Source: an uncultured Flavobacteriaceae bacterium
GTDB taxonomy: Bacteria > Bacteroidota > Bacteroidia > Flavobacteriales > Flavobacteriaceae
DNA: 64,000 nucleotides
Reading direction: 5' to 3'
NCBI GenBank assembly: GCA_947494695.1
Contig: CANLWB010000005.1
Location: forward strand, 310,001-374,000
A program made the position numbers and the translations under genes. Positions 1-64,000 of the stretch are shown here, one piece after another. Every line of letters starts with the position of its first letter. Position 1 is the stretch's first letter. The notes under the pieces were generated by a model that saw only the letters and a list, made by a program, of their open reading frames with translations, did no database searches and had not been told where the DNA came from.

Positions 1-201
1 TTTTATTGTATACTTTGAATTCCTTGTATTTAGCTTAAAATATTCCGGGATAAGTTTAAATGAATAATAAGGGTTGTAATGAACGTCTAAATCTTCATTA
101 ACCACAGTGTTTTCATGGTACTCAAAAGATTCAAAAAGTTTTTTAACCTTCGGTTCCAGAAAAAGCTTCGGAAATACCGTAATGTTTTTTGTCGTCCCCA
201 T
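1..201 (-). CDS. N-terminal part of a sixth FemAB/GNAT-like paralogue (runs off the left edge)
   Basis: Not in ORF track. Reverse strand from ATG at 201 is open to position 1: MGTTKNITVFPKLFLEPKVKKLFESFEYHENTVVNEDLDVHYNPYYSFKLIPEYFKLN...; starts 4 bp after the stop of the 206..1417 gene and resembles the N-termini of the neighbouring copies. Confidence 0.6.
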   Translation of the reverse strand, partial: MGTTKNITVFPKLFLEPKVKKLFESFEYHENTVVNEDLDVHYNPYYSFKLIPEYFKLNTRNSKYTIK

Positions 202-205
202 TATA

Positions 206-1417
206 TTATGTAACATACGTAATTAACTCTATTTTAGTTCTTTTCGTTTTGCTAATTATATATAATTCTTTTGCATTTGTGCTTTTCTGGTAAAATGCTA
301 CGTTATGAATTGACTCTTTGTTATTAAAAAGAAAATAATTGATTGACTTAATTAAGTTTTTATCAATACTACTAACAGATACAGATTCTAAGTCACTTGA
401 ATCGGGTAGTTTTGAAACCGCAGTTTCAATAACTTCATATTTATCTATAGTATTCGCTTTTCCAACATTTGCGATGTTGTACTTAAGTTTAGCATATTTG
501 CTGTAAATTTTTTGAGCATTTACTAGTTTAAGAGCTTTAATAAAGGAAAATTTAACTCTGGTTATCAAATACTTATAGTAAGCAAGTAAAGTTATACTTA
601 AACCTTGTGATCTATATACAATGTGTTTCTTGTACATGTAACTATCTGTAATGTATTTTCTTTTATGCAGAAAATCGCCTCTACCCATATCGAACACTTT
701 AATTCCTTCATTAAAACACCATTCAAGATGATTAATCATGTTTACATGTCCTAGGTTAAACATTTGATAATCTATGTCATAACAGCTGTTCCAATGTAAT
801 AATAGACCGTTATCAACAAAGTTTAGGGTTATATTTATTGGCTTCTCTTTATGGTAAATCACAAAGATGCTGGCTTTTTTTTGAAGAATTAGGGGGTACA
901 TGATGTCTTGATAGAGATCTAAATAAGGTAATTCGAAATTGTCTTCTTTTTTCTCCTCGAATCTTTTAATTGTGAGTATTTTTAAATAATCAAAAATACG
1001 GTCATACTCGCTTTTGGAAAGCTCTCCGTAATATATTTTATACTCGGGAGCAATGCATAAATCAAGTCGTTTTCTGTAGCGCTTTAGTTGTGATTTTCGT
1101 CCTCTTCCCAGTTTGGAGCTCAAGTAATGGTTTAAGTCCTGATATTGGCTTAGATTAATATAGAACCCCTCGTATAACGATGTTTTAAGTGTTTTTACCC
1201 AGGTGAATTTTTCTGGAATCTTTAGGGTTAAATAATCTGGAATATCAAAGATGGCGTATATCGTTCTGGACACTCCTGTTTCGTGTTCCGTGTCATTATT
1301 ATAAAGGGTATCCTTTGAAACATTATTTATTATTTTTGAATAAAATTCAGGGAGCGCCTTATCCTTTAAAAAAAGGTCTAAAAAGAAACTCTTTTTTATG
1401 TACTCAATTCCCCTCAT
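206..1417 (-). CDS. FemAB/GNAT-like acyltransferase (Acetyltransf_6 type), array copy 1
   Basis: Contains SQLKRYRKRLDLC...YYGELSKSEYDRIF...KRFEEKK...KASIFVIYHKEKPINITLNF...YDIDYQMFNLGHVNMINHLEWCFNEGIKVFDMGRGD; 4-bp overlap with the upstream gene. Confidence 0.8.
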   Translation of the reverse strand: MRGIEYIKKSFFLDLFLKDKALPEFYSKIINNVSKDTLYNNDTEHETGVSRTIYAIFDIPDYLTLKIPEKFTWVKTLKTSLYEGFYINLSQYQDLNHYLSSKLGRGRKSQLKRYRKRLDLCIAPEYKIYYGELSKSEYDRIFDYLKILTIKRFEEKKEDNFELPYLDLYQDIMYPLILQKKASIFVIYHKEKPINITLNFVDNGLLLHWNSCYDIDYQMFNLGHVNMINHLEWCFNEGIKVFDMGRGDFLHKRKYITDSYMYKKHIVYRSQGLSITLLAYYKYLITRVKFSFIKALKLVNAQKIYSKYAKLKYNIANVGKANTIDKYEVIETAVSKLPDSSDLESVSVSSIDKNLIKSINYFLFNNKESIHNVAFYQKSTNAKELYIISKTKRTKIELITYVT

Positions 1418-2601
1418 TGTTTTTTTACTATTAATAATTGATTTTTACGTTTTCCTCGTATTTCATAATGATTGGGAGAATCATGTCTCCTGTAAACACC
1501 TACATCATCGAGTTTTTCTTTGTTGATGAACAAAAAATTATACACGTGCTTTTTTAGACCTTTAAAGGTCTTGCTACTGTGGAAATCAATTTTTTGGGCA
1601 TATTCTTCAATGGCTATATCGTTTTTTATCAATACTTCGACCCTAGTAGCTTCATTTGAATAGTTTGATGTGAGTCTGTAAACGATTTTTTTGAAGTTGC
1701 TATAAGTTTTGTGTAGGTTATAGGATTTCATTTTTTTCACCACACTTCGTTTGAGTTTTTCTTTTAAACCTATAACAAATGCCTTAAACACATAGTACGG
1801 ATTTTTAGAATTATGTACAATCTGAATTGTATTAAAATATGAGGTTGTTGCCCATTTTTTTTTGTAATAATCATACCCTTTTAAGAGATCGTAAATGTTA
1901 TAATGATTATTGAAACACCATTCAATATTTTTAAGCATATCTATAGACCCTAAATGAAACTTTCCGTAGTCTATATCGTATCCACTAATAATATAGTATG
2001 CTAATTTGTTTTTAAACATGTTAATTCTAATACTAATTGGCACATCGTTATTATAAATAACAAATAAACTGGCAGTCTTGTTCATGATCATATCAAAACA
2101 CAAATCACGAAACTCCTGAAGGTGTTGTAGCTCATAATTAACCTCATTCTTTTCCTGAAACCTCCTAATGATAAAATCTTCTAAAAAGATAAACAACCTG
2201 TTGTACTCTTTTTTTTCTATGTGTCCATGATATGCGGCATATTTAATATTGAAGCAGGTTTCTAGTCTGCTTTTGTACCTATTAAGGTTAGACCTTGATT
2301 TTGGACTAATATGTTTGGAAAAGTATGTTTTGAAATCTACAAACAGTTGGCAATCTATAAAATGCCCCTTTATAGTTCTTACCGTATTAAACTTGATATC
2401 TCCAAGGTTGTTTAATGGGGTGATTTTTAAATATTCAGGAGCATCCTTAATAATCATTAGATTATGCGTAAATCCAGTGCTGGATGAATCTTGATTTGTA
2501 TATAAAACATTCTTATTGAAGCTAATGGATCTAAAAATAGGGGGTAAGCCTTTGTTTGTTAGAAAAGCTTTTAAAAATGTTATGTTCCTATTGCCAGCCA
2601 T
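1414..2601 (-). CDS. FemAB/GNAT-like acyltransferase, array copy 2
   Basis: KTASLFVIYNNDVPISIRIN...GYDIDYGKFHLGSIDMLKNIEWCFNNHYNIYDLLKGYDYYKKKW motif block shared with neighbours. Confidence 0.8.
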   Translation of the reverse strand: MAGNRNITFLKAFLTNKGLPPIFRSISFNKNVLYTNQDSSSTGFTHNLMIIKDAPEYLKITPLNNLGDIKFNTVRTIKGHFIDCQLFVDFKTYFSKHISPKSRSNLNRYKSRLETCFNIKYAAYHGHIEKKEYNRLFIFLEDFIIRRFQEKNEVNYELQHLQEFRDLCFDMIMNKTASLFVIYNNDVPISIRINMFKNKLAYYIISGYDIDYGKFHLGSIDMLKNIEWCFNNHYNIYDLLKGYDYYKKKWATTSYFNTIQIVHNSKNPYYVFKAFVIGLKEKLKRSVVKKMKSYNLHKTYSNFKKIVYRLTSNYSNEATRVEVLIKNDIAIEEYAQKIDFHSSKTFKGLKKHVYNFLFINKEKLDDVGVYRRHDSPNHYEIRGKRKNQLLIVKKQ

Positions 2602-2608
2602 AGATAAA

Positions 2609-3796
2609 TTAAGATTTTAAGAAACGTATTTCTCCCGTTGCTTCAATTCCTTTAACATAAAAGGTGTTAGTGTCAATTGAAGACTTAAATACTTCAATAT
2701 GTTTTAAGGACTCCTGAGACTTATATAAAAAATCGTATACCGGACGTTTTAAAAAAGTATATTGAGGCAGGATCAATTCAATTTTAATGGGGCTATTAGA
2801 ACTAAAAGCCTCATGGCTAATCTTCCTTAAAGCATATGTCCTGGGTTTTTCTGTTGTAATATTTCGGTATCTAAAATTTAAATAGGCATGATACAGTTTA
2901 TCGACGCGACATTTTTTTAGTAAAGCGACCAGCTTATAAAAACTCTTTATTCTGAAGCTTAAAAGGGTTCCTCTAATTTTAGAAAAGACACTGTTTTTGT
3001 TAAAGATTACATGTCTTTGAAAATAGTACTCGTCATCGGTTAAATACGCCTTATAGGCATAGCTTCCTTTTAATAAATCGAAAACCTGTATGTCGTTTTC
3101 ATAACACCAATGCAATTGTTTTATAAAATCTATAAAACCAATATAAAATTTAGAGTAATCGATGTCGTAAGCCCTTATATAGCCATAAATCACATGGCCT
3201 CTTATTAAATTCAAGCACATGCTTATTGGTTTATCATCATGATAAATTACAAAAAGAGCAGCTTCCTTATTCTGTATTAAGGGAAAGGCAATTTTATGAT
3301 AAACGTCCCAACGTGTGAGATCGTAGTTTTTCATTTTTTTTTCTTCGAAACGCCGCTCGATCAACTCACGAAACATTTTAAAAAGCGCTTCATACTCATC
3401 GGTTTCAATATGTCCGCAATACGTTTTATAGCTTATGTTAAAGGTGTTTTCTAATCTTTTTTGGTAAGTTCTAAATTTAGACCTTCTTTTTGAGCTAAAA
3501 TTCTGCTTAAGGTAGCCCTCAACGCCGTCATAGTTTTTTAAAACAATCATAGACCCCTTAAAACTATTGATTGTATTTACCTGCCAGTTCTTGCTGTCAA
3601 TAGTCGCTTTAAGGTAGCCCGGAAAATCATATATACAGGTCACCTGTGAATTCTCTACGTTTTCACTGGTATTACCTATATACACATTCCTGTTTGATAT
3701 CACATTTGATAGTGTCTTATAGTGAGGTAATGCTTCTCTGTTTTCTAAAAAAATGCTTAACATATCAAATTTCTTTGTCTTCATACGATTCAACAT
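2609..3796 (-). CDS. FemAB/GNAT-like acyltransferase, array copy 3
   Basis: KEAALFVIYHDDKPISMCLNL...AYDIDYSKFYIGFIDFIKQLHWCYENDIQVFDLLKGSYAYK. Confidence 0.8.
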   Translation of the reverse strand: MLNRMKTKKFDMLSIFLENREALPHYKTLSNVISNRNVYIGNTSENVENSQVTCIYDFPGYLKATIDSKNWQVNTINSFKGSMIVLKNYDGVEGYLKQNFSSKRRSKFRTYQKRLENTFNISYKTYCGHIETDEYEALFKMFRELIERRFEEKKMKNYDLTRWDVYHKIAFPLIQNKEAALFVIYHDDKPISMCLNLIRGHVIYGYIRAYDIDYSKFYIGFIDFIKQLHWCYENDIQVFDLLKGSYAYKAYLTDDEYYFQRHVIFNKNSVFSKIRGTLLSFRIKSFYKLVALLKKCRVDKLYHAYLNFRYRNITTEKPRTYALRKISHEAFSSNSPIKIELILPQYTFLKRPVYDFLYKSQESLKHIEVFKSSIDTNTFYVKGIEATGEIRFLKS

Positions 3797-3798
3797 TT

Positions 3799-4749
3799 TT
3801 AAGTTTTAATAGTCTTTAATCTGTAGCATATCTTATCAAAGTTTATAAGGTTTCCAATAATGCCTTTACTTCTTAGAAACTTTAATACTTTAAACTCCAT
3901 AAAAGCGGTTCCTGCAATCACTCTTGAAATCAACGATTTGCTGTTATAATGAATATGATAAAAGAAATCATACTCATAATTACACCATTTGTCTTTATAA
4001 CTGGATTTTCCAATGGCCAAATCGAATATCTTAATATTATTAGAGATGCACCATTCTAAATGATTTAACATACTAATATCACCCATGTTATACGAGGCAT
4101 AATCTGTATGATATGTTTGAATATGACTAAATACAATATCTGATAAATGAAAATTAAGTGTGATTGAAATAGGGGTTTCATCATCATAAATAACATGTAA
4201 GGAGGCCTTTTTATCAAGGATTTTTTTATAAGATATTGTTTTTAGGTCCTCCCAATTAGACAGATATCGATTGTTTATTTTCTTTTCCCTAAACCTTTTA
4301 ATGAGTAGCTTTTGAAACGAATTAAATATACTGTCGAAATTTGATTTATCCAGATAACCATAATATACTTTATTACGAATTTTATGATTCTGTTTCAGCT
4401 TTCTCAATTTAGAAAACAGGTTCTTACGGTTTCTTCTACTTAAATTATCTTTGAGATACTCTTCAACGTTTTTACAATGAAATAAATTAACCAAGTACCC
4501 TTTATATTGATCAATTTTCATGGTTTTTAAAGAGGAGGGGAGTTGCTTTAATTGAATGTTAAGATAAGAAGGGATATCTTTCGATATATAAGTGTTTTTG
4601 GGACTTGGCACATGAAACACCTTTATATTATTGATAATGGCATTGGTAACGGAGTTAAGAATTTTAGGCGCATAAGATGACATCGTTTTATTTTCTAAAA
4701 ATAAATCGAATACAAATTGATTTGATCCTAAAAGCCTATTAATGATCAT
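3799..4749 (-). CDS. FemAB/GNAT-like acyltransferase, array copy 4 (short form)
   Basis: KKASLHVIYDDETPISITLNF...YHTDYASYNMGDISMLNHLEWCISNNIKIFDLAIGKSSYKDKW; lacks the C-terminal module of copies 1-3. Confidence 0.8.
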   Translation of the reverse strand: MIINRLLGSNQFVFDLFLENKTMSSYAPKILNSVTNAIINNIKVFHVPSPKNTYISKDIPSYLNIQLKQLPSSLKTMKIDQYKGYLVNLFHCKNVEEYLKDNLSRRNRKNLFSKLRKLKQNHKIRNKVYYGYLDKSNFDSIFNSFQKLLIKRFREKKINNRYLSNWEDLKTISYKKILDKKASLHVIYDDETPISITLNFHLSDIVFSHIQTYHTDYASYNMGDISMLNHLEWCISNNIKIFDLAIGKSSYKDKWCNYEYDFFYHIHYNSKSLISRVIAGTAFMEFKVLKFLRSKGIIGNLINFDKICYRLKTIKT

Positions 4750-4761
4750 ATTGTTATTGGG

Positions 4762-5769
4762 TTACATGTTTTTTTTATTTCTTAAAAAAGAAAGTTTGTG
4801 GGCGATATGCATTAAATCATTACGTCTTAAAAAGAGTTTTAAATGATAAAACCTATAATAAGCGAGTGCGAGTAAGCAGGAAAAAAGCGATTTTTTATCA
4901 TAATATATATGATACTCGAACCAGTAAATTTGATTAGACCATCGTTTTTTATATTCAAAATAACCTTTAGAAAAATCGAGTGCTTTCAATTTATGCTCAA
5001 TACACCATTCTAATTGCTTCATAATCCCAACAATTCCCAGTCGGTATTTTGAATAGTCTATATCGAATACTCTAATGACATCGAACATGATCTTTTCGGA
5101 AAAATTCGTTAACGTAATAGTTATGGGTTTTTCACCATCATAAGTAACGAAAAGAGCAGCTTTTTTTTTGCGAATCATTGGTAGCGTTACTTCTTCATAG
5201 AATTTCCATTCTTTGGGGGTTAGATTGTTATTTATGGTCTTTTTATTAAGGAAACGTTTTCTTAAGAGTTCTTTAAACCTCGCAAAAATAAAATGATATT
5301 CCTCATCACTAATCTCTCCAAAAAACACCTTGTGTCTGCAATTAAATGAACTTTCTATTTTTCTTTTATAGGACCTAAATTTATACCTGCTTTTTCTACT
5401 AATCACATCGGCCATATACTCATTAAGCGAATTGTAATTATCTAGCACACAGCGAAAACCTGGATATTGTATAACTTTATGTAAGCTAAGATTGGGCTCG
5501 TTGGATCGTGTTTTAACTTTGGTGTGATTTGGCACATCGTAAACAATGAATACACGACCTTTATAATCTTGGTCTTCAATATTCTTAGAAACCCTATAAT
5601 TAATCCCTTTTGTATTTGTTTTGCCAATATTACAGTATAACGGCAAGTATTTGTTTTTAACAAATTCGAGTTTTGGGATAATATTAAACGTAAAGTATTC
5701 TCTCTCATAATAAAAATGCTTGAGCCAAATGGTTTTAAATGTTTCAGATAAAAAGGGGTTACGTTTCAT
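4762..5769 (-). CDS. FemAB/GNAT-like acyltransferase, array copy 5 (short form)
   Basis: KKAALFVTYDGEKPITITLTNF...FDIDYSKYRLGIVGIMKQLEWCIEHKLKALDFSKGYFEYKKRW. Confidence 0.8.
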   Translation of the reverse strand: MKRNPFLSETFKTIWLKHFYYEREYFTFNIIPKLEFVKNKYLPLYCNIGKTNTKGINYRVSKNIEDQDYKGRVFIVYDVPNHTKVKTRSNEPNLSLHKVIQYPGFRCVLDNYNSLNEYMADVISRKSRYKFRSYKRKIESSFNCRHKVFFGEISDEEYHFIFARFKELLRKRFLNKKTINNNLTPKEWKFYEEVTLPMIRKKKAALFVTYDGEKPITITLTNFSEKIMFDVIRVFDIDYSKYRLGIVGIMKQLEWCIEHKLKALDFSKGYFEYKKRWSNQIYWFEYHIYYDKKSLFSCLLALAYYRFYHLKLFLRRNDLMHIAHKLSFLRNKKNM

Positions 5770-5774
5770 ATGTT

Positions 5775-6722
5775 TTATGAATGATTACTTTTTAAGTATA
5801 CTTTAATATCTTCAGTTAGTTCTTTTGTGAAGCTCTTCGCGCTTTCAGACTCTAAATGAGAGCCGTCATAGGTCTTATATTTATAAGATTTATTTATATA
5901 GTTGAAATATGGTATCTTATAAAACTCTGCTATACTATCCATTTCATAATCAAAACTTTTCCAAAGTTCAGTTTCAAACTTTAAGAACTCATAGGTTGAT
6001 GGCATTCTTACTAGAAAGACATCTCCTTTGGATTTAAGATATGTAATGGTCTTTATAAAATATTCATATCGGTATTGGGATATTTGCTGTGTCTTTATCT
6101 TTTCTTTATAGAATTTCATGTTTAAAGCCTTCCAATTTTCAATATCTGTAGCTCTAATGGTATCATGCTTTCCCTCCAACTTAACTTCATTCCATCCGTT
6201 ATGATGCGAGGTCCTATGATTCCATTGATCTAAATCATGAAAACCATTATATAATGGAGCTCCATAAGCATTCATTATATAATTGTAATTAGGTGAGGAG
6301 GTGTAATTGTCTACTTTTCCAAGCGTTAACCTTTTGTCATACTTTAAAGTTTTTTTAGCATCGAGCCCTATAGGAGCTGTAAAGTTCCCTGGACTAATCG
6401 ATATTATAAAAACACCATTTCTTGTATGTATTTTATTTTTGATGGCTTTTAAATAAACTTCCCCAAAATGGGCTTCATTAAGGGCAAAATTTACCATAGG
6501 TAAGTCAAAAAGACCATAATCCGCTAAGGCTTCTTCAATAATAGTAGGGGATATGCCTTCATTAGCTCTGGATAATCCTAAAATTAAGCCTCCCGCTTGT
6601 TGCGTGAATTTATTATAGTGTGGATCGACAAAATCGTTTGCCAGTTTATTTACAAAGAACAGGTAGACCATAATAAATGTTATGGCTATCAAAACTAATT
6701 TTATAACGAAACTCTTTAACAT
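5775..6722 (-). CDS. Membrane-anchored SGNH/AlgJ-DltD-like protein, likely MBOAT partner
   Basis: One N-terminal TM helix; GLSRANEGI (Ser block-like) and C-terminal YDGSHLESESAKSFTKEL (DxxH-like); 3 bp from the MBOAT gene. Confidence 0.6.
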   Translation of the reverse strand: MLKSFVIKLVLIAITFIMVYLFFVNKLANDFVDPHYNKFTQQAGGLILGLSRANEGISPTIIEEALADYGLFDLPMVNFALNEAHFGEVYLKAIKNKIHTRNGVFIISISPGNFTAPIGLDAKKTLKYDKRLTLGKVDNYTSSPNYNYIMNAYGAPLYNGFHDLDQWNHRTSHHNGWNEVKLEGKHDTIRATDIENWKALNMKFYKEKIKTQQISQYRYEYFIKTITYLKSKGDVFLVRMPSTYEFLKFETELWKSFDYEMDSIAEFYKIPYFNYINKSYKYKTYDGSHLESESAKSFTKELTEDIKVYLKSNHS

Positions 6723-6725
6723 AAC

Positions 6726-8174
6726 TTAAAATTGAAAATAGATGAAAGAATTTTGTCTATTAATAGCAAACAAAACAATAACAAAAATATAAGCAAAGCA
6801 CATGCTGTATTTAGCTATTCTTGTTTGTTTCGTAAACAGTTCGTAAACCTTACGATTGCCTTTATAATAATAGATAATTTGCACAATAAAAATCAAAACA
6901 AGACATAGGAATAACTCGAAAGCATTACCTAATATATTTATATGTAAACTACCTTGAAATGAGAACATGTGTTCTAAATAAACCAGAGCTTGATGTATAT
7001 TGGGAGATCTAAAAAACACAAGAGTTATAGTCATTAGGCCTAAAACTGTGAGCCATCCCAAAAATCCACGTATCCGCTTTGAAAGCTTTAATGTATTGAA
7101 AACTTTATGACGAAATTGTTTTGTTGAAATCTCAACAACTAATATAAAGGCATTTAAAAGGCTCCAGATAACAAATGTCCAGTTCGCTCCATGCCATAAG
7201 CCGTTTATGAAAAACACAATAACAACAGCTATAAGTCTTGGGTACCTGGCATTTCTAATCAATGGTTTATATATAAAGTCTCTTAGCCAAGTTGTAAAAG
7301 AAATATGCCAACGCTTCCAGAACTCTTCGAAAGAAGTTGAGAAAATAGGGCGATTAAAATTTTGAATTAAATCATATCCCATGGTTTTCGCCGCACCAAT
7401 TGCTATGGATGTATACGCCGAAAAATCATAATAAATTTGAAAACAAAAGAAAAGACTTCCTAAAATTAGAGATAAACTGTGAGGAGAATCCGGGGTTCTA
7501 AATGCTTCATCTACGTACAACCCCAATCTATCGGCCACAACAAGTTTTAAAAAGAACCCCCATGCCATCATTATAATCCCTTTCTTAATGTTGTTAACAT
7601 TAATAGTGGTTTCAGACTTCAATTGAGGGAGCAGTCGAGAGGCACGTTCTACGGGGCCTGCTACCAATTGTGGAAAGAACGAAACATATAATGCAAACTT
7701 ACCCATATGGCGTTCCGGCTTAATTACTCCTCTATAAATCTCAATGGAATAACTCATCGTTTGGAAGGTGTAAAAGCTAATGCCAACAGGAAGAAGTATC
7801 TGGTTAAAATTATATGAGTTAGCCTCTTGTTTGGTTAACACGTCAGATCCAAAAAAATCTAAAACCCATTCTATATTATTTGTAAAAAAAAACAAGTATT
7901 TAAAAACGAACAGAATGCCAATATTTGTTATAATGCTTAATATTAAATAGCGCTTCTTTATGGATGCTTTTTTTGCTTCATGCATCTTTATTCCGCAGAA
8001 ATAATCGACAAGGGTAGAAACAATTAATAATATAATAAGCTCGGGTTCGTGAGCTATGTAGAAAAAGTAGCTTCCGAGTAAAAGCCACAGCCATCTGTAT
8101 TTATGATTTAGACTATAAAATCCTATAATCATAACAGGGAAAAAGATTAGAAATTCAAACGAGTTAAATAGCAT
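6726..8174 (-). CDS. MBOAT family O-acyltransferase (AlgI-like)
   Basis: Polytopic; LLPVGISFYTFQTMSYSIEIYRG, FFPQLVAGPVERASRLLPQ, NFNRPIFSTSFEEFWKRWHISFTTWLRDFIYKPL, FFINGLWHGANWTFVIWSLLNA are classic AlgI motifs. Confidence 0.95.
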   Translation of the reverse strand: MLFNSFEFLIFFPVMIIGFYSLNHKYRWLWLLLGSYFFYIAHEPELIILLIVSTLVDYFCGIKMHEAKKASIKKRYLILSIITNIGILFVFKYLFFFTNNIEWVLDFFGSDVLTKQEANSYNFNQILLPVGISFYTFQTMSYSIEIYRGVIKPERHMGKFALYVSFFPQLVAGPVERASRLLPQLKSETTINVNNIKKGIIMMAWGFFLKLVVADRLGLYVDEAFRTPDSPHSLSLILGSLFFCFQIYYDFSAYTSIAIGAAKTMGYDLIQNFNRPIFSTSFEEFWKRWHISFTTWLRDFIYKPLIRNARYPRLIAVVIVFFINGLWHGANWTFVIWSLLNAFILVVEISTKQFRHKVFNTLKLSKRIRGFLGWLTVLGLMTITLVFFRSPNIHQALVYLEHMFSFQGSLHINILGNAFELFLCLVLIFIVQIIYYYKGNRKVYELFTKQTRIAKYSMCFAYIFVIVLFAINRQNSFIYFQF

Positions 8175-8208
8175 TAATAGTTGATGGTTAGTGAGAGACT
8201 ATCATGAA

Positions 8209-8216
8209 CAAACATA
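8209..8216 (-). promoter_or_regulatory. Candidate flavobacterial -7 box (TATGTTTG) for the MBOAT/GNAT operon
   Basis: CAAACATA on + strand = TATGTTTG on - strand, about 35 bp upstream of the MBOAT start; no well-spaced -33 TTG seen. Confidence 0.3.
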
Positions 8217-8672
8217 AATTATTTTTACATAACTCCCTTAAAAACAAGCTGAAATGAAAATAAAATAGATCAAGATGTTTTACTTAAACTTTACAATTAT
8301 TTTACCGTTTTTTTATGCGCATTATCGTATCTTCATATCCGATTTTTTGTGCATTATAACGACCGTGAACTTTTGTGATCCTTAATTTTAACCTACTTGT
8401 AAACGTCTGAATATTAGCACATTAATTTTACTAAAGTTATTAAAACTTATTAACAATTTGGAAAAAATAATAGGATAACACGCTATTTTTGAAGCCTTTG
8501 AAAATTACGTGAGATCCAGAATCATTTTTTTGACGTATATGAATATTAATTAGAACTATTAACAGCAGTTTATCGTATTAATTTGTATTTAATCGATTAC
8601 AAATTTTATATTAAATGTATTTTATCGAAAAAAACACACACTTAAACGGCAAACTAAAAAAAAACTTTAGTA

Positions 8673-10598
8673 TTGGAAAGATTATTAACGCGCCAAATTA
8701 TGATTATTATGAAAAGGATTTTAAAAACCATGCTACTTATTTTGATCTTTATGATATCCTCGATATCATGTAACAAACAAGAATTATTCGTCGAAGAACC
8801 CGTTGTCGTCGTTGATGACGACAAACCTGATGATACCGGTAACACCGACGATGATGATGATGACACAGACGCCACTTTGCCTTGCGATTTCACCTTAGAT
8901 AATGTTGCCGCAAATTCAACAATTATAATTGATTGTATTATGGATTTGGATGGCCAAACAGTTAACCTTCCTGCCAATGTTACGTTGAGCTATGAAGGAG
9001 GGGATATTATTAATGGTACTATTAATTTTGGAGACGGTGGTATAATAGATGGTGATTTAATGAATTCTACTTTAACTTTTACAGGATCCAGTCCACAGGT
9101 TAAAGATCCGGTTTTTACATTTAAACCAGACCGTTGGGGAATTGTAGAAGGGAAAGTTTCAGATGAAGTAGCTTTAAATAACAAAAATGTGCTTAATTCG
9201 TTGATCTCGGAAACGAAAAAGCTTGGAGTCACTACATTTGAAATTGATGAAATGGATGCATATTTTGATGTGAGATCGTTTCTGGACAATTCTAAATATT
9301 CCATTGAACGTTCTATTTCGTTACCTTCCGACTTTACATTGAAAATGTCTGATAAAACACACATACGTGTACAACCTAATCAAACGCATTCTTACATCTT
9401 GATGGGGATTTATAAGGGAGATAATATAACGGTTATTGGTGGTAATCTATATGGTGATCGATGGGAACACGATTATTCTCCATTTAGTGATCTAAAAAAT
9501 AGACCTAGAAACTCTCATGAATGGGGACACGTTTTTCAAATAGCAGGAGGACGAAATATTGTGGTTGATGGCGTTCATATATCGGATGCCTCTGGTGATG
9601 GTTTCGGTGTTCATGGAAGTTTAATAAGAAACCCTGATGGTACACCTCAGGCCGGGGAAATTGTTTCTCAAAATGTAACCTTAAGAAATAGTACAGTTGA
9701 AGCCTCAAGGCGAAATGGATTAAGTTTACTTGATGGAGATGGAATACTTATAGAGAACTGTAATATTATTGATACCGCTCAAGGAGAAAGCCCTTCTGGT
9801 GTTGAGTTTAGTTCTGCAGGTACCTGGCCAAAATATGGTATTAGTTTTGAAGCGTGGAGACAACGAGTAAATGGCGAATTACGTGAATTCAATAAAATAG
9901 AGAATGTTACCTTAAGAGGAAATACATTTACTGGTAATTCTGCTGGAGATGTTGTATTGTATACGTGTAGCAAAATTACTATTGAAGATAATTTCTTTGA
10001 TAGCCGTATAGGAAATATAGCAGCCTTTGATATTGTAATTCGAAATAATAGATTTAAAGCAAGAATAGAGAAAGATGGGAAACCATACAACTACGGTATT
10101 AGTATTGCTTCAAGAATTGTTGAAGGCCAAGAAATGAACTATAACTATACTATTTCTGGTAATAGAATGGAAGGCTATGGAAATGCCATGATTTTATCTG
10201 GAAAAGATTTTAAAGTGCATAACAATACGTTTGTTAATAATGGAAACGCTTTAGGGCTTGAGAGTCTTGATGGAGGAGAATTCTATAAAAACAAATTCAA
10301 CTCTAATGTACCTATAAGTCTTGGGTATTTTTCAAGAGGTGGTGATCTTAAAAATGTAAGTGTTCGCGATGAAATTATAAACGTAGATTACAGACCAATT
10401 AATTTTAGAAAAATAAAGGCCGCTTCAGGTACACCTTTAACATTTACTAATTGTGAAATGATTTCGGCAGATAATAAAGCTAATTTTATTGAGGATTGTG
10501 AAAACATATCTATTACAGATAACATTATCAATACAGATTTTAGCATTTACACATCACAAAACATTGTCATTGAAAATAACAGATCCCCTGGAAACTAG
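8673..10598 (+). CDS. Lipoprotein with right-handed parallel beta-helix domain; likely true start 8700 or 8709
   Basis: MKRILKTMLLILIFMISSISC lipobox, Asp-rich linker (VVVVDDDKPDDTGNTDDDDDDTDAT), then repeated NVTLRNSTVE / ILIENCNI / ITIEDNFF / IVIRNNRF beta-helix rungs. Confidence 0.85.
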   Translation: MERLLTRQIMIIMKRILKTMLLILIFMISSISCNKQELFVEEPVVVVDDDKPDDTGNTDDDDDDTDATLPCDFTLDNVAANSTIIIDCIMDLDGQTVNLPANVTLSYEGGDIINGTINFGDGGIIDGDLMNSTLTFTGSSPQVKDPVFTFKPDRWGIVEGKVSDEVALNNKNVLNSLISETKKLGVTTFEIDEMDAYFDVRSFLDNSKYSIERSISLPSDFTLKMSDKTHIRVQPNQTHSYILMGIYKGDNITVIGGNLYGDRWEHDYSPFSDLKNRPRNSHEWGHVFQIAGGRNIVVDGVHISDASGDGFGVHGSLIRNPDGTPQAGEIVSQNVTLRNSTVEASRRNGLSLLDGDGILIENCNIIDTAQGESPSGVEFSSAGTWPKYGISFEAWRQRVNGELREFNKIENVTLRGNTFTGNSAGDVVLYTCSKITIEDNFFDSRIGNIAAFDIVIRNNRFKARIEKDGKPYNYGISIASRIVEGQEMNYNYTISGNRMEGYGNAMILSGKDFKVHNNTFVNNGNALGLESLDGGEFYKNKFNSNVPISLGYFSRGGDLKNVSVRDEIINVDYRPINFRKIKAASGTPLTFTNCEMISADNKANFIEDCENISITDNIINTDFSIYTSQNIVIENNRSPGN

Positions 10599-10643
10599 AT
10601 TTGAATGACATTTTGAAACAAGTGGCTTGACGTATCGAGTCAT

Positions 10644-10682
10644 AAAAAAAAGTCCAGCTTTTATAAAAGCTGGACTTTTTTA
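10644..10682. terminator. Bidirectional rho-independent terminator
   Basis: Perfect 12-bp stem AGTCCAGCTTTT/AAAAGCTGGACT (10651-10662 / 10665-10676) flanked by A-tract and T-tract, between convergent genes. Confidence 0.9.
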
Positions 10683-10740
10683 TGCTAGTATTTCGTCAAT
10701 GTGAAAAGCCTTTAAACAAAGCTTTATAATCATTTGAGAG

Positions 10741-12645
10741 TTAAATTTTTTCGTAGGTATTGTAATACCATTTTTGAAAACAATAATAAGTCCAAACTTT
10801 AAAGGTACTATCTTCAATACCTTCTGTGTGATTTTTCACTAATCGAGCTATTTCATCTGTATTAAAAATACCTTGCTTATTTAATTTTTCCAACTCAGAA
10901 TATCCAATGAGCTCCTCTTTTAAGGAAGACCTTAACCAGTCTCCTACAGGTACACCAAATCCTTGCTTTCCCTTTTCTAAAAAATCTTCAGGAAATTCTT
11001 CTCTAAAGGCTTCCTTAAGGATACGTTTCTTATTCCATCCTTTCATTAAATAAGTTTCAGGTAGTATATTCGCATAATCCCATATTTTCTTATTTAGAAA
11101 TGGAGCTCTACATTCTAATGAATTAAGCATACTAGTACGATCTACTTTAACTAACATATCGCCTTCAAGACTAACGTTTTTATCAATTAATCTAAAATCT
11201 GTAAGCGTGGTTGGGCTGGTAATTTTAGAGGCCGTCTTATAATGTTTAAAAACACTAAAATCCTGGTATTTCGAGGATAAGTATTTGTTTATCGTGTTTT
11301 GGGTAAAACCTAAGGATATAATGTCCCAATAAAACCCATTATTATAATCTATCGAGTTTAAAAGACGCTGTACTTTAAATTTAGTTCCTCTGTTATCACT
11401 GGTTGTTCTTAAGAACGGTTTAGCACTTTTTTGTATGATTTGATGAAGTGTACGAGGTATAAACTTGGTATAATTCATATTCATCCTTCCGGCATAGTAC
11501 TTATTATACCCACCAAACATTTCATCTCCACCATCTCCAGTCAAGGCTACCTTTACATACTCTCTGGTTCTGTTTGAAACTAAATATGTAGGCAAGGAAG
11601 ACGAATCTGCGAATGGTTCATCAAAATTCATAAGAATATTATGAACATCTCCTTCCAAATCTTTCTCTCCAATTATAAATTCATGATGATTACTCTTTAT
11701 TAACTTAGCAACGGTTTGAGATTTATCTGTCTCATCATAAGACTTTTTTTCGAAACCAATTGAGAATGTATCAATAGGAGTGGACTTTGAATTCGCCAAA
11801 CAAAGTGATACAATGGACGAATCAACACCACCCGATAGAAATGTACCCAAAGGAACATCTGAGATCGATCTACTATCAACACTATCGTATACCAATTGTT
11901 TAACTTTAGCCTTAGCTTCTTTAAAAGACACATCTTCCTTTTTATCGTTTACCGTTTCGGTAGTTACCTGATGCAATGAGAACGATAGAGTAGTTGGATC
12001 AATTTCAATATATTGATTACTTTCCAATTTGTGTATATCACTATAAATAGAATAAGGTGCTGGTATATAAGTAAGTCTAAGGAATAGGTTTAAACCTGTT
12101 TTGCATATTGCTGGTTTGGTACCTATTCGTTTAATTATAGACTTTAATTCCGATCCCCAAACGAAAGTTCCGTTATAATGTGTATAATACAAGGGTTTTT
12201 CACCAAAGTAATCGCGCACTACATATACTTTATTCTTCTTCTTATCGTAAATGCTAAATGCATACATCCCATCAAGCATCTTAAAAGACTCAACCCCATA
12301 AGTTTCGTATAATTTTAAAATAACTTCTGTGTCACTCGTAGTTTTAAATTGAACTCCAACATCAACAAGTTCTTTTTTTAATTCAAGAAAGTTATATATT
12401 TCACCATTAAATACGATAACTATATCATTATCTAAACTATACATGGGCTGATCCCCCGAGCTTAAATCAATAATGGAAAGACGTCGCATTCCCATAGCCA
12501 AATTAAATGTCTCGCCTTGCTCTGCAAAGGTTCCATCTGCATCTGGTCCGCGATGAATAATGAGATTATTCATCGCATTAATTTGTTGATTTAATTGTTC
12601 TTTATTTAGATTGTCTTTAGTAATAAAGCCGTTTATTCCACACAT
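10741..12645 (-). CDS. asnB: Asparagine synthase (glutamine-hydrolysing) family amidotransferase
   Basis: MCGINGFI N-terminal Cys-2 glutaminase; RRLSIIDLSSGDQPM; SGGVDSSIV PP-loop. Confidence 0.95.
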   Translation of the reverse strand: MCGINGFITKDNLNKEQLNQQINAMNNLIIHRGPDADGTFAEQGETFNLAMGMRRLSIIDLSSGDQPMYSLDNDIVIVFNGEIYNFLELKKELVDVGVQFKTTSDTEVILKLYETYGVESFKMLDGMYAFSIYDKKKNKVYVVRDYFGEKPLYYTHYNGTFVWGSELKSIIKRIGTKPAICKTGLNLFLRLTYIPAPYSIYSDIHKLESNQYIEIDPTTLSFSLHQVTTETVNDKKEDVSFKEAKAKVKQLVYDSVDSRSISDVPLGTFLSGGVDSSIVSLCLANSKSTPIDTFSIGFEKKSYDETDKSQTVAKLIKSNHHEFIIGEKDLEGDVHNILMNFDEPFADSSSLPTYLVSNRTREYVKVALTGDGGDEMFGGYNKYYAGRMNMNYTKFIPRTLHQIIQKSAKPFLRTTSDNRGTKFKVQRLLNSIDYNNGFYWDIISLGFTQNTINKYLSSKYQDFSVFKHYKTASKITSPTTLTDFRLIDKNVSLEGDMLVKVDRTSMLNSLECRAPFLNKKIWDYANILPETYLMKGWNKKRILKEAFREEFPEDFLEKGKQGFGVPVGDWLRSSLKEELIGYSELEKLNKQGIFNTDEIARLVKNHTEGIEDSTFKVWTYYCFQKWYYNTYEKI

Positions 12646-12696
12646 AATACAGTTCGTTATAAATTTGTATTTAAGAAAGAGTTTCTGTAAATAATT

Positions 12697-13707
12697 TTAT
12701 TTATTTATGTTTTTTGTCAAAGATTCCATAGTTTCACTTTGAAATCCATATTTTTTATTTAACAAACGGTAGTGTTTGTATATCGTTTTTAAATTCGAAA
12801 GGTTTTCATGTATATCTTTCCCGAAATTATGAGGATGCCACCAAAGATGATAGAGCTCATTATGCTTTGCTGCATGCGTCATAGCTTTTTTTATTCTCCT
12901 AATTTTTAATGGCTCCAGGAAGGATAGTTTTTTATTATAAGGTCTTAAAAATCTCGAAGAAGGTAAATCTACACATGGATTGTCATTAGTTTCAAATAAA
13001 TCATTGACGTTATATGTACTATATCCAAAAACATTAATATATGAATCTATCAATCTAAAAGCTCTTTTAGCCAAGACTTCTAACATTCTTACTTTCGGAG
13101 CCTTTGATGTGGCCACGGTATAAGGAAAAGACCTTTCAGTACCTCTATATGAGGAAATTCCATATTCAGAGCATACCTTCAGATAGTTCTCGTTTACCTG
13201 ATTTCTAGGGAAAACAATACTTTTGGGTTCAGCACCCAAGTGTTTTCCTATCTTTACAGTTGCGGCAATATCTGCTGCAAACTCCTCGATAGTCTGACCT
13301 CTCTCATAGCAATAATAATGTGAAAAGGTATGTGTGCAAACCTCATGATTTTTATTCTTCAGAATATCTTTTATGACATCCTGAGCGAAATAAAACATAG
13401 GGTCATGTTCATTTTTTCCAATTTTGTCAATTTCATCATAGGCGTTTAATGCCGATTTTATGTAAGACGGTGTTTTATCCGGTTGAAACGATTTTAGTTC
13501 CTCCTTATCTTTAGCAAATAAAAAGCCTACTGTAGCTATGGTTAATCTAACATCATTCTCATCACTTGTTTGTAGTATTTCTCTTAAAGCTTTTCTGGTG
13601 TTGGTCAGGTTTTCTTTATAACTATTAATGCTAATAACATCGAAAATACCCCACTGGAGTTCAAAATCTAAAGAAATTACAAACGTTCCGTTTTTTATTG
13701 CTGCCAT
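12697..13707 (-). CDS. Polysaccharide deacetylase family protein
   Basis: FVISLDFELQWG, EVCTHTFSHYYC, HLWWHPHNFG (NodB-like metal/catalytic motifs). Confidence 0.85.
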   Translation of the reverse strand: MAAIKNGTFVISLDFELQWGIFDVISINSYKENLTNTRKALREILQTSDENDVRLTIATVGFLFAKDKEELKSFQPDKTPSYIKSALNAYDEIDKIGKNEHDPMFYFAQDVIKDILKNKNHEVCTHTFSHYYCYERGQTIEEFAADIAATVKIGKHLGAEPKSIVFPRNQVNENYLKVCSEYGISSYRGTERSFPYTVATSKAPKVRMLEVLAKRAFRLIDSYINVFGYSTYNVNDLFETNDNPCVDLPSSRFLRPYNKKLSFLEPLKIRRIKKAMTHAAKHNELYHLWWHPHNFGKDIHENLSNLKTIYKHYRLLNKKYGFQSETMESLTKNINK

Positions 13708-13711
13708 TTTA

Positions 13712-14485
13712 TTATTTGACCTTGTTAAATATTCTATGGTATAAATACCCAGTTATTGTTGGGTGATAATATAGTTTACTTTCTAAATTGTTGTTTTTAA
13801 CAGTTAAACGATTTTCTTCAATTTCTGTTATAGCATCTCGAATACAATCGAGGCCTTTTGCCATCTGAAGTAGGGGGTAGGTCGCGTAATTATCTTTTTT
13901 GGTGATGGATATGGTCTTTTGACTAATAATACCACCGGTATCAATGCCTTTATCAATAAAATGAACGGTTACACCACAATTTTCCTCATCCTTATTTACT
14001 AGAGCCCAATACCCCCCATGTACACCTCGATATTTTGGTGTAATACCCACATGCATGTTTATTAATGGCATTTTTATGTTGTCTATAATGCTTTTCTTGA
14101 TGATGCGCGTACCACTTACAACAATTAAATCCGGATTTAATTCGTTAACAAAATCGACTACCGAAGGATCGTTTATAGATTGAGGTCTAAATACATTGGG
14201 GTGATTCGCGATGGCTTCACGATTATAGCCCTTTAATATCTCGGCACGCCTTTTTCTGCTCTCATAATGAAGTAACGGTACTAGCCCTTTCATAAAAATG
14301 AGTTGCAAAAACACTTTAAAAATCCCAAGTTTTTTAATTCGTCTTTTAATCATTTTATATTGCGCCCCGGGAATATGCCCATCTATAACCACGCCTGTAA
14401 CATTATAATTATCGTTAAGAAAGGATAACGTAAAATTACCTGTTAGGCCATCACTTGTAAATAAAACTACGTTTGTGTTTTTCAT
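13712..14485 (-). CDS. Formyltransferase family protein (sugar N-formyltransferase candidate)
   Basis: LINMHVGITPKYRGVHGGYWAL...CGVTVHFIDKGIDTGGII formyltransferase signature. Confidence 0.85.
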   Translation of the reverse strand: MKNTNVVLFTSDGLTGNFTLSFLNDNYNVTGVVIDGHIPGAQYKMIKRRIKKLGIFKVFLQLIFMKGLVPLLHYESRKRRAEILKGYNREAIANHPNVFRPQSINDPSVVDFVNELNPDLIVVSGTRIIKKSIIDNIKMPLINMHVGITPKYRGVHGGYWALVNKDEENCGVTVHFIDKGIDTGGIISQKTISITKKDNYATYPLLQMAKGLDCIRDAITEIEENRLTVKNNNLESKLYYHPTITGYLYHRIFNKVK

Positions 14486-14497
14486 GTTATCTAGTAA

Positions 14498-15613
14498 TTA
14501 TGGGAACAAAATTAAATAGTTAAGTACAAAATAAGACAATGTAACCATGGATGATATATATAATTTTTTATTAGGAAATGAGTTTTTCACCGTATTGTAT
14601 AACACCAGAGGTATTATAACCCAGCTATAAGCACCTATTCGATCTGAAAAAGGGATATTAAAGTTTAAGAAAAACACAATGGACGCCAAAATAAAATATT
14701 TAATTAGAAAAAGATCTGTTCTATCCTTTAAATCACTAAACTTATAGAAAATGAATAGGAAAAATGAATTATACAACACGAAGTCTAATCGAAAACCAAC
14801 ACGATAAGTTGTCTCTCCTTTAAAAGAAAGCTTACTTAAATCTCCTTCATCGCTAAGACCTTGTAAAAAAGGGAGGTTGTTTAATCCAAACCCTGCATAA
14901 GAGGCTACTATAAACAAAACATAAAGTATTATAAAATATTTAAATTCTACACGCTCTCCCAATAGAGCAATAACAATACATGCTATTGGTATTAAAGCTG
15001 TTCTGTGAAGAAAAAATGCAATAACCAAGAACAGAACACTCTTTACATTTTGTCTTCGAGTTACATAATATATCCCTAAAAGCACAAAAGGTATCGAGAC
15101 ACCATTTCTAATTGTATTTAGTTGATGAGACAAGAATATGAACGAACTGGCAAACGTTAAAAAAAGTAAAAGACTACTTCCCGTTCGGCCATAATCGGTA
15201 AATTTTCTAACAAAGGTGTATAGTGTAATATTCATTATAGCAGATACCACTAATAAAAACACATGGAAATCTTTAAAAATGAAACTGATATACATAATAA
15301 CTTCAAAGAGAAAATCTGATTGAAAATGCTCGAAGAAATAGAAAATATTTGCCGAACCGATACTAATTCCACGTAAATAAAAGAAATTATAATAATTTAT
15401 GGTATCTGTCCCGACCCTAAGACCTCGTGTTCCAGAAAAAAATATGATAAACGCACAAAATAGAATTAACCAGTTTCTGTCATTTATTCGAAATGCTGTA
15501 GCCCTGCTTTCCAGCGCACGTAGTATTAGTAAGCCGAAAAGAATATAAAAACCGAGAACGTATTTAAAAATTAACGAATAATCGCTACCAGTTAAACTTT
15601 CAAAATAATACAT
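14498..15613 (-). CDS. EpsG family polysaccharide polymerase (Wzy-like)
   Basis: Polytopic; FSGTRGLRVGTDTINYYNFF motif; location within EPS locus. Confidence 0.8.
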   Translation of the reverse strand: MYYFESLTGSDYSLIFKYVLGFYILFGLLILRALESRATAFRINDRNWLILFCAFIIFFSGTRGLRVGTDTINYYNFFYLRGISIGSANIFYFFEHFQSDFLFEVIMYISFIFKDFHVFLLVVSAIMNITLYTFVRKFTDYGRTGSSLLLFLTFASSFIFLSHQLNTIRNGVSIPFVLLGIYYVTRRQNVKSVLFLVIAFFLHRTALIPIACIVIALLGERVEFKYFIILYVLFIVASYAGFGLNNLPFLQGLSDEGDLSKLSFKGETTYRVGFRLDFVLYNSFFLFIFYKFSDLKDRTDLFLIKYFILASIVFFLNFNIPFSDRIGAYSWVIIPLVLYNTVKNSFPNKKLYISSMVTLSYFVLNYLILFP

Positions 15614-15627
15614 CTACAAACGTTTCA

Positions 15628-16509
15628 TTAATTATTACTGTGCACTATTTGATTAATAATGTTTTGATGAAATTTTAATCCCTCATCATCAAGAGGTACA
15701 GATCTTCTTTCTATTAACTTAGAGGTTTTTCCAAGAATTTCAAAGACTAAGTAAATAATCGGTTTTAAGATACTTAGGAATGTTAATTTTACACTCCTGA
15801 ATATTCCTAAAGTAGAAAAATTTTTCCAATAAATTAAAATGGAGTATTTATTGGCCTTTATAACTTTTGATAATGTTGGAGTACTGGCCTCTCTATAATA
15901 AAGGTATGGATATTCCAATCTTGCAAAAGCGCTGCTTTCAACAGTTCGTATCCATAAATCGTAATCCTGGGCTCTTTTTAGGGCCTCATCATATGGATGT
16001 TTTTTAAACCATTCCGTTTTTCCAGTAACCGTTGGATGCACGCACCAACCTCCACCTGTAATATCTTTCAGGGTGTATGTCTTCTTTCCAACTCCTTTTC
16101 GAATCCCTATAATGTCGTTATTATTGTCTATGCTTATAAGCCCCGACCCAACAACATCTATAGATGGGTTTTCCACCAGATGTTTTATTTGATTTTCAAT
16201 TCTATTAGGATGCATAATATCATCGGCATCCATACGGGCATAAAATACACCATCAGACAAGCGGGTTAATTCATTAAGCCTTGCGGGAAGCCCACGGTTT
16301 TGTCCGTCACTTATCGCCGTGATCCTGGGGTCTGCCTGTTCATAATCCTTAGCGATCTTTAAAGAATCGTCTGTACTACCATCGTCCAATAGCACAAGAC
16401 TCCAATTTTCATAGGACTGATTTAATACAGATTTTATTGCAGCCGCCAAATATTTATCCGAATTATAAAACGGTATTCCTATAGAAACTTTAGGGTGATT
16501 TTCAGACAT
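15628..16509 (-). CDS. Glycosyltransferase family 2
   Basis: KVSIGIPFYNSDKYLAAAIKSVLNQSYENWSLVLLDDGSTDDS; YARMDADDIMHPNR. Confidence 0.95.
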   Translation of the reverse strand: MSENHPKVSIGIPFYNSDKYLAAAIKSVLNQSYENWSLVLLDDGSTDDSLKIAKDYEQADPRITAISDGQNRGLPARLNELTRLSDGVFYARMDADDIMHPNRIENQIKHLVENPSIDVVGSGLISIDNNNDIIGIRKGVGKKTYTLKDITGGGWCVHPTVTGKTEWFKKHPYDEALKRAQDYDLWIRTVESSAFARLEYPYLYYREASTPTLSKVIKANKYSILIYWKNFSTLGIFRSVKLTFLSILKPIIYLVFEILGKTSKLIERRSVPLDDEGLKFHQNIINQIVHSNN

Positions 16510-16533
16510 CGTCTTTATTTTTTTTACTATAAC

Positions 16534-17649
16534 TTAATTTGAATAGATCTTTTGAAGTTTTTTAACATTATCGATAGCATCAAAGTTTTTATCTGCCATA
16601 ACTTCTTTTATCCGCGTGAAATCGTAACTTCTTTTTTCGAAAGTCTCATAGAAGACCTGCTCCCAGGTTTCCAAATCACTATCTAAATCAACAAATGAAA
16701 TTAAATCCAGTCCCATATCAACTTCTGCCGAAATATTGGTTGATATAACACAAGGTGAGCCACAGGCTTGAGCCTCAACTAAAACTACAGGAAAACCTTC
16801 TAATCTCGATGGCATGAAAAAGAGGTCTGCTGCATGAAGAATCTTTGGGATTTCAGAACTTACACCATAAAAAGTGATGTATTGATCCAGGTTATTTTCT
16901 TTTACAGATTCTTTTAAGGTATGCTCTAGTGGACCGGTACCAAAAAAAACAAAGTGCAACTTGGTGTCTTTTTTTACAAGATGTTTTACAAAGTTAATTG
17001 TGAAATCAAAATTTTTCTGTTCCGTAAAACGACCGATCTGAATAACAACCTTAGTGTCTTTATCTATTGCCAATTCATCTCGTAAAAAGCTCTTATGGTC
17101 TGAATAACTTTGAAATGCACTTATGTCAATTGAATTTGGGAAAACAACAACATCACTATCGGGAATACCAGGGTATAAATATTTACCTGCTGCCTCTCCA
17201 CAAGCCATATATACATTTGACGACTTCTTTATCACTTTGCGGCAGATATACCTATAAATATTAGATATAAAAGCATTTTTTCCTCTCGAAATATGAGAGT
17301 GAGACACTCTTGTTTTTCGTTTAAGGATATAAGCGATTAAAAGAAATATTGCGCCATTAAGATTTATATGGGAATGTATGACTTGATTTTGAGGTATAGA
17401 TTTAAGTAACTTATAGTATTTAATATACCTTTGCACAATTCGATACAACCGATTATTACTTTTATCTCCAATTCTGTAGATAATGCCTCCTAAACTTTTA
17501 ATTTCCTCATCATAATCACACGGAGCGTCTGTAAAATACAAAAAGTCAAACTGAAACTTTTCTTTATCCAAATTCCGGTATAAATTCATTAAGAGTGTTT
17601 CGGCTCCAGCACGTTGCATACCACCGGTTATATGTAATATTCTTTTCAT
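16534..17649 (-). CDS. Glycosyltransferase family 1/4
   Basis: ILHITGGMQRAGAETLLMNLYR; VVIQIGRFTEQKNFDF; FFMPSRLEGFPVVLVEAQACGSPCVIS. Confidence 0.95.
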   Translation of the reverse strand: MKRILHITGGMQRAGAETLLMNLYRNLDKEKFQFDFLYFTDAPCDYDEEIKSLGGIIYRIGDKSNNRLYRIVQRYIKYYKLLKSIPQNQVIHSHINLNGAIFLLIAYILKRKTRVSHSHISRGKNAFISNIYRYICRKVIKKSSNVYMACGEAAGKYLYPGIPDSDVVVFPNSIDISAFQSYSDHKSFLRDELAIDKDTKVVIQIGRFTEQKNFDFTINFVKHLVKKDTKLHFVFFGTGPLEHTLKESVKENNLDQYITFYGVSSEIPKILHAADLFFMPSRLEGFPVVLVEAQACGSPCVISTNISAEVDMGLDLISFVDLDSDLETWEQVFYETFEKRSYDFTRIKEVMADKNFDAIDNVKKLQKIYSN

Positions 17650-17665
17650 TTTGGTTATATTCCGG

Positions 17666-18577
17666 TTATTTTAAATCTATTAGCTCCCCTAAATCATCAT
17701 TATAATGTTTTGGCATATAGTATTGTAAACCACTACCTGGGTGAAACGTAATCTCGCCAAAATAAATAGCTTCTTTATTATGATAAAAATCGATTCTTGC
17801 AAATGGAAAATCTGCCGCTAATGTATTCGCAAGACGAGCCATTTCATCCAGTTTTTCAGGCCTTGGAATACTAAATTCAGGTTGATTCGAGTACTCTCTG
17901 TATTTTAATGGAATAACTTTCCAATTTAAATCAAAGAAAATAACATAATGTATCCCATCTCTTTTTATACTAACGTGAATGGTCTCTGCTTTTCCATTAA
18001 AACAATAAAACTTATAATCGAAAGGAATATCTCCATGCTCATCAAGAAGAAGTTTTTCTACAATAATTTTTGGTGGAATGTTTTTGTATTGCCATTCTCT
18101 GGATTGATAATAATAATTTTGATTTAAAATGTTATTAAATTTCAGACGTTCTTGTCGCCAGTCAATCTCCTCCTTATTATGAACTATTGTATGCCCTCCA
18201 CAGTTATGGTTACATTTTACTATAAATGGTACATCGGGCAATTTTTCTGGGTAAAGTTCTTTCACATCTTCTAAAACCTGTAATTGAGGAATTAAATATT
18301 CACTTCCAATTTTATCAGCCACAAAATCTCTAACAGCCACCTTATCGGCACATTGGGTGTATATTTCGGTTCTATGATTAAGTTTAAGCCACTGCAGTTT
18401 TTCTTGAAACGACTTTGGGTTTTTCCAATCCAAATCCTTATCAAAATACTTTTTATAGGCGTACTCCATAAATCTTTTATCGGACATAAAAATATACCAG
18501 AACTTTGTATAAACTCTATATCCCCAACTTAGAAAGGTTGAATTATTGATCTTATCCTTATTTATAAATTTTCCCAT
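17666..18577 (-). CDS. TupA-like ATP-grasp protein
   Basis: NPKSFQEKLQWLKL, CADKVAVRDFV, PFIVKCNHNCGGHTIV, FDYKFYCFNGKAETI, FARIDFYHNKEAIYFGEITFHPGSG. Confidence 0.85.
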   Translation of the reverse strand: MGKFINKDKINNSTFLSWGYRVYTKFWYIFMSDKRFMEYAYKKYFDKDLDWKNPKSFQEKLQWLKLNHRTEIYTQCADKVAVRDFVADKIGSEYLIPQLQVLEDVKELYPEKLPDVPFIVKCNHNCGGHTIVHNKEEIDWRQERLKFNNILNQNYYYQSREWQYKNIPPKIIVEKLLLDEHGDIPFDYKFYCFNGKAETIHVSIKRDGIHYVIFFDLNWKVIPLKYREYSNQPEFSIPRPEKLDEMARLANTLAADFPFARIDFYHNKEAIYFGEITFHPGSGLQYYMPKHYNDDLGELIDLK

Positions 18578-18683
18578 ATCGTATATTTTTTAATCTGCGC
18601 CAGTCCACATAATTTTATTCAAAAGACGGCGTTATTAATATTTCTTTTTTAATAAACTCTGGTACTTAATGATTTATAGATAA

Positions 18684-18733
18684 ACAAGTATACTTGTCTG
18701 AATAAAAAGCACTTACGTCCTGTTTTTATTCAG
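18684..18733. repeat. Perfect 14-bp palindrome adjoining an 11-bp-stem inverted repeat
   Basis: ACAAGTATACTTGT (18684-18697) immediately followed by CTGAATAAAAA (18698-18708) ... TTTTTATTCAG (18723-18733). Confidence 0.75.
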
Positions 18734-18800
18734 CAAAATACATTATTTTATCTTATAATTTCGCCTCAACATGTTTAAAACAATTAAATACTTACTCACA

Positions 18801-19778
18801 TTAGACCTTTTTTATAAGTCTATATAAACCATAAAAGTTTTTATAAACAAAATGATATAAAGAAGGATTCAATTTTATTAACTTAAAATCTGTCGCTACC
18901 TTAAGGTTTTTCAATTGTTTTTTCTTAATGTTTTTCAATAAACTAAATAGGTTAGGGGGTAAGGTTATTTTAGCCCTTGCACTCATTTTTACCGTACCAG
19001 CTATAAAATAAATTATAATGGAATTAATTTTATCCCTGTAATCCACTGAAACAGAGCTGTCCTGTCCTAAATTATTGAGCTTATCAAGTATAAAGAAGCG
19101 ATCTTTTATATTCCTTTCAGAAATATTATTAATAATGCTTCCTTCTCGCATCAGGTAGTGATAGTAAATATTTGGAACCAAAACACAAGTATTAGCCTTG
19201 GCTAATGCTCTTGGCGTAAATTCTAAATCTTCATATAAAATACCTTCAAGGAACTCTAATTTGTTGTCTGTTAAAAACGTTCTTTTATATATGAATTTCC
19301 ATATATAAAACAAGTTGTTTAAATGGTCTAGAAACAAGTCCTCTCCAGAAACTAAATTTGTTGTTTTATTAGGAACAAAGCTAGATGTCGCATTGCCATT
19401 ATAGATAACATCATGACCTAACCACAAAATATCAGGATCATTCTTCTCTATATACCCTATAATGTTTTGTAAACAGTTTACTTCAATCCAATCATCAGAA
19501 TCTACAAACCAAACATAACGTCCTGTAGCATGCCTTAAACCAGTATTTCTTGCTCCACTTAATCCTCTGTTTTCCTGACTTACAATTTTTAAATCAACAT
19601 ATTCCTTCTGTAATTTTTCACAAATGGATAAACTATCATCTTTAGAACCATCATTAACAACAATGATCTCATACTCGGAAATTGGAATGTTCTGATTATA
19701 GCAACTTCTAATACATTTTTCAACATATTGAGAAACATTATAAACAGGAATAACAATAGAAAGTAACATGGGTTTCAT
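18801..19778 (-). CDS. Glycosyltransferase family 2
   Basis: LLSIVIPVYNVSQYVEKCIRSCYNQN..EIIVVNDGSKDDSL; GRYVWFVDSDDW. Confidence 0.95.
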   Translation of the reverse strand: MKPMLLSIVIPVYNVSQYVEKCIRSCYNQNIPISEYEIIVVNDGSKDDSLSICEKLQKEYVDLKIVSQENRGLSGARNTGLRHATGRYVWFVDSDDWIEVNCLQNIIGYIEKNDPDILWLGHDVIYNGNATSSFVPNKTTNLVSGEDLFLDHLNNLFYIWKFIYKRTFLTDNKLEFLEGILYEDLEFTPRALAKANTCVLVPNIYYHYLMREGSIINNISERNIKDRFFILDKLNNLGQDSSVSVDYRDKINSIIIYFIAGTVKMSARAKITLPPNLFSLLKNIKKKQLKNLKVATDFKLIKLNPSLYHFVYKNFYGLYRLIKKV

Positions 19779-19779
19779 T

Positions 19780-20844
19780 TTATATTTTTACCGGTAATAC
19801 CTCATTTAACTTGGCATATCGTGGGGTTAAGTCCGCTTTCTCTATAACAAGTGATGTGCTTTTTAGAGCGTCTATACTGGCTAATATCTCTTTTTCTGAA
19901 AAATTTTCTATAAGATGAATATGTTTTACAGGCTTTATCCAATTAAAAGAAGACACTATTTTATGATTATTATTGAGAAATACAATTGCCGGAGTACTGG
20001 TTATATAGCAAAAAATCATCCCATGAAGTCGATCTGTAACAACCAATTCTGCACCTTTAAAATCATCCCATATATTATGTAAAGATTTCACTCTTGAAAA
20101 TAAGGATAAGTTTTCACCACCTATGTGGGTGTCTCTTTTATTGACGGTTTCGAAATTATTTTTAATAACGTCATTGAGATAATTGTTTTGCTCCTCGTTT
20201 AGCTTTTTCTCCTTATCATCTCTTAAGCAAATAATAGCTCCTTTTCTTTCTTTTTTGGGTGAACTTTTGTCTAATGACAATACAATATCTGGAACCATTA
20301 TGATTTTATTAAGACTAAAATGATCTTTAAAAAAATCGTACGTTTTTTGTTCTCGAGCCAACAACGTTAGATTCTTATGGCTTGAATAAACTTTAATAGC
20401 TTTTTGGAGCGCCTTTGAATCATGAAAATCTACCGTTTGCGGGAATGCTATTATACTGTTATTTTTAAAATTCTGTATAACGAATTGCCTATAGCTTTCG
20501 ATTATAGGATACAAATCACCCATATTACCTCCTCCAACGGTGGTAATAACATCATTTTTTTTCAATATTTTTTTCACAAAAACAATACCTTCTAGGGTTT
20601 TACTAATTGGGATTTCAGTAATTAAAAATCCAGGATAATGCTTTTGAATAAATTTGTGTTGAGCATAAGTAATGGCGACATCTCCAAGATTACCATAATC
20701 GGCCGCTAAAAAAATGAAAACGCGCTTTTCAGATGCCGTATTCATACTAAAACCTAATTTGTTAATAGATTTTAGACGCAATAGAAGCATAATTACTTTT
20801 GCTTTTATTTCAAACGGAATATATGTTTTTATGGTTTTAATCAT
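19780..20844 (-). CDS. Polysaccharide pyruvyl transferase family protein
   Basis: AADYGNLGDVAITYAQHKFI; TTVGGGNMGDLYP; LVVTDRLHGMIFCYITSTPAIVF. Confidence 0.9.
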   Translation of the reverse strand: MIKTIKTYIPFEIKAKVIMLLLRLKSINKLGFSMNTASEKRVFIFLAADYGNLGDVAITYAQHKFIQKHYPGFLITEIPISKTLEGIVFVKKILKKNDVITTVGGGNMGDLYPIIESYRQFVIQNFKNNSIIAFPQTVDFHDSKALQKAIKVYSSHKNLTLLAREQKTYDFFKDHFSLNKIIMVPDIVLSLDKSSPKKERKGAIICLRDDKEKKLNEEQNNYLNDVIKNNFETVNKRDTHIGGENLSLFSRVKSLHNIWDDFKGAELVVTDRLHGMIFCYITSTPAIVFLNNNHKIVSSFNWIKPVKHIHLIENFSEKEILASIDALKSTSLVIEKADLTPRYAKLNEVLPVKI

Positions 20845-20936
20845 TTTAGAGTGGTATTTTAATTATTCTTTTTATTCCTTAATCAGGTTATATTGATATA
20901 GAATATTGATTTTTAAATTTTTTTAAATATTACGCA

Positions 20937-22454
20937 TTAAACCTTGATAAATGACAAAACTTTATTCACCACAGAGCGAAAAAGGTTCTTTTCATAATCT
21001 GTCATAACAACGAGCACGGCAAAAAGATATAGTATTGAATAAACCAGGGCATTACTTAAAAAAACATATATATTTCTTATTGGGAGAAAATTATTAACAA
21101 ATAAACTAAAACCTGTTACCACAAGAGTGCAAATAAATAAAGGTGTGATCTCTTTATAATAACGAGTCATATCTAGATTCGCTTTTTTTCTATAGTAAGG
21201 AATCATTAAAACTCTTTCCAATAAAAGGAAAAAAACGACCACATATATCAATTCAATTACACCAAATTCCTTTACAACAAAAACACTAATTATAGTCCCT
21301 AAAACGGTAAGGCTTAAAAGTAATTTACCTCGATACGCCATTAAATTTTTTGCTTCAAGAATATTATTGGCAAAGCCTTGAGAAAGAATAGGAGTGAGGC
21401 CGAGCATAATAACCAAAGCATAATAGTAGGCCATATTATATTCGGTTCCTACCCAGAAAAAAACAAAATCTTTACCAACAAGAATAAACGCTCCTAGTAT
21501 ATATAAGAGCACAATAAGTATAATTCTAGATATTTTTATAAAGGTGTCTGTTAGCTCTTCTTTAGGAATCTCTTTAACTGTTAATTGAATGGCTTTTGGT
21601 AAAAATACCGATGCAATGGCATTGGAAAACGAACCATAGTAATTTCCTAAAGTTATACCAACAGCATAAACAGCTACTACAGATGTTGAATAATAAAGTC
21701 CAATTATAAATTGTCCAAATTGCCATCTTAGTTGATGTACTATTGCAAAGGTGAAAATCCATAATGAAAACTTTAAAATATCACTGAACAGCTTTTTATT
21801 AAATTCATGAATTTTAACTTTAACTTTTAGAATCCTAAAAACAATAAAAGCATTAATGCCAATAATGGCAAGATTAAGTATGGTATCTAAAATCACTAAT
21901 CCAACTGCGCCACCACCATAAATAAGGATGGCTACAACCAAGCCACTTCTAACCAAATAACGAATAATATTTATTGTTTTTGGTTTGATAAACTCTTCGT
22001 AACCATAACAAATTCCTGTAAATGCTCCACCGGGTAATGAGATCGCCAGATTAAAAGTAAGTACGCTCATCATTATTTTCGCCTTATCGATTTGATCTGG
22101 GGTCAATGTTTCAGAGTATAAGTCGTCTAAATTCAGATATATAATAGTCCCAACAATACAAACCAAAAGCGATATAAAAAAGTACATAATAAAACTATGA
22201 GCCAGAAAGTTTTCTTCCCCAATGTTGTCTTTTTTGGCTTTATATTTAGCCACATACCTAATAACCGTATTGTTAAGTCCGAAGTCTAAAATACTAATAT
22301 AACCAACAAGAGCACCTATCATTGTATATAGGCCATATTCTGCACTTCCAAGAGATCTTATAATAAATGGGGTAAGAAATAACCCAACCACATTAGTTAA
22401 AAAAATACTAACGTAGGATAAAGCAGCACCTCCCTTAAGTTGATTGGTTTTCAT
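20937..22454 (-). CDS. Wzx-type oligosaccharide flippase
   Basis: Polytopic MATE-like; FLTNVVGLFLTPFIIRSLGSAEYGLYTMIGALVGYISILDFGLNNTVIRYVAKY. Confidence 0.9.
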   Translation of the reverse strand: MKTNQLKGGAALSYVSIFLTNVVGLFLTPFIIRSLGSAEYGLYTMIGALVGYISILDFGLNNTVIRYVAKYKAKKDNIGEENFLAHSFIMYFFISLLVCIVGTIIYLNLDDLYSETLTPDQIDKAKIMMSVLTFNLAISLPGGAFTGICYGYEEFIKPKTINIIRYLVRSGLVVAILIYGGGAVGLVILDTILNLAIIGINAFIVFRILKVKVKIHEFNKKLFSDILKFSLWIFTFAIVHQLRWQFGQFIIGLYYSTSVVAVYAVGITLGNYYGSFSNAIASVFLPKAIQLTVKEIPKEELTDTFIKISRIILIVLLYILGAFILVGKDFVFFWVGTEYNMAYYYALVIMLGLTPILSQGFANNILEAKNLMAYRGKLLLSLTVLGTIISVFVVKEFGVIELIYVVVFFLLLERVLMIPYYRKKANLDMTRYYKEITPLFICTLVVTGFSLFVNNFLPIRNIYVFLSNALVYSILYLFAVLVVMTDYEKNLFRSVVNKVLSFIKV

Positions 22455-23734
22455 TAAAGACGATTACAATTTTCGTTTTGAACCACACCTTTAACATCAT
22501 ACAATACCCCGTTTTTATTTAATAATTTTGTAAGGTCTAAATCCAGAAATTCTTTGTGCGCTACTGTTAATACAATGGCATCAAACAATTCATTGGGTAA
22601 TTGTTGGTGTGTTTTTATACCATATTCATGTTCAACCTCATTGGAGTTTGCCCATGGGTCAAATATGAGAACATTAGAGCCATAACTTTTTAGTTCATTA
22701 ACCACATCTACTGCCTTTGTATTTCTAACATCTGGGCAATTCTCTTTAAAAGTGATTCCCAATATTAATATTTTGGCTTCTTTAATTCGAATATCGTTTT
22801 GCACCATGAGTTTTATAACTTCCGAAGCTACATATTGTCCCATTCCGTCATTTACACGACGTCCTGCTAATATAATTTCGGGATGATATCCAACTTCCTG
22901 GGCTTTTTGGGCTAAGTAATAAGGATCTACGCCAATACAATGCCCTCCAACAAGTCCTGGTTTAAATGGTAGAAAATTCCACTTTGTACCAGCTGCTTCA
23001 AGCACAGAATGCGTGTCAATGTCCATGAGATTAAAAATCTTCGCCAGTTCGTTTACAAAAGCAATGTTAATATCACGTTGTGAATTTTCTATAACCTTAG
23101 CGGCTTCTGCAACCTTAATCGTTGGAGCTAGGTGAGTCCCTGCTGTTATAACACTGGAATATAAGTCATCTATTCGCTTCCCTATTTCTGGAGTGGAACC
23201 AGCCGTAACTTTCAAAATCTTATCTACTGTGTGAAGCTTGTCTCCAGGATTAATTCTTTCAGGAGAGTAGCCCGCATAAAAATCTTCGTTAAATGTCAAT
23301 CCACTTACGCTTTCCAATACAGGAATACATTCATCTTCTGTAGCTCCTGGAAATACCGTAGATTCATAAATAACAATGTCTCCCTTTTTTAAAACTTTAC
23401 CAACGGTCTCACTCGATTTATATAAAGGAGTTAAATCTGGACGGTTATTTTTATCGATAGGAGTAGGGACTGTAATAACATAATAATTACAATCCTTTAT
23501 ATCTTCTATATTTGATGAACAAAATAAACCAATATCTCCGTTAGAACTCTTTTTAAGAGCAGACTTTAGTGTTTTAGAATCTACTTCTAAAGTTGAATCA
23601 TTTCCTTGTGACAATTCATTGACTCTTTTTTGATTAATATCGAAACCAACAACGGAAAATTTTGTTGCGAAAAGTCTTGCTAATGGTAGGCCAACATATC
23701 CTAACCCTATTATAGCTATTTTGTTTGTATCCAT
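22454..23734 (-). CDS. UDP-N-acetylhexosamine 6-dehydrogenase (WbpA/TviB-like nucleotide sugar dehydrogenase)
   Basis: [61 protein letters not shown]. Confidence 0.9.
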
Positions 23735-23740
23735 AATTAT

Positions 23741-25120
23741 TTATTGACCAATCGAATAGTATTCAAATCCGATTTTGTTCATTTTAGATTTATCTAATAA
23801 ATTTCTACCATCGAAAATAAAAGCCGGTTTTTTCATTTGAGCATAAATTTTTTCCCAATCATAGGTTTTAAACTCATCCCATTCAGTTAAAATAGCAACG
23901 GCATGGGTGTCTTTTAAAGCGTCATAAGCTGAGTCATTATATGAAACATTTTCCTGGTTTTCGATTGCCGGTCTTGTGTTCAAATTGTTTAAATCTGTTT
24001 GTATTTTAGCTTCCGAAACCTTTGGATCGTAAACAGAAATATTTGCTTGTTCATTTAACAATTGATCTGTTACATAAATAGCCGCCGATTCCCTGGTATC
24101 GTTGGTGTCTTTTTTAAAAGCCCAACCAAGTATACCAATTTTTTTTCCTGAAACAGTATTGTAAAGTGTTCTTACTATTTGGTCTGAAAAACGCCTTTTT
24201 TGATAATCATTCATTATAATCACCTGTTCCCAATAATTGGCAACTTCATTTAGATTATAACTTCTGGCAATATACACTAAATTTAAAATGTCCTTTTGGA
24301 AGCAGGAACCACCAAAGCCAACAGAGGCCTTTAAAAATTTAGGACCAATTCTTGAATCCATACCGATAGCTTTTGCTACTTCATTAACATTTGCCTCTGT
24401 ATGTTCGCATAATTCGGAGATCGCATTGATGGATGAAACTCTTTGAGCCAAAAAGGCATTTGCTGTCAATTTAGATAATTCTGAAGACCAAACATTTGTT
24501 TTTAAGATTTTATCTTCTGCTACCCAGCTAGAATAGACATGAGCCAAACAGTCAATTGCCTTTTCCGAATCACCACCAATAAGAACGCGGTCTGGATTTA
24601 ACAAATCATCAATAGCGGTACCTTCAGCTAAAAATTCAGGATTAGATAAAATCTCAAAATTAATGTCATTTCCGGTATTGTGTAAAATACTTTTTATTGC
24701 TTGTGCTGTTCTAACTGGTAACGTAGATTTTTCAACAACAATTTTATCGGTTGTTGCTATTTCCGCAATATTTCTTGCGCATAGTTCTACGTACTTTAAA
24801 TCTGCGGCCATTCCTTTACCTTTACCATATGTTTTGGTTGGCGTATTTACAGAAATAAAGATCATTTCCGATTCAGTAATGGCGGCATTCACATCTGTGG
24901 AAAAGAAAAGGTTTTTACCCCTTGTTTTTTCAACTATTTCAGCCAGTCCTGGTTCGTAAATCGGTAACTTCGATAAATCAGTATCGTTCCATGCAGCTAT
25001 ACGAGCTTCATTAATGTCAACAATGGTAACTTTTATATCAGGGTTTTTCAAGGCTATTACAGCCATTGTAGGGCCTCCAACATAACCAGCACCTATGCAA
25101 CATATATTTTTAATTTTCAT
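23741..25120 (-). CDS. UDP-glucose 6-dehydrogenase (animal-UGDH-like)
   Basis: [76 protein letters not shown]. Confidence 0.95.
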
Positions 25121-26108
25121 TTTGTAAATTTTTATAATACCAGATCACTGCTTCCTTTAATCCTGTATTAATATCATATTCCGGTTGATAATTCAATAAT
25201 TCTTTTGCTTTATTAATAGAGGCCAACGAATGAGGGACATCACCAGCTCTATTATCACGATGCTTAATTTCAATATTTTTAATCGAAGCATCGTATTCAG
25301 ATAGGTATTTTTTTAATAATGATATCAACTCTAACAACGTTGTTCGTTCTCCATATGCAACATTATAGACGGTATTCAAGGCTGCTTGGTTATCTACAGT
25401 CAATGCTCTAATATTCATCTGTATAACATTATCGATATATGTGAAATCTCTTGAATAACTTCCATCTCCATTAATAACCGGAGACTCATGCTTAATAAGT
25501 AATTGAACAAATTTAGGAATTACTGCAGCATAAGCACCATCAGGGTCTTGTCGTCTTCCAAAAACATTAAAATATCGAAGACCTACAGTATTTAATCCAT
25601 AAGTTTTATTGAAAATATCTGCGTAAAGTTCGTTAACATATTTAGTAATAGCGTATGGCGACAGAGGTTTACCAATGGTTTCTTCAACTTTTGGTAAAGC
25701 CTCATGATCTCCGTATGTAGAAGAACTTGCAGCATAGACAAACCTTTTTACATTAGCGTCTCTGGCCGCAACTAGCATATTTAAAAAACCAGAAACGTTT
25801 ACATCATTAGAAGTAATTGGATCGTTAATAGATCTTGGTACGGAACCTAATGCGGCTTGATGTAATACAAAATCAACATTTTCACAGGCTTTTTGACAAA
25901 CTTCCAAACTCCTAATATCCCCTTCTATCAATTTAAAGTTGTTATCTTTTATAAATGGGGTGATGTTTTCTCGTTTTCCTGTAGAAAAATTATCCAAGCA
26001 TATTGTTTTAATATTGTTGGATAAAAGCATTTCACATAAATTTGATCCAATAAAACCAGCTCCTCCTGTTACAAGAACTGTCTTATCTAATAGTAGTTGT
26101 ATATCCAT
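25110..26108 (-). CDS. UDP-GlcNAc(A) C4-epimerase-like SDR (WbpP/TviC type)
   Basis: [64 protein letters not shown]. Confidence 0.9.
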
Positions 26109-26250
26109 TAAATCTGGTTTTTTTTTTTAACCGCACCAAATATGTGAAAAATAATTCAGACACTAGAGATTATTATGTTAACTAAATGTTTTTGACGACA
26201 AACTTCACAAGTGTTTTATAAAGTGTAAATAATACCGATAAGATGCATTA

Positions 26251-27273
26251 TTACTTGTAATATTCTACAAACCAATCTATGAAGGATTTAACTCCTTTTT
26301 GTATGCTGGTATTAGGTCTATAGTTATAATCCTTTATTAAGGCATCTACATTCGCCCATGTACGTTCTACATCACCAGGTTGAATAGGTAACATATCTTT
26401 TTTAGATTCCTTTTTTAAGTTTAATTCTATTTCTTTTATGAAATCAAGAAGCTTTACCGAATTATTATTTCCAATATTATATAATTTGTAGAAATCATTT
26501 TTTTGAATCCGTTCTTCGGTAGGTTTATCAATAATGAGGGTAACGCCTTCTACAATATCATCTATGTATGTGAAGTCACGTTCCATTTTCCCATAATTAA
26601 AAACTTTAATAGGTTTATCCTTAATAATGGCATCGGTAAATAAGAACATCGCCATATCTGGTCTTCCCCAAGGGCCATAGACTGTAAAAAACCGCAATCC
26701 TGTTGTTGGGATTTTAAACAAATGACTGTAAGTATGTGCCATTAACTCATTACTTTTTTTAGTGGCCGCATATAGACTAATGGGGTGATCTACATTATCT
26801 TGAGTAGAAAAAGGGATTTTCTTATTTAAACCATAAACACTAGAGCTACTTGCATAGACTAAATGCTTTATATGATATTGTCTACAGCACTCCAGAATAT
26901 TTAAAAAACCAACTAAATTCGAATCCACGTAAGATTCGGGGTTCTCCAAACTATACCTAACACCTGCCTGCGCCGCTAGATTGCATACTACGTCAAATTT
27001 TTCACGCTCAAATAACTTAGGCAGCATATCCCTATTCTCGATATTCATTCTAACAAATGAAAAATCTGAACGGCTTTTGCTTGAACAACTCGTATTAAAA
27101 ACCTGTGCTTCATTTTTATCTATACCCAATTGTTCTAACCTGGAAAGTTTTAAATTGATGTCGTAGTAGTCATTTATATTATCAAGACCACAAACCTTAT
27201 GTCCTTTATCTAATAAAGTTCTCGACACATGGTAACCTATAAAACCGGCAGCCCCGGTAACTAATATTTTCAT
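26251..27273 (-). CDS. UDP-glucuronate epimerase-like SDR
   Basis: ILVTGAAGFIGYHVSRTLLDKGHKVCGLDNINDYYDINLKLSRL; AAQAGVRYSLENPESYVDSNLVGFLNILE; RPDMAMFLFTDAI. Confidence 0.9.
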   Translation of the reverse strand: MKILVTGAAGFIGYHVSRTLLDKGHKVCGLDNINDYYDINLKLSRLEQLGIDKNEAQVFNTSCSSKSRSDFSFVRMNIENRDMLPKLFEREKFDVVCNLAAQAGVRYSLENPESYVDSNLVGFLNILECCRQYHIKHLVYASSSSVYGLNKKIPFSTQDNVDHPISLYAATKKSNELMAHTYSHLFKIPTTGLRFFTVYGPWGRPDMAMFLFTDAIIKDKPIKVFNYGKMERDFTYIDDIVEGVTLIIDKPTEERIQKNDFYKLYNIGNNNSVKLLDFIKEIELNLKKESKKDMLPIQPGDVERTWANVDALIKDYNYRPNTSIQKGVKSFIDWFVEYYK

Positions 27274-27366
27274 TTAAACGTATTTAAAATTGGTTCAAAG
27301 ATCAAAAAAATGTATTAATAAATCACTATTTCACCAAAGGTTTTATTCGAAGTTGATACGAATAAT

Positions 27367-27396
27367 CAAACATATATGCAAGTTGATTATCGACAA
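27367..27396 (-). promoter_or_regulatory. Candidate flavobacterial promoter, TTG-N19-TATGTTTG
   Basis: Minus strand: TTG (27396-27394), 19-nt spacer, TATGTTTG (27374-27367), about 95 bp upstream of the 26251..27273 start; matches the Bacteroidota TTG/TAnnTTTG architecture. Confidence 0.6.
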
Positions 27397-27678
27397 TATG
27401 CATACTTTTACTTCCAACTAAATATATATATGTATTTAACCGATTTTAATCACGCTTTTAGCGAAATAAATCAATTCTAACAATGTCACGTTAAAACAAT
27501 TACTAAATTTACACCGTAAAACAGAAATTGAATTGATTAATAGCCCATTTAATTTAAGATGTATTAAAATGATGAATTAAGAATATTTCAAAATCTCTCA
27601 TTTCAGAATCTATTAAAAAATGTAGATCGAAATTACGATGTTTTTAATATTGTTTAATACTAAAGCTATAACAAAAAG

Positions 27679-27804
27679 ATGATTAATTTTGTTTTATTCA
27701 TAAAGAGGGAAATCAAAGATATACTTGTGGATGCATTTGATTGCATAGTACTAAAAAGCTATGATGACCTAGTTATGTCTCAAACTGAAATCGTAACAGA
27801 ATAA
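27679..27804 (+). CDS. Possible small ORF (41 aa), stop codon abuts the next start
   Basis: MINFVLFIKREIKDILVDAFDCIVLKSYDDLVMSQTEIVTE*, TAA directly followed by the ATG at 27805. Confidence 0.3.
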   Translation: MINFVLFIKREIKDILVDAFDCIVLKSYDDLVMSQTEIVTE

Positions 27805-28935
27805 ATGCTGACTAAAACTAAAATATATCTATCATCACCTCACATGGGAGGTACGGAACAAAAATTTGTTGACGAGGCATTTGACACGAATTGGATTGCA
27901 CCTTTGGGTCCTCATGTTGATGGATTTGAGAATGATTTACAAAGGTATTTAGGAGAAGATAAACATGTAGCCGCATTAAGTTCTGGCACAGCTGCCATTC
28001 ATTTAGCGCTTCAGTTACTCAATGTTTCTAAAGGAGACGAGGTGTTATGCCAGAGTTTTACTTTTTCTGCTTCTGCAAATCCTATCATATACCAAGGCGC
28101 TACTCCAGTCTTTATTGATAGTGAGCCAGACACATGGAATATGTCTCCAGAATTACTAGAAATCGCTATAAAAGATAGAATAGAAAAACATAAAAAACCT
28201 AAGGCTATTATCGCCGTGCATCTATATGGTATGCCCTATAAAGCCAAGGAAATTAATGAAATCTCCAAAACATACAATATTCCAGTAATTGAAGATAGTG
28301 CAGAAGCATTAGGAAGTTCTTATTTTGGACAACCTTGTGCAACGCTTTCAGATGTTGGAATATTATCATTTAATGGAAATAAAATAATAACGACCTCTGG
28401 AGGAGGCGCTCTCATTGTTAAGAATGCATCTCTAAAAAACAGAGCTGTTTTCTTATCAACACAAGCACGAGATAATGCACCACATTACGAACATTCTAAT
28501 ATAGGATACAATTATAGACTTAGTAATGTTTTGGCTGGTATTGGTAGAGGACAAATGGAGGTGATTGATGACAGAGTTAATGCCAGAAGGAAAAATTTCG
28601 ATTTTTATAAAACAAATTTATCACAATTTAATTCTATAGAATTTTTAGAAGAACCTCAAGGTTTCTTTTCAAATAGATGGATTACTTGTATTAAGACAGA
28701 TTCATTCGAAGCACGTGAGCGAATTAGACTTACGCTTCAGGAAGATGATATTGAATCAAGACCATTATGGAAACCTATGCACGTGCAACCAATATTTAAG
28801 GATTGTTTACGTTTTACAAACGGTATTTCAGAAGACCTTTTTGAAAAAGGTCTATGTTTACCAAGTGGATCAAATTTAAATCAAGAAGATTTGGACAGAA
28901 TTCTAAATAACATTTTAAAAACCCCGAACATATGA
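27805..28935 (+). CDS. DegT/DnrJ/EryC1 aminotransferase (PglE-like)
   Basis: IYLSSPHMGGTEQKFVDEAFDTNWIAPLGPHVDGFE; DSAEALGSSYFGQPCATLSDVGILSFNGNKIITTSGGGAL (PLP Lys). Confidence 0.95.
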   Translation: MLTKTKIYLSSPHMGGTEQKFVDEAFDTNWIAPLGPHVDGFENDLQRYLGEDKHVAALSSGTAAIHLALQLLNVSKGDEVLCQSFTFSASANPIIYQGATPVFIDSEPDTWNMSPELLEIAIKDRIEKHKKPKAIIAVHLYGMPYKAKEINEISKTYNIPVIEDSAEALGSSYFGQPCATLSDVGILSFNGNKIITTSGGGALIVKNASLKNRAVFLSTQARDNAPHYEHSNIGYNYRLSNVLAGIGRGQMEVIDDRVNARRKNFDFYKTNLSQFNSIEFLEEPQGFFSNRWITCIKTDSFEARERIRLTLQEDDIESRPLWKPMHVQPIFKDCLRFTNGISEDLFEKGLCLPSGSNLNQEDLDRILNNILKTPNI

Positions 28936-30872
28936 TACACAATTACTTCGCTTATTTCTCTCAAAAATATGCCTCAAAATGGTTGGTTTTAGCCATAGAT
29001 CTAGCTATCGTTTTGTCGACATTTTTTATAGCATATGTAATTAGATTTAATTTCACATTGAACTTTGATTTAAAGCAGTTTTTAGTTCAGCTACCATTCC
29101 TTGCAGTGGTTGCCGCAGCTAGTTTTTTACTTATAGGGTCATTTAAAAGTGTTATTAGACATACAGGATTCGCAGATGTTGTAAACTTGTTTAAATCTAT
29201 TACGTTAATGTCGCTAACCTGTATTGTTACAGTAGCATTAAATAGAACATTTCAAATAGTACCGGAATTCACAATACCACTGTCGATTGTTGTCATGCAT
29301 GCGTTATTGAGCTTTGTGGTACTAAGTGCCAGCAGATTGTTTTTTAAGATGTCTTACAAATACCTTAAATGTAAGTTAATGGCATCTAAAAGAGTTCTAA
29401 TTTACGGTGCAGGAGATTCTGGAATTGTAACTTATAATGCCTTAATAAGTAATGTTAACACTAGCTTTCAGGTTGTTGGTTTTATCGATGACAACCAGAA
29501 AAAGAAAGGAAAATCCATCAATGGTATTTCAATCTTTTCAAGAGAGCGAATAGATAACACGTATGTAGAATCTAATCAAATAGATGAGCTAATCATTGCT
29601 TCAAAAAATATTCAAAAAGAAGATTTGATGGATTTGATGAATCTTGATATAAAGATCACCAAAATTCCACCAATTGAAGATTGGATTAATGGAGAATTGA
29701 ATGTTAAACAAATTAAACAAGTTCAAATTGAAGATTTATTAGGAAGACCTCCTATTAAGATTAACAACCCGAATTTAATTAATGAGTTTACTGGTGAAAC
29801 TATTATTGTGACTGGAGCTGCAGGGTCTATAGGGAGTGAGTTGGTTAAACAACTTTCTAATTTCGATGTTAAGGAATTAATTTTAGTGGACCAGGCAGAA
29901 TCAGCTCTTTATGATGTACAGCAGGAACTAAAACAAAACGGCAAACATAATTTTACAGCGATTGTTGCAGATATTCGTGACGGTTTAAGGATAGATACTA
30001 TTTTTCAAAATCACAAGCCTACCATGGTATTCCATGCAGCAGCCTACAAGCATGTTCCTTTAATGGAAAAGTCACCCTATGAAGCGATTAAGATTAATGT
30101 TAACGGAACAAAACTTTTAGCTGATACGGCATCCAGATATAATGTAAAGAAATTCGTTTTCGTTTCCACAGATAAAGCTGTAAACCCAACAAGTGTGATG
30201 GGAGCAACGAAACGAATGGCAGAAATGTACATTAGCTGCCTTCAAAAAGAAAGTAAAACTAAATTCATCACTACTCGATTTGGTAATGTATTAGGATCTA
30301 ACGGTTCTGTAATACCATTATTCAAAAGGCAAATAGAAAAAGGAGGTCCATTAACTTTAACGGATAGGGAAATTACGAGATACTTTATGACGATTCCTGA
30401 AGCTTCTCAACTTGTATTAGAAGCCGGAACCATGGGTAAAGGTGGTGAAATTTTTATATTCGATATGGGTGAGTCTGTTAAAATCTATGATCTCGCAAAG
30501 AATATGATTAAACTCTCTGGTTTAAGATTTCCTCAAGATATTGACATTAAAATAACTGGTTTAAGGCCTGGTGAAAAATTATATGAAGAACTTTTAGCCA
30601 ACGGTGAAAATACGCTGTCCACTTATCATAAGAAAATAATGATAAGTAAAACAAGAGAGCTAGATTATGCTAAAATCAAAGGTCAAATAGAGGAATTATG
30701 CATTACTAATCGTTTTCAAAATAATAATATTGTTATGAAAATGAAACAACTTATACCAGAATACAAATCGAATAATTCTGATTATGAGCGATTTGATAAA
30801 AGAGTTCAGATCTATAAAAAGGTGAAAAGTATATCACACACGAAAAAGGATAAAAATTACGGTAACTTATAA
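28932..30872 (+). CDS. Membrane NDP-sugar 4,6-dehydratase (PglF/WbpM/CapD-like)
   Basis: 4 N-terminal TM helices; GETIIVTGAAGSIGSELVKQL; AAYKHVPLMEKSPYEAIKINVNGT; STDKAVNPTSVMGATKRMAEMY. Confidence 0.95.
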   Translation: MIHNYFAYFSQKYASKWLVLAIDLAIVLSTFFIAYVIRFNFTLNFDLKQFLVQLPFLAVVAAASFLLIGSFKSVIRHTGFADVVNLFKSITLMSLTCIVTVALNRTFQIVPEFTIPLSIVVMHALLSFVVLSASRLFFKMSYKYLKCKLMASKRVLIYGAGDSGIVTYNALISNVNTSFQVVGFIDDNQKKKGKSINGISIFSRERIDNTYVESNQIDELIIASKNIQKEDLMDLMNLDIKITKIPPIEDWINGELNVKQIKQVQIEDLLGRPPIKINNPNLINEFTGETIIVTGAAGSIGSELVKQLSNFDVKELILVDQAESALYDVQQELKQNGKHNFTAIVADIRDGLRIDTIFQNHKPTMVFHAAAYKHVPLMEKSPYEAIKINVNGTKLLADTASRYNVKKFVFVSTDKAVNPTSVMGATKRMAEMYISCLQKESKTKFITTRFGNVLGSNGSVIPLFKRQIEKGGPLTLTDREITRYFMTIPEASQLVLEAGTMGKGGEIFIFDMGESVKIYDLAKNMIKLSGLRFPQDIDIKITGLRPGEKLYEELLANGENTLSTYHKKIMISKTRELDYAKIKGQIEELCITNRFQNNNIVMKMKQLIPEYKSNNSDYERFDKRVQIYKKVKSISHTKKDKNYGNL

Positions 30873-30914
30873 TTTATTATATTACTTCCCCAATAAAATA
30901 ATATATATATAAAT

Positions 30915-31691
30915 ATGAACATATTTCTTACTAGATGTAAGCTGCTATTATTTTGTATAGTATCAAGTTTGATTTTAAACTCGTGCGGCTCTTCCAAAAA
31001 GGATGTCGTTTACTTTCAAAATGCAAAGAGTTTTGAGACCATTGTGGACACAGAAACTTTTAAGGCTAAACTGAAAATAGGAGATATTGTAAGTATTTAT
31101 GTGTCTACGTTAGATCCCACTGTTACGCAACCTTATAACTTAATTAGAACAACAGGAGCGCAAGGTGAATTAGTAGATTATTTAATTGATATCGACGGAA
31201 ATATTGATTATCCTGTGTTAGGTAAAATCAAATTATTAGGGCTCACAGTAGAAGAAGCCAAAGCATTGTTTAAGAAAAAATTTGCTGAAGGTCAACTATT
31301 AAAAGATCCAGTAGTCATTTTGCGCGTGCTTAATTTTAGAGTTACTGTAGCCGGTGAGGTTCGAAATCCAGGCGTTTACCCTGTTTCTGGAGAAAGAGTC
31401 TCTATTTTAGAAGCCCTCGGAAGGGCTGGAGACTTAACCATTAAAGGTCGAAGAGATAACATTCTAGTCGTTAGAGACTTTAACGGCACAAAAACGTACA
31501 CCAGAATTGATTTAACAAATAAGGAAGTTTTTAATTCTCCTGTTTATTATTTGACTCAAAATGATTATGTTTATGTTGAACCAAACAAATCAGCAATAAG
31601 TGGTGCCTCTGGTGATGCTAGAGTTGGAACAATAATTACAATTACATCATTTCTTATTACTACCGCACTCTTATTAATTACTAGAAATTAG
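30915..31691 (+). CDS. wza: Polysaccharide export outer-membrane lipoprotein (Wza-like)
   Basis: LILNSCGSSKKDVVYFQNAKSFE lipobox; LKIGDIVSIYVSTLDP; VAGEVRNPGVYPVSGERVSILEAL SLBB. Confidence 0.95.
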   Translation: MNIFLTRCKLLLFCIVSSLILNSCGSSKKDVVYFQNAKSFETIVDTETFKAKLKIGDIVSIYVSTLDPTVTQPYNLIRTTGAQGELVDYLIDIDGNIDYPVLGKIKLLGLTVEEAKALFKKKFAEGQLLKDPVVILRVLNFRVTVAGEVRNPGVYPVSGERVSILEALGRAGDLTIKGRRDNILVVRDFNGTKTYTRIDLTNKEVFNSPVYYLTQNDYVYVEPNKSAISGASGDARVGTIITITSFLITTALLLITRN

Positions 31692-31711
31692 ACAATATAA
31701 CCAAAACTTCA

Positions 31712-34084
31712 GTGGACAATAAAAATTCATCTAACCCTTCAAACGATTTTAATCTTAAGAAAACGCTTTCTCTTTATTTTAGACAATGGAAGTGGTTCGT
31801 TATTAGTTGTATGCTGTGTTTTGGGGTAGCCTTCTTAATCTTAAGATATAGCACGCCTCAATATTTGGCAGTTGCTAAAGTTATGCTGTTAGATGATAAG
31901 GAAGCGTCTTCTGCAGGAGCATTGAAGGACTTGTCTATTTTCTCCGAAAAAGAAGATGCTATGGTCGAGGACGAAGTTCAAGTTATTCGATCAAGGAGTT
32001 TTCTAAGGAATATTGTTAAAAGATTAAATTTAAACGTCAAATATTTTGTTAAAGGAAGAGTTAATGAATTCGAACTTTATAAAAAATCTCCAATTGTTAT
32101 AAACTTTATTGAATCCGATTCTATTATTTATAATACGAGTTTTAATTTTTATGCTGAAATTCTTTCCACAACAGATTTTAACTTTAGAATTAAGGAAGAT
32201 GACGCACCTAAAAAATATACTTTCGGTGAAACGATTCCTACTCATTTCGGAGGTATTATAATAACACCAAAGAGTGAAAAAATTGAAAGCTATATAGGGA
32301 ATAATATTAGAGCGAAAATAACACCTCTTGAGTCTCTGGCAGAAGCTTTGAAAACAAGGATCATGATAAACCCAACGGGTAAGTCATCTAAAGTTGTTGA
32401 AATTAGTATAACAGATCCTGTTATTAGGAAAGCTAAAGATATTGTAAACACCTTAATTGATGAGTATAATGTTTCTTCAATACAGAAGAAAAACGAAATA
32501 TCAAAAAACACAGCCGATTTCATCAATGAACGTGTTGAACTCATAGCATCAGATTTGGTTAATGTTGATGACAGTATTGTTAAATTTAAAACTGGAAATA
32601 AAATAACGGATGTTGCATCTGAAGCTGGGCAATTTTTAAACTCAAGTGTATTAAATGAGCAGCAGTTGGATGCATCAAGAATGCAGTTGAATCAATTAAA
32701 TTACATGGAGGAATCATTAGGAGATGATTCTGGAAAATACGGGAGTATTCCGTCTAATTTAGGTCTTGGAGATCCTGCCATAAGTCAGCTTTCAACCAGA
32801 TATAATGAATTACTGGAAAGAAGAAGAACGCTTTTAAAAAGTGCAGGTGAGCAAAATCCTATTGTCGTGGAATTAGACCAGACTTTAAATGGTGTTCGAC
32901 AAAATCTTCAACAAAGTATTAATAACTCGAGTAAATCGCTAAGGATTCAGATCGGTAGTCTGGAAGGCCAGTCCAAAAGAATCAATTCAAAAATTTTCTC
33001 TGTCCCAGGGCAAGAACGCAGATTACGAGCTATTGAAAGAAAACAGGGCATAAAAGAATCTTTATATTTATACTTATTGGAAAAAAGGGAAGAGGCAACA
33101 ATATCGTTAACAGCAACTTCTCCTAATGCCAAAATAATCGATGAGGCGTATAATAGTAAAGGAGGTCCTGTATCTCCTAATAAACCTATGACGTACATTT
33201 CGGCCATACTTTTAGGATTAATAATTCCTTTTTCTGTGATCTATCTGAAAGACATATTAGATACAAAAATTCACAATAAAGAAGACCTGGAAAAAGAAAT
33301 TAGAAACATTACTGTTCTTGGAGAAATCCCTCGTATTAAAAGAGGTGGTAATACCTTAGTAGAACTCAACGACAGATCTATTTTATCTGAATCTTTTAGA
33401 ATTATTAGAACCAATTTTGATTATATTAAACGGGGCAGAGATGTTAAAAATTACGATAATGTTATTTTTGTAACGTCTACCATTAACGGAGAAGGTAAAT
33501 CTTTCTTTAGTTTAAACATGGCACTCACTCTGGCCAATACAGGTAAGCGTGTGCTATTACTTGGTGCAGATATTAGAAACCCTCAAATTTATTCTGCGAT
33601 TAATGACAAAAAAGATAATTTGGTTTCAAAAATTGGACTTACCAAGTTTTTAGCTGATAAATCGGTAATACTTGGTGAAGCTATTGATAACTATAACATT
33701 AATGGTATAAGTATAGATATTCTTCTTTCAGGTAAGGTACCACCAAACCCTGCAGAATTATTAATGACTAATAGGATAAAAGATCTTTTCAATTCTGTAT
33801 CTGAGCAATATGACTATGTTATTGTAGATACAGCACCATCCATGCTCGTAACAGACACCTTACTAATTAGTGAGTACGCCGGACATACCATCTATCTAAC
33901 AAGAGCCGATTATACAGAAAAGCGTATCCTTAATTTTGCTAAAGAATTACATGCAGAAAAGAAACTTAATGGCATGATGTTAGTTGTTAATGACGTGAAT
34001 CAATCTAATTTTGGATATGGAGCCAAATATGGGTATTATGGTGCTCCTGAAAAGAAAAGACTTTTCAAAAGAAAAAGAGCTTAA
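31712..34084 (+). CDS. wzc: Polysaccharide biosynthesis tyrosine autokinase (Wzc-like)
   Basis: Wzz domain plus TSTINGEGKSFFSLNMALTLANTGKRVLLLGADIRNPQ Walker A; Tyr cluster YGAKYGYYG at C-terminus; GTG start. Confidence 0.95.
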   Translation: MDNKNSSNPSNDFNLKKTLSLYFRQWKWFVISCMLCFGVAFLILRYSTPQYLAVAKVMLLDDKEASSAGALKDLSIFSEKEDAMVEDEVQVIRSRSFLRNIVKRLNLNVKYFVKGRVNEFELYKKSPIVINFIESDSIIYNTSFNFYAEILSTTDFNFRIKEDDAPKKYTFGETIPTHFGGIIITPKSEKIESYIGNNIRAKITPLESLAEALKTRIMINPTGKSSKVVEISITDPVIRKAKDIVNTLIDEYNVSSIQKKNEISKNTADFINERVELIASDLVNVDDSIVKFKTGNKITDVASEAGQFLNSSVLNEQQLDASRMQLNQLNYMEESLGDDSGKYGSIPSNLGLGDPAISQLSTRYNELLERRRTLLKSAGEQNPIVVELDQTLNGVRQNLQQSINNSSKSLRIQIGSLEGQSKRINSKIFSVPGQERRLRAIERKQGIKESLYLYLLEKREEATISLTATSPNAKIIDEAYNSKGGPVSPNKPMTYISAILLGLIIPFSVIYLKDILDTKIHNKEDLEKEIRNITVLGEIPRIKRGGNTLVELNDRSILSESFRIIRTNFDYIKRGRDVKNYDNVIFVTSTINGEGKSFFSLNMALTLANTGKRVLLLGADIRNPQIYSAINDKKDNLVSKIGLTKFLADKSVILGEAIDNYNINGISIDILLSGKVPPNPAELLMTNRIKDLFNSVSEQYDYVIVDTAPSMLVTDTLLISEYAGHTIYLTRADYTEKRILNFAKELHAEKKLNGMMLVVNDVNQSNFGYGAKYGYYGAPEKKRLFKRKRA

Positions 34085-34827
34085 GTTACCGAAAATGTTG
34101 TATTCGTTTTTTCAATTATTCCCTGTAGATTTTTTACCAAATTTTTGTTCAATCTTAGGTTAGACAACTTGTGTATATGATTTTCGTTATGCACATCTGT
34201 TCCCACAAAATCAATATAATTTTTATCTAGTAAATAAGCTGTTGTTTTTTCAACGCGTCTTCCGTAGTGATCTCCTAATGACAACAAATTAAGTTGAAAT
34301 AAGCAGCCTAAAGTCTTTAATTGCTTGTAGTATCCCAGATTATTATGATAAAATGAATAGCGCTCTGGGTGCGCCAAAACAGGAATAAACCCCTGAGATT
34401 TAATTTTGAATAAAATAGCCTCTAAGTTAATAGGGGGTTGAAAATAAGACATTTCAATTAATACATAATTCTTTTTCAATGTAAAAAGATCCTTGTTTTC
34501 TAAAAGGCTTTCAAAATGACTGTCCAACATATACTCAGCTGCAGGGTTTAATGTAATATCGCTTTGTAATTTTGAATCTAAATTCTCCAATAAAACCTGA
34601 TAAGCTTCGCCAATAGTCTCTTCTGTATTTGGATAAAAATCCTGCATGACATGTGGTGTTGGGATAAATTGAGACACCCCTAATACTTTCATTTTTTCTA
34701 TTAAAGACAACGCCTCTTTTACGCATTTTGCTCCATCATCAATACCAGGAAGTACATGATTATGAATATCTACAAAATCCTCCAGGAGGTCCTTTAAAAA
34801 TAGTTTCTTGGAAAAAAATTGTAACAT
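34081..34827 (-). CDS. PHP-family protein-tyrosine phosphatase (CpsB/CapC/YwqE-like)
   Basis: FVDIHNHVLPGIDDGAK; PTPHVMQDFYPN; VLAHPERYSFY; FVGTDVHNENH. Confidence 0.9.
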   Translation of the reverse strand: MLQFFSKKLFLKDLLEDFVDIHNHVLPGIDDGAKCVKEALSLIEKMKVLGVSQFIPTPHVMQDFYPNTEETIGEAYQVLLENLDSKLQSDITLNPAAEYMLDSHFESLLENKDLFTLKKNYVLIEMSYFQPPINLEAILFKIKSQGFIPVLAHPERYSFYHNNLGYYKQLKTLGCLFQLNLLSLGDHYGRRVEKTTAYLLDKNYIDFVGTDVHNENHIHKLSNLRLNKNLVKNLQGIIEKTNTTFSVT

Positions 34828-34849
34828 TTAAAAAAGTCGTATTTAACTG

Positions 34850-35917
34850 CTAGTTGTCATAAAAATGAAAGGCATCTATAATTATGCTATCATCGACCAA
34901 ACAATCAATCTTTGGTGTTCCAATGGCTTCCAAAAGCACAAAATTGATATTGCCATGATTATTCTTTTTATCGTATTTAAGCAATTCAATAATATCAGGA
35001 TAATCGTCTTCAGTAATTGTAACTTTACCGTAGTAGTTCAAAAACAAATCTTTTATGTCTTTAGTTGTTTGTTCTGGAAATCCGGTAAGTTCTGTGGAAA
35101 TATAGCATGCTAAAATCATACCCACAATGATGGCTTCACCATGAAGTAGCGTTGTTTTATCAGAATGACTTAAGAAATAAGATTCTATTGCATGTCCAAG
35201 TGTATGACCAAAATTAAGTGTTTTACGAATACCATCTTCATAAGGGTCGTTTTCGACTACACTCTTTTTTATTTGTACCGATTCATGTATTAAAACATCA
35301 AGGTCATCTAAAGTTAATTTAGATAAATCCTTAAACTTATTCCAATAAAGTTCGTCACTAATCAAACCATGCTTCAACATTTCTGCTAAACCAGATCGCA
35401 TTTGATTTTGTGCGAGAGTAGTTAAATATTTTGTGTCTATCAATACCAAATCTGGATCACTAATCACTCCAATTTGGTTTTTTAAGTGGCCTAGATCCAC
35501 CCCAGTCTTTCCTCCAACAGAGGCATCTACCATAGAAAGTAATGTGGTTGGTACATTAATGTAAGTAATACCTCTTTTAAATGTGCAAGCCACAAAACCA
35601 CCTAAATCGGTAATCACACCACCACCAATATTGATCATAAGACTCTTTCTATCGGCATCTAAATCAGACAGTGTATTCCAAACCCCTACACAGGTATCTA
35701 TGGTTTTATTAATTTCACCAGATTCAATTTCAATGATTTCAATAGTAATATTGGTTTCAAGCCTTTCTAAAAAATATGGCAAACAATGCTGATGCGTATT
35801 TTCATCTACCAAAATAAAAATCTTTGAAAAATTACGCAATTTAATATGCTCGTTTAACGGTTTGTAACAGGCATCATTAAAGTGAATTGTGCAATTTTTT
35901 GTGGTAATAGAATCCAT
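34850..35917 (-). CDS. aroB: 3-dehydroquinate synthase
   Basis: MINIGGGVITDLGGFVACTFKRGITYINVPTTLLSMVDASVGGKTGVD; LNFGHTLGHAIES. Confidence 0.97.
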   Translation of the reverse strand: MDSITTKNCTIHFNDACYKPLNEHIKLRNFSKIFILVDENTHQHCLPYFLERLETNITIEIIEIESGEINKTIDTCVGVWNTLSDLDADRKSLMINIGGGVITDLGGFVACTFKRGITYINVPTTLLSMVDASVGGKTGVDLGHLKNQIGVISDPDLVLIDTKYLTTLAQNQMRSGLAEMLKHGLISDELYWNKFKDLSKLTLDDLDVLIHESVQIKKSVVENDPYEDGIRKTLNFGHTLGHAIESYFLSHSDKTTLLHGEAIIVGMILACYISTELTGFPEQTTKDIKDLFLNYYGKVTITEDDYPDIIELLKYDKKNNHGNINFVLLEAIGTPKIDCLVDDSIIIDAFHFYDN

Positions 35918-35961
35918 GAAATCGTCGTTGTTTTAAAGTTGGTGAAATTAAGGAGAATTTA

Positions 35962-36002
35962 TATAAAATGATAGTAATTAGGGTATAAAATGATCGTAAT
36001 TA
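35962..36002. repeat. Tandem 19-mer, 22-bp period, in the aroB/proDH divergent intergenic region
   Basis: TATAAAATGATAGTAATTA then TATAAAATGATCGTAATTA (one mismatch) separated by GGG. Confidence 0.7.
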
Positions 36003-36027
36003 ATATAAAAGAATAATACGAGATAAT

Positions 36028-36035
36028 TATATTTG
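36028..36035 (+). promoter_or_regulatory. Candidate -7 box TATATTTG for proline dehydrogenase
   Basis: TATATTTG overlaps the TTG that the ORF track uses as start; ATG at about 36051. Confidence 0.45.
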
Positions 36036-37226
36036 CAAAAATTTTTCTACATGACGACTAACCAAATATTTGATAATACCGAAGTTGCATTTTCTTTAAA
36101 AAATGATTCTGAATTAGAACGCGCTTATTTTTTGTTTAAAATGATCTCTTATGAGCCATTGGTTAAGATTGGTACAGCGGCAACGAATTTTGCCATAAGA
36201 GCTAATTTGCCCATAGAAGGGCTTATCAGATCGACCGTTTTCGATCATTTTTGTGGGGGTGTTAATGAGGCAGATTGTTTACCAGTTATTGACAAAATGT
36301 TCGATAAAGGGGTGAGTTCGGTTTTGGACTACTCTGTAGAAGGTAAAGAAAATGAAAAAGAGTTTGACTCAGCCATGAATACGATACTGGGAATTATTGA
36401 TTTTGCAAAAGATAAAGACGCGATGCCTATTGCTGTATTTAAACCAACTGGTTTCGGACGGTTAGGTTTGTATGAGAAAGTAGGGAAGGAGGCTGTTTTA
36501 ACCGAAGAAGAGCAAGCCGAATGGGCTAAGGTTGTAAACCGATTCGATACGGTTTGTAAAAAAGCCAAAGACAATGATATAGAAGTGCTAATTGATGCCG
36601 AAGAGAGTTGGATGCAAGATGCCGCGGATACATTGGTTACTACAATGATGCAAAAATACAATACCGAAAAAGCTATTGTATTTAATACACTTCAAATGTA
36701 TCGTCATGATCGCTTAGCTTTCTTAAAGGAAGAATATAACAAGGCTAAGGCTGGTAATTACTACCTGGGTTACAAGCTTGTTCGAGGCGCCTATATGGAA
36801 AAAGAGAATGAAAAAGCCGAAGAACAGGGATATACGTCTCCAATTTGTATAAACAAAGCCGCAACGGATATCAATTTTGATGAAGGACTTAAGTACATTA
36901 TCGAGAACTTAGAGCGTATTGCCTTATTTGCTGGGACTCATAATGAAGAAAGTTCATATCTGTTAATGCAACTCATGGTAGAGAAAGGCTTGAAAAATAA
37001 TGACCAGCGTATCTGGTTTGGTCAGTTATACGGAATGAGTGACCATATTAGCTATAATCTCGCAAATAAAGGCTATAATGTTGCTAAATATATGCCATTC
37101 GGCCCCGTAAAAGATGTCATGCCTTATTTAATTAGAAGGGCAGAGGAGAACACTTCCGTTGCCGGACAAACAGGAAGAGAGCTAGCGCTTATAACAAAAG
37201 AAAAGAAACGCAGAAAGACTTTGTAA
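36033..37226 (+). CDS. Proline dehydrogenase; likely true start ATG at 36051
   Basis: VFKPTGFGRLGLYEK; VLIDAEESWMQDAADTL; YYLGYKLVRGAYMEKE; GTHNEESSYLL; FGQLYGMSDHISYNLA. Confidence 0.95.
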   Translation: MQKFFYMTTNQIFDNTEVAFSLKNDSELERAYFLFKMISYEPLVKIGTAATNFAIRANLPIEGLIRSTVFDHFCGGVNEADCLPVIDKMFDKGVSSVLDYSVEGKENEKEFDSAMNTILGIIDFAKDKDAMPIAVFKPTGFGRLGLYEKVGKEAVLTEEEQAEWAKVVNRFDTVCKKAKDNDIEVLIDAEESWMQDAADTLVTTMMQKYNTEKAIVFNTLQMYRHDRLAFLKEEYNKAKAGNYYLGYKLVRGAYMEKENEKAEEQGYTSPICINKAATDINFDEGLKYIIENLERIALFAGTHNEESSYLLMQLMVEKGLKNNDQRIWFGQLYGMSDHISYNLANKGYNVAKYMPFGPVKDVMPYLIRRAEENTSVAGQTGRELALITKEKKRRKTL

Positions 37227-38291
37227 TTAAATATACTGTTCTAAAACAGATTTAATCTCAGAACTGGACATTTCTGGTGTGATTAACTCCAAACTTTTGA
37301 AGTTGATATTTTTAATCTCGTCATTACGATTTGATTTAACCATTAAGATATTTTCATTCTCAGTTGGAACCAATGTTTCTTGTATAGATACCATATCCTC
37401 ATGGAGTTTCTCTCCAGGTCGTATCCCTGTAAACTTTATTTCAACATGTTTATTAACCCTCTTATAAAGAGCGACCAGTCGTTTCGCTAAATCCATTATT
37501 TTGATGGGTTCTCCCATATTAAAAGTAAACATATTGCTTTTATCATGATGAGATAATGCAATCTCCAGAATTAAAGAACATGCTGTACTTTTACTAATAA
37601 AATAGCGTGATATATTCATATCTGTAACCGTAAGGGGGCTATTGGCCTCAATCTGTTTCTTAAAAAGAGGTAAAACAGAACCATTAGAGCTCAAAATATT
37701 TCCAAAACGAGTCGTAATAAACCGGGTTCTACAGGTGTATGATAAAAGTGTTAGGTAATTTTCTGCCACACGTTTAGACATCCCCATAACGCTTATAGGT
37801 TTTACTGCCTTATCTGTTGAGATAAAAATAAATTTACTAACCTCATGCTTTACTGCTAAGTCGGCTAGTAGCTTAGTGCCCAAAATATTTAGTTCTATAG
37901 CTTTATGTGGGTGGTCTTCCATTAGAGGGACATGCTTATATGCCGCCGTATGAAAAACCAAAGTCGGCTTATATTTTTCAAAAAGATAGCGCAAAGGTTT
38001 TGGGTTTGTTATATCTAGTAAGTGAAAATTTATATGATTCGTATTTTCAAATTCTAATTCCTTTATAAGGTCGTATAGAGGGGATTCTGCAATATCAACA
38101 AGAACAAGCTCTTTATAACGACAATTAAGTAATTGTTTTGTGAGCTCACTTCCTACCGAACCTGCTGCTCCCGTAATTAAGATGACATCATTGGAAAAAT
38201 CGAAATGATTCATCAAGGGTTGCGGATTTTCTTCTGTTGGAAACAACCCGGAATCAATTAATAATTGGTCAATATAATTAGAATTCATCAT
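37227..38291 (-). CDS. Soluble CapD/PglF-like NDP-sugar dehydratase (no TM domain)
   Basis: NDVILITGAAGSVGSELTKQLL; AAYKHVPLMEDHPHKAIELNILGT; STDKAVKPISVMGMSKRVAENY. Confidence 0.92.
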   Translation of the reverse strand: MMNSNYIDQLLIDSGLFPTEENPQPLMNHFDFSNDVILITGAAGSVGSELTKQLLNCRYKELVLVDIAESPLYDLIKELEFENTNHINFHLLDITNPKPLRYLFEKYKPTLVFHTAAYKHVPLMEDHPHKAIELNILGTKLLADLAVKHEVSKFIFISTDKAVKPISVMGMSKRVAENYLTLLSYTCRTRFITTRFGNILSSNGSVLPLFKKQIEANSPLTVTDMNISRYFISKSTACSLILEIALSHHDKSNMFTFNMGEPIKIMDLAKRLVALYKRVNKHVEIKFTGIRPGEKLHEDMVSIQETLVPTENENILMVKSNRNDEIKNINFKSLELITPEMSSSEIKSVLEQYI

Positions 38292-38501
38292 TGATGTTTA
38301 GACTCATTTTACCTTGCGTGTACGGAGCTCATCATTTATGCAAAGTATGAATAATAAAGTGATAAGACAAATCTTCTCTTTATCTGCTAGGGTGTCCATC
38401 ATATATAGACAAATAGTGTATATGTCTTAATATTGAAAGCCTTTTTGTATTATAGGAAAAACTTAAAAGAAAAACATTATAACTTACTTTATTTTAAATC
38501 A

Positions 38502-39095
38502 TTATCTAGTGATAACTTTAATAACAGTCAATCCAATGAGCTTCAAATCGAAAAAAAAGTTGCGTCTGCTTATATATTCCTTGTTAAACTTAAGTTTGTC
38601 AGGAATAATGGTATGTATAAAGAAATTTTCTGGATCTTTTGCTGCTTTTAAAAGTTCAACCTCATTTCTATACTTTAGTGAGGCTAATCCCGTAATTCCA
38701 GGTCGTACAGCAAAAATGGCCATATCGTCTTGGGTATAAAAATTCACGTAGTGTCTTAATTCAGGGCGAGGTCCAACAAAACTCATATCTCCATTAAGGA
38801 TATTTATAAGTTGAGGAAACTCATCTATTTTATATCGTCTTAAAAAATAGCCGATTTTGGTAATTCTGTTATCATTATTCCCCAGGGTTAGTAGCCCTTT
38901 GCTTTGTGATTGTGTTCGCATGGTACGAAACTTAAAAATGTTGAAATCTATATTGTTTCTTCCAACACGTCCCTGAATGAATAAAACAGGTCCTCTCGAG
39001 TCCAATTTGATTAAAATAGCAATCAAAATTAACAGAGGGGATAAAAAAAGCAATCCAATTATAGAAAAGACAACATCGAAGCCACGTTTTAGCAT
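38502..39095 (-). CDS. Initiating sugar-1-phosphate transferase (PglC/WcaJ-type bacterial sugar transferase)
   Basis: MLKRGFDVVFSIIGLLFLSPLLI; KFRTM; RRYKIDEFPQLINILNGDMSFVGPRPE. Confidence 0.95.
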   Translation of the reverse strand: MLKRGFDVVFSIIGLLFLSPLLILIAILIKLDSRGPVLFIQGRVGRNNIDFNIFKFRTMRTQSQSKGLLTLGNNDNRITKIGYFLRRYKIDEFPQLINILNGDMSFVGPRPELRHYVNFYTQDDMAIFAVRPGITGLASLKYRNEVELLKAAKDPENFFIHTIIPDKLKFNKEYISRRNFFFDLKLIGLTVIKVITR

Positions 39096-39102
39096 GCTAA
39101 AC

Positions 39103-39474
39103 CTATTCTATTTTAAGGTTGGTAATTGTTGCAATGCTATCGCAATTCTCAACCATGAGCACGAGTTCTTTTTCCTCAAATGTTCCATCAATCTGATAGG
39201 TACCACAGGGTTCCATTCTGGCATTACTTTTAGAGAAGTCAATGCTTCCTTTTTTTAAAAGGTAACTAATACTAACAGAATCGAGATTATTCTGAGTTAA
39301 ATTGAATTGAACCTGGCTCTCATAAACAATTTTCTTCGATCTAATATTCTTTAAAACCCTGGCATCGGGCCCATAGCTACAAGATGTTTTTTTACCACTT
39401 AAAAAGAAGGCCAAAATGATTAAACCAAGAGAGAATCCCCCTAGGTAGTAACCTACACGCTGTATAAATTTCAT
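39103..39474 (-). CDS. Hypothetical single-TM protein
   Basis: One N-terminal TM, SGKKTSCSYGPDARVLKNIRSKK; 7 bp from the sugar transferase gene. Confidence 0.7.
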   Translation of the reverse strand: MKFIQRVGYYLGGFSLGLIILAFFLSGKKTSCSYGPDARVLKNIRSKKIVYESQVQFNLTQNNLDSVSISYLLKKGSIDFSKSNARMEPCGTYQIDGTFEEKELVLMVENCDSIATITNLKIE

Positions 39475-39511
39475 GTCATGTCTTTAGTGAAATAAATCAA
39501 AATCAGATCGA

Positions 39512-40711
39512 TTAAAAAATAAGCAAATTAATATCACTACAATCCAGATCAAACCAATCGGCAACAGATTTACTAGTTAAAATTCCGTGGTAAAAATACA
39601 ACCCATTTTTTAATCCTTTATCAAATCTTAAAGAATTTTCTATACCGCCTTCTTCAGCAATTTTCAATAAGTAGGGTGTGAAAAAATTACTAATGGAAAC
39701 GGAAGCCGTACGGGAATATCTGGCAAGAATATTAGGCACACAATAGTGTATCACATCGTGTTTAATAAATGTAGGCCTTTTATGCGTTGTTACTTCACTG
39801 GTTTCAATACATCCCCCCATATCTATGCTTACATCAATAATTATAGCCCCTTTTTTCATAGACCGTACCATATCCTCTGAAACAATCACAGGAGCCCTGT
39901 TAGCTCCGCGAACAGCACCAATAACCACATTACAGCGCTTTAAAGCCTTTGTTAGGCTCTTTGGTGTTATGGTAGAGGTGAAAAAAGGTCTCCCCAAGTT
40001 TGTCTGTATGCGTCTTAATTTGGTTATGGAATTATCGAATACTTTAACATTCGCTCCAAGTCCGATAGAACTTCTGGCAGCAAACTCACCAACCGTACCA
40101 GCTCCTAATATTACTACTTCGATAGGCGGAACACCACTTATATTACCAAACATTAAACCATTACCATCATTGGCGTCCGATAAAAGCTCTGAAGCAATCA
40201 GTACCGAAGCCGTTCCTGCAATTTCACTCAACGATCGCACGGCCGGATAAGTACCATCCGCATCACGTATAAACTCAAATGCCAACGCCGTAATTCGTTT
40301 AGATGCTAAGGTTTCAAAATATTTTTTAGATTGCGTCTTTATCTGTAAAGCCGAAATTAATATGGTCTGCGGATTAATAAGTTTAATCTGTTCCATACTA
40401 GGAGGCTCTACTTTAAGCACCATAGGACAAGCAAATACCTTCGCCGTGTCTTTAGTTATTTCTGCGCCGGCTTCACTATATTCCCGATCACTAAAACTGG
40501 CACCTTCACCAGCTCCAGACTCAAGCAAAACCTTATGACCATTACTTACCAAAGCAAATACAGCATCTGGGGTTAAACATACCCGTTTCTCCTGAAAAGC
40601 GGTCTCCTTAGGGATTCCTATATATAATTCCCCTTTTCTTTTTAGCACTTCAAGAGTTTCTTCTTGAGGTAATAATTGTTGCTTTGTAAAAGGGGAGAGC
40701 GATTTCGACAT
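39512..40711 (-). CDS. ald: Alanine dehydrogenase
   Basis: IGIPKETAFQEKRVCLTPDAV; LGAGTVGEFAARSSIGLGANVKVFDN; VIIDVSIDMGGCIETSEVTTH. Confidence 0.93.
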   Translation of the reverse strand: MSKSLSPFTKQQLLPQEETLEVLKRKGELYIGIPKETAFQEKRVCLTPDAVFALVSNGHKVLLESGAGEGASFSDREYSEAGAEITKDTAKVFACPMVLKVEPPSMEQIKLINPQTILISALQIKTQSKKYFETLASKRITALAFEFIRDADGTYPAVRSLSEIAGTASVLIASELLSDANDGNGLMFGNISGVPPIEVVILGAGTVGEFAARSSIGLGANVKVFDNSITKLRRIQTNLGRPFFTSTITPKSLTKALKRCNVVIGAVRGANRAPVIVSEDMVRSMKKGAIIIDVSIDMGGCIETSEVTTHKRPTFIKHDVIHYCVPNILARYSRTASVSISNFFTPYLLKIAEEGGIENSLRFDKGLKNGLYFYHGILTSKSVADWFDLDCSDINLLIF

Positions 40712-40865
40712 GGTTAGCTGATATTAATAAAAATTTAAATTACAAATAAATTTTCTATTGTCAATACAAACATAAAATTATTATAGTTACATCTGTTTTC
40801 ATCATAAAATTTAACTTATGCATATGTAAGAAAAAATCCCTATATTATTATAGGTTTTCCCTAAA

Positions 40866-40894
40866 TTGTTTTAACATAATTATTTATATGTTTG
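40866..40894 (+). promoter_or_regulatory. Candidate promoter TTG-N18-TATGTTTG
   Basis: TTG 40866-40868, TATGTTTG 40887-40894, 17 bp before the ATG at 40911. Confidence 0.5.
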
Positions 40895-40910
40895 CATAAT
40901 AATTCTATGT

Positions 40911-43331
40911 ATGGACAAAAGAATACTTTATTTTTTACTTTTTCTACAACCTCTAACGTTTTTTTGTCAGGAGTTTAGAGTAAATGGTTCTGTTAAAGAC
41001 AACAAGGGTACCTCCATAGCCTATGCTAATGTTGTTGTTGCCAGTCTGGGTATTTCTAAAACCATATATGGAACATCTACAGATGATAAAGGTTATTTTA
41101 TTATAGAGGGGCTCAAAGAAGGGGATTACGTTTTAAAAATTATGTTTCTCGGGTTTAAACCTTATATCACAAGAGTGGAACTACATCGAAATATCAACTT
41201 TGAAACCATTACACTCGAAGAAAATATTGAAAAACTGGACGGTATCACGGTAGTAGCAAAAAGGCCAACGGTAAAGCGCCTGGTTGATCGTACTGTTTTT
41301 AATGTTGAAAACTCAACATTATCTAATAATAATATTCTGGATGTTTTAAAACATACTCCAGGTGTTCTAGTTCATGATGGTAAGATTTCGGTTAAGCAAT
41401 CGACACCTACCGTTTATATTAATGACCGGAAAGTACATTTATCTGCCACTGAAGTTCAACAACTCCTGGAAGGAACATCTGCTAATAATGTTAAATCCAT
41501 TGAAGTGATTACTAACCCACCGGCAAGTTACGAAGCAGAGGGGGGAGCCGTTTTGAATATTGTAACCAGTAAGAATATTGCTGCGGGATATCACGGCAGT
41601 GTTTTTGGTAATTTTAAGCAGGGACAGGAGTTTCCTAAATACTCTGTTGGGACGAGTCATTTTTTTAAGACTAAAAAATTAAATACTTATGTTAATTATA
41701 ATATAAGCCCCAGAAAGGATTTTAGACATAATAATGAGTCTGTTAATTTTTTAAACGTTAATAACCAGTCGACAACAAGTTGGGAAACCGATTTTAAGAG
41801 AGTGCAAGAAACGGTAAATCAAAGCATAAATGCCAATATCGATTATGAAATAAATAAAAGTAATAGTCTTAATTTTACAACCAATATCCTTATAAAGCCC
41901 CGGAATAATACCAAAACTCAGGTCAACTCTCTAACGGAAGTTTTTGATGCTAATGGCGTACTGGATTCAACATTTTACACGTTGAACAGAAAGGTTGATG
42001 AGACCTTTAATCTGGCTTTTACGTTAGATTATACCCATAAGTTTAAAAAAGAGGGAGAGAAACTCTCTTTTAGTGGACACTATACCAACTATGACACCTC
42101 TAATTTCCAAAATGTGGATACCGATTATCGCTTTCCAGATGATCTATTGATAAGAACTAACAGGTTTCAAACGTTCTCTAGCCAGGTAATTGAATTATAT
42201 ACGGGTCAAATGGATTATGAATTACCCATAGATGATTCTTCTCAATTTGAAGCAGGGGTTAAAGTATCTAATATTGATTCAGAAAGTATCTTGGATCAAT
42301 TTAACTTTATAAACGATACAAGAGAAGAAGATTTGCAAAATTCTGATGTTTTTGACTATAACGAAACGAATTATGCAGCCTATTTAAGTTATTCTAAGGA
42401 TTGGGAGCATTGGAGTTTAAAATTAGGAGCTAGGGGAGAGTATACAGATATCACAGGACGATCTCAATTAGCCAACCAGATAAATACTAATGATTATTTT
42501 AAATTGTTTCCATCTTTTCATCTACTTCATAAGTTTAATGGCAATAATCAGGTCTATTTTAATTATAATAAACGTATTTATAGACCAAGGTATGATGAGC
42601 TAAATCCTTTTAAGTATTTTCTAAATGATAATGCTTATGTTAGTGGGGATCCAAATTTACAACCTCAGATTGACAATGTTTTTACTTTAGGGTATACTTT
42701 AAATGATACTTACACTTTTGAATTATATTATCGTATAGAAAATGATCCAACATTAGAAATTGTATTTCAGGATAATAATGAGAATATTCTAAAATATATA
42801 AACACCAATATTAATAGAAGTGTCTCTTATGGATTTGATTTTACAACTTATACAAAATTGGCTAACCATTGGAATTTATATGTATTATCTTCAATATTTT
42901 ATTATAATAACCAGTTTTTTGCTTTAGAGAGTAACAATGAATTAGTAACTAATGATAAATGGTCTCTATATAGTCAGGCTATAAATTCCTTCTCATTACT
43001 TCAGGACAGAAGTTTAACAGTAGATATATCTTATTTATATATTTCTCCTGTTGCAGATGGAGCCTCATTAATCAGTAATAGATCAAGTTTGGATGTTACT
43101 TTAAGAAAAACCTTTTGGAATAATAGAGCATCTTTAAGCATTGGAGCCATAGACCTATTTAACTCTCAGAATTTTAATCAGAAGACACAATACACGAATC
43201 AGGATATATTTTTACGCTCTCGTATTGAAAACAGGTTATTTTCTGTTGGGTTTAATTATAAACTTGGGAACTTTAAATTAGGCATTAATAAAAATGAAAT
43301 TGATTTAAGGGAAAGAGATAGATTAAACTAG
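40911..43331 (+). CDS. Outer-membrane beta-barrel (TonB-receptor-like) protein with carboxypeptidase-regulatory-like N-domain
   Basis: FRVNGSVKDNKGTSIAYANVVVAS; plug-like LKHTPGVLVHDGKISVKQSTPTVYINDRKV; long beta-barrel C-terminus. Confidence 0.9.
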   Translation: MDKRILYFLLFLQPLTFFCQEFRVNGSVKDNKGTSIAYANVVVASLGISKTIYGTSTDDKGYFIIEGLKEGDYVLKIMFLGFKPYITRVELHRNINFETITLEENIEKLDGITVVAKRPTVKRLVDRTVFNVENSTLSNNNILDVLKHTPGVLVHDGKISVKQSTPTVYINDRKVHLSATEVQQLLEGTSANNVKSIEVITNPPASYEAEGGAVLNIVTSKNIAAGYHGSVFGNFKQGQEFPKYSVGTSHFFKTKKLNTYVNYNISPRKDFRHNNESVNFLNVNNQSTTSWETDFKRVQETVNQSINANIDYEINKSNSLNFTTNILIKPRNNTKTQVNSLTEVFDANGVLDSTFYTLNRKVDETFNLAFTLDYTHKFKKEGEKLSFSGHYTNYDTSNFQNVDTDYRFPDDLLIRTNRFQTFSSQVIELYTGQMDYELPIDDSSQFEAGVKVSNIDSESILDQFNFINDTREEDLQNSDVFDYNETNYAAYLSYSKDWEHWSLKLGARGEYTDITGRSQLANQINTNDYFKLFPSFHLLHKFNGNNQVYFNYNKRIYRPRYDELNPFKYFLNDNAYVSGDPNLQPQIDNVFTLGYTLNDTYTFELYYRIENDPTLEIVFQDNNENILKYINTNINRSVSYGFDFTTYTKLANHWNLYVLSSIFYYNNQFFALESNNELVTNDKWSLYSQAINSFSLLQDRSLTVDISYLYISPVADGASLISNRSSLDVTLRKTFWNNRASLSIGAIDLFNSQNFNQKTQYTNQDIFLRSRIENRLFSVGFNYKLGNFKLGINKNEIDLRERDRLN

Positions 43332-43936
43332 AAGTACCCTTTAATTTTACCCCAAAAGTTTTTTGGAGAAAGTTTGAACTCATCTTCCAATTCTTGCATG
43401 GTTTTATTTGCATCATTAATTTTATTAAAAATTCTAGCTCGAATTAAATAAATGGTAGGAATCACAATAGCCATAACGGGTATTAAATAAATCAATTGAT
43501 TATCATCTGCAAAAGATAAATCGTCATTCAATACCACAATTATTTGATATACGTACATGGCTAATGGAACTAAAAGCGCATGAAACCACCAATGCCTACA
43601 AGTAAAAAACCATATAAATATTAAAAACAATGGAATGAGTTTGTTAGCTAAAGTCCAAGCTAAAACGAAAACACTTTCATAATATTTACTTTCATATACA
43701 AAAAAAGAAGTGTTCCATACTTTTACATGTGGAACACTTTCATACAAATTAAATAGATAAGGCGTAATAGCTATCAAAGTAGCAATTACACTACCTAAAA
43801 CTAAGTTTTTCTTGTCACTATTGACCTGATACTTTAATAAGCCTTTTTTCGATTTTTGCTGTTTGTTGTCCATCTTGGTTAAAAGCATCTGCAGCTTGAA
43901 CCATAAATAACATACCTCCGAAGATTGCGATTGCAA
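43328..43936 (-). CDS. Hypothetical membrane protein; likely true start at 43873 (MDNKQQKSKKG)
   Basis: 3-4 hydrophobic segments; the first ~21 residues lie in the region where the small secreted ORF 43818..43958 is encoded in another frame. Confidence 0.7.
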   Translation of the reverse strand: MQSQSSEVCYLWFKLQMLLTKMDNKQQKSKKGLLKYQVNSDKKNLVLGSVIATLIAITPYLFNLYESVPHVKVWNTSFFVYESKYYESVFVLAWTLANKLIPLFLIFIWFFTCRHWWFHALLVPLAMYVYQIIVVLNDDLSFADDNQLIYLIPVMAIVIPTIYLIRARIFNKINDANKTMQELEDEFKLSPKNFWGKIKGYF

Positions 43937-43958
43937 TAATGTACTTTTTAGTTTTCAT
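43818..43958 (-). CDS. Small secreted protein candidate (46 aa) missed by the ORF track
   Basis: MKTKKYIIAIAIFGGMLFMVQAADAFNQDGQQTAKIEKRLIKVSGQ*; clear signal peptide (KTKKY + hydrophobic core + AADA). Confidence 0.6.
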   Translation of the reverse strand: MKTKKYIIAIAIFGGMLFMVQAADAFNQDGQQTAKIEKRLIKVSGQ

Positions 43959-44158
43959 TTTAAAGGGATTTATTAATTAATATATCCCAAATGTAACTAA
44001 TGGTATATCTGAAGTTTAGCTCTAAATGTTAAAAAAATGTTAAAACAAGAGGTTTTTAGGTTTTTACAATGTGGTTTTCCCGTAAAACTTCAGAATTTCA
44101 GAGTTTTTTTGTGCTATTTATTTGGTTATTAGCTGATTCTTTGTTAGTTATTACACTT

Positions 44159-44566
44159 TTAGGTTAATCTTAAAATTCTATTGCTATTATCTAATTTTAA
44201 GTCAATTTTATCGAAGTGTCCCGATACGACAGATATAATCTTCTCAGGCCATTCAATGAGTTTCCAATTTTCAGAATCTAAATAATCTTCTATTCCAAAA
44301 TTATAAGCTTCTTCTATGTCATTAATTCTATATAAATCAAAATGATAAATTTTATCATTCTGTAGTTGATACTCATTCACAATAGAAAAGGTTGGGCTAC
44401 TTACTTCATCTTCACTACCCAAAACTTTAACTATAGCACGTATTAGTGTGGTTTTACCCACGCCCATATCACCATAAAACAATAAGGTTTTCGTTTTTGC
44501 ATTATTAACTAGCTGTCTTGCAACAGCTTCAACCTCACTTAACTCATAACAAATTTTCAATGTCAA
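44159..44566 (-). CDS. tsaE: tRNA threonylcarbamoyladenosine biosynthesis ATPase TsaE
   Basis: LLFYGDMGVGKTTLIRAIVKVLG; SSPTFSIVNEYQ; HFDLYRI; LIEWPEKI. Confidence 0.95.
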   Translation of the reverse strand: MTLKICYELSEVEAVARQLVNNAKTKTLLFYGDMGVGKTTLIRAIVKVLGSEDEVSSPTFSIVNEYQLQNDKIYHFDLYRINDIEEAYNFGIEDYLDSENWKLIEWPEKIISVVSGHFDKIDLKLDNSNRILRLT

Positions 44567-44651
44567 TAAAATTTATACACAATAATAATTATAAAATCTA
44601 TAAAATGCAACTAAAAAGTGCATTTTATCGGTGTTTTTTGCTTTTAATGGA

Positions 44652-46205
44652 TTATTTAGGTGAAAAAACTAAGAAAGGGATGATCATTTCTTCCAAAGAA
44701 ACCCCGCCATGCTGATACGTATTCCTATAATAACTTACATAGTGATTATAATTATTCGGATAAGCAAAAAACAAATCACTCTTTGCAAAAATATAAGAAC
44801 TACTCATATTTATGGAAGGTAAATGTGCTTCTTTTGGATTTTTAAAGCATAAAACATCTTTATCATCATATGTTAAGCTTCTTCCGGTTTTATAACGAAG
44901 GTTTAAACTCGTATCCCTGTCTCCAATAACCTTTGAAGGATTCTTTACATTAATGGTACCATGATCTGTAGTAAGAATGAGTTTAAAACCTAAACTTTGA
45001 GCCTGCTGTATAATTTCTAAAAGTGGTGAATTTTTAAACCAGCTCAGTGTTAAAGACCGGTATGCCTTATCGTTAGAAGCTAATTCTTTTACAACCTCCA
45101 TTTCGGTCTTGGCATGGGAAAGCATATCAACGAAATTATATACAATTACCGTGAGGTCATTCGTTTTAAGAGACTTAAAATTGTCAGCCAATTTCTTACC
45201 ATTCTTTAAGTTTGTTATTTTATGGTAAGCGTATTTGAGATGCGTTAATCCCAATCGTTTCATTTGTGTATCCAGGAATTCTTCTTCATGAAGATTTTTG
45301 CCGCCATCGTCTGTATCGTTTTTCCAATATTCTGGAAACAACTTCTCCATATCACTAGGCATTAACCCAGAGAATATAGCATTACGTGCATATTGAGTGG
45401 CAGTTGGAAGGATACTAAAAAACGCATCCTCCTGAGTTTTCTTATAATAATTATTAATAACAGGTTCAAAGACTTTCCATTGATCATAGCGTAGATTATC
45501 AATCAAGACCATAACGGTGGGCTGATCCTTGCTAATCTCGGGAACAATTTTTTCTTTAAAAAGTGTATGCGACATCACTGGCGAATCTGTAGCAGGCTTA
45601 AACCAATCGGCATAATGCTTCTCTATAAACTTTCCGAATTGAATATTGGCCTCATTCTTCTGTGACTCCAATATTTCAAACATTCCTATATCTTCAATAT
45701 CTTCGAGTTGAATTTCCCAATAAATAAGTTTTAGATACAAATTAACCCATTCTTCGTAGGAATTAATCATAGACAATTCCATGGCGATTTTTCTAAACTC
45801 TTGCTGGTAATTAGAGGTTGTCTTTTCAGATACGAGCCTGGAGTTGTCCAGGTTTTTCTTCAAACTAAGCAGGATCTGGTTAGGGTTAACCGGTTTAATA
45901 AGGTAATCGGCTATCTTATTACCAATGGCCTCCTCCATAATATATTCCTCTTCACTTTTGGTAATCATAACAATGGGAAGGCCATCCTGTTTTTCCTTTA
46001 TTTCGTTTAAGGTTTCAAGTCCGGTGAGTCCTGGCATGTTTTCATCTAAGAACACAATATCGAAATTTTTCTCATCGATCACATCAATCGCTTCAGAACC
46101 GCTCCTGCATGTTGTTACATTATAATTTCGTTTTTCTAAAAAGAGAATATGGGGTTTTAATAAATCAATTTCATCATCCACCCAAAGTATTTGTATTGTA
46201 TTCAT
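44652..46205 (-). CDS. porX: PorX: response-regulator receiver plus PglZ/alkaline-phosphatase-fold domain
   Basis: ILWVDDEIDLLKPHILFLEKRNYNVTT...DIVFLDENMPG; PglZ part VMVLIDNLRYDQWK, LILTTDHGTINVKNPSKV. Confidence 0.95.
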   Translation of the reverse strand: MNTIQILWVDDEIDLLKPHILFLEKRNYNVTTCRSGSEAIDVIDEKNFDIVFLDENMPGLTGLETLNEIKEKQDGLPIVMITKSEEEYIMEEAIGNKIADYLIKPVNPNQILLSLKKNLDNSRLVSEKTTSNYQQEFRKIAMELSMINSYEEWVNLYLKLIYWEIQLEDIEDIGMFEILESQKNEANIQFGKFIEKHYADWFKPATDSPVMSHTLFKEKIVPEISKDQPTVMVLIDNLRYDQWKVFEPVINNYYKKTQEDAFFSILPTATQYARNAIFSGLMPSDMEKLFPEYWKNDTDDGGKNLHEEEFLDTQMKRLGLTHLKYAYHKITNLKNGKKLADNFKSLKTNDLTVIVYNFVDMLSHAKTEMEVVKELASNDKAYRSLTLSWFKNSPLLEIIQQAQSLGFKLILTTDHGTINVKNPSKVIGDRDTSLNLRYKTGRSLTYDDKDVLCFKNPKEAHLPSINMSSSYIFAKSDLFFAYPNNYNHYVSYYRNTYQHGGVSLEEMIIPFLVFSPK

Positions 46206-46272
46206 TCAAGTATTTTTATTATCATTAACGTAATTGTCTTCTTATAATGTCCTTAAAATAGACTCATATAAT

Positions 46273-46280
46273 TATATTTG
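46273..46280 (+). promoter_or_regulatory. Candidate -7 box TATATTTG upstream of HD-hydrolase gene
   Basis: TATATTTG overlaps the track-assigned start at 46278; in-frame TTG at 46308 is a better start. Confidence 0.45.
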
Positions 46281-47528
46281 TGCCTACTAAACATTAACTT
46301 CTCAAGTTTGAATAAACTTAAAATCTTAAACGACCCAATTTACGGATTTATTACGATTCCAAATTCACTTATCTTCGATTTAATTCAGCATAAGTACTTC
46401 CAAAGGTTACGTCGCATTACCCAAATGGGCATGTCATATTTAGTTTATCCAGGCGCCCATCATACCAGATTTCATCATGCTATAGGTTGTATGCATTTAA
46501 TGCAACAAGCTGTCAATGTACTTCGTTTTAAAGGAGTTACAATTTCGGAAGAGGAGGAAATTGGACTTTATGCAGCTATTTTATTACATGATATTGGTCA
46601 CGGGCCATTCTCTCATGCGATGGAACATAGCATTGTTAATAATGTTTCTCATGAAGATATATCCTTACTTTTTATGGAGCAGTTAAACGAAGAATTTAAC
46701 GGAAGTTTAACGCTTGCTATCCAGGTTTTTAAACGGGAGTATCCCAGAAAATTTATGTGTCAGCTTATCTCCGGACAATTGGATATGGATAGGGCCGACT
46801 ATTTAAAAAGAGATAGCTTCTATACTGGCGTCGCAGAAGGAAATATAAATAGCGAACGTCTTATTACCATGCTAAATGTTGTTGATGATGAGCTTGTTAT
46901 AGAAGAGAAAGGAATTTATAGTGTAGAAAAGTTTCTTATTGCAAGACGACTTATGTATTGGCAGGTTTATTTGCATAAAACGAGTTTAGTGGCCGAGCAA
47001 TTACTTATAAGGGTTCTAAAACGAGCTAAAGAATTACATAGTAATGGTATTAAATTAGCAGCTAGTAAGGCACTTTCTTTCTTTTTAGAAAACAAAATAT
47101 CAATTGATGATTTTAATAATGAAACACTTAGTGTTTTTGCACAATTAGATGATTTCGATGTGATCTCTGCAATGAAAGACTGGCAGTATCATGATGACTT
47201 TGTCCTGAGTCGGTTGAGTCAAATGATAATTAATAGAAATTTATTAAAAATTAAGATTAAAAATAAGACAATTAAGAAACAATATCTGGAAAAACGGATT
47301 CAGGAATTAATGGACACCCATTCTATAACCAAAGATACTGCAACATACTTTGTATTTACTGGTGAGATTTCTAATCAGGCCTATCAATTAAAACATCAAA
47401 GTATTAATATCTTACATAAATCGGGAAAAATAGAGGACATTGTAAAAGCTTCAGATCAACTTAATCTTAAAGCATTGTCAAAAACAGTAACTAAGCACTA
47501 CATCTGCTATCCCAAGAAAAATTTATAA
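46278..47528 (+). CDS. HD-domain phosphohydrolase (dGTPase-like); probable start 46308
   Basis: YPGAHHTRFHHAIGCMHLM; AAILLHDIGHGPFSHAMEH; QLDMDRADYLKRDSFYTG. Confidence 0.92.
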   Translation: MCLLNINFSSLNKLKILNDPIYGFITIPNSLIFDLIQHKYFQRLRRITQMGMSYLVYPGAHHTRFHHAIGCMHLMQQAVNVLRFKGVTISEEEEIGLYAAILLHDIGHGPFSHAMEHSIVNNVSHEDISLLFMEQLNEEFNGSLTLAIQVFKREYPRKFMCQLISGQLDMDRADYLKRDSFYTGVAEGNINSERLITMLNVVDDELVIEEKGIYSVEKFLIARRLMYWQVYLHKTSLVAEQLLIRVLKRAKELHSNGIKLAASKALSFFLENKISIDDFNNETLSVFAQLDDFDVISAMKDWQYHDDFVLSRLSQMIINRNLLKIKIKNKTIKKQYLEKRIQELMDTHSITKDTATYFVFTGEISNQAYQLKHQSINILHKSGKIEDIVKASDQLNLKALSKTVTKHYICYPKKNL

Positions 47529-47668
47529 CAGGTTTTAAATGCTGGTAAAAATACGATTTAAAACACTGTGCTTAACGATATAAACTAATAAGCAAAAGTG
47601 CATGAAGAACTTTAGGACATTTTTCCTATTTTTGCGTCAATCAAACAAAAAACAACAAACTTTTCGGT

Positions 47669-48691
47669 GTGAAATTTACAGCACGACAAATAGCAAGCCT
47701 ATTAGAAGGTGATATCGTAGGTAATCCAGATGTAGAAGTCTCTAAATTATCTAAAATAGAAGAAGGAACTGAAGGTTCTTTAACATTTTTATCAAATCCA
47801 AAGTACACACAATATATTTATTCAACAAAGGCTTCTGTTACCATTGTTAATAAAAGTTTTGTTCCAGAGAACGATATTACGACCACAATAATTAAAGTTG
47901 AAGATGCTTACGCATCTTTTTCAAAATTACTTGAGTATTATAATATGGCAAAACTTAACAAAGTTGGTATAGAACAACCATCTTTTGTTTCAGAATCTGC
48001 TAAATATGGTGAAAACCTGTATTTGGGAACATTTTCTTATTTAGGTGAAAATGTGAACATTGGGGATCAGGTTAAAATTTTTCCGAACGTTTACATTGGA
48101 GATAATGTCACTATTGGAGATAACACCGTTATTTTTTCTGGTGCTAAAATTTATTCAGATACCGTTATTGGACATACCTGTGTTATAAACTCTGGAGCTA
48201 TTATTGGAGCAGACGGTTTTGGATTCGCGCCACAGGAAGATGGTAGTTATAAAAAGGTCCCCCAAATAGGAAATGTTATTCTGGAGGATTATGTGGACGT
48301 TGGAGCGGGGACAACTATAGACCGGGCAACTATGGGATCTACAATCATTAAACAGGGGGTTAAATTAGATAATCAAATTCAAATAGCTCATAATGTAGAG
48401 ATTGGCAAACATACTGTAATTGCTGCGCAAACAGGAATTGCCGGGTCTACAAAAGTTGGCGAAAACTGTCTCATTGGTGGGCAGGTAGGTATTGCTGGAC
48501 ATATTACCATTGGTAATAATGTTAAAATACAGGCGCAATCTGGAATTGCAAGAAATGTTAAAGATGATGAAGTCTTGCAGGGATCTCCGGCACTACCTAT
48601 TAACGATTATAACAAATCGTATGTGCACTTTAAAAATTTATCTAAAATCGTAAAAAATATTAATGACTTAGAAAAAAGTAAATGGGAATAG
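47669..48691 (+). CDS. lpxD: UDP-3-O-(acyl)glucosamine N-acyltransferase
   Basis: Hexapeptide repeats; [48 protein letters not shown]. Confidence 0.95.
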
Positions 48692-50088
48692 TTAATACCG
48701 AGATAAGACAAAAAACCATTAAAGAAAAAATCTCTTTAACGGGGGTTGGTTTGCATACAGGAAAGGATGTAACCTTAACATTTAAACCTGCTACACCGAA
48801 TTCAGGGTTAGCTTTCAAAAGAATCGATTTAGAGGGGGAGCCAGTAATCGAGGCAGACGCAAACTACGTTACCAGTACACAACGTGGCACGTGTTTAGAA
48901 AAGAATGGTGTAGCCATTCAAACATCGGAACACGTACTTGCTGCTTTGGTAGGATTAGATATTGATAATGCTATTATCGAATTAAATGCTTCAGAACCTC
49001 CAATAATGGACGGGTCGTCCAAATTCTTTGTAGAAGCTCTCGAAAAAGTAGGTATTGTAGAACTCGATGCTTATAGAGAAGAATTTGTAGTGACTAATAT
49101 TGTTTCATATACCGACGAAGAAACGGGAAGTGAAATTCTGGTTATGCCGGCCAAAGAATATCAAATCACAACCATGGTAGATTTTGGTACCAAAGTTTTG
49201 GGGACTCAAAATGCTACATTGAATAAAATTTGCGACTTTAAAAAGGACATCGCTAATTCTCGAACGTTTAGTTTTCTTCATGAAATAGAAACGCTTTTAG
49301 AGCATGGCTTAATTAAAGGTGGAGATCTTAATAATGCCATCGTTTATGTTGACAAAGCTTTGTCTTCGGAAACCATGGAACGTTTAAAAGTGGCGTTTAA
49401 AAAAGATTCTATTGCAGTTAAACCAAATGGCATTTTAGATAATTTAACATTGCATCACCCAAATGAAGCTGCCAGACATAAGTTGTTGGATGTTTTAGGA
49501 GATTTAGCACTTATTGGAACGAGAATACGAGGGAAAATAATTGCTAATAAGCCTGGGCACTTTGTGAATACGCAGTTTGCTAAAAAACTATCCAAAATAA
49601 TAAAGAACGAACGTCGCAATAACGTTCCTAATATAGATTTGAATCAAACGCCATTAATGGATATTAACCAAATTATGGCAATGCTACCGCATAGACAGCC
49701 TTTTCTATTAATAGATAAGGTCTATGAACTTACAGATAACTATGTTACAGCCATCAAGAATGTGACCATGAACGAATCGTTCTTTGCAGGTCACTTTCCT
49801 GGAGCTCCAGTTATGCCAGGTGTACTTATTGTAGAAGCTATGGCGCAAACAGGTGGCATATTAGTGCTTAATACCGTACCGGATCCTGAAAATTATCTAA
49901 CGTTTTTCATGAAAATGGATAACGTTAAGTTTAAACAAAAAGTAATGCCAGGAGATACGTTAATCTTTAAGTGTTCGTTAATAACGCCCATACGTCGTGG
50001 CATTTGCCACATGCAAGGGTATGCCTATGCCAATGGCAAACTATGCGCAGAAGCAGAACTTATGGCTCAAATCTCAAAAGTAAAATAA
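48682..50088 (+). CDS. lpxC/fabZ: Bifunctional LpxC deacetylase / FabZ 3-hydroxyacyl-ACP dehydratase
   Basis: [32 protein letters not shown]-like [15 protein letters not shown]-terminal [13 protein letters not shown]...[23 protein letters not shown]. Confidence 0.95.
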
Positions 50089-50091
50089 ATT

Positions 50092-50877
50092 ATGAACCAA
50101 CCACTAGCGTACGTTCACCCAGGTGCTAAAATTGCTAAAAACGTAGTAATAGAACCATTTACAACGATAAATAATAACGTAAAAATAGGAGAGGGGACCT
50201 GGATAGGAAGTAATGTAACTATCATGGAAGGTGCCCGTATAGGTAAAAACTGTAACATCTTTCCCGGATCGGTTATTTCGGCTGTCCCTCAGGATTTAAA
50301 ATATGACGATGAGGAAACAACAGTAGAAATTGGTGATAATGTAACCATTAGAGAATGTGTCACCATTAATAGAGGAACGGCAGACCGAATGAAAACCGTT
50401 ATTGGAGATAACTGTTTAATTATGGCTTATTGTCATATTGCTCATGATTGTATTGTTGGGAATAACTGTATCTTTTCTAATAACAGTACGTTGGCAGGAC
50501 ATATAAACATAGGAGATTATGTTGTTTTGGCAGGAATGACAGCAGTACACCAATTTGTATCTGTAGGTAACCATGCATTTGTTACTGGCGGGTCTTTGGT
50601 GAGAAAGGATGTACCACCATACGTTAAGGCTGCTCGTGAACCACTATCTTATGTCGGTATTAATTCCGTTGGACTTAGAAGACGCGGGTTCACAACAGAA
50701 AAAATACGAGAGATTCAAAATATTTTTAGAATACTCTATCAAAAAAATTATAATAATACACAGGCTTCAGAAATTATAGAGGCCGAAATGGAGGCCACTC
50801 CAGAACGCGATGAAATACTTCAATTTATTAAGAATTCACACCGTGGAATTATGAAAGGGTATTTCAAATCAAACTAA
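50092..50877 (+). CDS. lpxA: UDP-N-acetylglucosamine acyltransferase
   Basis: YVHPGAKIAKNVVIEPFTTI...hexapeptide repeats; VISAVPQDLKYDDEETTVEIGDN. Confidence 0.96.
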   Translation: MNQPLAYVHPGAKIAKNVVIEPFTTINNNVKIGEGTWIGSNVTIMEGARIGKNCNIFPGSVISAVPQDLKYDDEETTVEIGDNVTIRECVTINRGTADRMKTVIGDNCLIMAYCHIAHDCIVGNNCIFSNNSTLAGHINIGDYVVLAGMTAVHQFVSVGNHAFVTGGSLVRKDVPPYVKAAREPLSYVGINSVGLRRRGFTTEKIREIQNIFRILYQKNYNNTQASEIIEAEMEATPERDEILQFIKNSHRGIMKGYFKSN

Positions 50878-50909
50878 AATTAAACTAACGTTAATAGAAC
50901 AAAGAATTT

Positions 50910-51476
50910 ATGGCAAGTACAAGTGATATAAGAAACGGGCTATGTATTAAATACAATAACGATATTTATAAAGTTATTGAGTTTTTACACGTAAAACCTG
51001 GTAAAGGTCCAGCCTTTGTGAGAACCAAATTAAAAAGTGTGACTTCTGGGAAAGTTATTGATAATACATTCTCTGCAGGACATAAATTGGAAGATGTACG
51101 TGTTGAAACCCATAAATTTCAATTTTTATATAATGATGGCGAGACCTATCATTTTATGAACACTGAAGATTATTCTCAAATAGAACTTCAAAAAAGCACA
51201 TTGGATAATCCTGGGTTAATGAAAGAAGGGGAGGTAGTAACCGTGATTATCAATTCAGAAGATAACATGCCACTTTCAGTAGAAATGCCAGCAAGTGTTA
51301 TTCTTGAAGTCACAGCAACAGAGCCAGGTGTTAAAGGGAACACAGCCACCAATGCAACAAAACCAGCGACCGTTGAAACAGGAGCTACCGTTAATGTTCC
51401 TTTATTTATAAATGAAGGAGATAAGATTAAAGTAGAAACCGAAAAGGGTACTTATAAAGAGCGTGTTAAGGAATAA
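50910..51476 (+). CDS. efp: Translation elongation factor P
   Basis: DIRNGLCIKYNNDIYKVIEFLHVKPGKGPAFVRTKLKS; TATNATKPATVETGATVNVPLFINEGDKIKVETEKGTYKERV. Confidence 0.97.
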   Translation: MASTSDIRNGLCIKYNNDIYKVIEFLHVKPGKGPAFVRTKLKSVTSGKVIDNTFSAGHKLEDVRVETHKFQFLYNDGETYHFMNTEDYSQIELQKSTLDNPGLMKEGEVVTVIINSEDNMPLSVEMPASVILEVTATEPGVKGNTATNATKPATVETGATVNVPLFINEGDKIKVETEKGTYKERVKE

Positions 51477-51481
51477 TACAA

Positions 51482-52426
51482 ATGAAATTCCCTAAACCAC
51501 ATACACTAAAAGATATTGCACAATTAATTCATTGTGCATGTGTTGGAGATGATGATTTCCCTGTATTGGGAATGAATGAAATTCATGTTGTAGAACCAGG
51601 AGATATTGTTTTTGTAGATCACCCGAAATATTATGACAAAGCGCTTAACTCTGCCGCAACCATCATATTAATTAATAAAGAAGTGGTCTGCCCTGAAGGG
51701 AAAGCACTATTAATAAGTGACGACCCCTTTAGAGACTTTAACAAGCTTACAGATCACTTTAAACCGTTTCAATCGGCTAGCAATCAGATATCAAGTACCG
51801 CTTTAATAGGTAAAAACACGGTTATACAACCTAATTCCTTTATCGGGCATAACGTTGTTATTGGCGATAATTGTTTGATTCATTCTAATGTGAGTATTTA
51901 TGATGATGCTGTAATAGGTGATCATGTTACCATTCATGCAGGAACCGTTTTAGGTGGTAATGCCTTTTATTATAAAAATAGACCGGAAGGCTTCGACAGA
52001 CTGAAGTCTAGCGGACGTGTTGTTCTTGAAGATCATGTAGATATAGGTGCGGGTTGCACTATTGATCGTGGTGTAACGGCCGACACAAGAATAAAAAAAG
52101 GAACCAAAATTGATAACCTGGTTCAAATAGGGCATGATACCGTTATTGGTGAAAAATGCCTTATTGCATCACAGGTCGGAATAGCCGGGTGCGTTGTTAT
52201 AGAGGATGAAGTCACCATTTGGGGGCAAGTGGGGATTACTAGTGGTATAACTATAGGCAAAAAAGCTGTAATATCGGCTAAAGCCGGAGTGAGTAAGTCA
52301 TTAGAAGGCGGCAAAAGCTATTTTGGAATTCCAGCCGATGATTTCCGCTCGAAGTATAAAGAAATTGCAGCTATTAAAAAAATTCCAGACATACTGGAGA
52401 AACTTAAAGAGCAAAACATAAAGTAG
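51482..52426 (+). CDS. Second LpxD-like hexapeptide acyltransferase
   Basis: VEPGDIVFVDHPKYYDKALNSAATIILIN; GGNAFYYKNRPEGFDRLKSSGRVVLEDHVDIGAGCTIDRGV. Confidence 0.88.
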   Translation: MKFPKPHTLKDIAQLIHCACVGDDDFPVLGMNEIHVVEPGDIVFVDHPKYYDKALNSAATIILINKEVVCPEGKALLISDDPFRDFNKLTDHFKPFQSASNQISSTALIGKNTVIQPNSFIGHNVVIGDNCLIHSNVSIYDDAVIGDHVTIHAGTVLGGNAFYYKNRPEGFDRLKSSGRVVLEDHVDIGAGCTIDRGVTADTRIKKGTKIDNLVQIGHDTVIGEKCLIASQVGIAGCVVIEDEVTIWGQVGITSGITIGKKAVISAKAGVSKSLEGGKSYFGIPADDFRSKYKEIAAIKKIPDILEKLKEQNIK

Positions 52427-52528
52427 CAGGACACTATTGTTAAAATAAAAGTGTGTTTTTGCTTTAAAGTTTTAATACAAAAAATTACATTTGCTAAGTT
52501 TAAAATAATAACAGACAAATAATCACTT

Positions 52529-53419
52529 ATGAGTGTTTTAGTAAATAAAGATTCAAAAATTATAGTTCAGGGATTTACTGGTAGTGAAGGAACGTTCCAT
52601 GCTAGTCAGATGATCGAATACGGAACCAATGTTGTTGGTGGTGTGACACCAGGAAAGGGCGGACAAACCCATTTAGATAAACCTGTTTTCAATACAGTTG
52701 CAGAAGCTGTAAGTGATGTTGGAGCAGATACCACTATTATTTTTGTGCCACCTGCTTTTGCTGCTGATGCCATTATGGAGGCTGCAGATGCTGGTATTAA
52801 AGTTATTATTACAATCACCGAAGGAATTCCAGTTGCAGATATGATTACTGCTTCAAGTTATATAAAAGGAAAAGATTGTCGTTTAATTGGTCCTAACTGC
52901 CCTGGAGTAATCACTCCTGAAGAAGCAAAAGTTGGTATTATGCCTGGGTTTGTTTTCAAAAAAGGAAAAGTAGGAATCGTTTCAAAGTCGGGAACACTGA
53001 CTTATGAAGCAGCAGATCAAGTTGTGAAAGAAGGACTTGGAATTACTACAGCCATTGGAATTGGTGGAGATCCAATTATTGGAACAACAACCAAGGAAGC
53101 TGTTGAATTATTAATAAACGATCCTGAAACCGAAGCGGTGGTGATGATAGGAGAGATAGGAGGACAGTTAGAAGCAGACGCCGCTAACTGGTATAAAGAA
53201 AGTGGAAGTAAAAAACCAATTGTTGGTTTTATTGCTGGAGAAACAGCACCAGCCGGACGTACCATGGGACATGCCGGAGCTATTGTTGGAGGAAGTGATG
53301 ATACCGCCCAGGCAAAGAAGAAAATTATGCGTGCTTGTGGTATTCATGTTGTAGATTCTCCTGCCGAAATTGGTAAAAAAGTAGCCGAAGTTATTGGTCA
53401 AACCGCTGTATTAGGATAA
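52529..53419 (+). CDS. sucD: Succinyl-CoA synthetase alpha subunit
   Basis: [55 protein letters not shown]. Confidence 0.97.
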
Positions 53420-53443
53420 TATACAACTTCGTTTAAGATATAT

Positions 53444-53478
53444 AATCCGTTAACCTCTTGGTTAGCGGATTTTTTTTA
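53444..53478 (+). terminator. Rho-independent terminator after sucD
   Basis: AATCCGTTAACC-TCTT-GGTTAGCGGATT (one G-U) followed by T-tract. Confidence 0.9.
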
Positions 53479-53609
53479 GTTATATGGATTTTATATCTAT
53501 AGTTTCTATCAAAAACATCCCTGAAATTTAGAAGACAATACATTATTATGTGTGCATTTGTCGCTCGAATATTTATATAAATTAAACCAAGGGCCAAAAA
53601 AAATAGCGC

Positions 53610-53800
53610 TTAATCATTTCGAACACAGTGAGAAATCACATCATTATGATTTCATTTTATGAATGTCTATAATTTGTCATAAACTAAAAAACCTAATGAT
53701 TCTGCCACTCAGAATGAGGAGAAACCCCATGAAGAATCTATTGATGCCCCTTGAGATTCCCTGTCTGCCGACAGGTATGGCTTCGTTGTTGCAATAACAA
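53610..53800. repeat. Degenerate REP-like intergenic palindrome island
   Basis: TCATTTCGAACACAGTGAGAAATCA, TCTGCCACTCAGAATGAGGA, CTGTCTGCCGACAG: hairpin-forming pieces, no ORF. Confidence 0.5.
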
Positions 53801-53925
53801 AAAATGGTATTAGGAGTGCATTCGCATGTTTTATTTTGTTTTAAACCAGATCATAAAAACTAAAACAAGGGTAACAAAAAAAGGTGTTGATTGATATACT
53901 AGTATAAAGCTAAAAACTAGAAGTC

Positions 53926-54498
53926 ATGAAAACGCAAAACATTATATTAGGATTAGTTATTTTTGGATTGAGCCTTATAGGTTGCTCAAAACACGATGAT
54001 GGTATTGCTCACATTGAAAGCACACCGGAATATCCCATGAAAACCTTAATAGAAGATGGGGTAATGGAATTAATAAATTCAAAAAACAGCCCAAACACCT
54101 TCGAACTCGGATATAAATTTAAACCCTTTAAAAACGGTAAAATTACAGCTCTTGGCATTCGAGTACCCGATAATGATGTCTACAGAGTATCACTATGGAA
54201 TGTAGATACCGAAGAATTACTAAAAACCGTTGAAATCACATCCAGTTCAGGGCTCCTGTCCTTTGAAGATATTTCGCCCATTCAGTTAGAATCAGGAACA
54301 GCATATTTTGTTTCTGTCAATACAAATGACTACTACATATTCAATGATGGAGGTCATCCCATATTTCCTGTAGAAACCAATAATATTCTGGTTTTGGGGT
54401 ATGGGGTATATTTAGGTTTTAATCAGACCTTACCTGAAAACTACGTCAAAACAAGTTATTTAGGTATGGTCGATATTAAATTTGTCGCAAATATGTAA
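53926..54498 (+). CDS. Lipoprotein, DUF4082-like
   Basis: LVIFGLSLIGCSKHDD lipobox; LGYKFKPFKNGKITALGIRVP...YRVSLWNVDT. Confidence 0.7.
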   Translation: MKTQNIILGLVIFGLSLIGCSKHDDGIAHIESTPEYPMKTLIEDGVMELINSKNSPNTFELGYKFKPFKNGKITALGIRVPDNDVYRVSLWNVDTEELLKTVEITSSSGLLSFEDISPIQLESGTAYFVSVNTNDYYIFNDGGHPIFPVETNNILVLGYGVYLGFNQTLPENYVKTSYLGMVDIKFVANM

Positions 54499-54515
54499 AA
54501 CCGTACCGTTTTATT

Positions 54516-54548
54516 AAAAAACCTCACAAAATCTTGTGAGGTTTTTTT
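54516..54548 (+). terminator. Rho-independent terminator
   Basis: AACCTCACAA-AATC-TTGTGAGGTT followed by T-tract. Confidence 0.9.
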
Positions 54549-54640
54549 ATTTAGTACAACATGTATTTTGTTATATTTGAATTAAGAAAGATTAAGTCTT
54601 GTTCTTACTAATCTAGAGATATTAAAATAAATATAAATTC

Positions 54641-55387
54641 ATGAAATTATTAGAAGGAAAAACGGCCATTGTAACCGGAGCTAGTCGTGGAATTGGTAAA
54701 GGCATCGCTAAAGTATTTGCAGAGCAAGGTGCTAATGTGGCATTTACATACAGTTCGTCTGTAGACGCTGCAAAGGAATTAGAATCCGAATTAAATGCTT
54801 TAGGAGTTAAGGCCAAAGGCTATCAAAGCAATGCCGCCAGTTTCGAAGATGCTCAAACGCTTGCAAGTGATGTTGTTTCAGAATTTGGAAGCATTGATGT
54901 TTTAGTAAATAATGCCGGTATCACAAAGGACAACCTCCTAATGCGTATTAGTGAAGAGGATTTCGATAAGGTTATAGAAGTCAACCTAAAGTCTGTTTTT
55001 AATATGACCAAAGCCGTGCAACGAACCATGTTAAAACAACGTAAAGGCTCTATTATAAATATGAGTTCGGTTGTTGGTGTTAAAGGAAATGCTGGACAAA
55101 CCAATTATGCTGCTTCTAAAGCCGGTATTATAGGGTTTTCCAAATCTGTAGCCCTGGAATTAGGCTCTAGAAATATACGAAGCAATGTGATTGCTCCCGG
55201 TTTTATCGAAACAGAAATGACAGCAAAATTAGACGAAGAAGTTGTTAAAGGGTGGCGTGAAGGTATTCCATTAAAACGTGGAGGTTCTGCTGAAGATGTG
55301 GCCAATGTTTGCGTGTTTTTGGCTAGTGACATGAGTGCTTATGTAACCGGTCAGACACTAAACGTAGACGGTGGTATGCTAACATAA
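54641..55387 (+). CDS. fabG: 3-oxoacyl-ACP reductase
   Basis: AIVTGASRGIGKGIAKVFAEQG; NNAGITKDNLLMRI; YAASKAGIIGFSKSVALELGSRNIRSNVIAPGFIETEMT. Confidence 0.96.
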   Translation: MKLLEGKTAIVTGASRGIGKGIAKVFAEQGANVAFTYSSSVDAAKELESELNALGVKAKGYQSNAASFEDAQTLASDVVSEFGSIDVLVNNAGITKDNLLMRISEEDFDKVIEVNLKSVFNMTKAVQRTMLKQRKGSIINMSSVVGVKGNAGQTNYAASKAGIIGFSKSVALELGSRNIRSNVIAPGFIETEMTAKLDEEVVKGWREGIPLKRGGSAEDVANVCVFLASDMSAYVTGQTLNVDGGMLT

Positions 55388-55391
55388 CTTT

Positions 55392-55958
55392 ATGAGATAT
55401 TTATTTTTGTCGCTTCTCTTTTTTATGTGTTGTGTATCCATTTCGGGAGCTCAACATGAAGATTGGGTAACCGTTAAAGACACTGTAAATGCTTATGTAA
55501 TTGCATTTCCCGAAACACCGGAAAAAAAAACTCAAGATGTCTCTACAGTAAAAGGTTCCATAAAAATGGACAGTTATATGTTGTCTACATCTAACGATGT
55601 TAATATCATTTATATGACCTCATTTTCTGAATATCCAAAATCATTTTTCAAAAATGGATTAGACACTTTTGAGGCACAAAACAAAGTTTTATCGGGTAGT
55701 GTAAATGGAGCCATTACCAATACAAAGGGAAAACTGGTAAGTGATGAAAATATTACGTTTAATGGATATCCTGGTAGAAAAGTTAGGATCGAGGTAGATA
55801 ACTCTGTAACCCATGCTGTTTATGTTATAGAAATGAAGACTATTTTAGCCGGTTATAACGTATATTTAGCCCAAACGATTTGTGAAAAGGCTCATGTGGG
55901 AAATGCTAGAGCTAAAAAATTCTTCGATTCTTTAGAATTAATAAATGTAAAAAAATAG
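55392..55958 (+). CDS. Hypothetical exported protein
   Basis: Signal peptide MRYLFLSLLFFMCCVSISGA; no family recognised with certainty. Confidence 0.7.
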   Translation: MRYLFLSLLFFMCCVSISGAQHEDWVTVKDTVNAYVIAFPETPEKKTQDVSTVKGSIKMDSYMLSTSNDVNIIYMTSFSEYPKSFFKNGLDTFEAQNKVLSGSVNGAITNTKGKLVSDENITFNGYPGRKVRIEVDNSVTHAVYVIEMKTILAGYNVYLAQTICEKAHVGNARAKKFFDSLELINVKK

Positions 55959-57992
55959 TTGACAACACAAACTCTCATATATATTGTACTTGCAGGTATC
56001 CTCGCTATTTTTTTAGCAGTTTTTCAATATTATAAAAAAGAAAAAGGCATGACTAAATTAAGCATGCTTTTCTCTTTTTTAAGGTTCCTTAGCATTTTTG
56101 CCATTTTAGTATTGCTAATAAATCCAAAATTTGAACAAACGAGCCTCTCAATAGAAAAACCTAATCTGGTTGTTGCTATAGATAATTCGAGTTCCGTAAA
56201 ACATCTTAAACAAGACACTCAAACTCGTAATTTAGTTGAAAAACTAGCCTCAGATGCCAAACTCAATGATAAATTCAATGTGAACTTTTATACATTTGGA
56301 AAGTCATTTGTGGCATCAGATAGCTTGACTTTTAATGATAATCAAACAAATATTAGCAATGCCTTCAGGCAGTTATCACAAATGTATAGGCAAACAACAA
56401 CGCCAACCATACTTATTTCGGATGGAAATCAGACCTATGGCAGCGATTATCAGTTTGCCGGATCAACCTACAAACAAAGTATATACCCAATTATATTAGG
56501 GGATACCGTTACTTATACCGATTTAAAAATTCAGCAGCTAAACGTTAATAAGTATGCCTACCTTAAAAATCGCTTTCCTGTTGAGGCCATTCTGGTCTAT
56601 AATGGTAACAAAACCATAAACTCACTATTTAAGGTAACTAGCGGTAATAAAACTGTTTACTCTAAACCTCTTAATTTTAACAAACAAAACAACTCACAGG
56701 TTGTTAATTTTACACTACCAACAAACCATGTGGGTGTAAGCAGTTATAGAACGACAATTGTTCCCATAGAACATGAAAAAAACACCATAAATAATACAAA
56801 AAACTTTGCTGTAGAAGTTATAGATCAAAAAACAAAAATTGCTATTGTTAGTGACTTTTTACATCCCGATTTAGGCGTTTTAAAAAAGAGTATTGAAGCT
56901 AATGAGCAGCGCTCGGTGGCGTTTTTAAACACAAACAATTCAATAAATCAAATAGATGATTATCAATTAATTATATTAAACCAGCCAAACTATAGGTTTA
57001 AAAAACTGATTGAAGCCTTAAAAAAAGACAATAAGAATTATTTCACTATTATAGGAACTAAAACAGATCTTAATTTTCTAAACAATATAGATCCGAATTT
57101 CACCATTGAAATTACACATCAAACCGAAAGCTATCAAGCTGAATTAAACACAAGTTATTCCCCCTTTATCGTGGATGATATCAACTTTGAATCCTTTCCT
57201 CCATTGCATTCATTTTATGGTCAGATAACTTTTAATTTACCATTCGATACTGTTTTAAGTAAAACGATCAATGGCATTTCAACCCAAACCCCATTACTAA
57301 CAACTTATGAAATTAATGGTAGAAGAGCGGGCATGCTATTTGGAGAAAACATCTGGCAGTGGAGAGCACAGAGTTATGTTAACGATAAATCATTCAATCG
57401 CTTTGATGATTTTATTGGGAAACTTGTTCAATATCTAGCTTCAAACAAAAGAAAAACACGTTTAAATGTTGATTACGAATCCTTTTACAACGGGAGTAGT
57501 GGTGTTATTGTAAAGGCTGAGTTCTTTGATAAAAACTATGTATTTGATGCAAGAGAAACGTTAACTATTTCTATAACAAACAAAATCACTAACGAAAATA
57601 AAGTATTTCCATTAATTCTTAAGAATAACAATTTTCAGGTAGACCTTAGCAGCTTACCGCCCGCAGAATACAGCTTTACAGTAAAAGCTACCAATGAAAA
57701 CATTTCTAAGTCGGGAAGTTTTCAAATCTTAGAATACAATGTCGAGCAACAATTTTTAAATGCCAATGTAACAAAGTTAAGACAACTCGCCACTAATAGT
57801 CAGGGTAAAAGTTATTTTATTACCAAAACAGAGCACTTAGTTACTGATTTACTGGAAGATAATCGCTTTGTTTCTATTCAGAAAAGCCATAAAAAAACCA
57901 TACCTTTGATAGACTGGAAATATCTACTCATCCTTATCGCTTTAAGCCTTGGTTTGGAGTGGTTTATTAGAAAATATAACGGACTAATCTAA
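55959..57992 (+). CDS. Membrane protein with VWA-like periplasmic domain (TTG start)
   Basis: Two N-terminal TMs, NLVVAIDNSSSVKHLKQDT (MIDAS-like DxSxS), C-terminal TM before WFIRKYNGLI. Confidence 0.65.
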   Translation: MTTQTLIYIVLAGILAIFLAVFQYYKKEKGMTKLSMLFSFLRFLSIFAILVLLINPKFEQTSLSIEKPNLVVAIDNSSSVKHLKQDTQTRNLVEKLASDAKLNDKFNVNFYTFGKSFVASDSLTFNDNQTNISNAFRQLSQMYRQTTTPTILISDGNQTYGSDYQFAGSTYKQSIYPIILGDTVTYTDLKIQQLNVNKYAYLKNRFPVEAILVYNGNKTINSLFKVTSGNKTVYSKPLNFNKQNNSQVVNFTLPTNHVGVSSYRTTIVPIEHEKNTINNTKNFAVEVIDQKTKIAIVSDFLHPDLGVLKKSIEANEQRSVAFLNTNNSINQIDDYQLIILNQPNYRFKKLIEALKKDNKNYFTIIGTKTDLNFLNNIDPNFTIEITHQTESYQAELNTSYSPFIVDDINFESFPPLHSFYGQITFNLPFDTVLSKTINGISTQTPLLTTYEINGRRAGMLFGENIWQWRAQSYVNDKSFNRFDDFIGKLVQYLASNKRKTRLNVDYESFYNGSSGVIVKAEFFDKNYVFDARETLTISITNKITNENKVFPLILKNNNFQVDLSSLPPAEYSFTVKATNENISKSGSFQILEYNVEQQFLNANVTKLRQLATNSQGKSYFITKTEHLVTDLLEDNRFVSIQKSHKKTIPLIDWKYLLILIALSLGLEWFIRKYNGLI

Positions 57993-58004
57993 ATAAAAAT
58001 AATA

Positions 58005-58820
58005 ATGGAAAAATTACCAAAAATTGCATTACCTGTAATTATAGCAGTTGTTATACTCGTAATTATATTGGGGAAATCTGCCGTAACCCTAGGGTCTGGT
58101 GAAGCAGGAGTACTTTATAAAACCTTCGATAATGGTGTTGTAACAGAAGAACCACCGCTAGGAGAAGGGTTTCATTTTGTTGCCCCTTGGAATAAAGTTA
58201 TTGTATACGAAGTACGTCAGCAAGAACTTTTTGAAAAGATGAAAGTACTATCTTCTAACGGTCTTGAAATCCAGATTGATGCATCTGCCTGGTATCAACC
58301 CATTTATAGTGAATTAGGTAAATTACACCAAACGCTAGGAGAAAACTATTTACAACGTGTTATTCAACCGGCTATTCGAAGTGCCGCTCGTAGTGTTGTT
58401 GGACGCTATACTCCAGAGCAATTATACTCCAGTAAGCGTGATGCCATTCAGGACGAAATATATGCCGAAACAAAAAAGATACTGGACAAGCAATACGTTC
58501 AATTAAATGAAGTGCTGGTAAGAGACGTCACATTACCTGGGACCATCAAGGAAGCTATAGAGCGTAAACTAAGACAGGAGCAAGAGTCTTTAGAGTATGA
58601 ATTCAGACTTGTAACCGCAGCAAAAGAGGCCGAAAAAGTTATTATTGAAGCGAAAGGTAAAGCAGACGCTAATAAAATTTTAAGTGCATCTTTAACAGAT
58701 AAAATCCTTCAGGATAAGGGTATTGAAGCAACTATTAAATTATCAGAATCTTCAAATAGTAAAATCATTGTAATTGGTTCTGGCGATTCTGGAATGCCTA
58801 TCATACTTGGAAACCAGTAG
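58005..58820 (+). CDS. Prohibitin/SPFH-family membrane protein
   Basis: GEAGVLYKTFDNGVVTEEPPLGEGFHFVAPWNKVIVYEVRQQE; ERKLRQEQESLEYEFRL. Confidence 0.92.
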   Translation: MEKLPKIALPVIIAVVILVIILGKSAVTLGSGEAGVLYKTFDNGVVTEEPPLGEGFHFVAPWNKVIVYEVRQQELFEKMKVLSSNGLEIQIDASAWYQPIYSELGKLHQTLGENYLQRVIQPAIRSAARSVVGRYTPEQLYSSKRDAIQDEIYAETKKILDKQYVQLNEVLVRDVTLPGTIKEAIERKLRQEQESLEYEFRLVTAAKEAEKVIIEAKGKADANKILSASLTDKILQDKGIEATIKLSESSNSKIIVIGSGDSGMPIILGNQ

Positions 58821-58926
58821 AAACCAAATTAAAAAAATCAGTATTTCATTTATTATTTTAAATATTATTGATTTTTTTTACTTAAAAACACATAATATAC
58901 AATTGAAATAAAAATTCATATTATAA

Positions 58927-58959
58927 TTTGGAATTATCATTATAAATTATAGATATTTG
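58927..58959 (+). promoter_or_regulatory. Candidate promoter for his operon: TTTG-N21-GATATTTG
   Basis: TTTG at 58927-58930, GATATTTG at 58952-58959 (one mismatch to TAnnTTTG), 19 bp before the leader ATG. Confidence 0.45.
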
Positions 58960-58977
58960 CAACATAATAAAAAGAAC

Positions 58978-59031
58978 ATGAGCTTTATTCAATTACATCA
59001 TCATTTTCACATTTGCTCTCAAGCGAAGTGA
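58978..59031 (+). CDS. hisL: Histidine leader peptide MSFIQLHHHFHICSQAK
   Basis: ATG AGC TTT ATT CAA TTA CAT CAT CAT TTT CAC ATT TGC TCT CAA GCG AAG TGA; 4 His in 17 residues, immediately upstream of an intrinsic terminator and hisG. Confidence 0.85.
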   Translation: MSFIQLHHHFHICSQAK

Positions 59032-59047
59032 AAATGTATTGAATAAA
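58984..59047 (+). promoter_or_regulatory. Leader pause hairpin overlapping the His codons
   Basis: 58984-58993/59038-59047 (10 bp), 59002-59010/59028-59036 (9 bp), 59012-59017/59022-59027 (6 bp, one G-U), loop CTCA. Confidence 0.75.
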
Positions 59048-59060
59048 TTCAACATATTTT

Positions 59061-59094
59061 AAACCCGTTTGAGACAATCAAACGGGTTTTTTAA
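59061..59094 (+). terminator. Intrinsic terminator/attenuator upstream of hisG
   Basis: Perfect 12-bp stem AAACCCGTTTGA / TCAAACGGGTTT, loop GACAA, followed by T-tract; 48 bp before the hisG ATG. Confidence 0.9.
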
Positions 59095-59141
59095 TTTAAA
59101 ATTCCAAAACTGATTGTTTCAAACTCATCAAAAACGAAAAA

Positions 59142-59999
59142 ATGAGTACATTAAGAATTGCAGTACAAAAATCGGGTCGATTAAACGAGGACTCAATGAA
59201 AATTTTAAAAGACATTGGTATTTCCATTGATAACGGAAAGGACCAGTTAAAAGCTTCAGCCAGAAACTTTCCTGTAGAAGTATTTTATCTTAGAAACGGT
59301 GATATTCCTCAATACCTTAAAGATGGCGTAGTCGATGCCGCTATTATTGGTGAAAATGTACTTGTGGAAAAAGGAGAGGACGTTGAAATTGCTGAAAAAC
59401 TAGGATTTTCCACTTGTAGAGTATGTATTGCCGTTCCTAAATCGGTTAATTACAAGGGAATAGCTGATTTGGAAGGAAAACGTATTGCTACATCGTATCC
59501 CAATACCGTTAATAATTACTTAAAAGAACATAATATTAGTGCCAACCTTCACATCATTAACGGTTCTGTTGAAATTGCACCAAATATTGGTCTGGCCGAT
59601 GCTATTTGTGATATTGTTTCAAGTGGAAGCACCTTGTTTAAAAACAATCTAAAGGAGGTAGAAACCATTTTAAAATCGGAAGCCGTATTGGCTGTTTCTC
59701 CACTTCTTAATGAAGAAAAACAGGCCATTCTTAATAAGATTCAGTTTAGAATCCAATCGGTATTAAAAGGCCGACAATCGAAATATATATTATTAAATGC
59801 TCCAAACGAAAAAATTCAGGACATTATTAATGTATTACCCGGAATGAAAAGCCCAACAGTTTTACCACTGGCAGAGGACGGTTGGAGTTCTGTACATTCG
59901 GTGATAAGCAAAAATGAGTTTTGGGATGTTATTGATGAATTAAAAGATAATGGCGCACAGGGAATTTTAGTTTGCCCAATTGAAAAAATGGTACTATAA
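59142..59999 (+). CDS. hisG: ATP phosphoribosyltransferase
   Basis: LRIAVQKSGRLNEDSMKILKDIGISI; DAAIIGENVLVEKG; DAICDIVSSGSTL. Confidence 0.97.
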   Translation: MSTLRIAVQKSGRLNEDSMKILKDIGISIDNGKDQLKASARNFPVEVFYLRNGDIPQYLKDGVVDAAIIGENVLVEKGEDVEIAEKLGFSTCRVCIAVPKSVNYKGIADLEGKRIATSYPNTVNNYLKEHNISANLHIINGSVEIAPNIGLADAICDIVSSGSTLFKNNLKEVETILKSEAVLAVSPLLNEEKQAILNKIQFRIQSVLKGRQSKYILLNAPNEKIQDIINVLPGMKSPTVLPLAEDGWSSVHSVISKNEFWDVIDELKDNGAQGILVCPIEKMVL

Positions 60000-60090
60000 T
60001 AAGGTATTCCATAAGGCCTTTATGAAGCAAAATGCATAGGTGTATCGATAAAATAGCCTATCATTTTGTTGAAAAATTATGAATTAAGAC

Positions 60091-61392
60091 ATGAAAATAA
60101 TAGATAGTCCAAATAAAGAAAATTGGTCCGAGGTTTTAAAACGCCCTACACAGACCGTAGATGATATCGAAGGTATTGTTAGCGACGTGTTTAATGATGT
60201 TATAAAAAACGGAGACCAAGCTATTAAAGCGTACACTCAGCGTTTTGATGGTGTAGATATGTCGTCCAATATTGTAACTCAGGAACGTATTCAGAATGCG
60301 ATTAAAAATGTTCCAGAAGCACTTCAAAATGCCATTATAAGAGCCAAAAACAATATTGAAGCCTTTCATGCGGCGCAAAAAACGTCTAAAATAGACATTC
60401 AAACTACCAATGGCGTACAATGCTGGCAGGAAAAACGTCCAATTGAAAAAGTGGGCTTATACATTCCCGGAGGGACGGCACCTTTGTTTTCAACCGTATT
60501 GATGTTGGCGGTACCTGCGCAAATAGCCGGATGTAAAGACATTGTATTATGTTCACCTCCTAATAAGTTGGGCGAGTTAGCGCCAGAGATTCTTTTTGCA
60601 GCGCAACTCTGTGGTGTTACAAAAATTATTAAAGTGGGAGGCATTCAGGCCATTGCCGGATTGGCATTTGGAACCGAAACCATACCTCAGGTTTATAAAA
60701 TTTTCGGACCTGGAAATCAATTTGTAACCGTAGCAAAACAACTTGCTACCAAGTATGGTGTTGCCATTGATATGCCTGCCGGACCAAGTGAACTGTTAGT
60801 TGTAGCAGACGATTCTGCTAATGCATCATACATCGCTTCAGACTTGTTAAGTCAAGCAGAACACGGTACCGATAGTCAGGTGATTTTGGTGTCCACTTCA
60901 AAAAAACTAATCGATTCCGTTTCAGAAGAAGTCGATAAACAAATTAAAGTATTACCCCGACAGGACATTGCAGAAGAAGCCATTGCCAATTCAAAACTTA
61001 TTTTTGTAGAACATAAAGAATTCGCGTTGGAGCTAATTAATGAATATGGACCGGAGCACTTTATAATTTGTACAGAAGATAACGATTTTTACGTCGATGG
61101 GATTACGAATGCCGGATCGGTATTTATAGGTAACTACACCCCGGAAAGTGCTGGTGATTATGCCTCTGGCACGAATCACACACTACCAACTAATGGATTT
61201 TCGAAAGCCTATTCTGGAGTGAATCTGGACAGCTTTCTTAAAAGTATGACCTTTCAAAAAATAAGTAAGGAAGGCTTACTTAACATTGGAGAAACCATCG
61301 AGTTGATGGCTGAAGCAGAGGGTTTACAGGCCCACAAAAATGCGGTATCCATTAGATTAAAAGATATTATTCCTGAAAAGTCGGGAAGCTAA
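60091..61392 (+). CDS. hisD: Histidinol dehydrogenase
   Basis: PIEKVGLYIPGGTAPLFSTVLMLAVPAQIAGC; KIFGPGNQFVTVAKQL; AGPSELLVVADDSANASYIASDLLSQAEHG. Confidence 0.97.
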   Translation: MKIIDSPNKENWSEVLKRPTQTVDDIEGIVSDVFNDVIKNGDQAIKAYTQRFDGVDMSSNIVTQERIQNAIKNVPEALQNAIIRAKNNIEAFHAAQKTSKIDIQTTNGVQCWQEKRPIEKVGLYIPGGTAPLFSTVLMLAVPAQIAGCKDIVLCSPPNKLGELAPEILFAAQLCGVTKIIKVGGIQAIAGLAFGTETIPQVYKIFGPGNQFVTVAKQLATKYGVAIDMPAGPSELLVVADDSANASYIASDLLSQAEHGTDSQVILVSTSKKLIDSVSEEVDKQIKVLPRQDIAEEAIANSKLIFVEHKEFALELINEYGPEHFIICTEDNDFYVDGITNAGSVFIGNYTPESAGDYASGTNHTLPTNGFSKAYSGVNLDSFLKSMTFQKISKEGLLNIGETIELMAEAEGLQAHKNAVSIRLKDIIPEKSGS

Positions 61393-61414
61393 CATACAAT
61401 GTTTCAATACTAAA

Positions 61415-62464
61415 ATGAAAACCATAAATTTCAATATAAATGACATCGTAAGGCCTACTATAAAAGCCTTAAAGCCTTATTCTTCGGCTAGAGATGAGTT
61501 TCAGGGTAATAGCGACGCTATGGTGTTTCTTGATGCCAACGAAAACCCCTTCGAGAATGGAGTTAACAGGTATCCGGATCCGCAGCAGCGCACCTTAAAA
61601 TCCATACTTTCAGAAATTAAAAATATTGACACTAAACATATCCTTTTAGGCAATGGAAGTGATGAAGTACTGGACCTTATTTTTAGAGCATTTTGTGAAC
61701 CTAATGAGGATAACATCATCATTTTACCTCCAACATATGGAATGTACAGTGTTTTGGCTAATATTAATGCAATTGGGATTAAAGAGGTTCGACTATCTGA
61801 TGACTTTCAGCCAAAAGTTGACGATATACTTAATATGGCAGATAGTCATAGTAAAGTGCTTTTTCTGTGTTCACCAAATAACCCGACCGGTAATAGTTTT
61901 TCAGGCGCGTCAATTGAGGCATTGTTAAGCAAGTTCAAAGGAATCGTTGTTATTGATGAAGCTTATATCGACTTTTCGGAAGAAGCTAGCTGGCTGGAAA
62001 GGCTTAACGAATTTCCAAATTTAATGATTACCCAAACCCTGTCAAAAGCTTATGGAATGGCTGGAATTAGGTTAGGAATTTGCTATGCTTCAACAGAAAT
62101 TATATCTATTTTAAACAGAATAAAGCCGCCATATAACGTCAATGAACTTACACAACAAAAGGCCATTCAGCAATTAAATCTAAAAGAGTTAGCAACTAAT
62201 CAGATAAACGATATATTAAAAGAACGTACCAATTTAATAGCACAACTTAAAACGGTAAGTTTTATATCAAAAATTTATCCTTCAGATGCTAATTTTGTTT
62301 TGGTAAAAGTAGACGATGCCGTAAAACGCTATGATCAGCTTATAGAAAAAGGTATAGTTATTAGAAACAGAACAACACAGCCAGGTTGTGAAAATTGTTT
62401 GAGGTTAACGGTGGGTAAAAGTAACGAAAACAACATATTGATAAAAACGTTAAAAGGCTTATAA
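61415..62464 (+). CDS. hisC: Histidinol-phosphate aminotransferase
   Basis: LDANENPFENGVNRYPDPQQ; LGNGSDEVLDLIFRAF; LSKAYGMAGIRLG. Confidence 0.96.
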   Translation: MKTINFNINDIVRPTIKALKPYSSARDEFQGNSDAMVFLDANENPFENGVNRYPDPQQRTLKSILSEIKNIDTKHILLGNGSDEVLDLIFRAFCEPNEDNIIILPPTYGMYSVLANINAIGIKEVRLSDDFQPKVDDILNMADSHSKVLFLCSPNNPTGNSFSGASIEALLSKFKGIVVIDEAYIDFSEEASWLERLNEFPNLMITQTLSKAYGMAGIRLGICYASTEIISILNRIKPPYNVNELTQQKAIQQLNLKELATNQINDILKERTNLIAQLKTVSFISKIYPSDANFVLVKVDDAVKRYDQLIEKGIVIRNRTTQPGCENCLRLTVGKSNENNILIKTLKGL

Positions 62465-62470
62465 GATTAT

Positions 62471-62574
62471 TGTCATTCCTGACCGGTCACTGAGCGGAGT
62501 CGAAGTGAAGACAGGAATCCACATAGGATATTTAAGTTTAAATTAAAAAGATTCCTGCCTTCGCAGGAATGACA
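62471..62574. repeat. REP-like composite inverted repeat between hisC and hisB
   Basis: TGTCATTCCTG (62471-62481) ... CAGGAATGACA (62564-62574); internal GGTCACTGAGCGGAGTCGAAGTGA, CAGGAATC / GATTCCTG, ATTCCTGCCTTCGCAGGAAT. Confidence 0.8.
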
Positions 62575-62579
62575 AAAAA

Positions 62580-63713
62580 ATGAAAAAAACACTATTCATA
62601 GACCGAGACGGAACCATCATTAGAGAACCGGCAGACGAACAAATCGATTCGTTTGAAAAACTTGAATTTTACCCTAAAGTATTTCACTATTTAGGCAGAA
62701 TTGCTAAGGAGTTAGACTATGAAATCGTTATGATTACCAATCAGGATGGTTTAGGCACCGAGTCTTTCCCAGAACATGAGTTTTGGCCCATTCATAACTT
62801 CATTGTTAAATGTTTTGAAGATCAGGGGATTGTTTTTAAGGAGCAATTTATTGATAGAACCTTTGCCAAAGACAATGCGCCAACAAGAAAACCAAATACA
62901 GGCCTTCTTACAAAGTATTTTTCAGAGGAATACGATTTAGAAAATTCATTTGTAATCGGAGACAGGCTCACCGATATCGAATTAGCAAAGAATTTAGGTG
63001 CTAAAGGTGTTTTTATCAATGATGAAACACATTTGGGAACAGATGAAATCACGGTAAAAAGAGAGGAATTAGACGCGTTCATCGCTTTAGAAACCAACGA
63101 TTGGGAGAAGATATATACCTTCTTAAAAACCAATGCGCGTACTGGTGAAATTATTAGAAACACTAATGAAACTAAGATCGCTATTCATGTGAATTTAGAT
63201 GGCACAGGAAAAAGTGATATTGATACTGGGCTAGCCTTTTTCGATCATATGCTCGATCAAATAGCGCGTCACGGACAAATAGACTTAAGTATCAAGGTAG
63301 ATGGTGACTTAGAAGTCGATGAGCACCACACCATTGAGGATACCGCTATTGCATTGGGAGAGGTCTTTAATACAGCGCTTGGAAACAAATTAGGCATTGA
63401 ACGTTACGGCTTCTGTTTGCCTATGGACGATTGTTATGCACAGTCTGCTATCGACTTTGGAGGTAGAAACTGGCTCGTTTGGGAAGCTGATTTTAAACGA
63501 GAAATGATCGGTAAAATGCCAACCGAAATGTTTTACCATTTCTTTAAGTCGTTTACAGACGGAGCCAAATGTAATTTAAATATTAAGGCCGAAGGACAAA
63601 ACGAACATCACAAAATAGAAGCTATTTTTAAAGCGTTCGCAAAAGCAATTAAAATGGCAGTAAAGAGAGATGTTGAAAAGATGATTTTACCATCAACAAA
63701 AGGCGTTTTATAA
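62580..63713 (+). CDS. hisB: Bifunctional histidinol-phosphatase / imidazoleglycerol-phosphate dehydratase
   Basis: [16 protein letters not shown] domain; [48 protein letters not shown]. Confidence 0.97.
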
Positions 63714-63838
63714 AATGAAGCGTCAAAAAACAAATCTCAAGTATCAAACCACGCATAGTCGAGTACGTTTTGGAATTTGAGGATTGAAAATTGGAATTTA
63801 AACTCTAATGAATTAATTAAAAGCAAAAATAAAGAGAT

Positions 63839-64000
63839 TTGAAACTAGTCATTATAAATTACGGTGCAGGAAACATAAAGAGCATTCAGTTTGCCTTTAA
63901 ACGTTTGGGGATCGATGCCGTTTTATCTGATGATCCTGAAGAGATTTTGGCCGCCGATAAGATTATATTTCCCGGAGTAGGAGAGGCCAGTTCGGCTATG
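63839..64000 (+). CDS. hisH: Imidazole glycerol phosphate synthase subunit HisH, N-terminal part (runs off right edge)
   Basis: Not in ORF track; TTG start, MKLVIINYGAGNIKSIQFAFKRLGIDAVLSDDPEEILAADKIIFPGVGEASSAM. Confidence 0.93.
   Translation, partial: MKLVIINYGAGNIKSIQFAFKRLGIDAVLSDDPEEILAADKIIFPGVGEASSAM

Follow-up and report, generated by a model that had tools for sequence, protein, structure and literature searches.

The window considered in the current analysis is a stretch of 64,000 nucleotides (G000:C5:310001-374000) within the 5.49-Mb genome of an uncultured Flavobacteriaceae bacterium. At its left end lies a tandem array of genes encoding FemAB/GNAT-like transferases, accompanied by the genes of a membrane O-acyltransferase (MBOAT) and of an SGNH-like protein:

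1..216, minus strand: 5' end of F6 (clade C6), 382 aa; the whole gene is C5:309068-310216 (L001:17068-18216)
206..1417, minus strand: F5 (clade C5), 403 aa, PF13480
1414..2601, minus strand: F4 (clade C4), 395 aa, PF13480
2609..3796, minus strand: F3 (clade C3), 395 aa, PF13480; AlphaFold2 model m5a429bcd7d6e
3799..4749, minus strand: F2 (clade C2), 316 aa, PF13480; without C-terminal tail
4762..5769, minus strand: F1 (clade C1), 335 aa, PF13480; first gene of the array
5775..6722, minus strand: SGNH-like partner (family 13), 315 aa, with GLSRA and DGSHL motifs
6726..8174, minus strand: AlgI-type MBOAT, PF03062, in the same operon as the array

The first-pass annotation had described five complete consecutive reading frames on the minus strand, spaced by -4 to +12 bp, as part of an array of at least six members. 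The five frames are present at 206-5769 with gaps of +12, +2, +7 and -4 bp from F1 to F5, and they are preceded by the SGNH-like gene at +5 bp and by the MBOAT gene a further 3 bp away. F6 overlaps F5 by 11 bp and crosses the edge of the window. On extension of the sequence to the left of position 1, the next gene after F6, at a distance of about 155 bp, is one for a GT4 glycosyltransferase, so the array comprises exactly six members.

All the six array proteins belong to the family PF13480 (Acetyltransf_6), with scores of 34-60 bits (E-values of 3e-8 to 4e-16) against a curated cut-off of 22 bits, which bears out the earlier assignment to an Acetyltransf_6 or FemAB-like family. The same domain has been recognised at E <= 0.001 in 91 of 91 relatives. 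In the Pfam scan none of the six matches the FemAB profile PF02388 at E <= 0.01, and the match of F3 to PF04339 (FemAB_like) lies below the cut-off; in the NCBIfam scan no named family is matched above its cut-off by any of the six, and TIGR03019 is not matched. The collinear block of motifs noted in the first-pass annotation is indeed shared; however, the pairwise identities of 24-33% among F1-F6 extend over 299-392 aligned residues, nearly the entire length, and the homology is therefore full-length and goes beyond the block. A C-terminal tail of about 70 residues is common to F3-F6 and missing from F1 and F2. This tail is also seen in C1 proteins of 410-440 residues and is missing from other short C1 and C2 proteins. 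Of the nine PF13480 domains encoded in the genome, six belong to the array, two to a single fusion protein whose gene lies about 10 kb downstream of it, and one is found elsewhere. The closest named relative in the contig scan described below is Flavivirga aquimarina, with 72% identity in F3, from which it is inferred that the organism belongs to Flavivirga or stands close to it.

As for the MBOAT/SGNH pair pointed out earlier, the MBOAT is confirmed by its match to PF03062 (E-value 1.6e-27), whereas its partner has no match in Pfam or NCBIfam and resembles SGNH proteins at the level of motifs, the label having been read from GLSRA and DGSHL in the sequence. A divergent beta-helix protein (PF13229; window 8673-10598, plus strand) adjoins the MBOAT gene on the opposite strand, an arrangement also found in Flavivirga-type arrays of several genera.

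Beyond the GT4 glycosyltransferase gene, the same direction is kept by genes for a CapK-like protein (labelled from sequence resemblance, with no Pfam match), a GNAT-like protein referred to as f12, a DltA-like adenylating enzyme (NCBIfam AA-adenyl-dom, E-value 2e-88, below the cut-off) and a PP-binding carrier protein of 82 residues. The last three (L001:11562-14413, minus strand) form a trio that recurs with or without a FemAB array and probably constitutes a separate acyl- or aminoacyl-transfer unit. Two PglC-type sugar transferases are encoded further along. The fusion protein mentioned above has 931 residues (L001:5427-8222, minus strand; genome C5:297427-300222), combines a PglD/NeuD-like acyltransferase with two FemAB domains and matches TIGR03019 below the cut-off. 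On the other side of the array the window encodes Wzc, flippase-like and polymerase-like proteins, a UDP-GlcNAc 4,6-dehydratase, a LegC-type aminotransferase and nucleotide-sugar dehydrogenases; the flippase and polymerase labels come from reading of the sequence, and several NCBIfam matches in the locus are below the curated cut-offs. The link to a cell-envelope glycan proposed earlier is supported by this context of a Wzx/Wzy-type polysaccharide locus.

The same context bears on the idea that the array builds an interpeptide bridge of peptidoglycan in the manner of staphylococcal FemXAB, for which it could be said that FemX is the closest solved structure. The peptidoglycan of Flavobacteriaceae generally has direct cross-links, the examined loci are mostly glycan loci, and the array itself sits in a Wzx/Wzy/Wzc polysaccharide cluster. 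On this genomic context a role in bridge formation is considered extremely unlikely and has been rejected.

Probable NRPS genes are present elsewhere in the genome, on the contigs C4, C18, C24 and C26, as exceptionally long open frames (up to 4189 aa) in which several adenylation-like domains are encoded. A possible connection of the locus with anti-phage defence has been set aside, as PADLOC gave one weak sub-domain match (Cas2_II, E-value 0.005) that was taken as chance.

The AlphaFold model of F3 (pLDDT 94.5, pTM 0.91) has been compared with the structures in the PDB. The best fold match is FemX (4ii9, E-value 3.7e-8, 248 aligned columns), followed by the aminoacyl-tRNA peptide synthases Sbb17 and Sba18 (E-values of 1e-7 to 7e-7), and the top matches further include MprF/PGS domains, ATE1, FemA and 2hqy, a structure of unknown function. 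CoA-dependent tandem GNATs rank later, from about 7e-5. The TM-scores across these matches are modest (0.3-0.5); that for FemX is only 0.37-0.44 at an identity of about 12%, which places the relation of F3 to FemX at the level of the superfamily. A double-GNAT architecture, as in the FemABX enzymes, may be present in F3, the 248 columns being aligned with TM-scores of 0.37-0.43. In contrast, the model of the neighbouring f12 (pLDDT 84.3) matches CoA-dependent tandem GNATs and N-myristoyltransferase (NMT), and the fold comparison is thus able to separate the two kinds of enzyme. A PDB sequence search with the F3 profile retrieved nothing at E <= 1. FemX has been reached only through the fold comparison and through a bridge formed by the fused FemAB domain of the same cluster, the first FemAB domain of the fusion protein being aligned with FemX in a PDB sequence search with an E-value of 3e-5.

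In the profile alignment through this fused domain, Tyr248-Lys249 of F3 fall onto Phe304-Lys305 of FemX. The lysine, which is part of a G...[FY]K motif, is conserved in all six array proteins and in 410 of the 410 array proteins aligned, and Gly244 (F3 numbering) in 409 of them, the rows of some genomes being counted twice in this alignment. Lys305 of FemX has been proposed as the catalytic residue, and its counterpart in DhpH-C, Lys329, has been verified as essential (PMC12945691). The structural evidence favours, short of proof, an aminoacyl-tRNA over a generic acyl donor. A high pI and a basic helix count as weak evidence of tRNA binding, other proteins of the loci being equally basic, and the pI has been dropped as an argument, a high value being also missing from the related FemB4 proteins.

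The donors could also be thioesters made by the cluster itself, with the DltA-like ligase and the 82-residue carrier, or the CapK-like ligase, supplying acyl- or aminoacyl-ACP or -CoA to the FemAB-like enzymes. Ligase and carrier are encoded downstream in the same direction, the ligase retains, as read from its sequence, the FDxS aspartate expected for alpha-amino acids, and DltA-like genes occur in 23 of the 74 named loci. However, f12, a GNAT of the CoA/NMT type, directly precedes ligase and carrier in most of the loci having them and would be their natural partner, and two near-complete genomes with arrays, Cellulophaga sp. F20128 (G205) and G121, encode no DltA-like ligase at E <= 1e-40. 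Both observations weaken the ligase and carrier as a general donor system, and the fold of the array proteins sides with the tRNA-dependent enzymes, so that supply from thioesters appears unlikely.

Relatives of the array proteins have been surveyed in other genomes. With a profile of the six members (E <= 1e-12), matches have been identified in 90 of 400 sampled Flavobacteriaceae genomes, belonging to 69 of 237 genera; as four candidates were scored per genome, the copy numbers in this sample are lower bounds. A phylum-wide sample of 396 genomes contained five with matches, all of them Flavobacteriaceae, the family affiliation being listed for these positive genomes. For the scan of contigs of species representatives, profile A2 proved too diverse and profile A3, made of C3 only, was used in its place, yielding 74 loci that are nearly all from Flavobacteriaceae. 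When 40 loci of 19-20 kb were read together with the 74 named loci, the non-redundant arrays of three or more tandem members numbered 49, of which nine have three members, five have four, eleven have five, fourteen have six and ten have seven. The array of the window is hence not a one-off, the number of members varying from three to seven among these arrays.

The complete block of MBOAT, SGNH-like protein of family 13 and C1 to C6 recurs in Flavivirga, Wocania, Gaetbulibacter, Flaviramulus, Flagellimonas sp. 389 and Cellulophaga fucicola, with flanks that differ between these genera. At 16 named array loci a family 13 gene separates the MBOAT gene from the array. Lone copies of the C1 clade are encoded in loci of many other genomes, such as those of Algibacter, often together with FemB4, which is another FemAB-like protein, with a transferase of the PglC type and with an MBOAT pair.

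In a tree of 100 proteins, members from the same position of Flavivirga-type arrays group together whatever their genus, giving one clade per position. Where profiles for the six clades allow three or more members of an array to be classed with confidence, the order C1, C2, C3, C4, C5, C6 is kept in every case (25 of 25), with zero inversions, although many arrays are related by descent and the counts of order are therefore non-independent trials. C1 is the first member in 41 of the 49 arrays, and the last member is C6-like in 44 of them, a label that applies loosely to the more distant ones. Where Flaviramulus, Gaetbulibacter and some Flavivirga have arrays of seven members, C3 is duplicated. 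For the positions tested, dN/dS is 0.05-0.21 wherever dS is measurable, and these positions are under purifying selection. An old duplication followed by specialisation, as suggested in the first-pass annotation, is well supported by the separate clade of each position across genera and by this selection. Taken together with an envelope glycan as the target, the suggestion is partly supported, and its further point, a different position or donor for each copy, is presumed.

A second type of array, encoded in other genera, has its own position clades, mostly with C1 first and with its own fixed terminal clade last. Arrays of this type have been identified at L040, L042, L048, L049, L052, L067, L113, L119 and L136, of which L042 is the one that does not start with C1. 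A Cupin_8/JmjC-type protein is encoded within arrays of Arenibacter (L083, L089 and L129), between the last two members; as a speculation, it would fit the hydroxylation of an added amino acid. In Arenibacter echinorum (L107), four of the five array members (p1-p4) group in a single recent cluster; amplification has been local here, which sets this array apart from the old ones. Members of about 154-160 residues, probably decaying copies, lie beside full-length ones at L043 and L102 (Arenibacter sp. F26102).

The recent amplification in A. echinorum (L107 p1-p4) and the short or interrupted members of some other arrays would be in keeping with a reservoir of partly redundant copies, maintained for antigenic or phage-escape variation of the glycan. 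The copies, with their 24-33% identity, their specificity for positions in different genera and the purifying selection acting on them, are the opposite of an interchangeable repertoire, and this explanation is regarded as very unlikely.

The copies may also act in parallel, each independently transferring an N-acyl or aminoacyl group to a different sugar within a large repeat unit. The array is part of a large polysaccharide locus with several glycosyltransferases, the known O-polysaccharides of Flavobacteriaceae bear varied N-acyl groups on 4-amino sugars (PMC6519341; PMC3210612), and the kept order could result from plain inheritance. On the other hand, the copies are mutually homologous and are not drawn from different acyltransferase families, and the predominance of C1 at the first position, together with the loss of internal copies with the order intact, is more naturally explained by stepwise extension. 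Parallel decoration is accordingly seen as possible but somewhat unlikely. Of the two modes, stepwise action is the one favoured by the strict order; such an order can also reflect simple vertical inheritance of tandem duplicates and is no proof of sequential chemistry.

The reading preferred here is that the array encodes ordered, position-specialised FemX-like aminoacyltransferases that decorate an amino-sugar glycan stepwise, which we put forward tentatively, as quite possible but short of probable. F1-F6 would be FemX-like transferases of the GNAT fold, most likely taking amino acids from aminoacyl-tRNA and attaching them in the order C1 to C6 onto an amino group of a surface-glycan precursor. 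The 4-amino-sugar pathway genes and the PglD-like/FemAB fusion point to the amino group of a 4-amino-sugar as the best guess for the acceptor. In S. aureus, FemX adds the first residue, FemA residues 2-3 and FemB residues 4-5 (PMC4964394). By analogy with this succession, the aminoacyl chain would be begun by C1 and lengthened by the later enzymes, its length being set by the number of genes. The predicted product is a short non-ribosomal peptide, or a side chain resembling a peptide, that is assembled in the cytoplasm. Subsequent export of the unit would fall to the Wzx/Wzy machinery encoded in the cluster, and its O-acylation on the outside to the MBOAT/SGNH pair. Cellulophaga fucicola is the sole array-bearing species for which a published O-polysaccharide has been found, and this polymer, Gal-Glc-Pse, is without amino acids (PMC3210612). 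It counts against the peptide reading, and it may be the product of another locus.

In its wider form, the proposal is that of a tRNA-fed assembly line for non-ribosomal peptides made of discrete FemX-like enzymes, in which the order of the genes is the order of action and their number the length of the chain. A surface polysaccharide of a Gram-negative family would then bear the peptide, and the resulting capsules or exopolysaccharides would resemble glycopeptides whose sequence is specific to the species; this wider form is considered possible but somewhat unlikely. The shorter and longer arrays of sister genera represent a natural series for relating gene order to the structure of the product.

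In the first-pass annotation such an array beside an MBOAT/SGNH pair was not recognised as a described system, and no prior description has been found in the open-access literature searched. As far as this literature shows, orthology by position, a strict order and FemX-like features have not been described in combination.

Several known systems share some of the features of the array. The array cluster resembles DltABCD, which is responsible for D-alanylation of teichoic acids, in that it encodes a ligase of the DltA type together with a small carrier, an MBOAT and an SGNH-like protein; DltABCD is without FemAB-like enzymes, whereas the array cluster pairs ligase and carrier with the GNAT f12. 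The R-group genes of the O-polysaccharide of F. psychrophilum (wfp; a PglD homologue and ACP) are a precedent at the level of the family, with a variable N-acyl group on a 4-amino sugar (PMC6519341), but they comprise a PglD-type acyltransferase and ACP, with no FemAB array described. The FemAB XrtA/PEP-CTERM-associated protein (TIGR03019) and the PglD-FemAB fusions likewise bring a FemAB-like domain into polysaccharide loci, as single genes or as a fusion, in contrast to an array without a TIGR03019 match. The tRNA-dependent ligases of natural products (Sbb17/Sba18, DhpH-C, PacB, VlmA and Orf11) have a FemX-type fold and add single amino acids to small molecules; they differ in that the review (PMC12945691) describes one or two of them per pathway, neither in arrays nor in glycan loci.

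A further related system is that of FemX, FemA and FemB of S. aureus, with FemX of Weissella viridescens. It has in common with the array the fold of the GNAT superfamily, the closest matches in the PDB, the lysine aligned with Lys305 and the presence of several paralogues in one pathway, the Fem enzymes acting in sequence. The array differs in its location in a polysaccharide locus, in having six to seven tandem paralogues in a fixed order, in belonging to PF13480 rather than PF02388 with about 12% identity, and in its extra C-terminal tail. The known sequential set of FemX, FemA and FemB consists of three enzymes, whereas the ordered array has five to seven that are specific for their positions. 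If the donor is aminoacyl-tRNA, tRNA-dependent non-ribosomal peptide synthesis would reach, beyond peptidoglycan and small molecules, the surface polysaccharides of abundant marine bacteria.

Follow-up and report, generated by a model that had tools for sequence, protein, structure and literature searches.

The hisG leader and its operon

The window (i.e., the whole stretch of 64,000 nucleotides that was analysed, from an uncultured Flavobacteriaceae bacterium) carries the histidine biosynthesis genes hisGDCB, and a compact leader region lies in front of hisG. The features are as follows, with the strands of the alternative hairpins numbered 1 to 5.

58927-58959, + strand: probable promoter, judged from sequence, with TTTGG at 58927-58931 (-33-like) and ATATTTG ending at 58959
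58978-59031, + strand: hisL leader peptide MSFIQLHHHFHICSQAK, 17 codons, ATG 58978, TGA 59031, identified from sequence and family comparison
58984-59047, + strand: pause hairpin (1:2), whose 5' arm spans the His codons
58996-59004 and 59008-59010, + strand: regulatory His codons of hisL, read from the sequence (CAT CAT CAT and CAC, respectively)
59017-59025, + strand: strand 2, TCTCAAGCG, the outer 5' strand of the antiterminator and leader codons Ser-Gln-Ala, pairing with 59066-59074 (covariation)
59031-59060, + strand: inner stem of the antiterminator, AAAATGT-TTGAA / TTCAA-ATATTTT (59031-59043 with 59048-59060), from the fold of 59017-59080
59061-59092, + strand: intrinsic terminator (3:4), a 12-bp hairpin (59061-59089) with the 5-nt loop GACAA and a T-tract, from folding and a shuffle search
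59066-59074, + strand: strand 3, CGTTTGAGA, common to the antiterminator (with strand 2) and the terminator (with strand 4)
59111-59124, + strand: strand 5, TGATTGTTTCAAAC, complementary to 59067-59080 and ending 17 nt before the hisG ATG
59142-59999, + strand: hisG, ATP phosphoribosyltransferase, first gene of the operon (Pfam PF01634, PF08029)
60091-61392, + strand: hisD (Pfam PF00815)
61415-62464, + strand: hisC-type aminotransferase gene (Pfam PF00155)
62580-63713, + strand: bifunctional hisB (Pfam PF00475 with a HAD-like N-part)

In the 64-kb window, both strands considered, hisL is the sole ATG-started ORF of at most 35 amino acids that contains HHH. We found hisG in 102 of 121 Flavobacteriaceae genomes and took the upstream regions of 90 Flavobacteriaceae loci, one of which stops at a contig edge (i.e., 89 usable loci). 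All 89 contain a small ORF in which His codons are clustered and which stops a short way upstream of hisG, and the commonest leader pattern among these loci is M..IQLHHHHFHTCTQAS. The 17-aa His leader peptide that a preliminary description of this DNA had placed before hisG is thus present, with His-rich counterparts throughout the family sample. Within the His runs of the family leaders, CAT accounts for 281 of the 303 codons. The leader of one locus (L057) would start at a non-ATG codon, and the leader ends early or late in a few others (L022, L046, L072, L078, and L087-L089).

In the probable promoter, ATATTTG resembles the Bacteroidota -7 box TAnnTTTG only weakly (consensus from general knowledge and PMC6847099). 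A TTTG-type box recurs in the family approximately 18 to 20 nt before the leader ATG and lies 8 to 10 nt before it in other lineages; in L025, L028, L031, L034, L041, and L052, a promoter-like box (TAATTTTAC) ends approximately 8 nt before the ATG. On the basis of this short distance (i.e., approximately 8 to 10 nt), the RNA from which the leader is translated may be nearly leaderless in some lineages. No Shine-Dalgarno-like motif was detected in the 89 leaders or the 89 hisG genes of the Flavobacteriaceae loci, and A is the commonest base at position -3 of both the leader and the hisG starts. The lack of a Shine-Dalgarno sequence, which had been pointed out for this leader, is no exception; such absence is normal in Bacteroidota (PMC6847099).

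Alternative hairpins and predicted ribosome stalling

The region from 58970 to 59095 folds at -40.1 kcal/mol (z = -8.9), a value equalled by none of 200 shuffles. The hairpins expected from the preliminary description are largely borne out. The pause hairpin over the His codons was recovered at 58984 to 59047 (-19.7 kcal/mol; z = -5.7), and so was the 12-bp terminator with its 5-nt loop and T-tract (one terminator found, compared with 0.1 expected in shuffles). The antiterminator (59017-59074; -18.1 kcal/mol; z = -5.9) is about as strong as the terminator. It had been described as a 9-bp pairing of 59017-59025 with 59066-59074; the pairing itself stands, but its extent does not, since folding of 59017-59080 without the 3' arm of the terminator yielded the outer 9 bp together with 12 more bp inside (i.e., inner helices of 7 and 5 bp).

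These structures recur in the family. A terminator is present in all 88 of the Flavobacteriaceae loci analysed; the 2:3 segment has z < -2 in 85 of the 88, and the segment of the leader upstream of strand 3 has z < -2 in 76. The mean energies over the 88 loci are -18.6 (1:2), -17.0 (2:3), and -16.8 (3:4) kcal/mol. The pause hairpin, the antiterminator, and the terminator are therefore approximately equally strong, which matches the requirement of an attenuator. When RNAalifold was applied to the whole 58-sequence alignment, the terminator was the only consensus structure recovered, because the alternative structures cancel each other and the spacing varies in the MAFFT alignment. RNAalifold was replaced by folds for each locus and by counts over named structures; hairpin 1:2, the weakest point of the three-hairpin scheme, is consequently supported by the per-locus energies and not by covariation.

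Covariation of the antiterminator was counted on the same 58-sequence alignment, which provided the check over hisG leaders that the preliminary description had proposed; the check was passed. In the outer antiterminator helix, 92.1% of the cells are paired, compared with 20 to 47% when one side is slid by 1 to 3 columns. Cells changed on both sides numbered 26, compared with 11.0 in shuffles, and none of 500 shuffles reached as high a count. The pair flanking the helix switches its type among lineages (i.e., GC, AU, and UA), and in the lineages in which the terminator arm reads GTCTGA or ATCTGA (L059 and L087-L090), the leader strand matches. The covariation is largely confined to two of the nine pairs. 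Most of the remaining pairs are nearly invariant, in part because the peptide is encoded in strand 2 as well.

The spacing of these elements is highly regular. Exactly 12 nt separate the last His codon of the run from the antiterminator strand in 77 of the 88 loci, and in 75 the stop codon ends 15 nt after strand 2 begins. A ribosome covers about 11 to 12 nt past its A-site codon. With this footprint, which is taken from general knowledge, strand 2 would lie just beyond the reach of a ribosome halted at the last His codon but beneath one that has arrived at the stop codon. The attenuator is so regular that the distance from stall to antiterminator can be read as 12 nt.

The locus thus has a promoter-like site, a 17-codon His leader, and three mutually exclusive hairpins (1:2, 2:3, and 3:4) of near-equal energy. 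Each of the elements by which an attenuator is recognized was found: a cluster of codons for the amino acid in a short ORF upstream of the his operon; an intrinsic terminator between the leader ORF and the first gene; a covarying antiterminator that excludes the terminator and has its 5' strand in or near the leader ORF; a stall codon placed so that strand 2 would be spared or covered; and his biosynthesis genes downstream of the leader (Pfam HisG, Histidinol_dh, aminotransferase, and IGPD). From these sequence features, we predict that the region attenuates transcription of the hisGDCB operon in a ribosome-mediated manner, with a probability of roughly 0.93. Short ORFs with amino acid runs are common in AT-rich DNA, but no evidence was found for a chance combination of a His-rich ORF and a terminator with no regulation involved; such a coincidence is refuted, on sequence grounds, by conservation in 89 of 89 loci, by the fixed geometry, by the covariation, and by the z score of the fold, and its probability is negligible. 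The conserved leaders, the 12-nt spacing, and the covariation also support, at the level of sequence, the classical his attenuation logic that had been put forward for this leader.

Under the predicted attenuation mechanism, when His-tRNA is charged, the ribosome would reach the stop codon and cover strand 2, so that 3:4 could form; transcription would then end near 59092, leaving a leader RNA of approximately 130 nt. When His-tRNA is short, the ribosome would stall within the His run, its leading edge stopping immediately before 59017, and leave strand 2 free; 2:3 would pair, and the operon would be transcribed. This scheme assumes transcription-translation coupling in Bacteroidota. Since attenuation needs a ribosome close behind RNA polymerase, the leader offers a natural test of such coupling. 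It would also bring classical attenuation into a phylum in which ribosomes disregard Shine-Dalgarno sequences.

A conserved strand beyond the terminator

The preliminary description regarded the attenuator as complete at the T-tract. Its mechanism holds, but the account omitted a conserved element farther downstream, strand 5, which is what is new here in an otherwise known kind of attenuator. The partner of strand 5 (59067-59080; GTTTGAGACAATCA) comprises the upper 5' arm of the terminator, the loop, and the first bases of the 3' arm. In the window, the duplex has an energy of -18.1 kcal/mol, the best of 200 shuffles. Compared with dinucleotide shuffles, it reaches p < 0.05 in 57 of 87 family loci (approximately 4 expected) and the lowest possible p in 49 of the 87. 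In the phylum sample, which contains 26 family loci (a few shared with the first set), p < 0.05 was obtained in 18. Strand 5 is weak or absent in about a third of the family loci. It is also found in another Flavobacteriales family (L117, L118, and L120) and in L127; little was detected beyond L127 when the shuffle test was applied to the phylum-sample loci outside Flavobacteriales.

The pairing follows the partner rather than a fixed sequence. Over 25 apex types, the duplex averages -15.6 kcal/mol with its own partner and -11.1 kcal/mol with swapped partners (permutation standard deviation, 0.35). Among 49 distinct combinations of apex and strand 5, 92% of the cells pair, compared with at most 83% in 1,000 partner shuffles, and compensatory cells number 74, compared with at most 32 in 1,000 shuffles (Flavobacteriales). 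These shuffles leave relatedness in place. Since many apex types each match their own partner, shared ancestry poorly explains the pairing. Within groups, conservation extends over strand 5 but not over its upstream flank.

Strand 5 mostly ends 13 to 24 nt before the ATG, but it lies 33 to 61 nt upstream in several lineages, and a simple block of hisG initiation therefore does not fit all of them. In L033, L035, L043, and L055, an extra stretch with a short palindrome (e.g., CCTGCATTCGCAGG) separates strand 5 from the hisG ATG; the stretch resembles a small inserted repeat and shifts strand 5 away from the start codon.

A direct part for strand 5 in the termination decision was rejected, because the strand begins approximately 20 nt past the T-tract, is transcribed only after read-through, and cannot influence that decision. 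If active, strand 5 would act on mRNAs that have already been read through. We tentatively propose, at a little under even odds, that the Flavobacteriales his attenuator has a second, posttranscriptional layer in which strand 5 controls his mRNAs past termination, with the leader RNA acting in trans or by refolding in cis. The covarying strand would then reflect either a regulatory RNA that the switch itself gives rise to or a further structural step that follows read-through.

In the cis version, strand 5 would open the upper terminator hairpin of the read-through mRNA, with the loop as a toehold, so that 3:5 replaces 3:4 and tunes hisG translation or mRNA stability; under starvation, 2:3 would hold strand 3 and leave strand 5 single-stranded beside the hisG start. 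In favour of this, the mean energies of 3:5 and 3:4 are close (-23.3 and -26.5 kcal/mol, respectively), and folding of the window's own segment gives 3:5 as the minimum; against it, 3:4 has the greater stability in 34 of 42 loci and is the first to form. The usual end of strand 5 adjoins the initiation region from -20 to +20, where initiation in F. johnsoniae benefits from low structure (PMC6847099), although in several lineages the strand is displaced to between -61 and -33. Weighing these points, we regard refolding in cis as plausible, with somewhat less than an even chance. Strand 5 could alternatively be the target of the terminated leader RNA of approximately 130 nt, which, as an antisense RNA, would bind it in whatever his mRNA is left and provide a second step of repression under histidine excess. 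The complementarity centres on the exposed loop together with the upper 5' arm and leaves out the CCC/GGG base of the hairpin, resembling loop-first antisense recognition; strand 5 is kept even where it lies far from the ATG; and other exact copies of the strand 5 site, or other exactly matching targets of the terminator apex, were not found in the genome. A precedent is provided by rnTrpL of Sinorhizobium meliloti, an attenuator-derived sRNA that destabilizes trpDC mRNA in trans (cited in PMC7298713), in that a terminated attenuator RNA acts on an mRNA of the same pathway; the target of rnTrpL is a second operon, whereas the sole exact complement here lies in the operon's own leader. Since pairing between molecules is predicted to gain little (mean, -3.1 kcal/mol) and the identical pairing is available in cis, we consider action in trans possible but on balance doubtful.

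A role at the DNA level is improbable. The terminator apex and strand 5 do form an inverted repeat that is conserved against its flanks and might bind a regulator with no RNA pairing involved, but more than 20 apex sequences each match their own partner, as the partner shuffles demonstrated, and a protein site would instead keep its letters.

Known his leaders and distribution in Bacteroidota

The leader resembles the his attenuator of E. coli and Salmonella (RF00514), as it is known from textbooks, in having a leader with His codons before hisG, alternative antiterminator and terminator structures, and control of the his operon. It differs from that system in its three-hairpin, trp-like layout (1:2, 2:3, and 3:4), in the lack of a Shine-Dalgarno sequence, in having strand 5 past the terminator, and in the lack of an Rfam match. 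To our knowledge, no strand past the terminator belongs to the textbook his attenuator. A 2004 abstract by Vitreschak et al. reportedly names Bacteroidetes/Chlorobi among the groups with candidate amino acid attenuators, which suggests that this kind of leader is probably not new in the phylum. The his attenuator is a kind already known, and it has probably been predicted before in Bacteroidetes/Chlorobi. Our literature search found no paper on a his leader in Bacteroidota, the likeliest ones (from 2004 and 2010) being outside its reach. Predicted his attenuators are described for the Bacillus cereus group, Peptostreptococcaceae, and Erysipelotrichales (PMC9413887). In the portion of that paper dealing with them, they share with the present leader 3 to 5 consecutive His codons followed by an alternative terminator and antiterminator; they belong to another phylum and have independent sequences, and a post-terminator strand is not mentioned in that portion.

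Rfam holds no family for the Bacteroidota his leader, which therefore goes unannotated. The His_leader model (RF00514) did not match the window leader even at E ≤ 10, and the T-box covariance model gave no match at E ≤ 10 in the window or at the gathering threshold in nine loci. No Rfam leader family matched these nine loci at the gathering threshold; the matches obtained under permissive settings were subthreshold and chance-like (e.g., Trp_leader, 23.7 bits compared with the 41 needed). A covariance model of the leader itself, used to scan 41 genomes, returned one full-length strong match per hisG-bearing relative. The weaker matches resemble generic terminators, and no amino acid leader peptide was seen in those inspected (L191-L194).

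In the phylum sample of 250 genomes, 217 yielded a hisG gene. The leaders outside the family differ in both peptide and terminator (e.g., MKQITHIHHHHFLTNG with a GGCTTACC terminator and MKNFNNTYHHHHHSNALGVRR with an ACCCGGC terminator). Among the nonfamily loci with a good terminator before hisG, an upstream strand pairs with the 5' arm at p < 0.05 in 30 of 34, and no candidate leader was found in about 17 of 62 loci outside the family. Judging from these sequences, histidine attenuation looks widespread in Bacteroidota, with a conserved logic and a drifting sequence. Loci from several other orders of Bacteroidota (L119-L169) have unrelated His leaders and terminators of the GGCTTACC or CCCCGGC type, with the same logic. 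Locus L127, from a genome (G272) that kinship places outside Flavobacteriales, in another class, combines a leader (MNLLQLHHHRHHHTCSQARW), a terminator, and a strand 5 of the Flavobacteriales type, which suggests that the his operon was transferred to this genome together with its switch.
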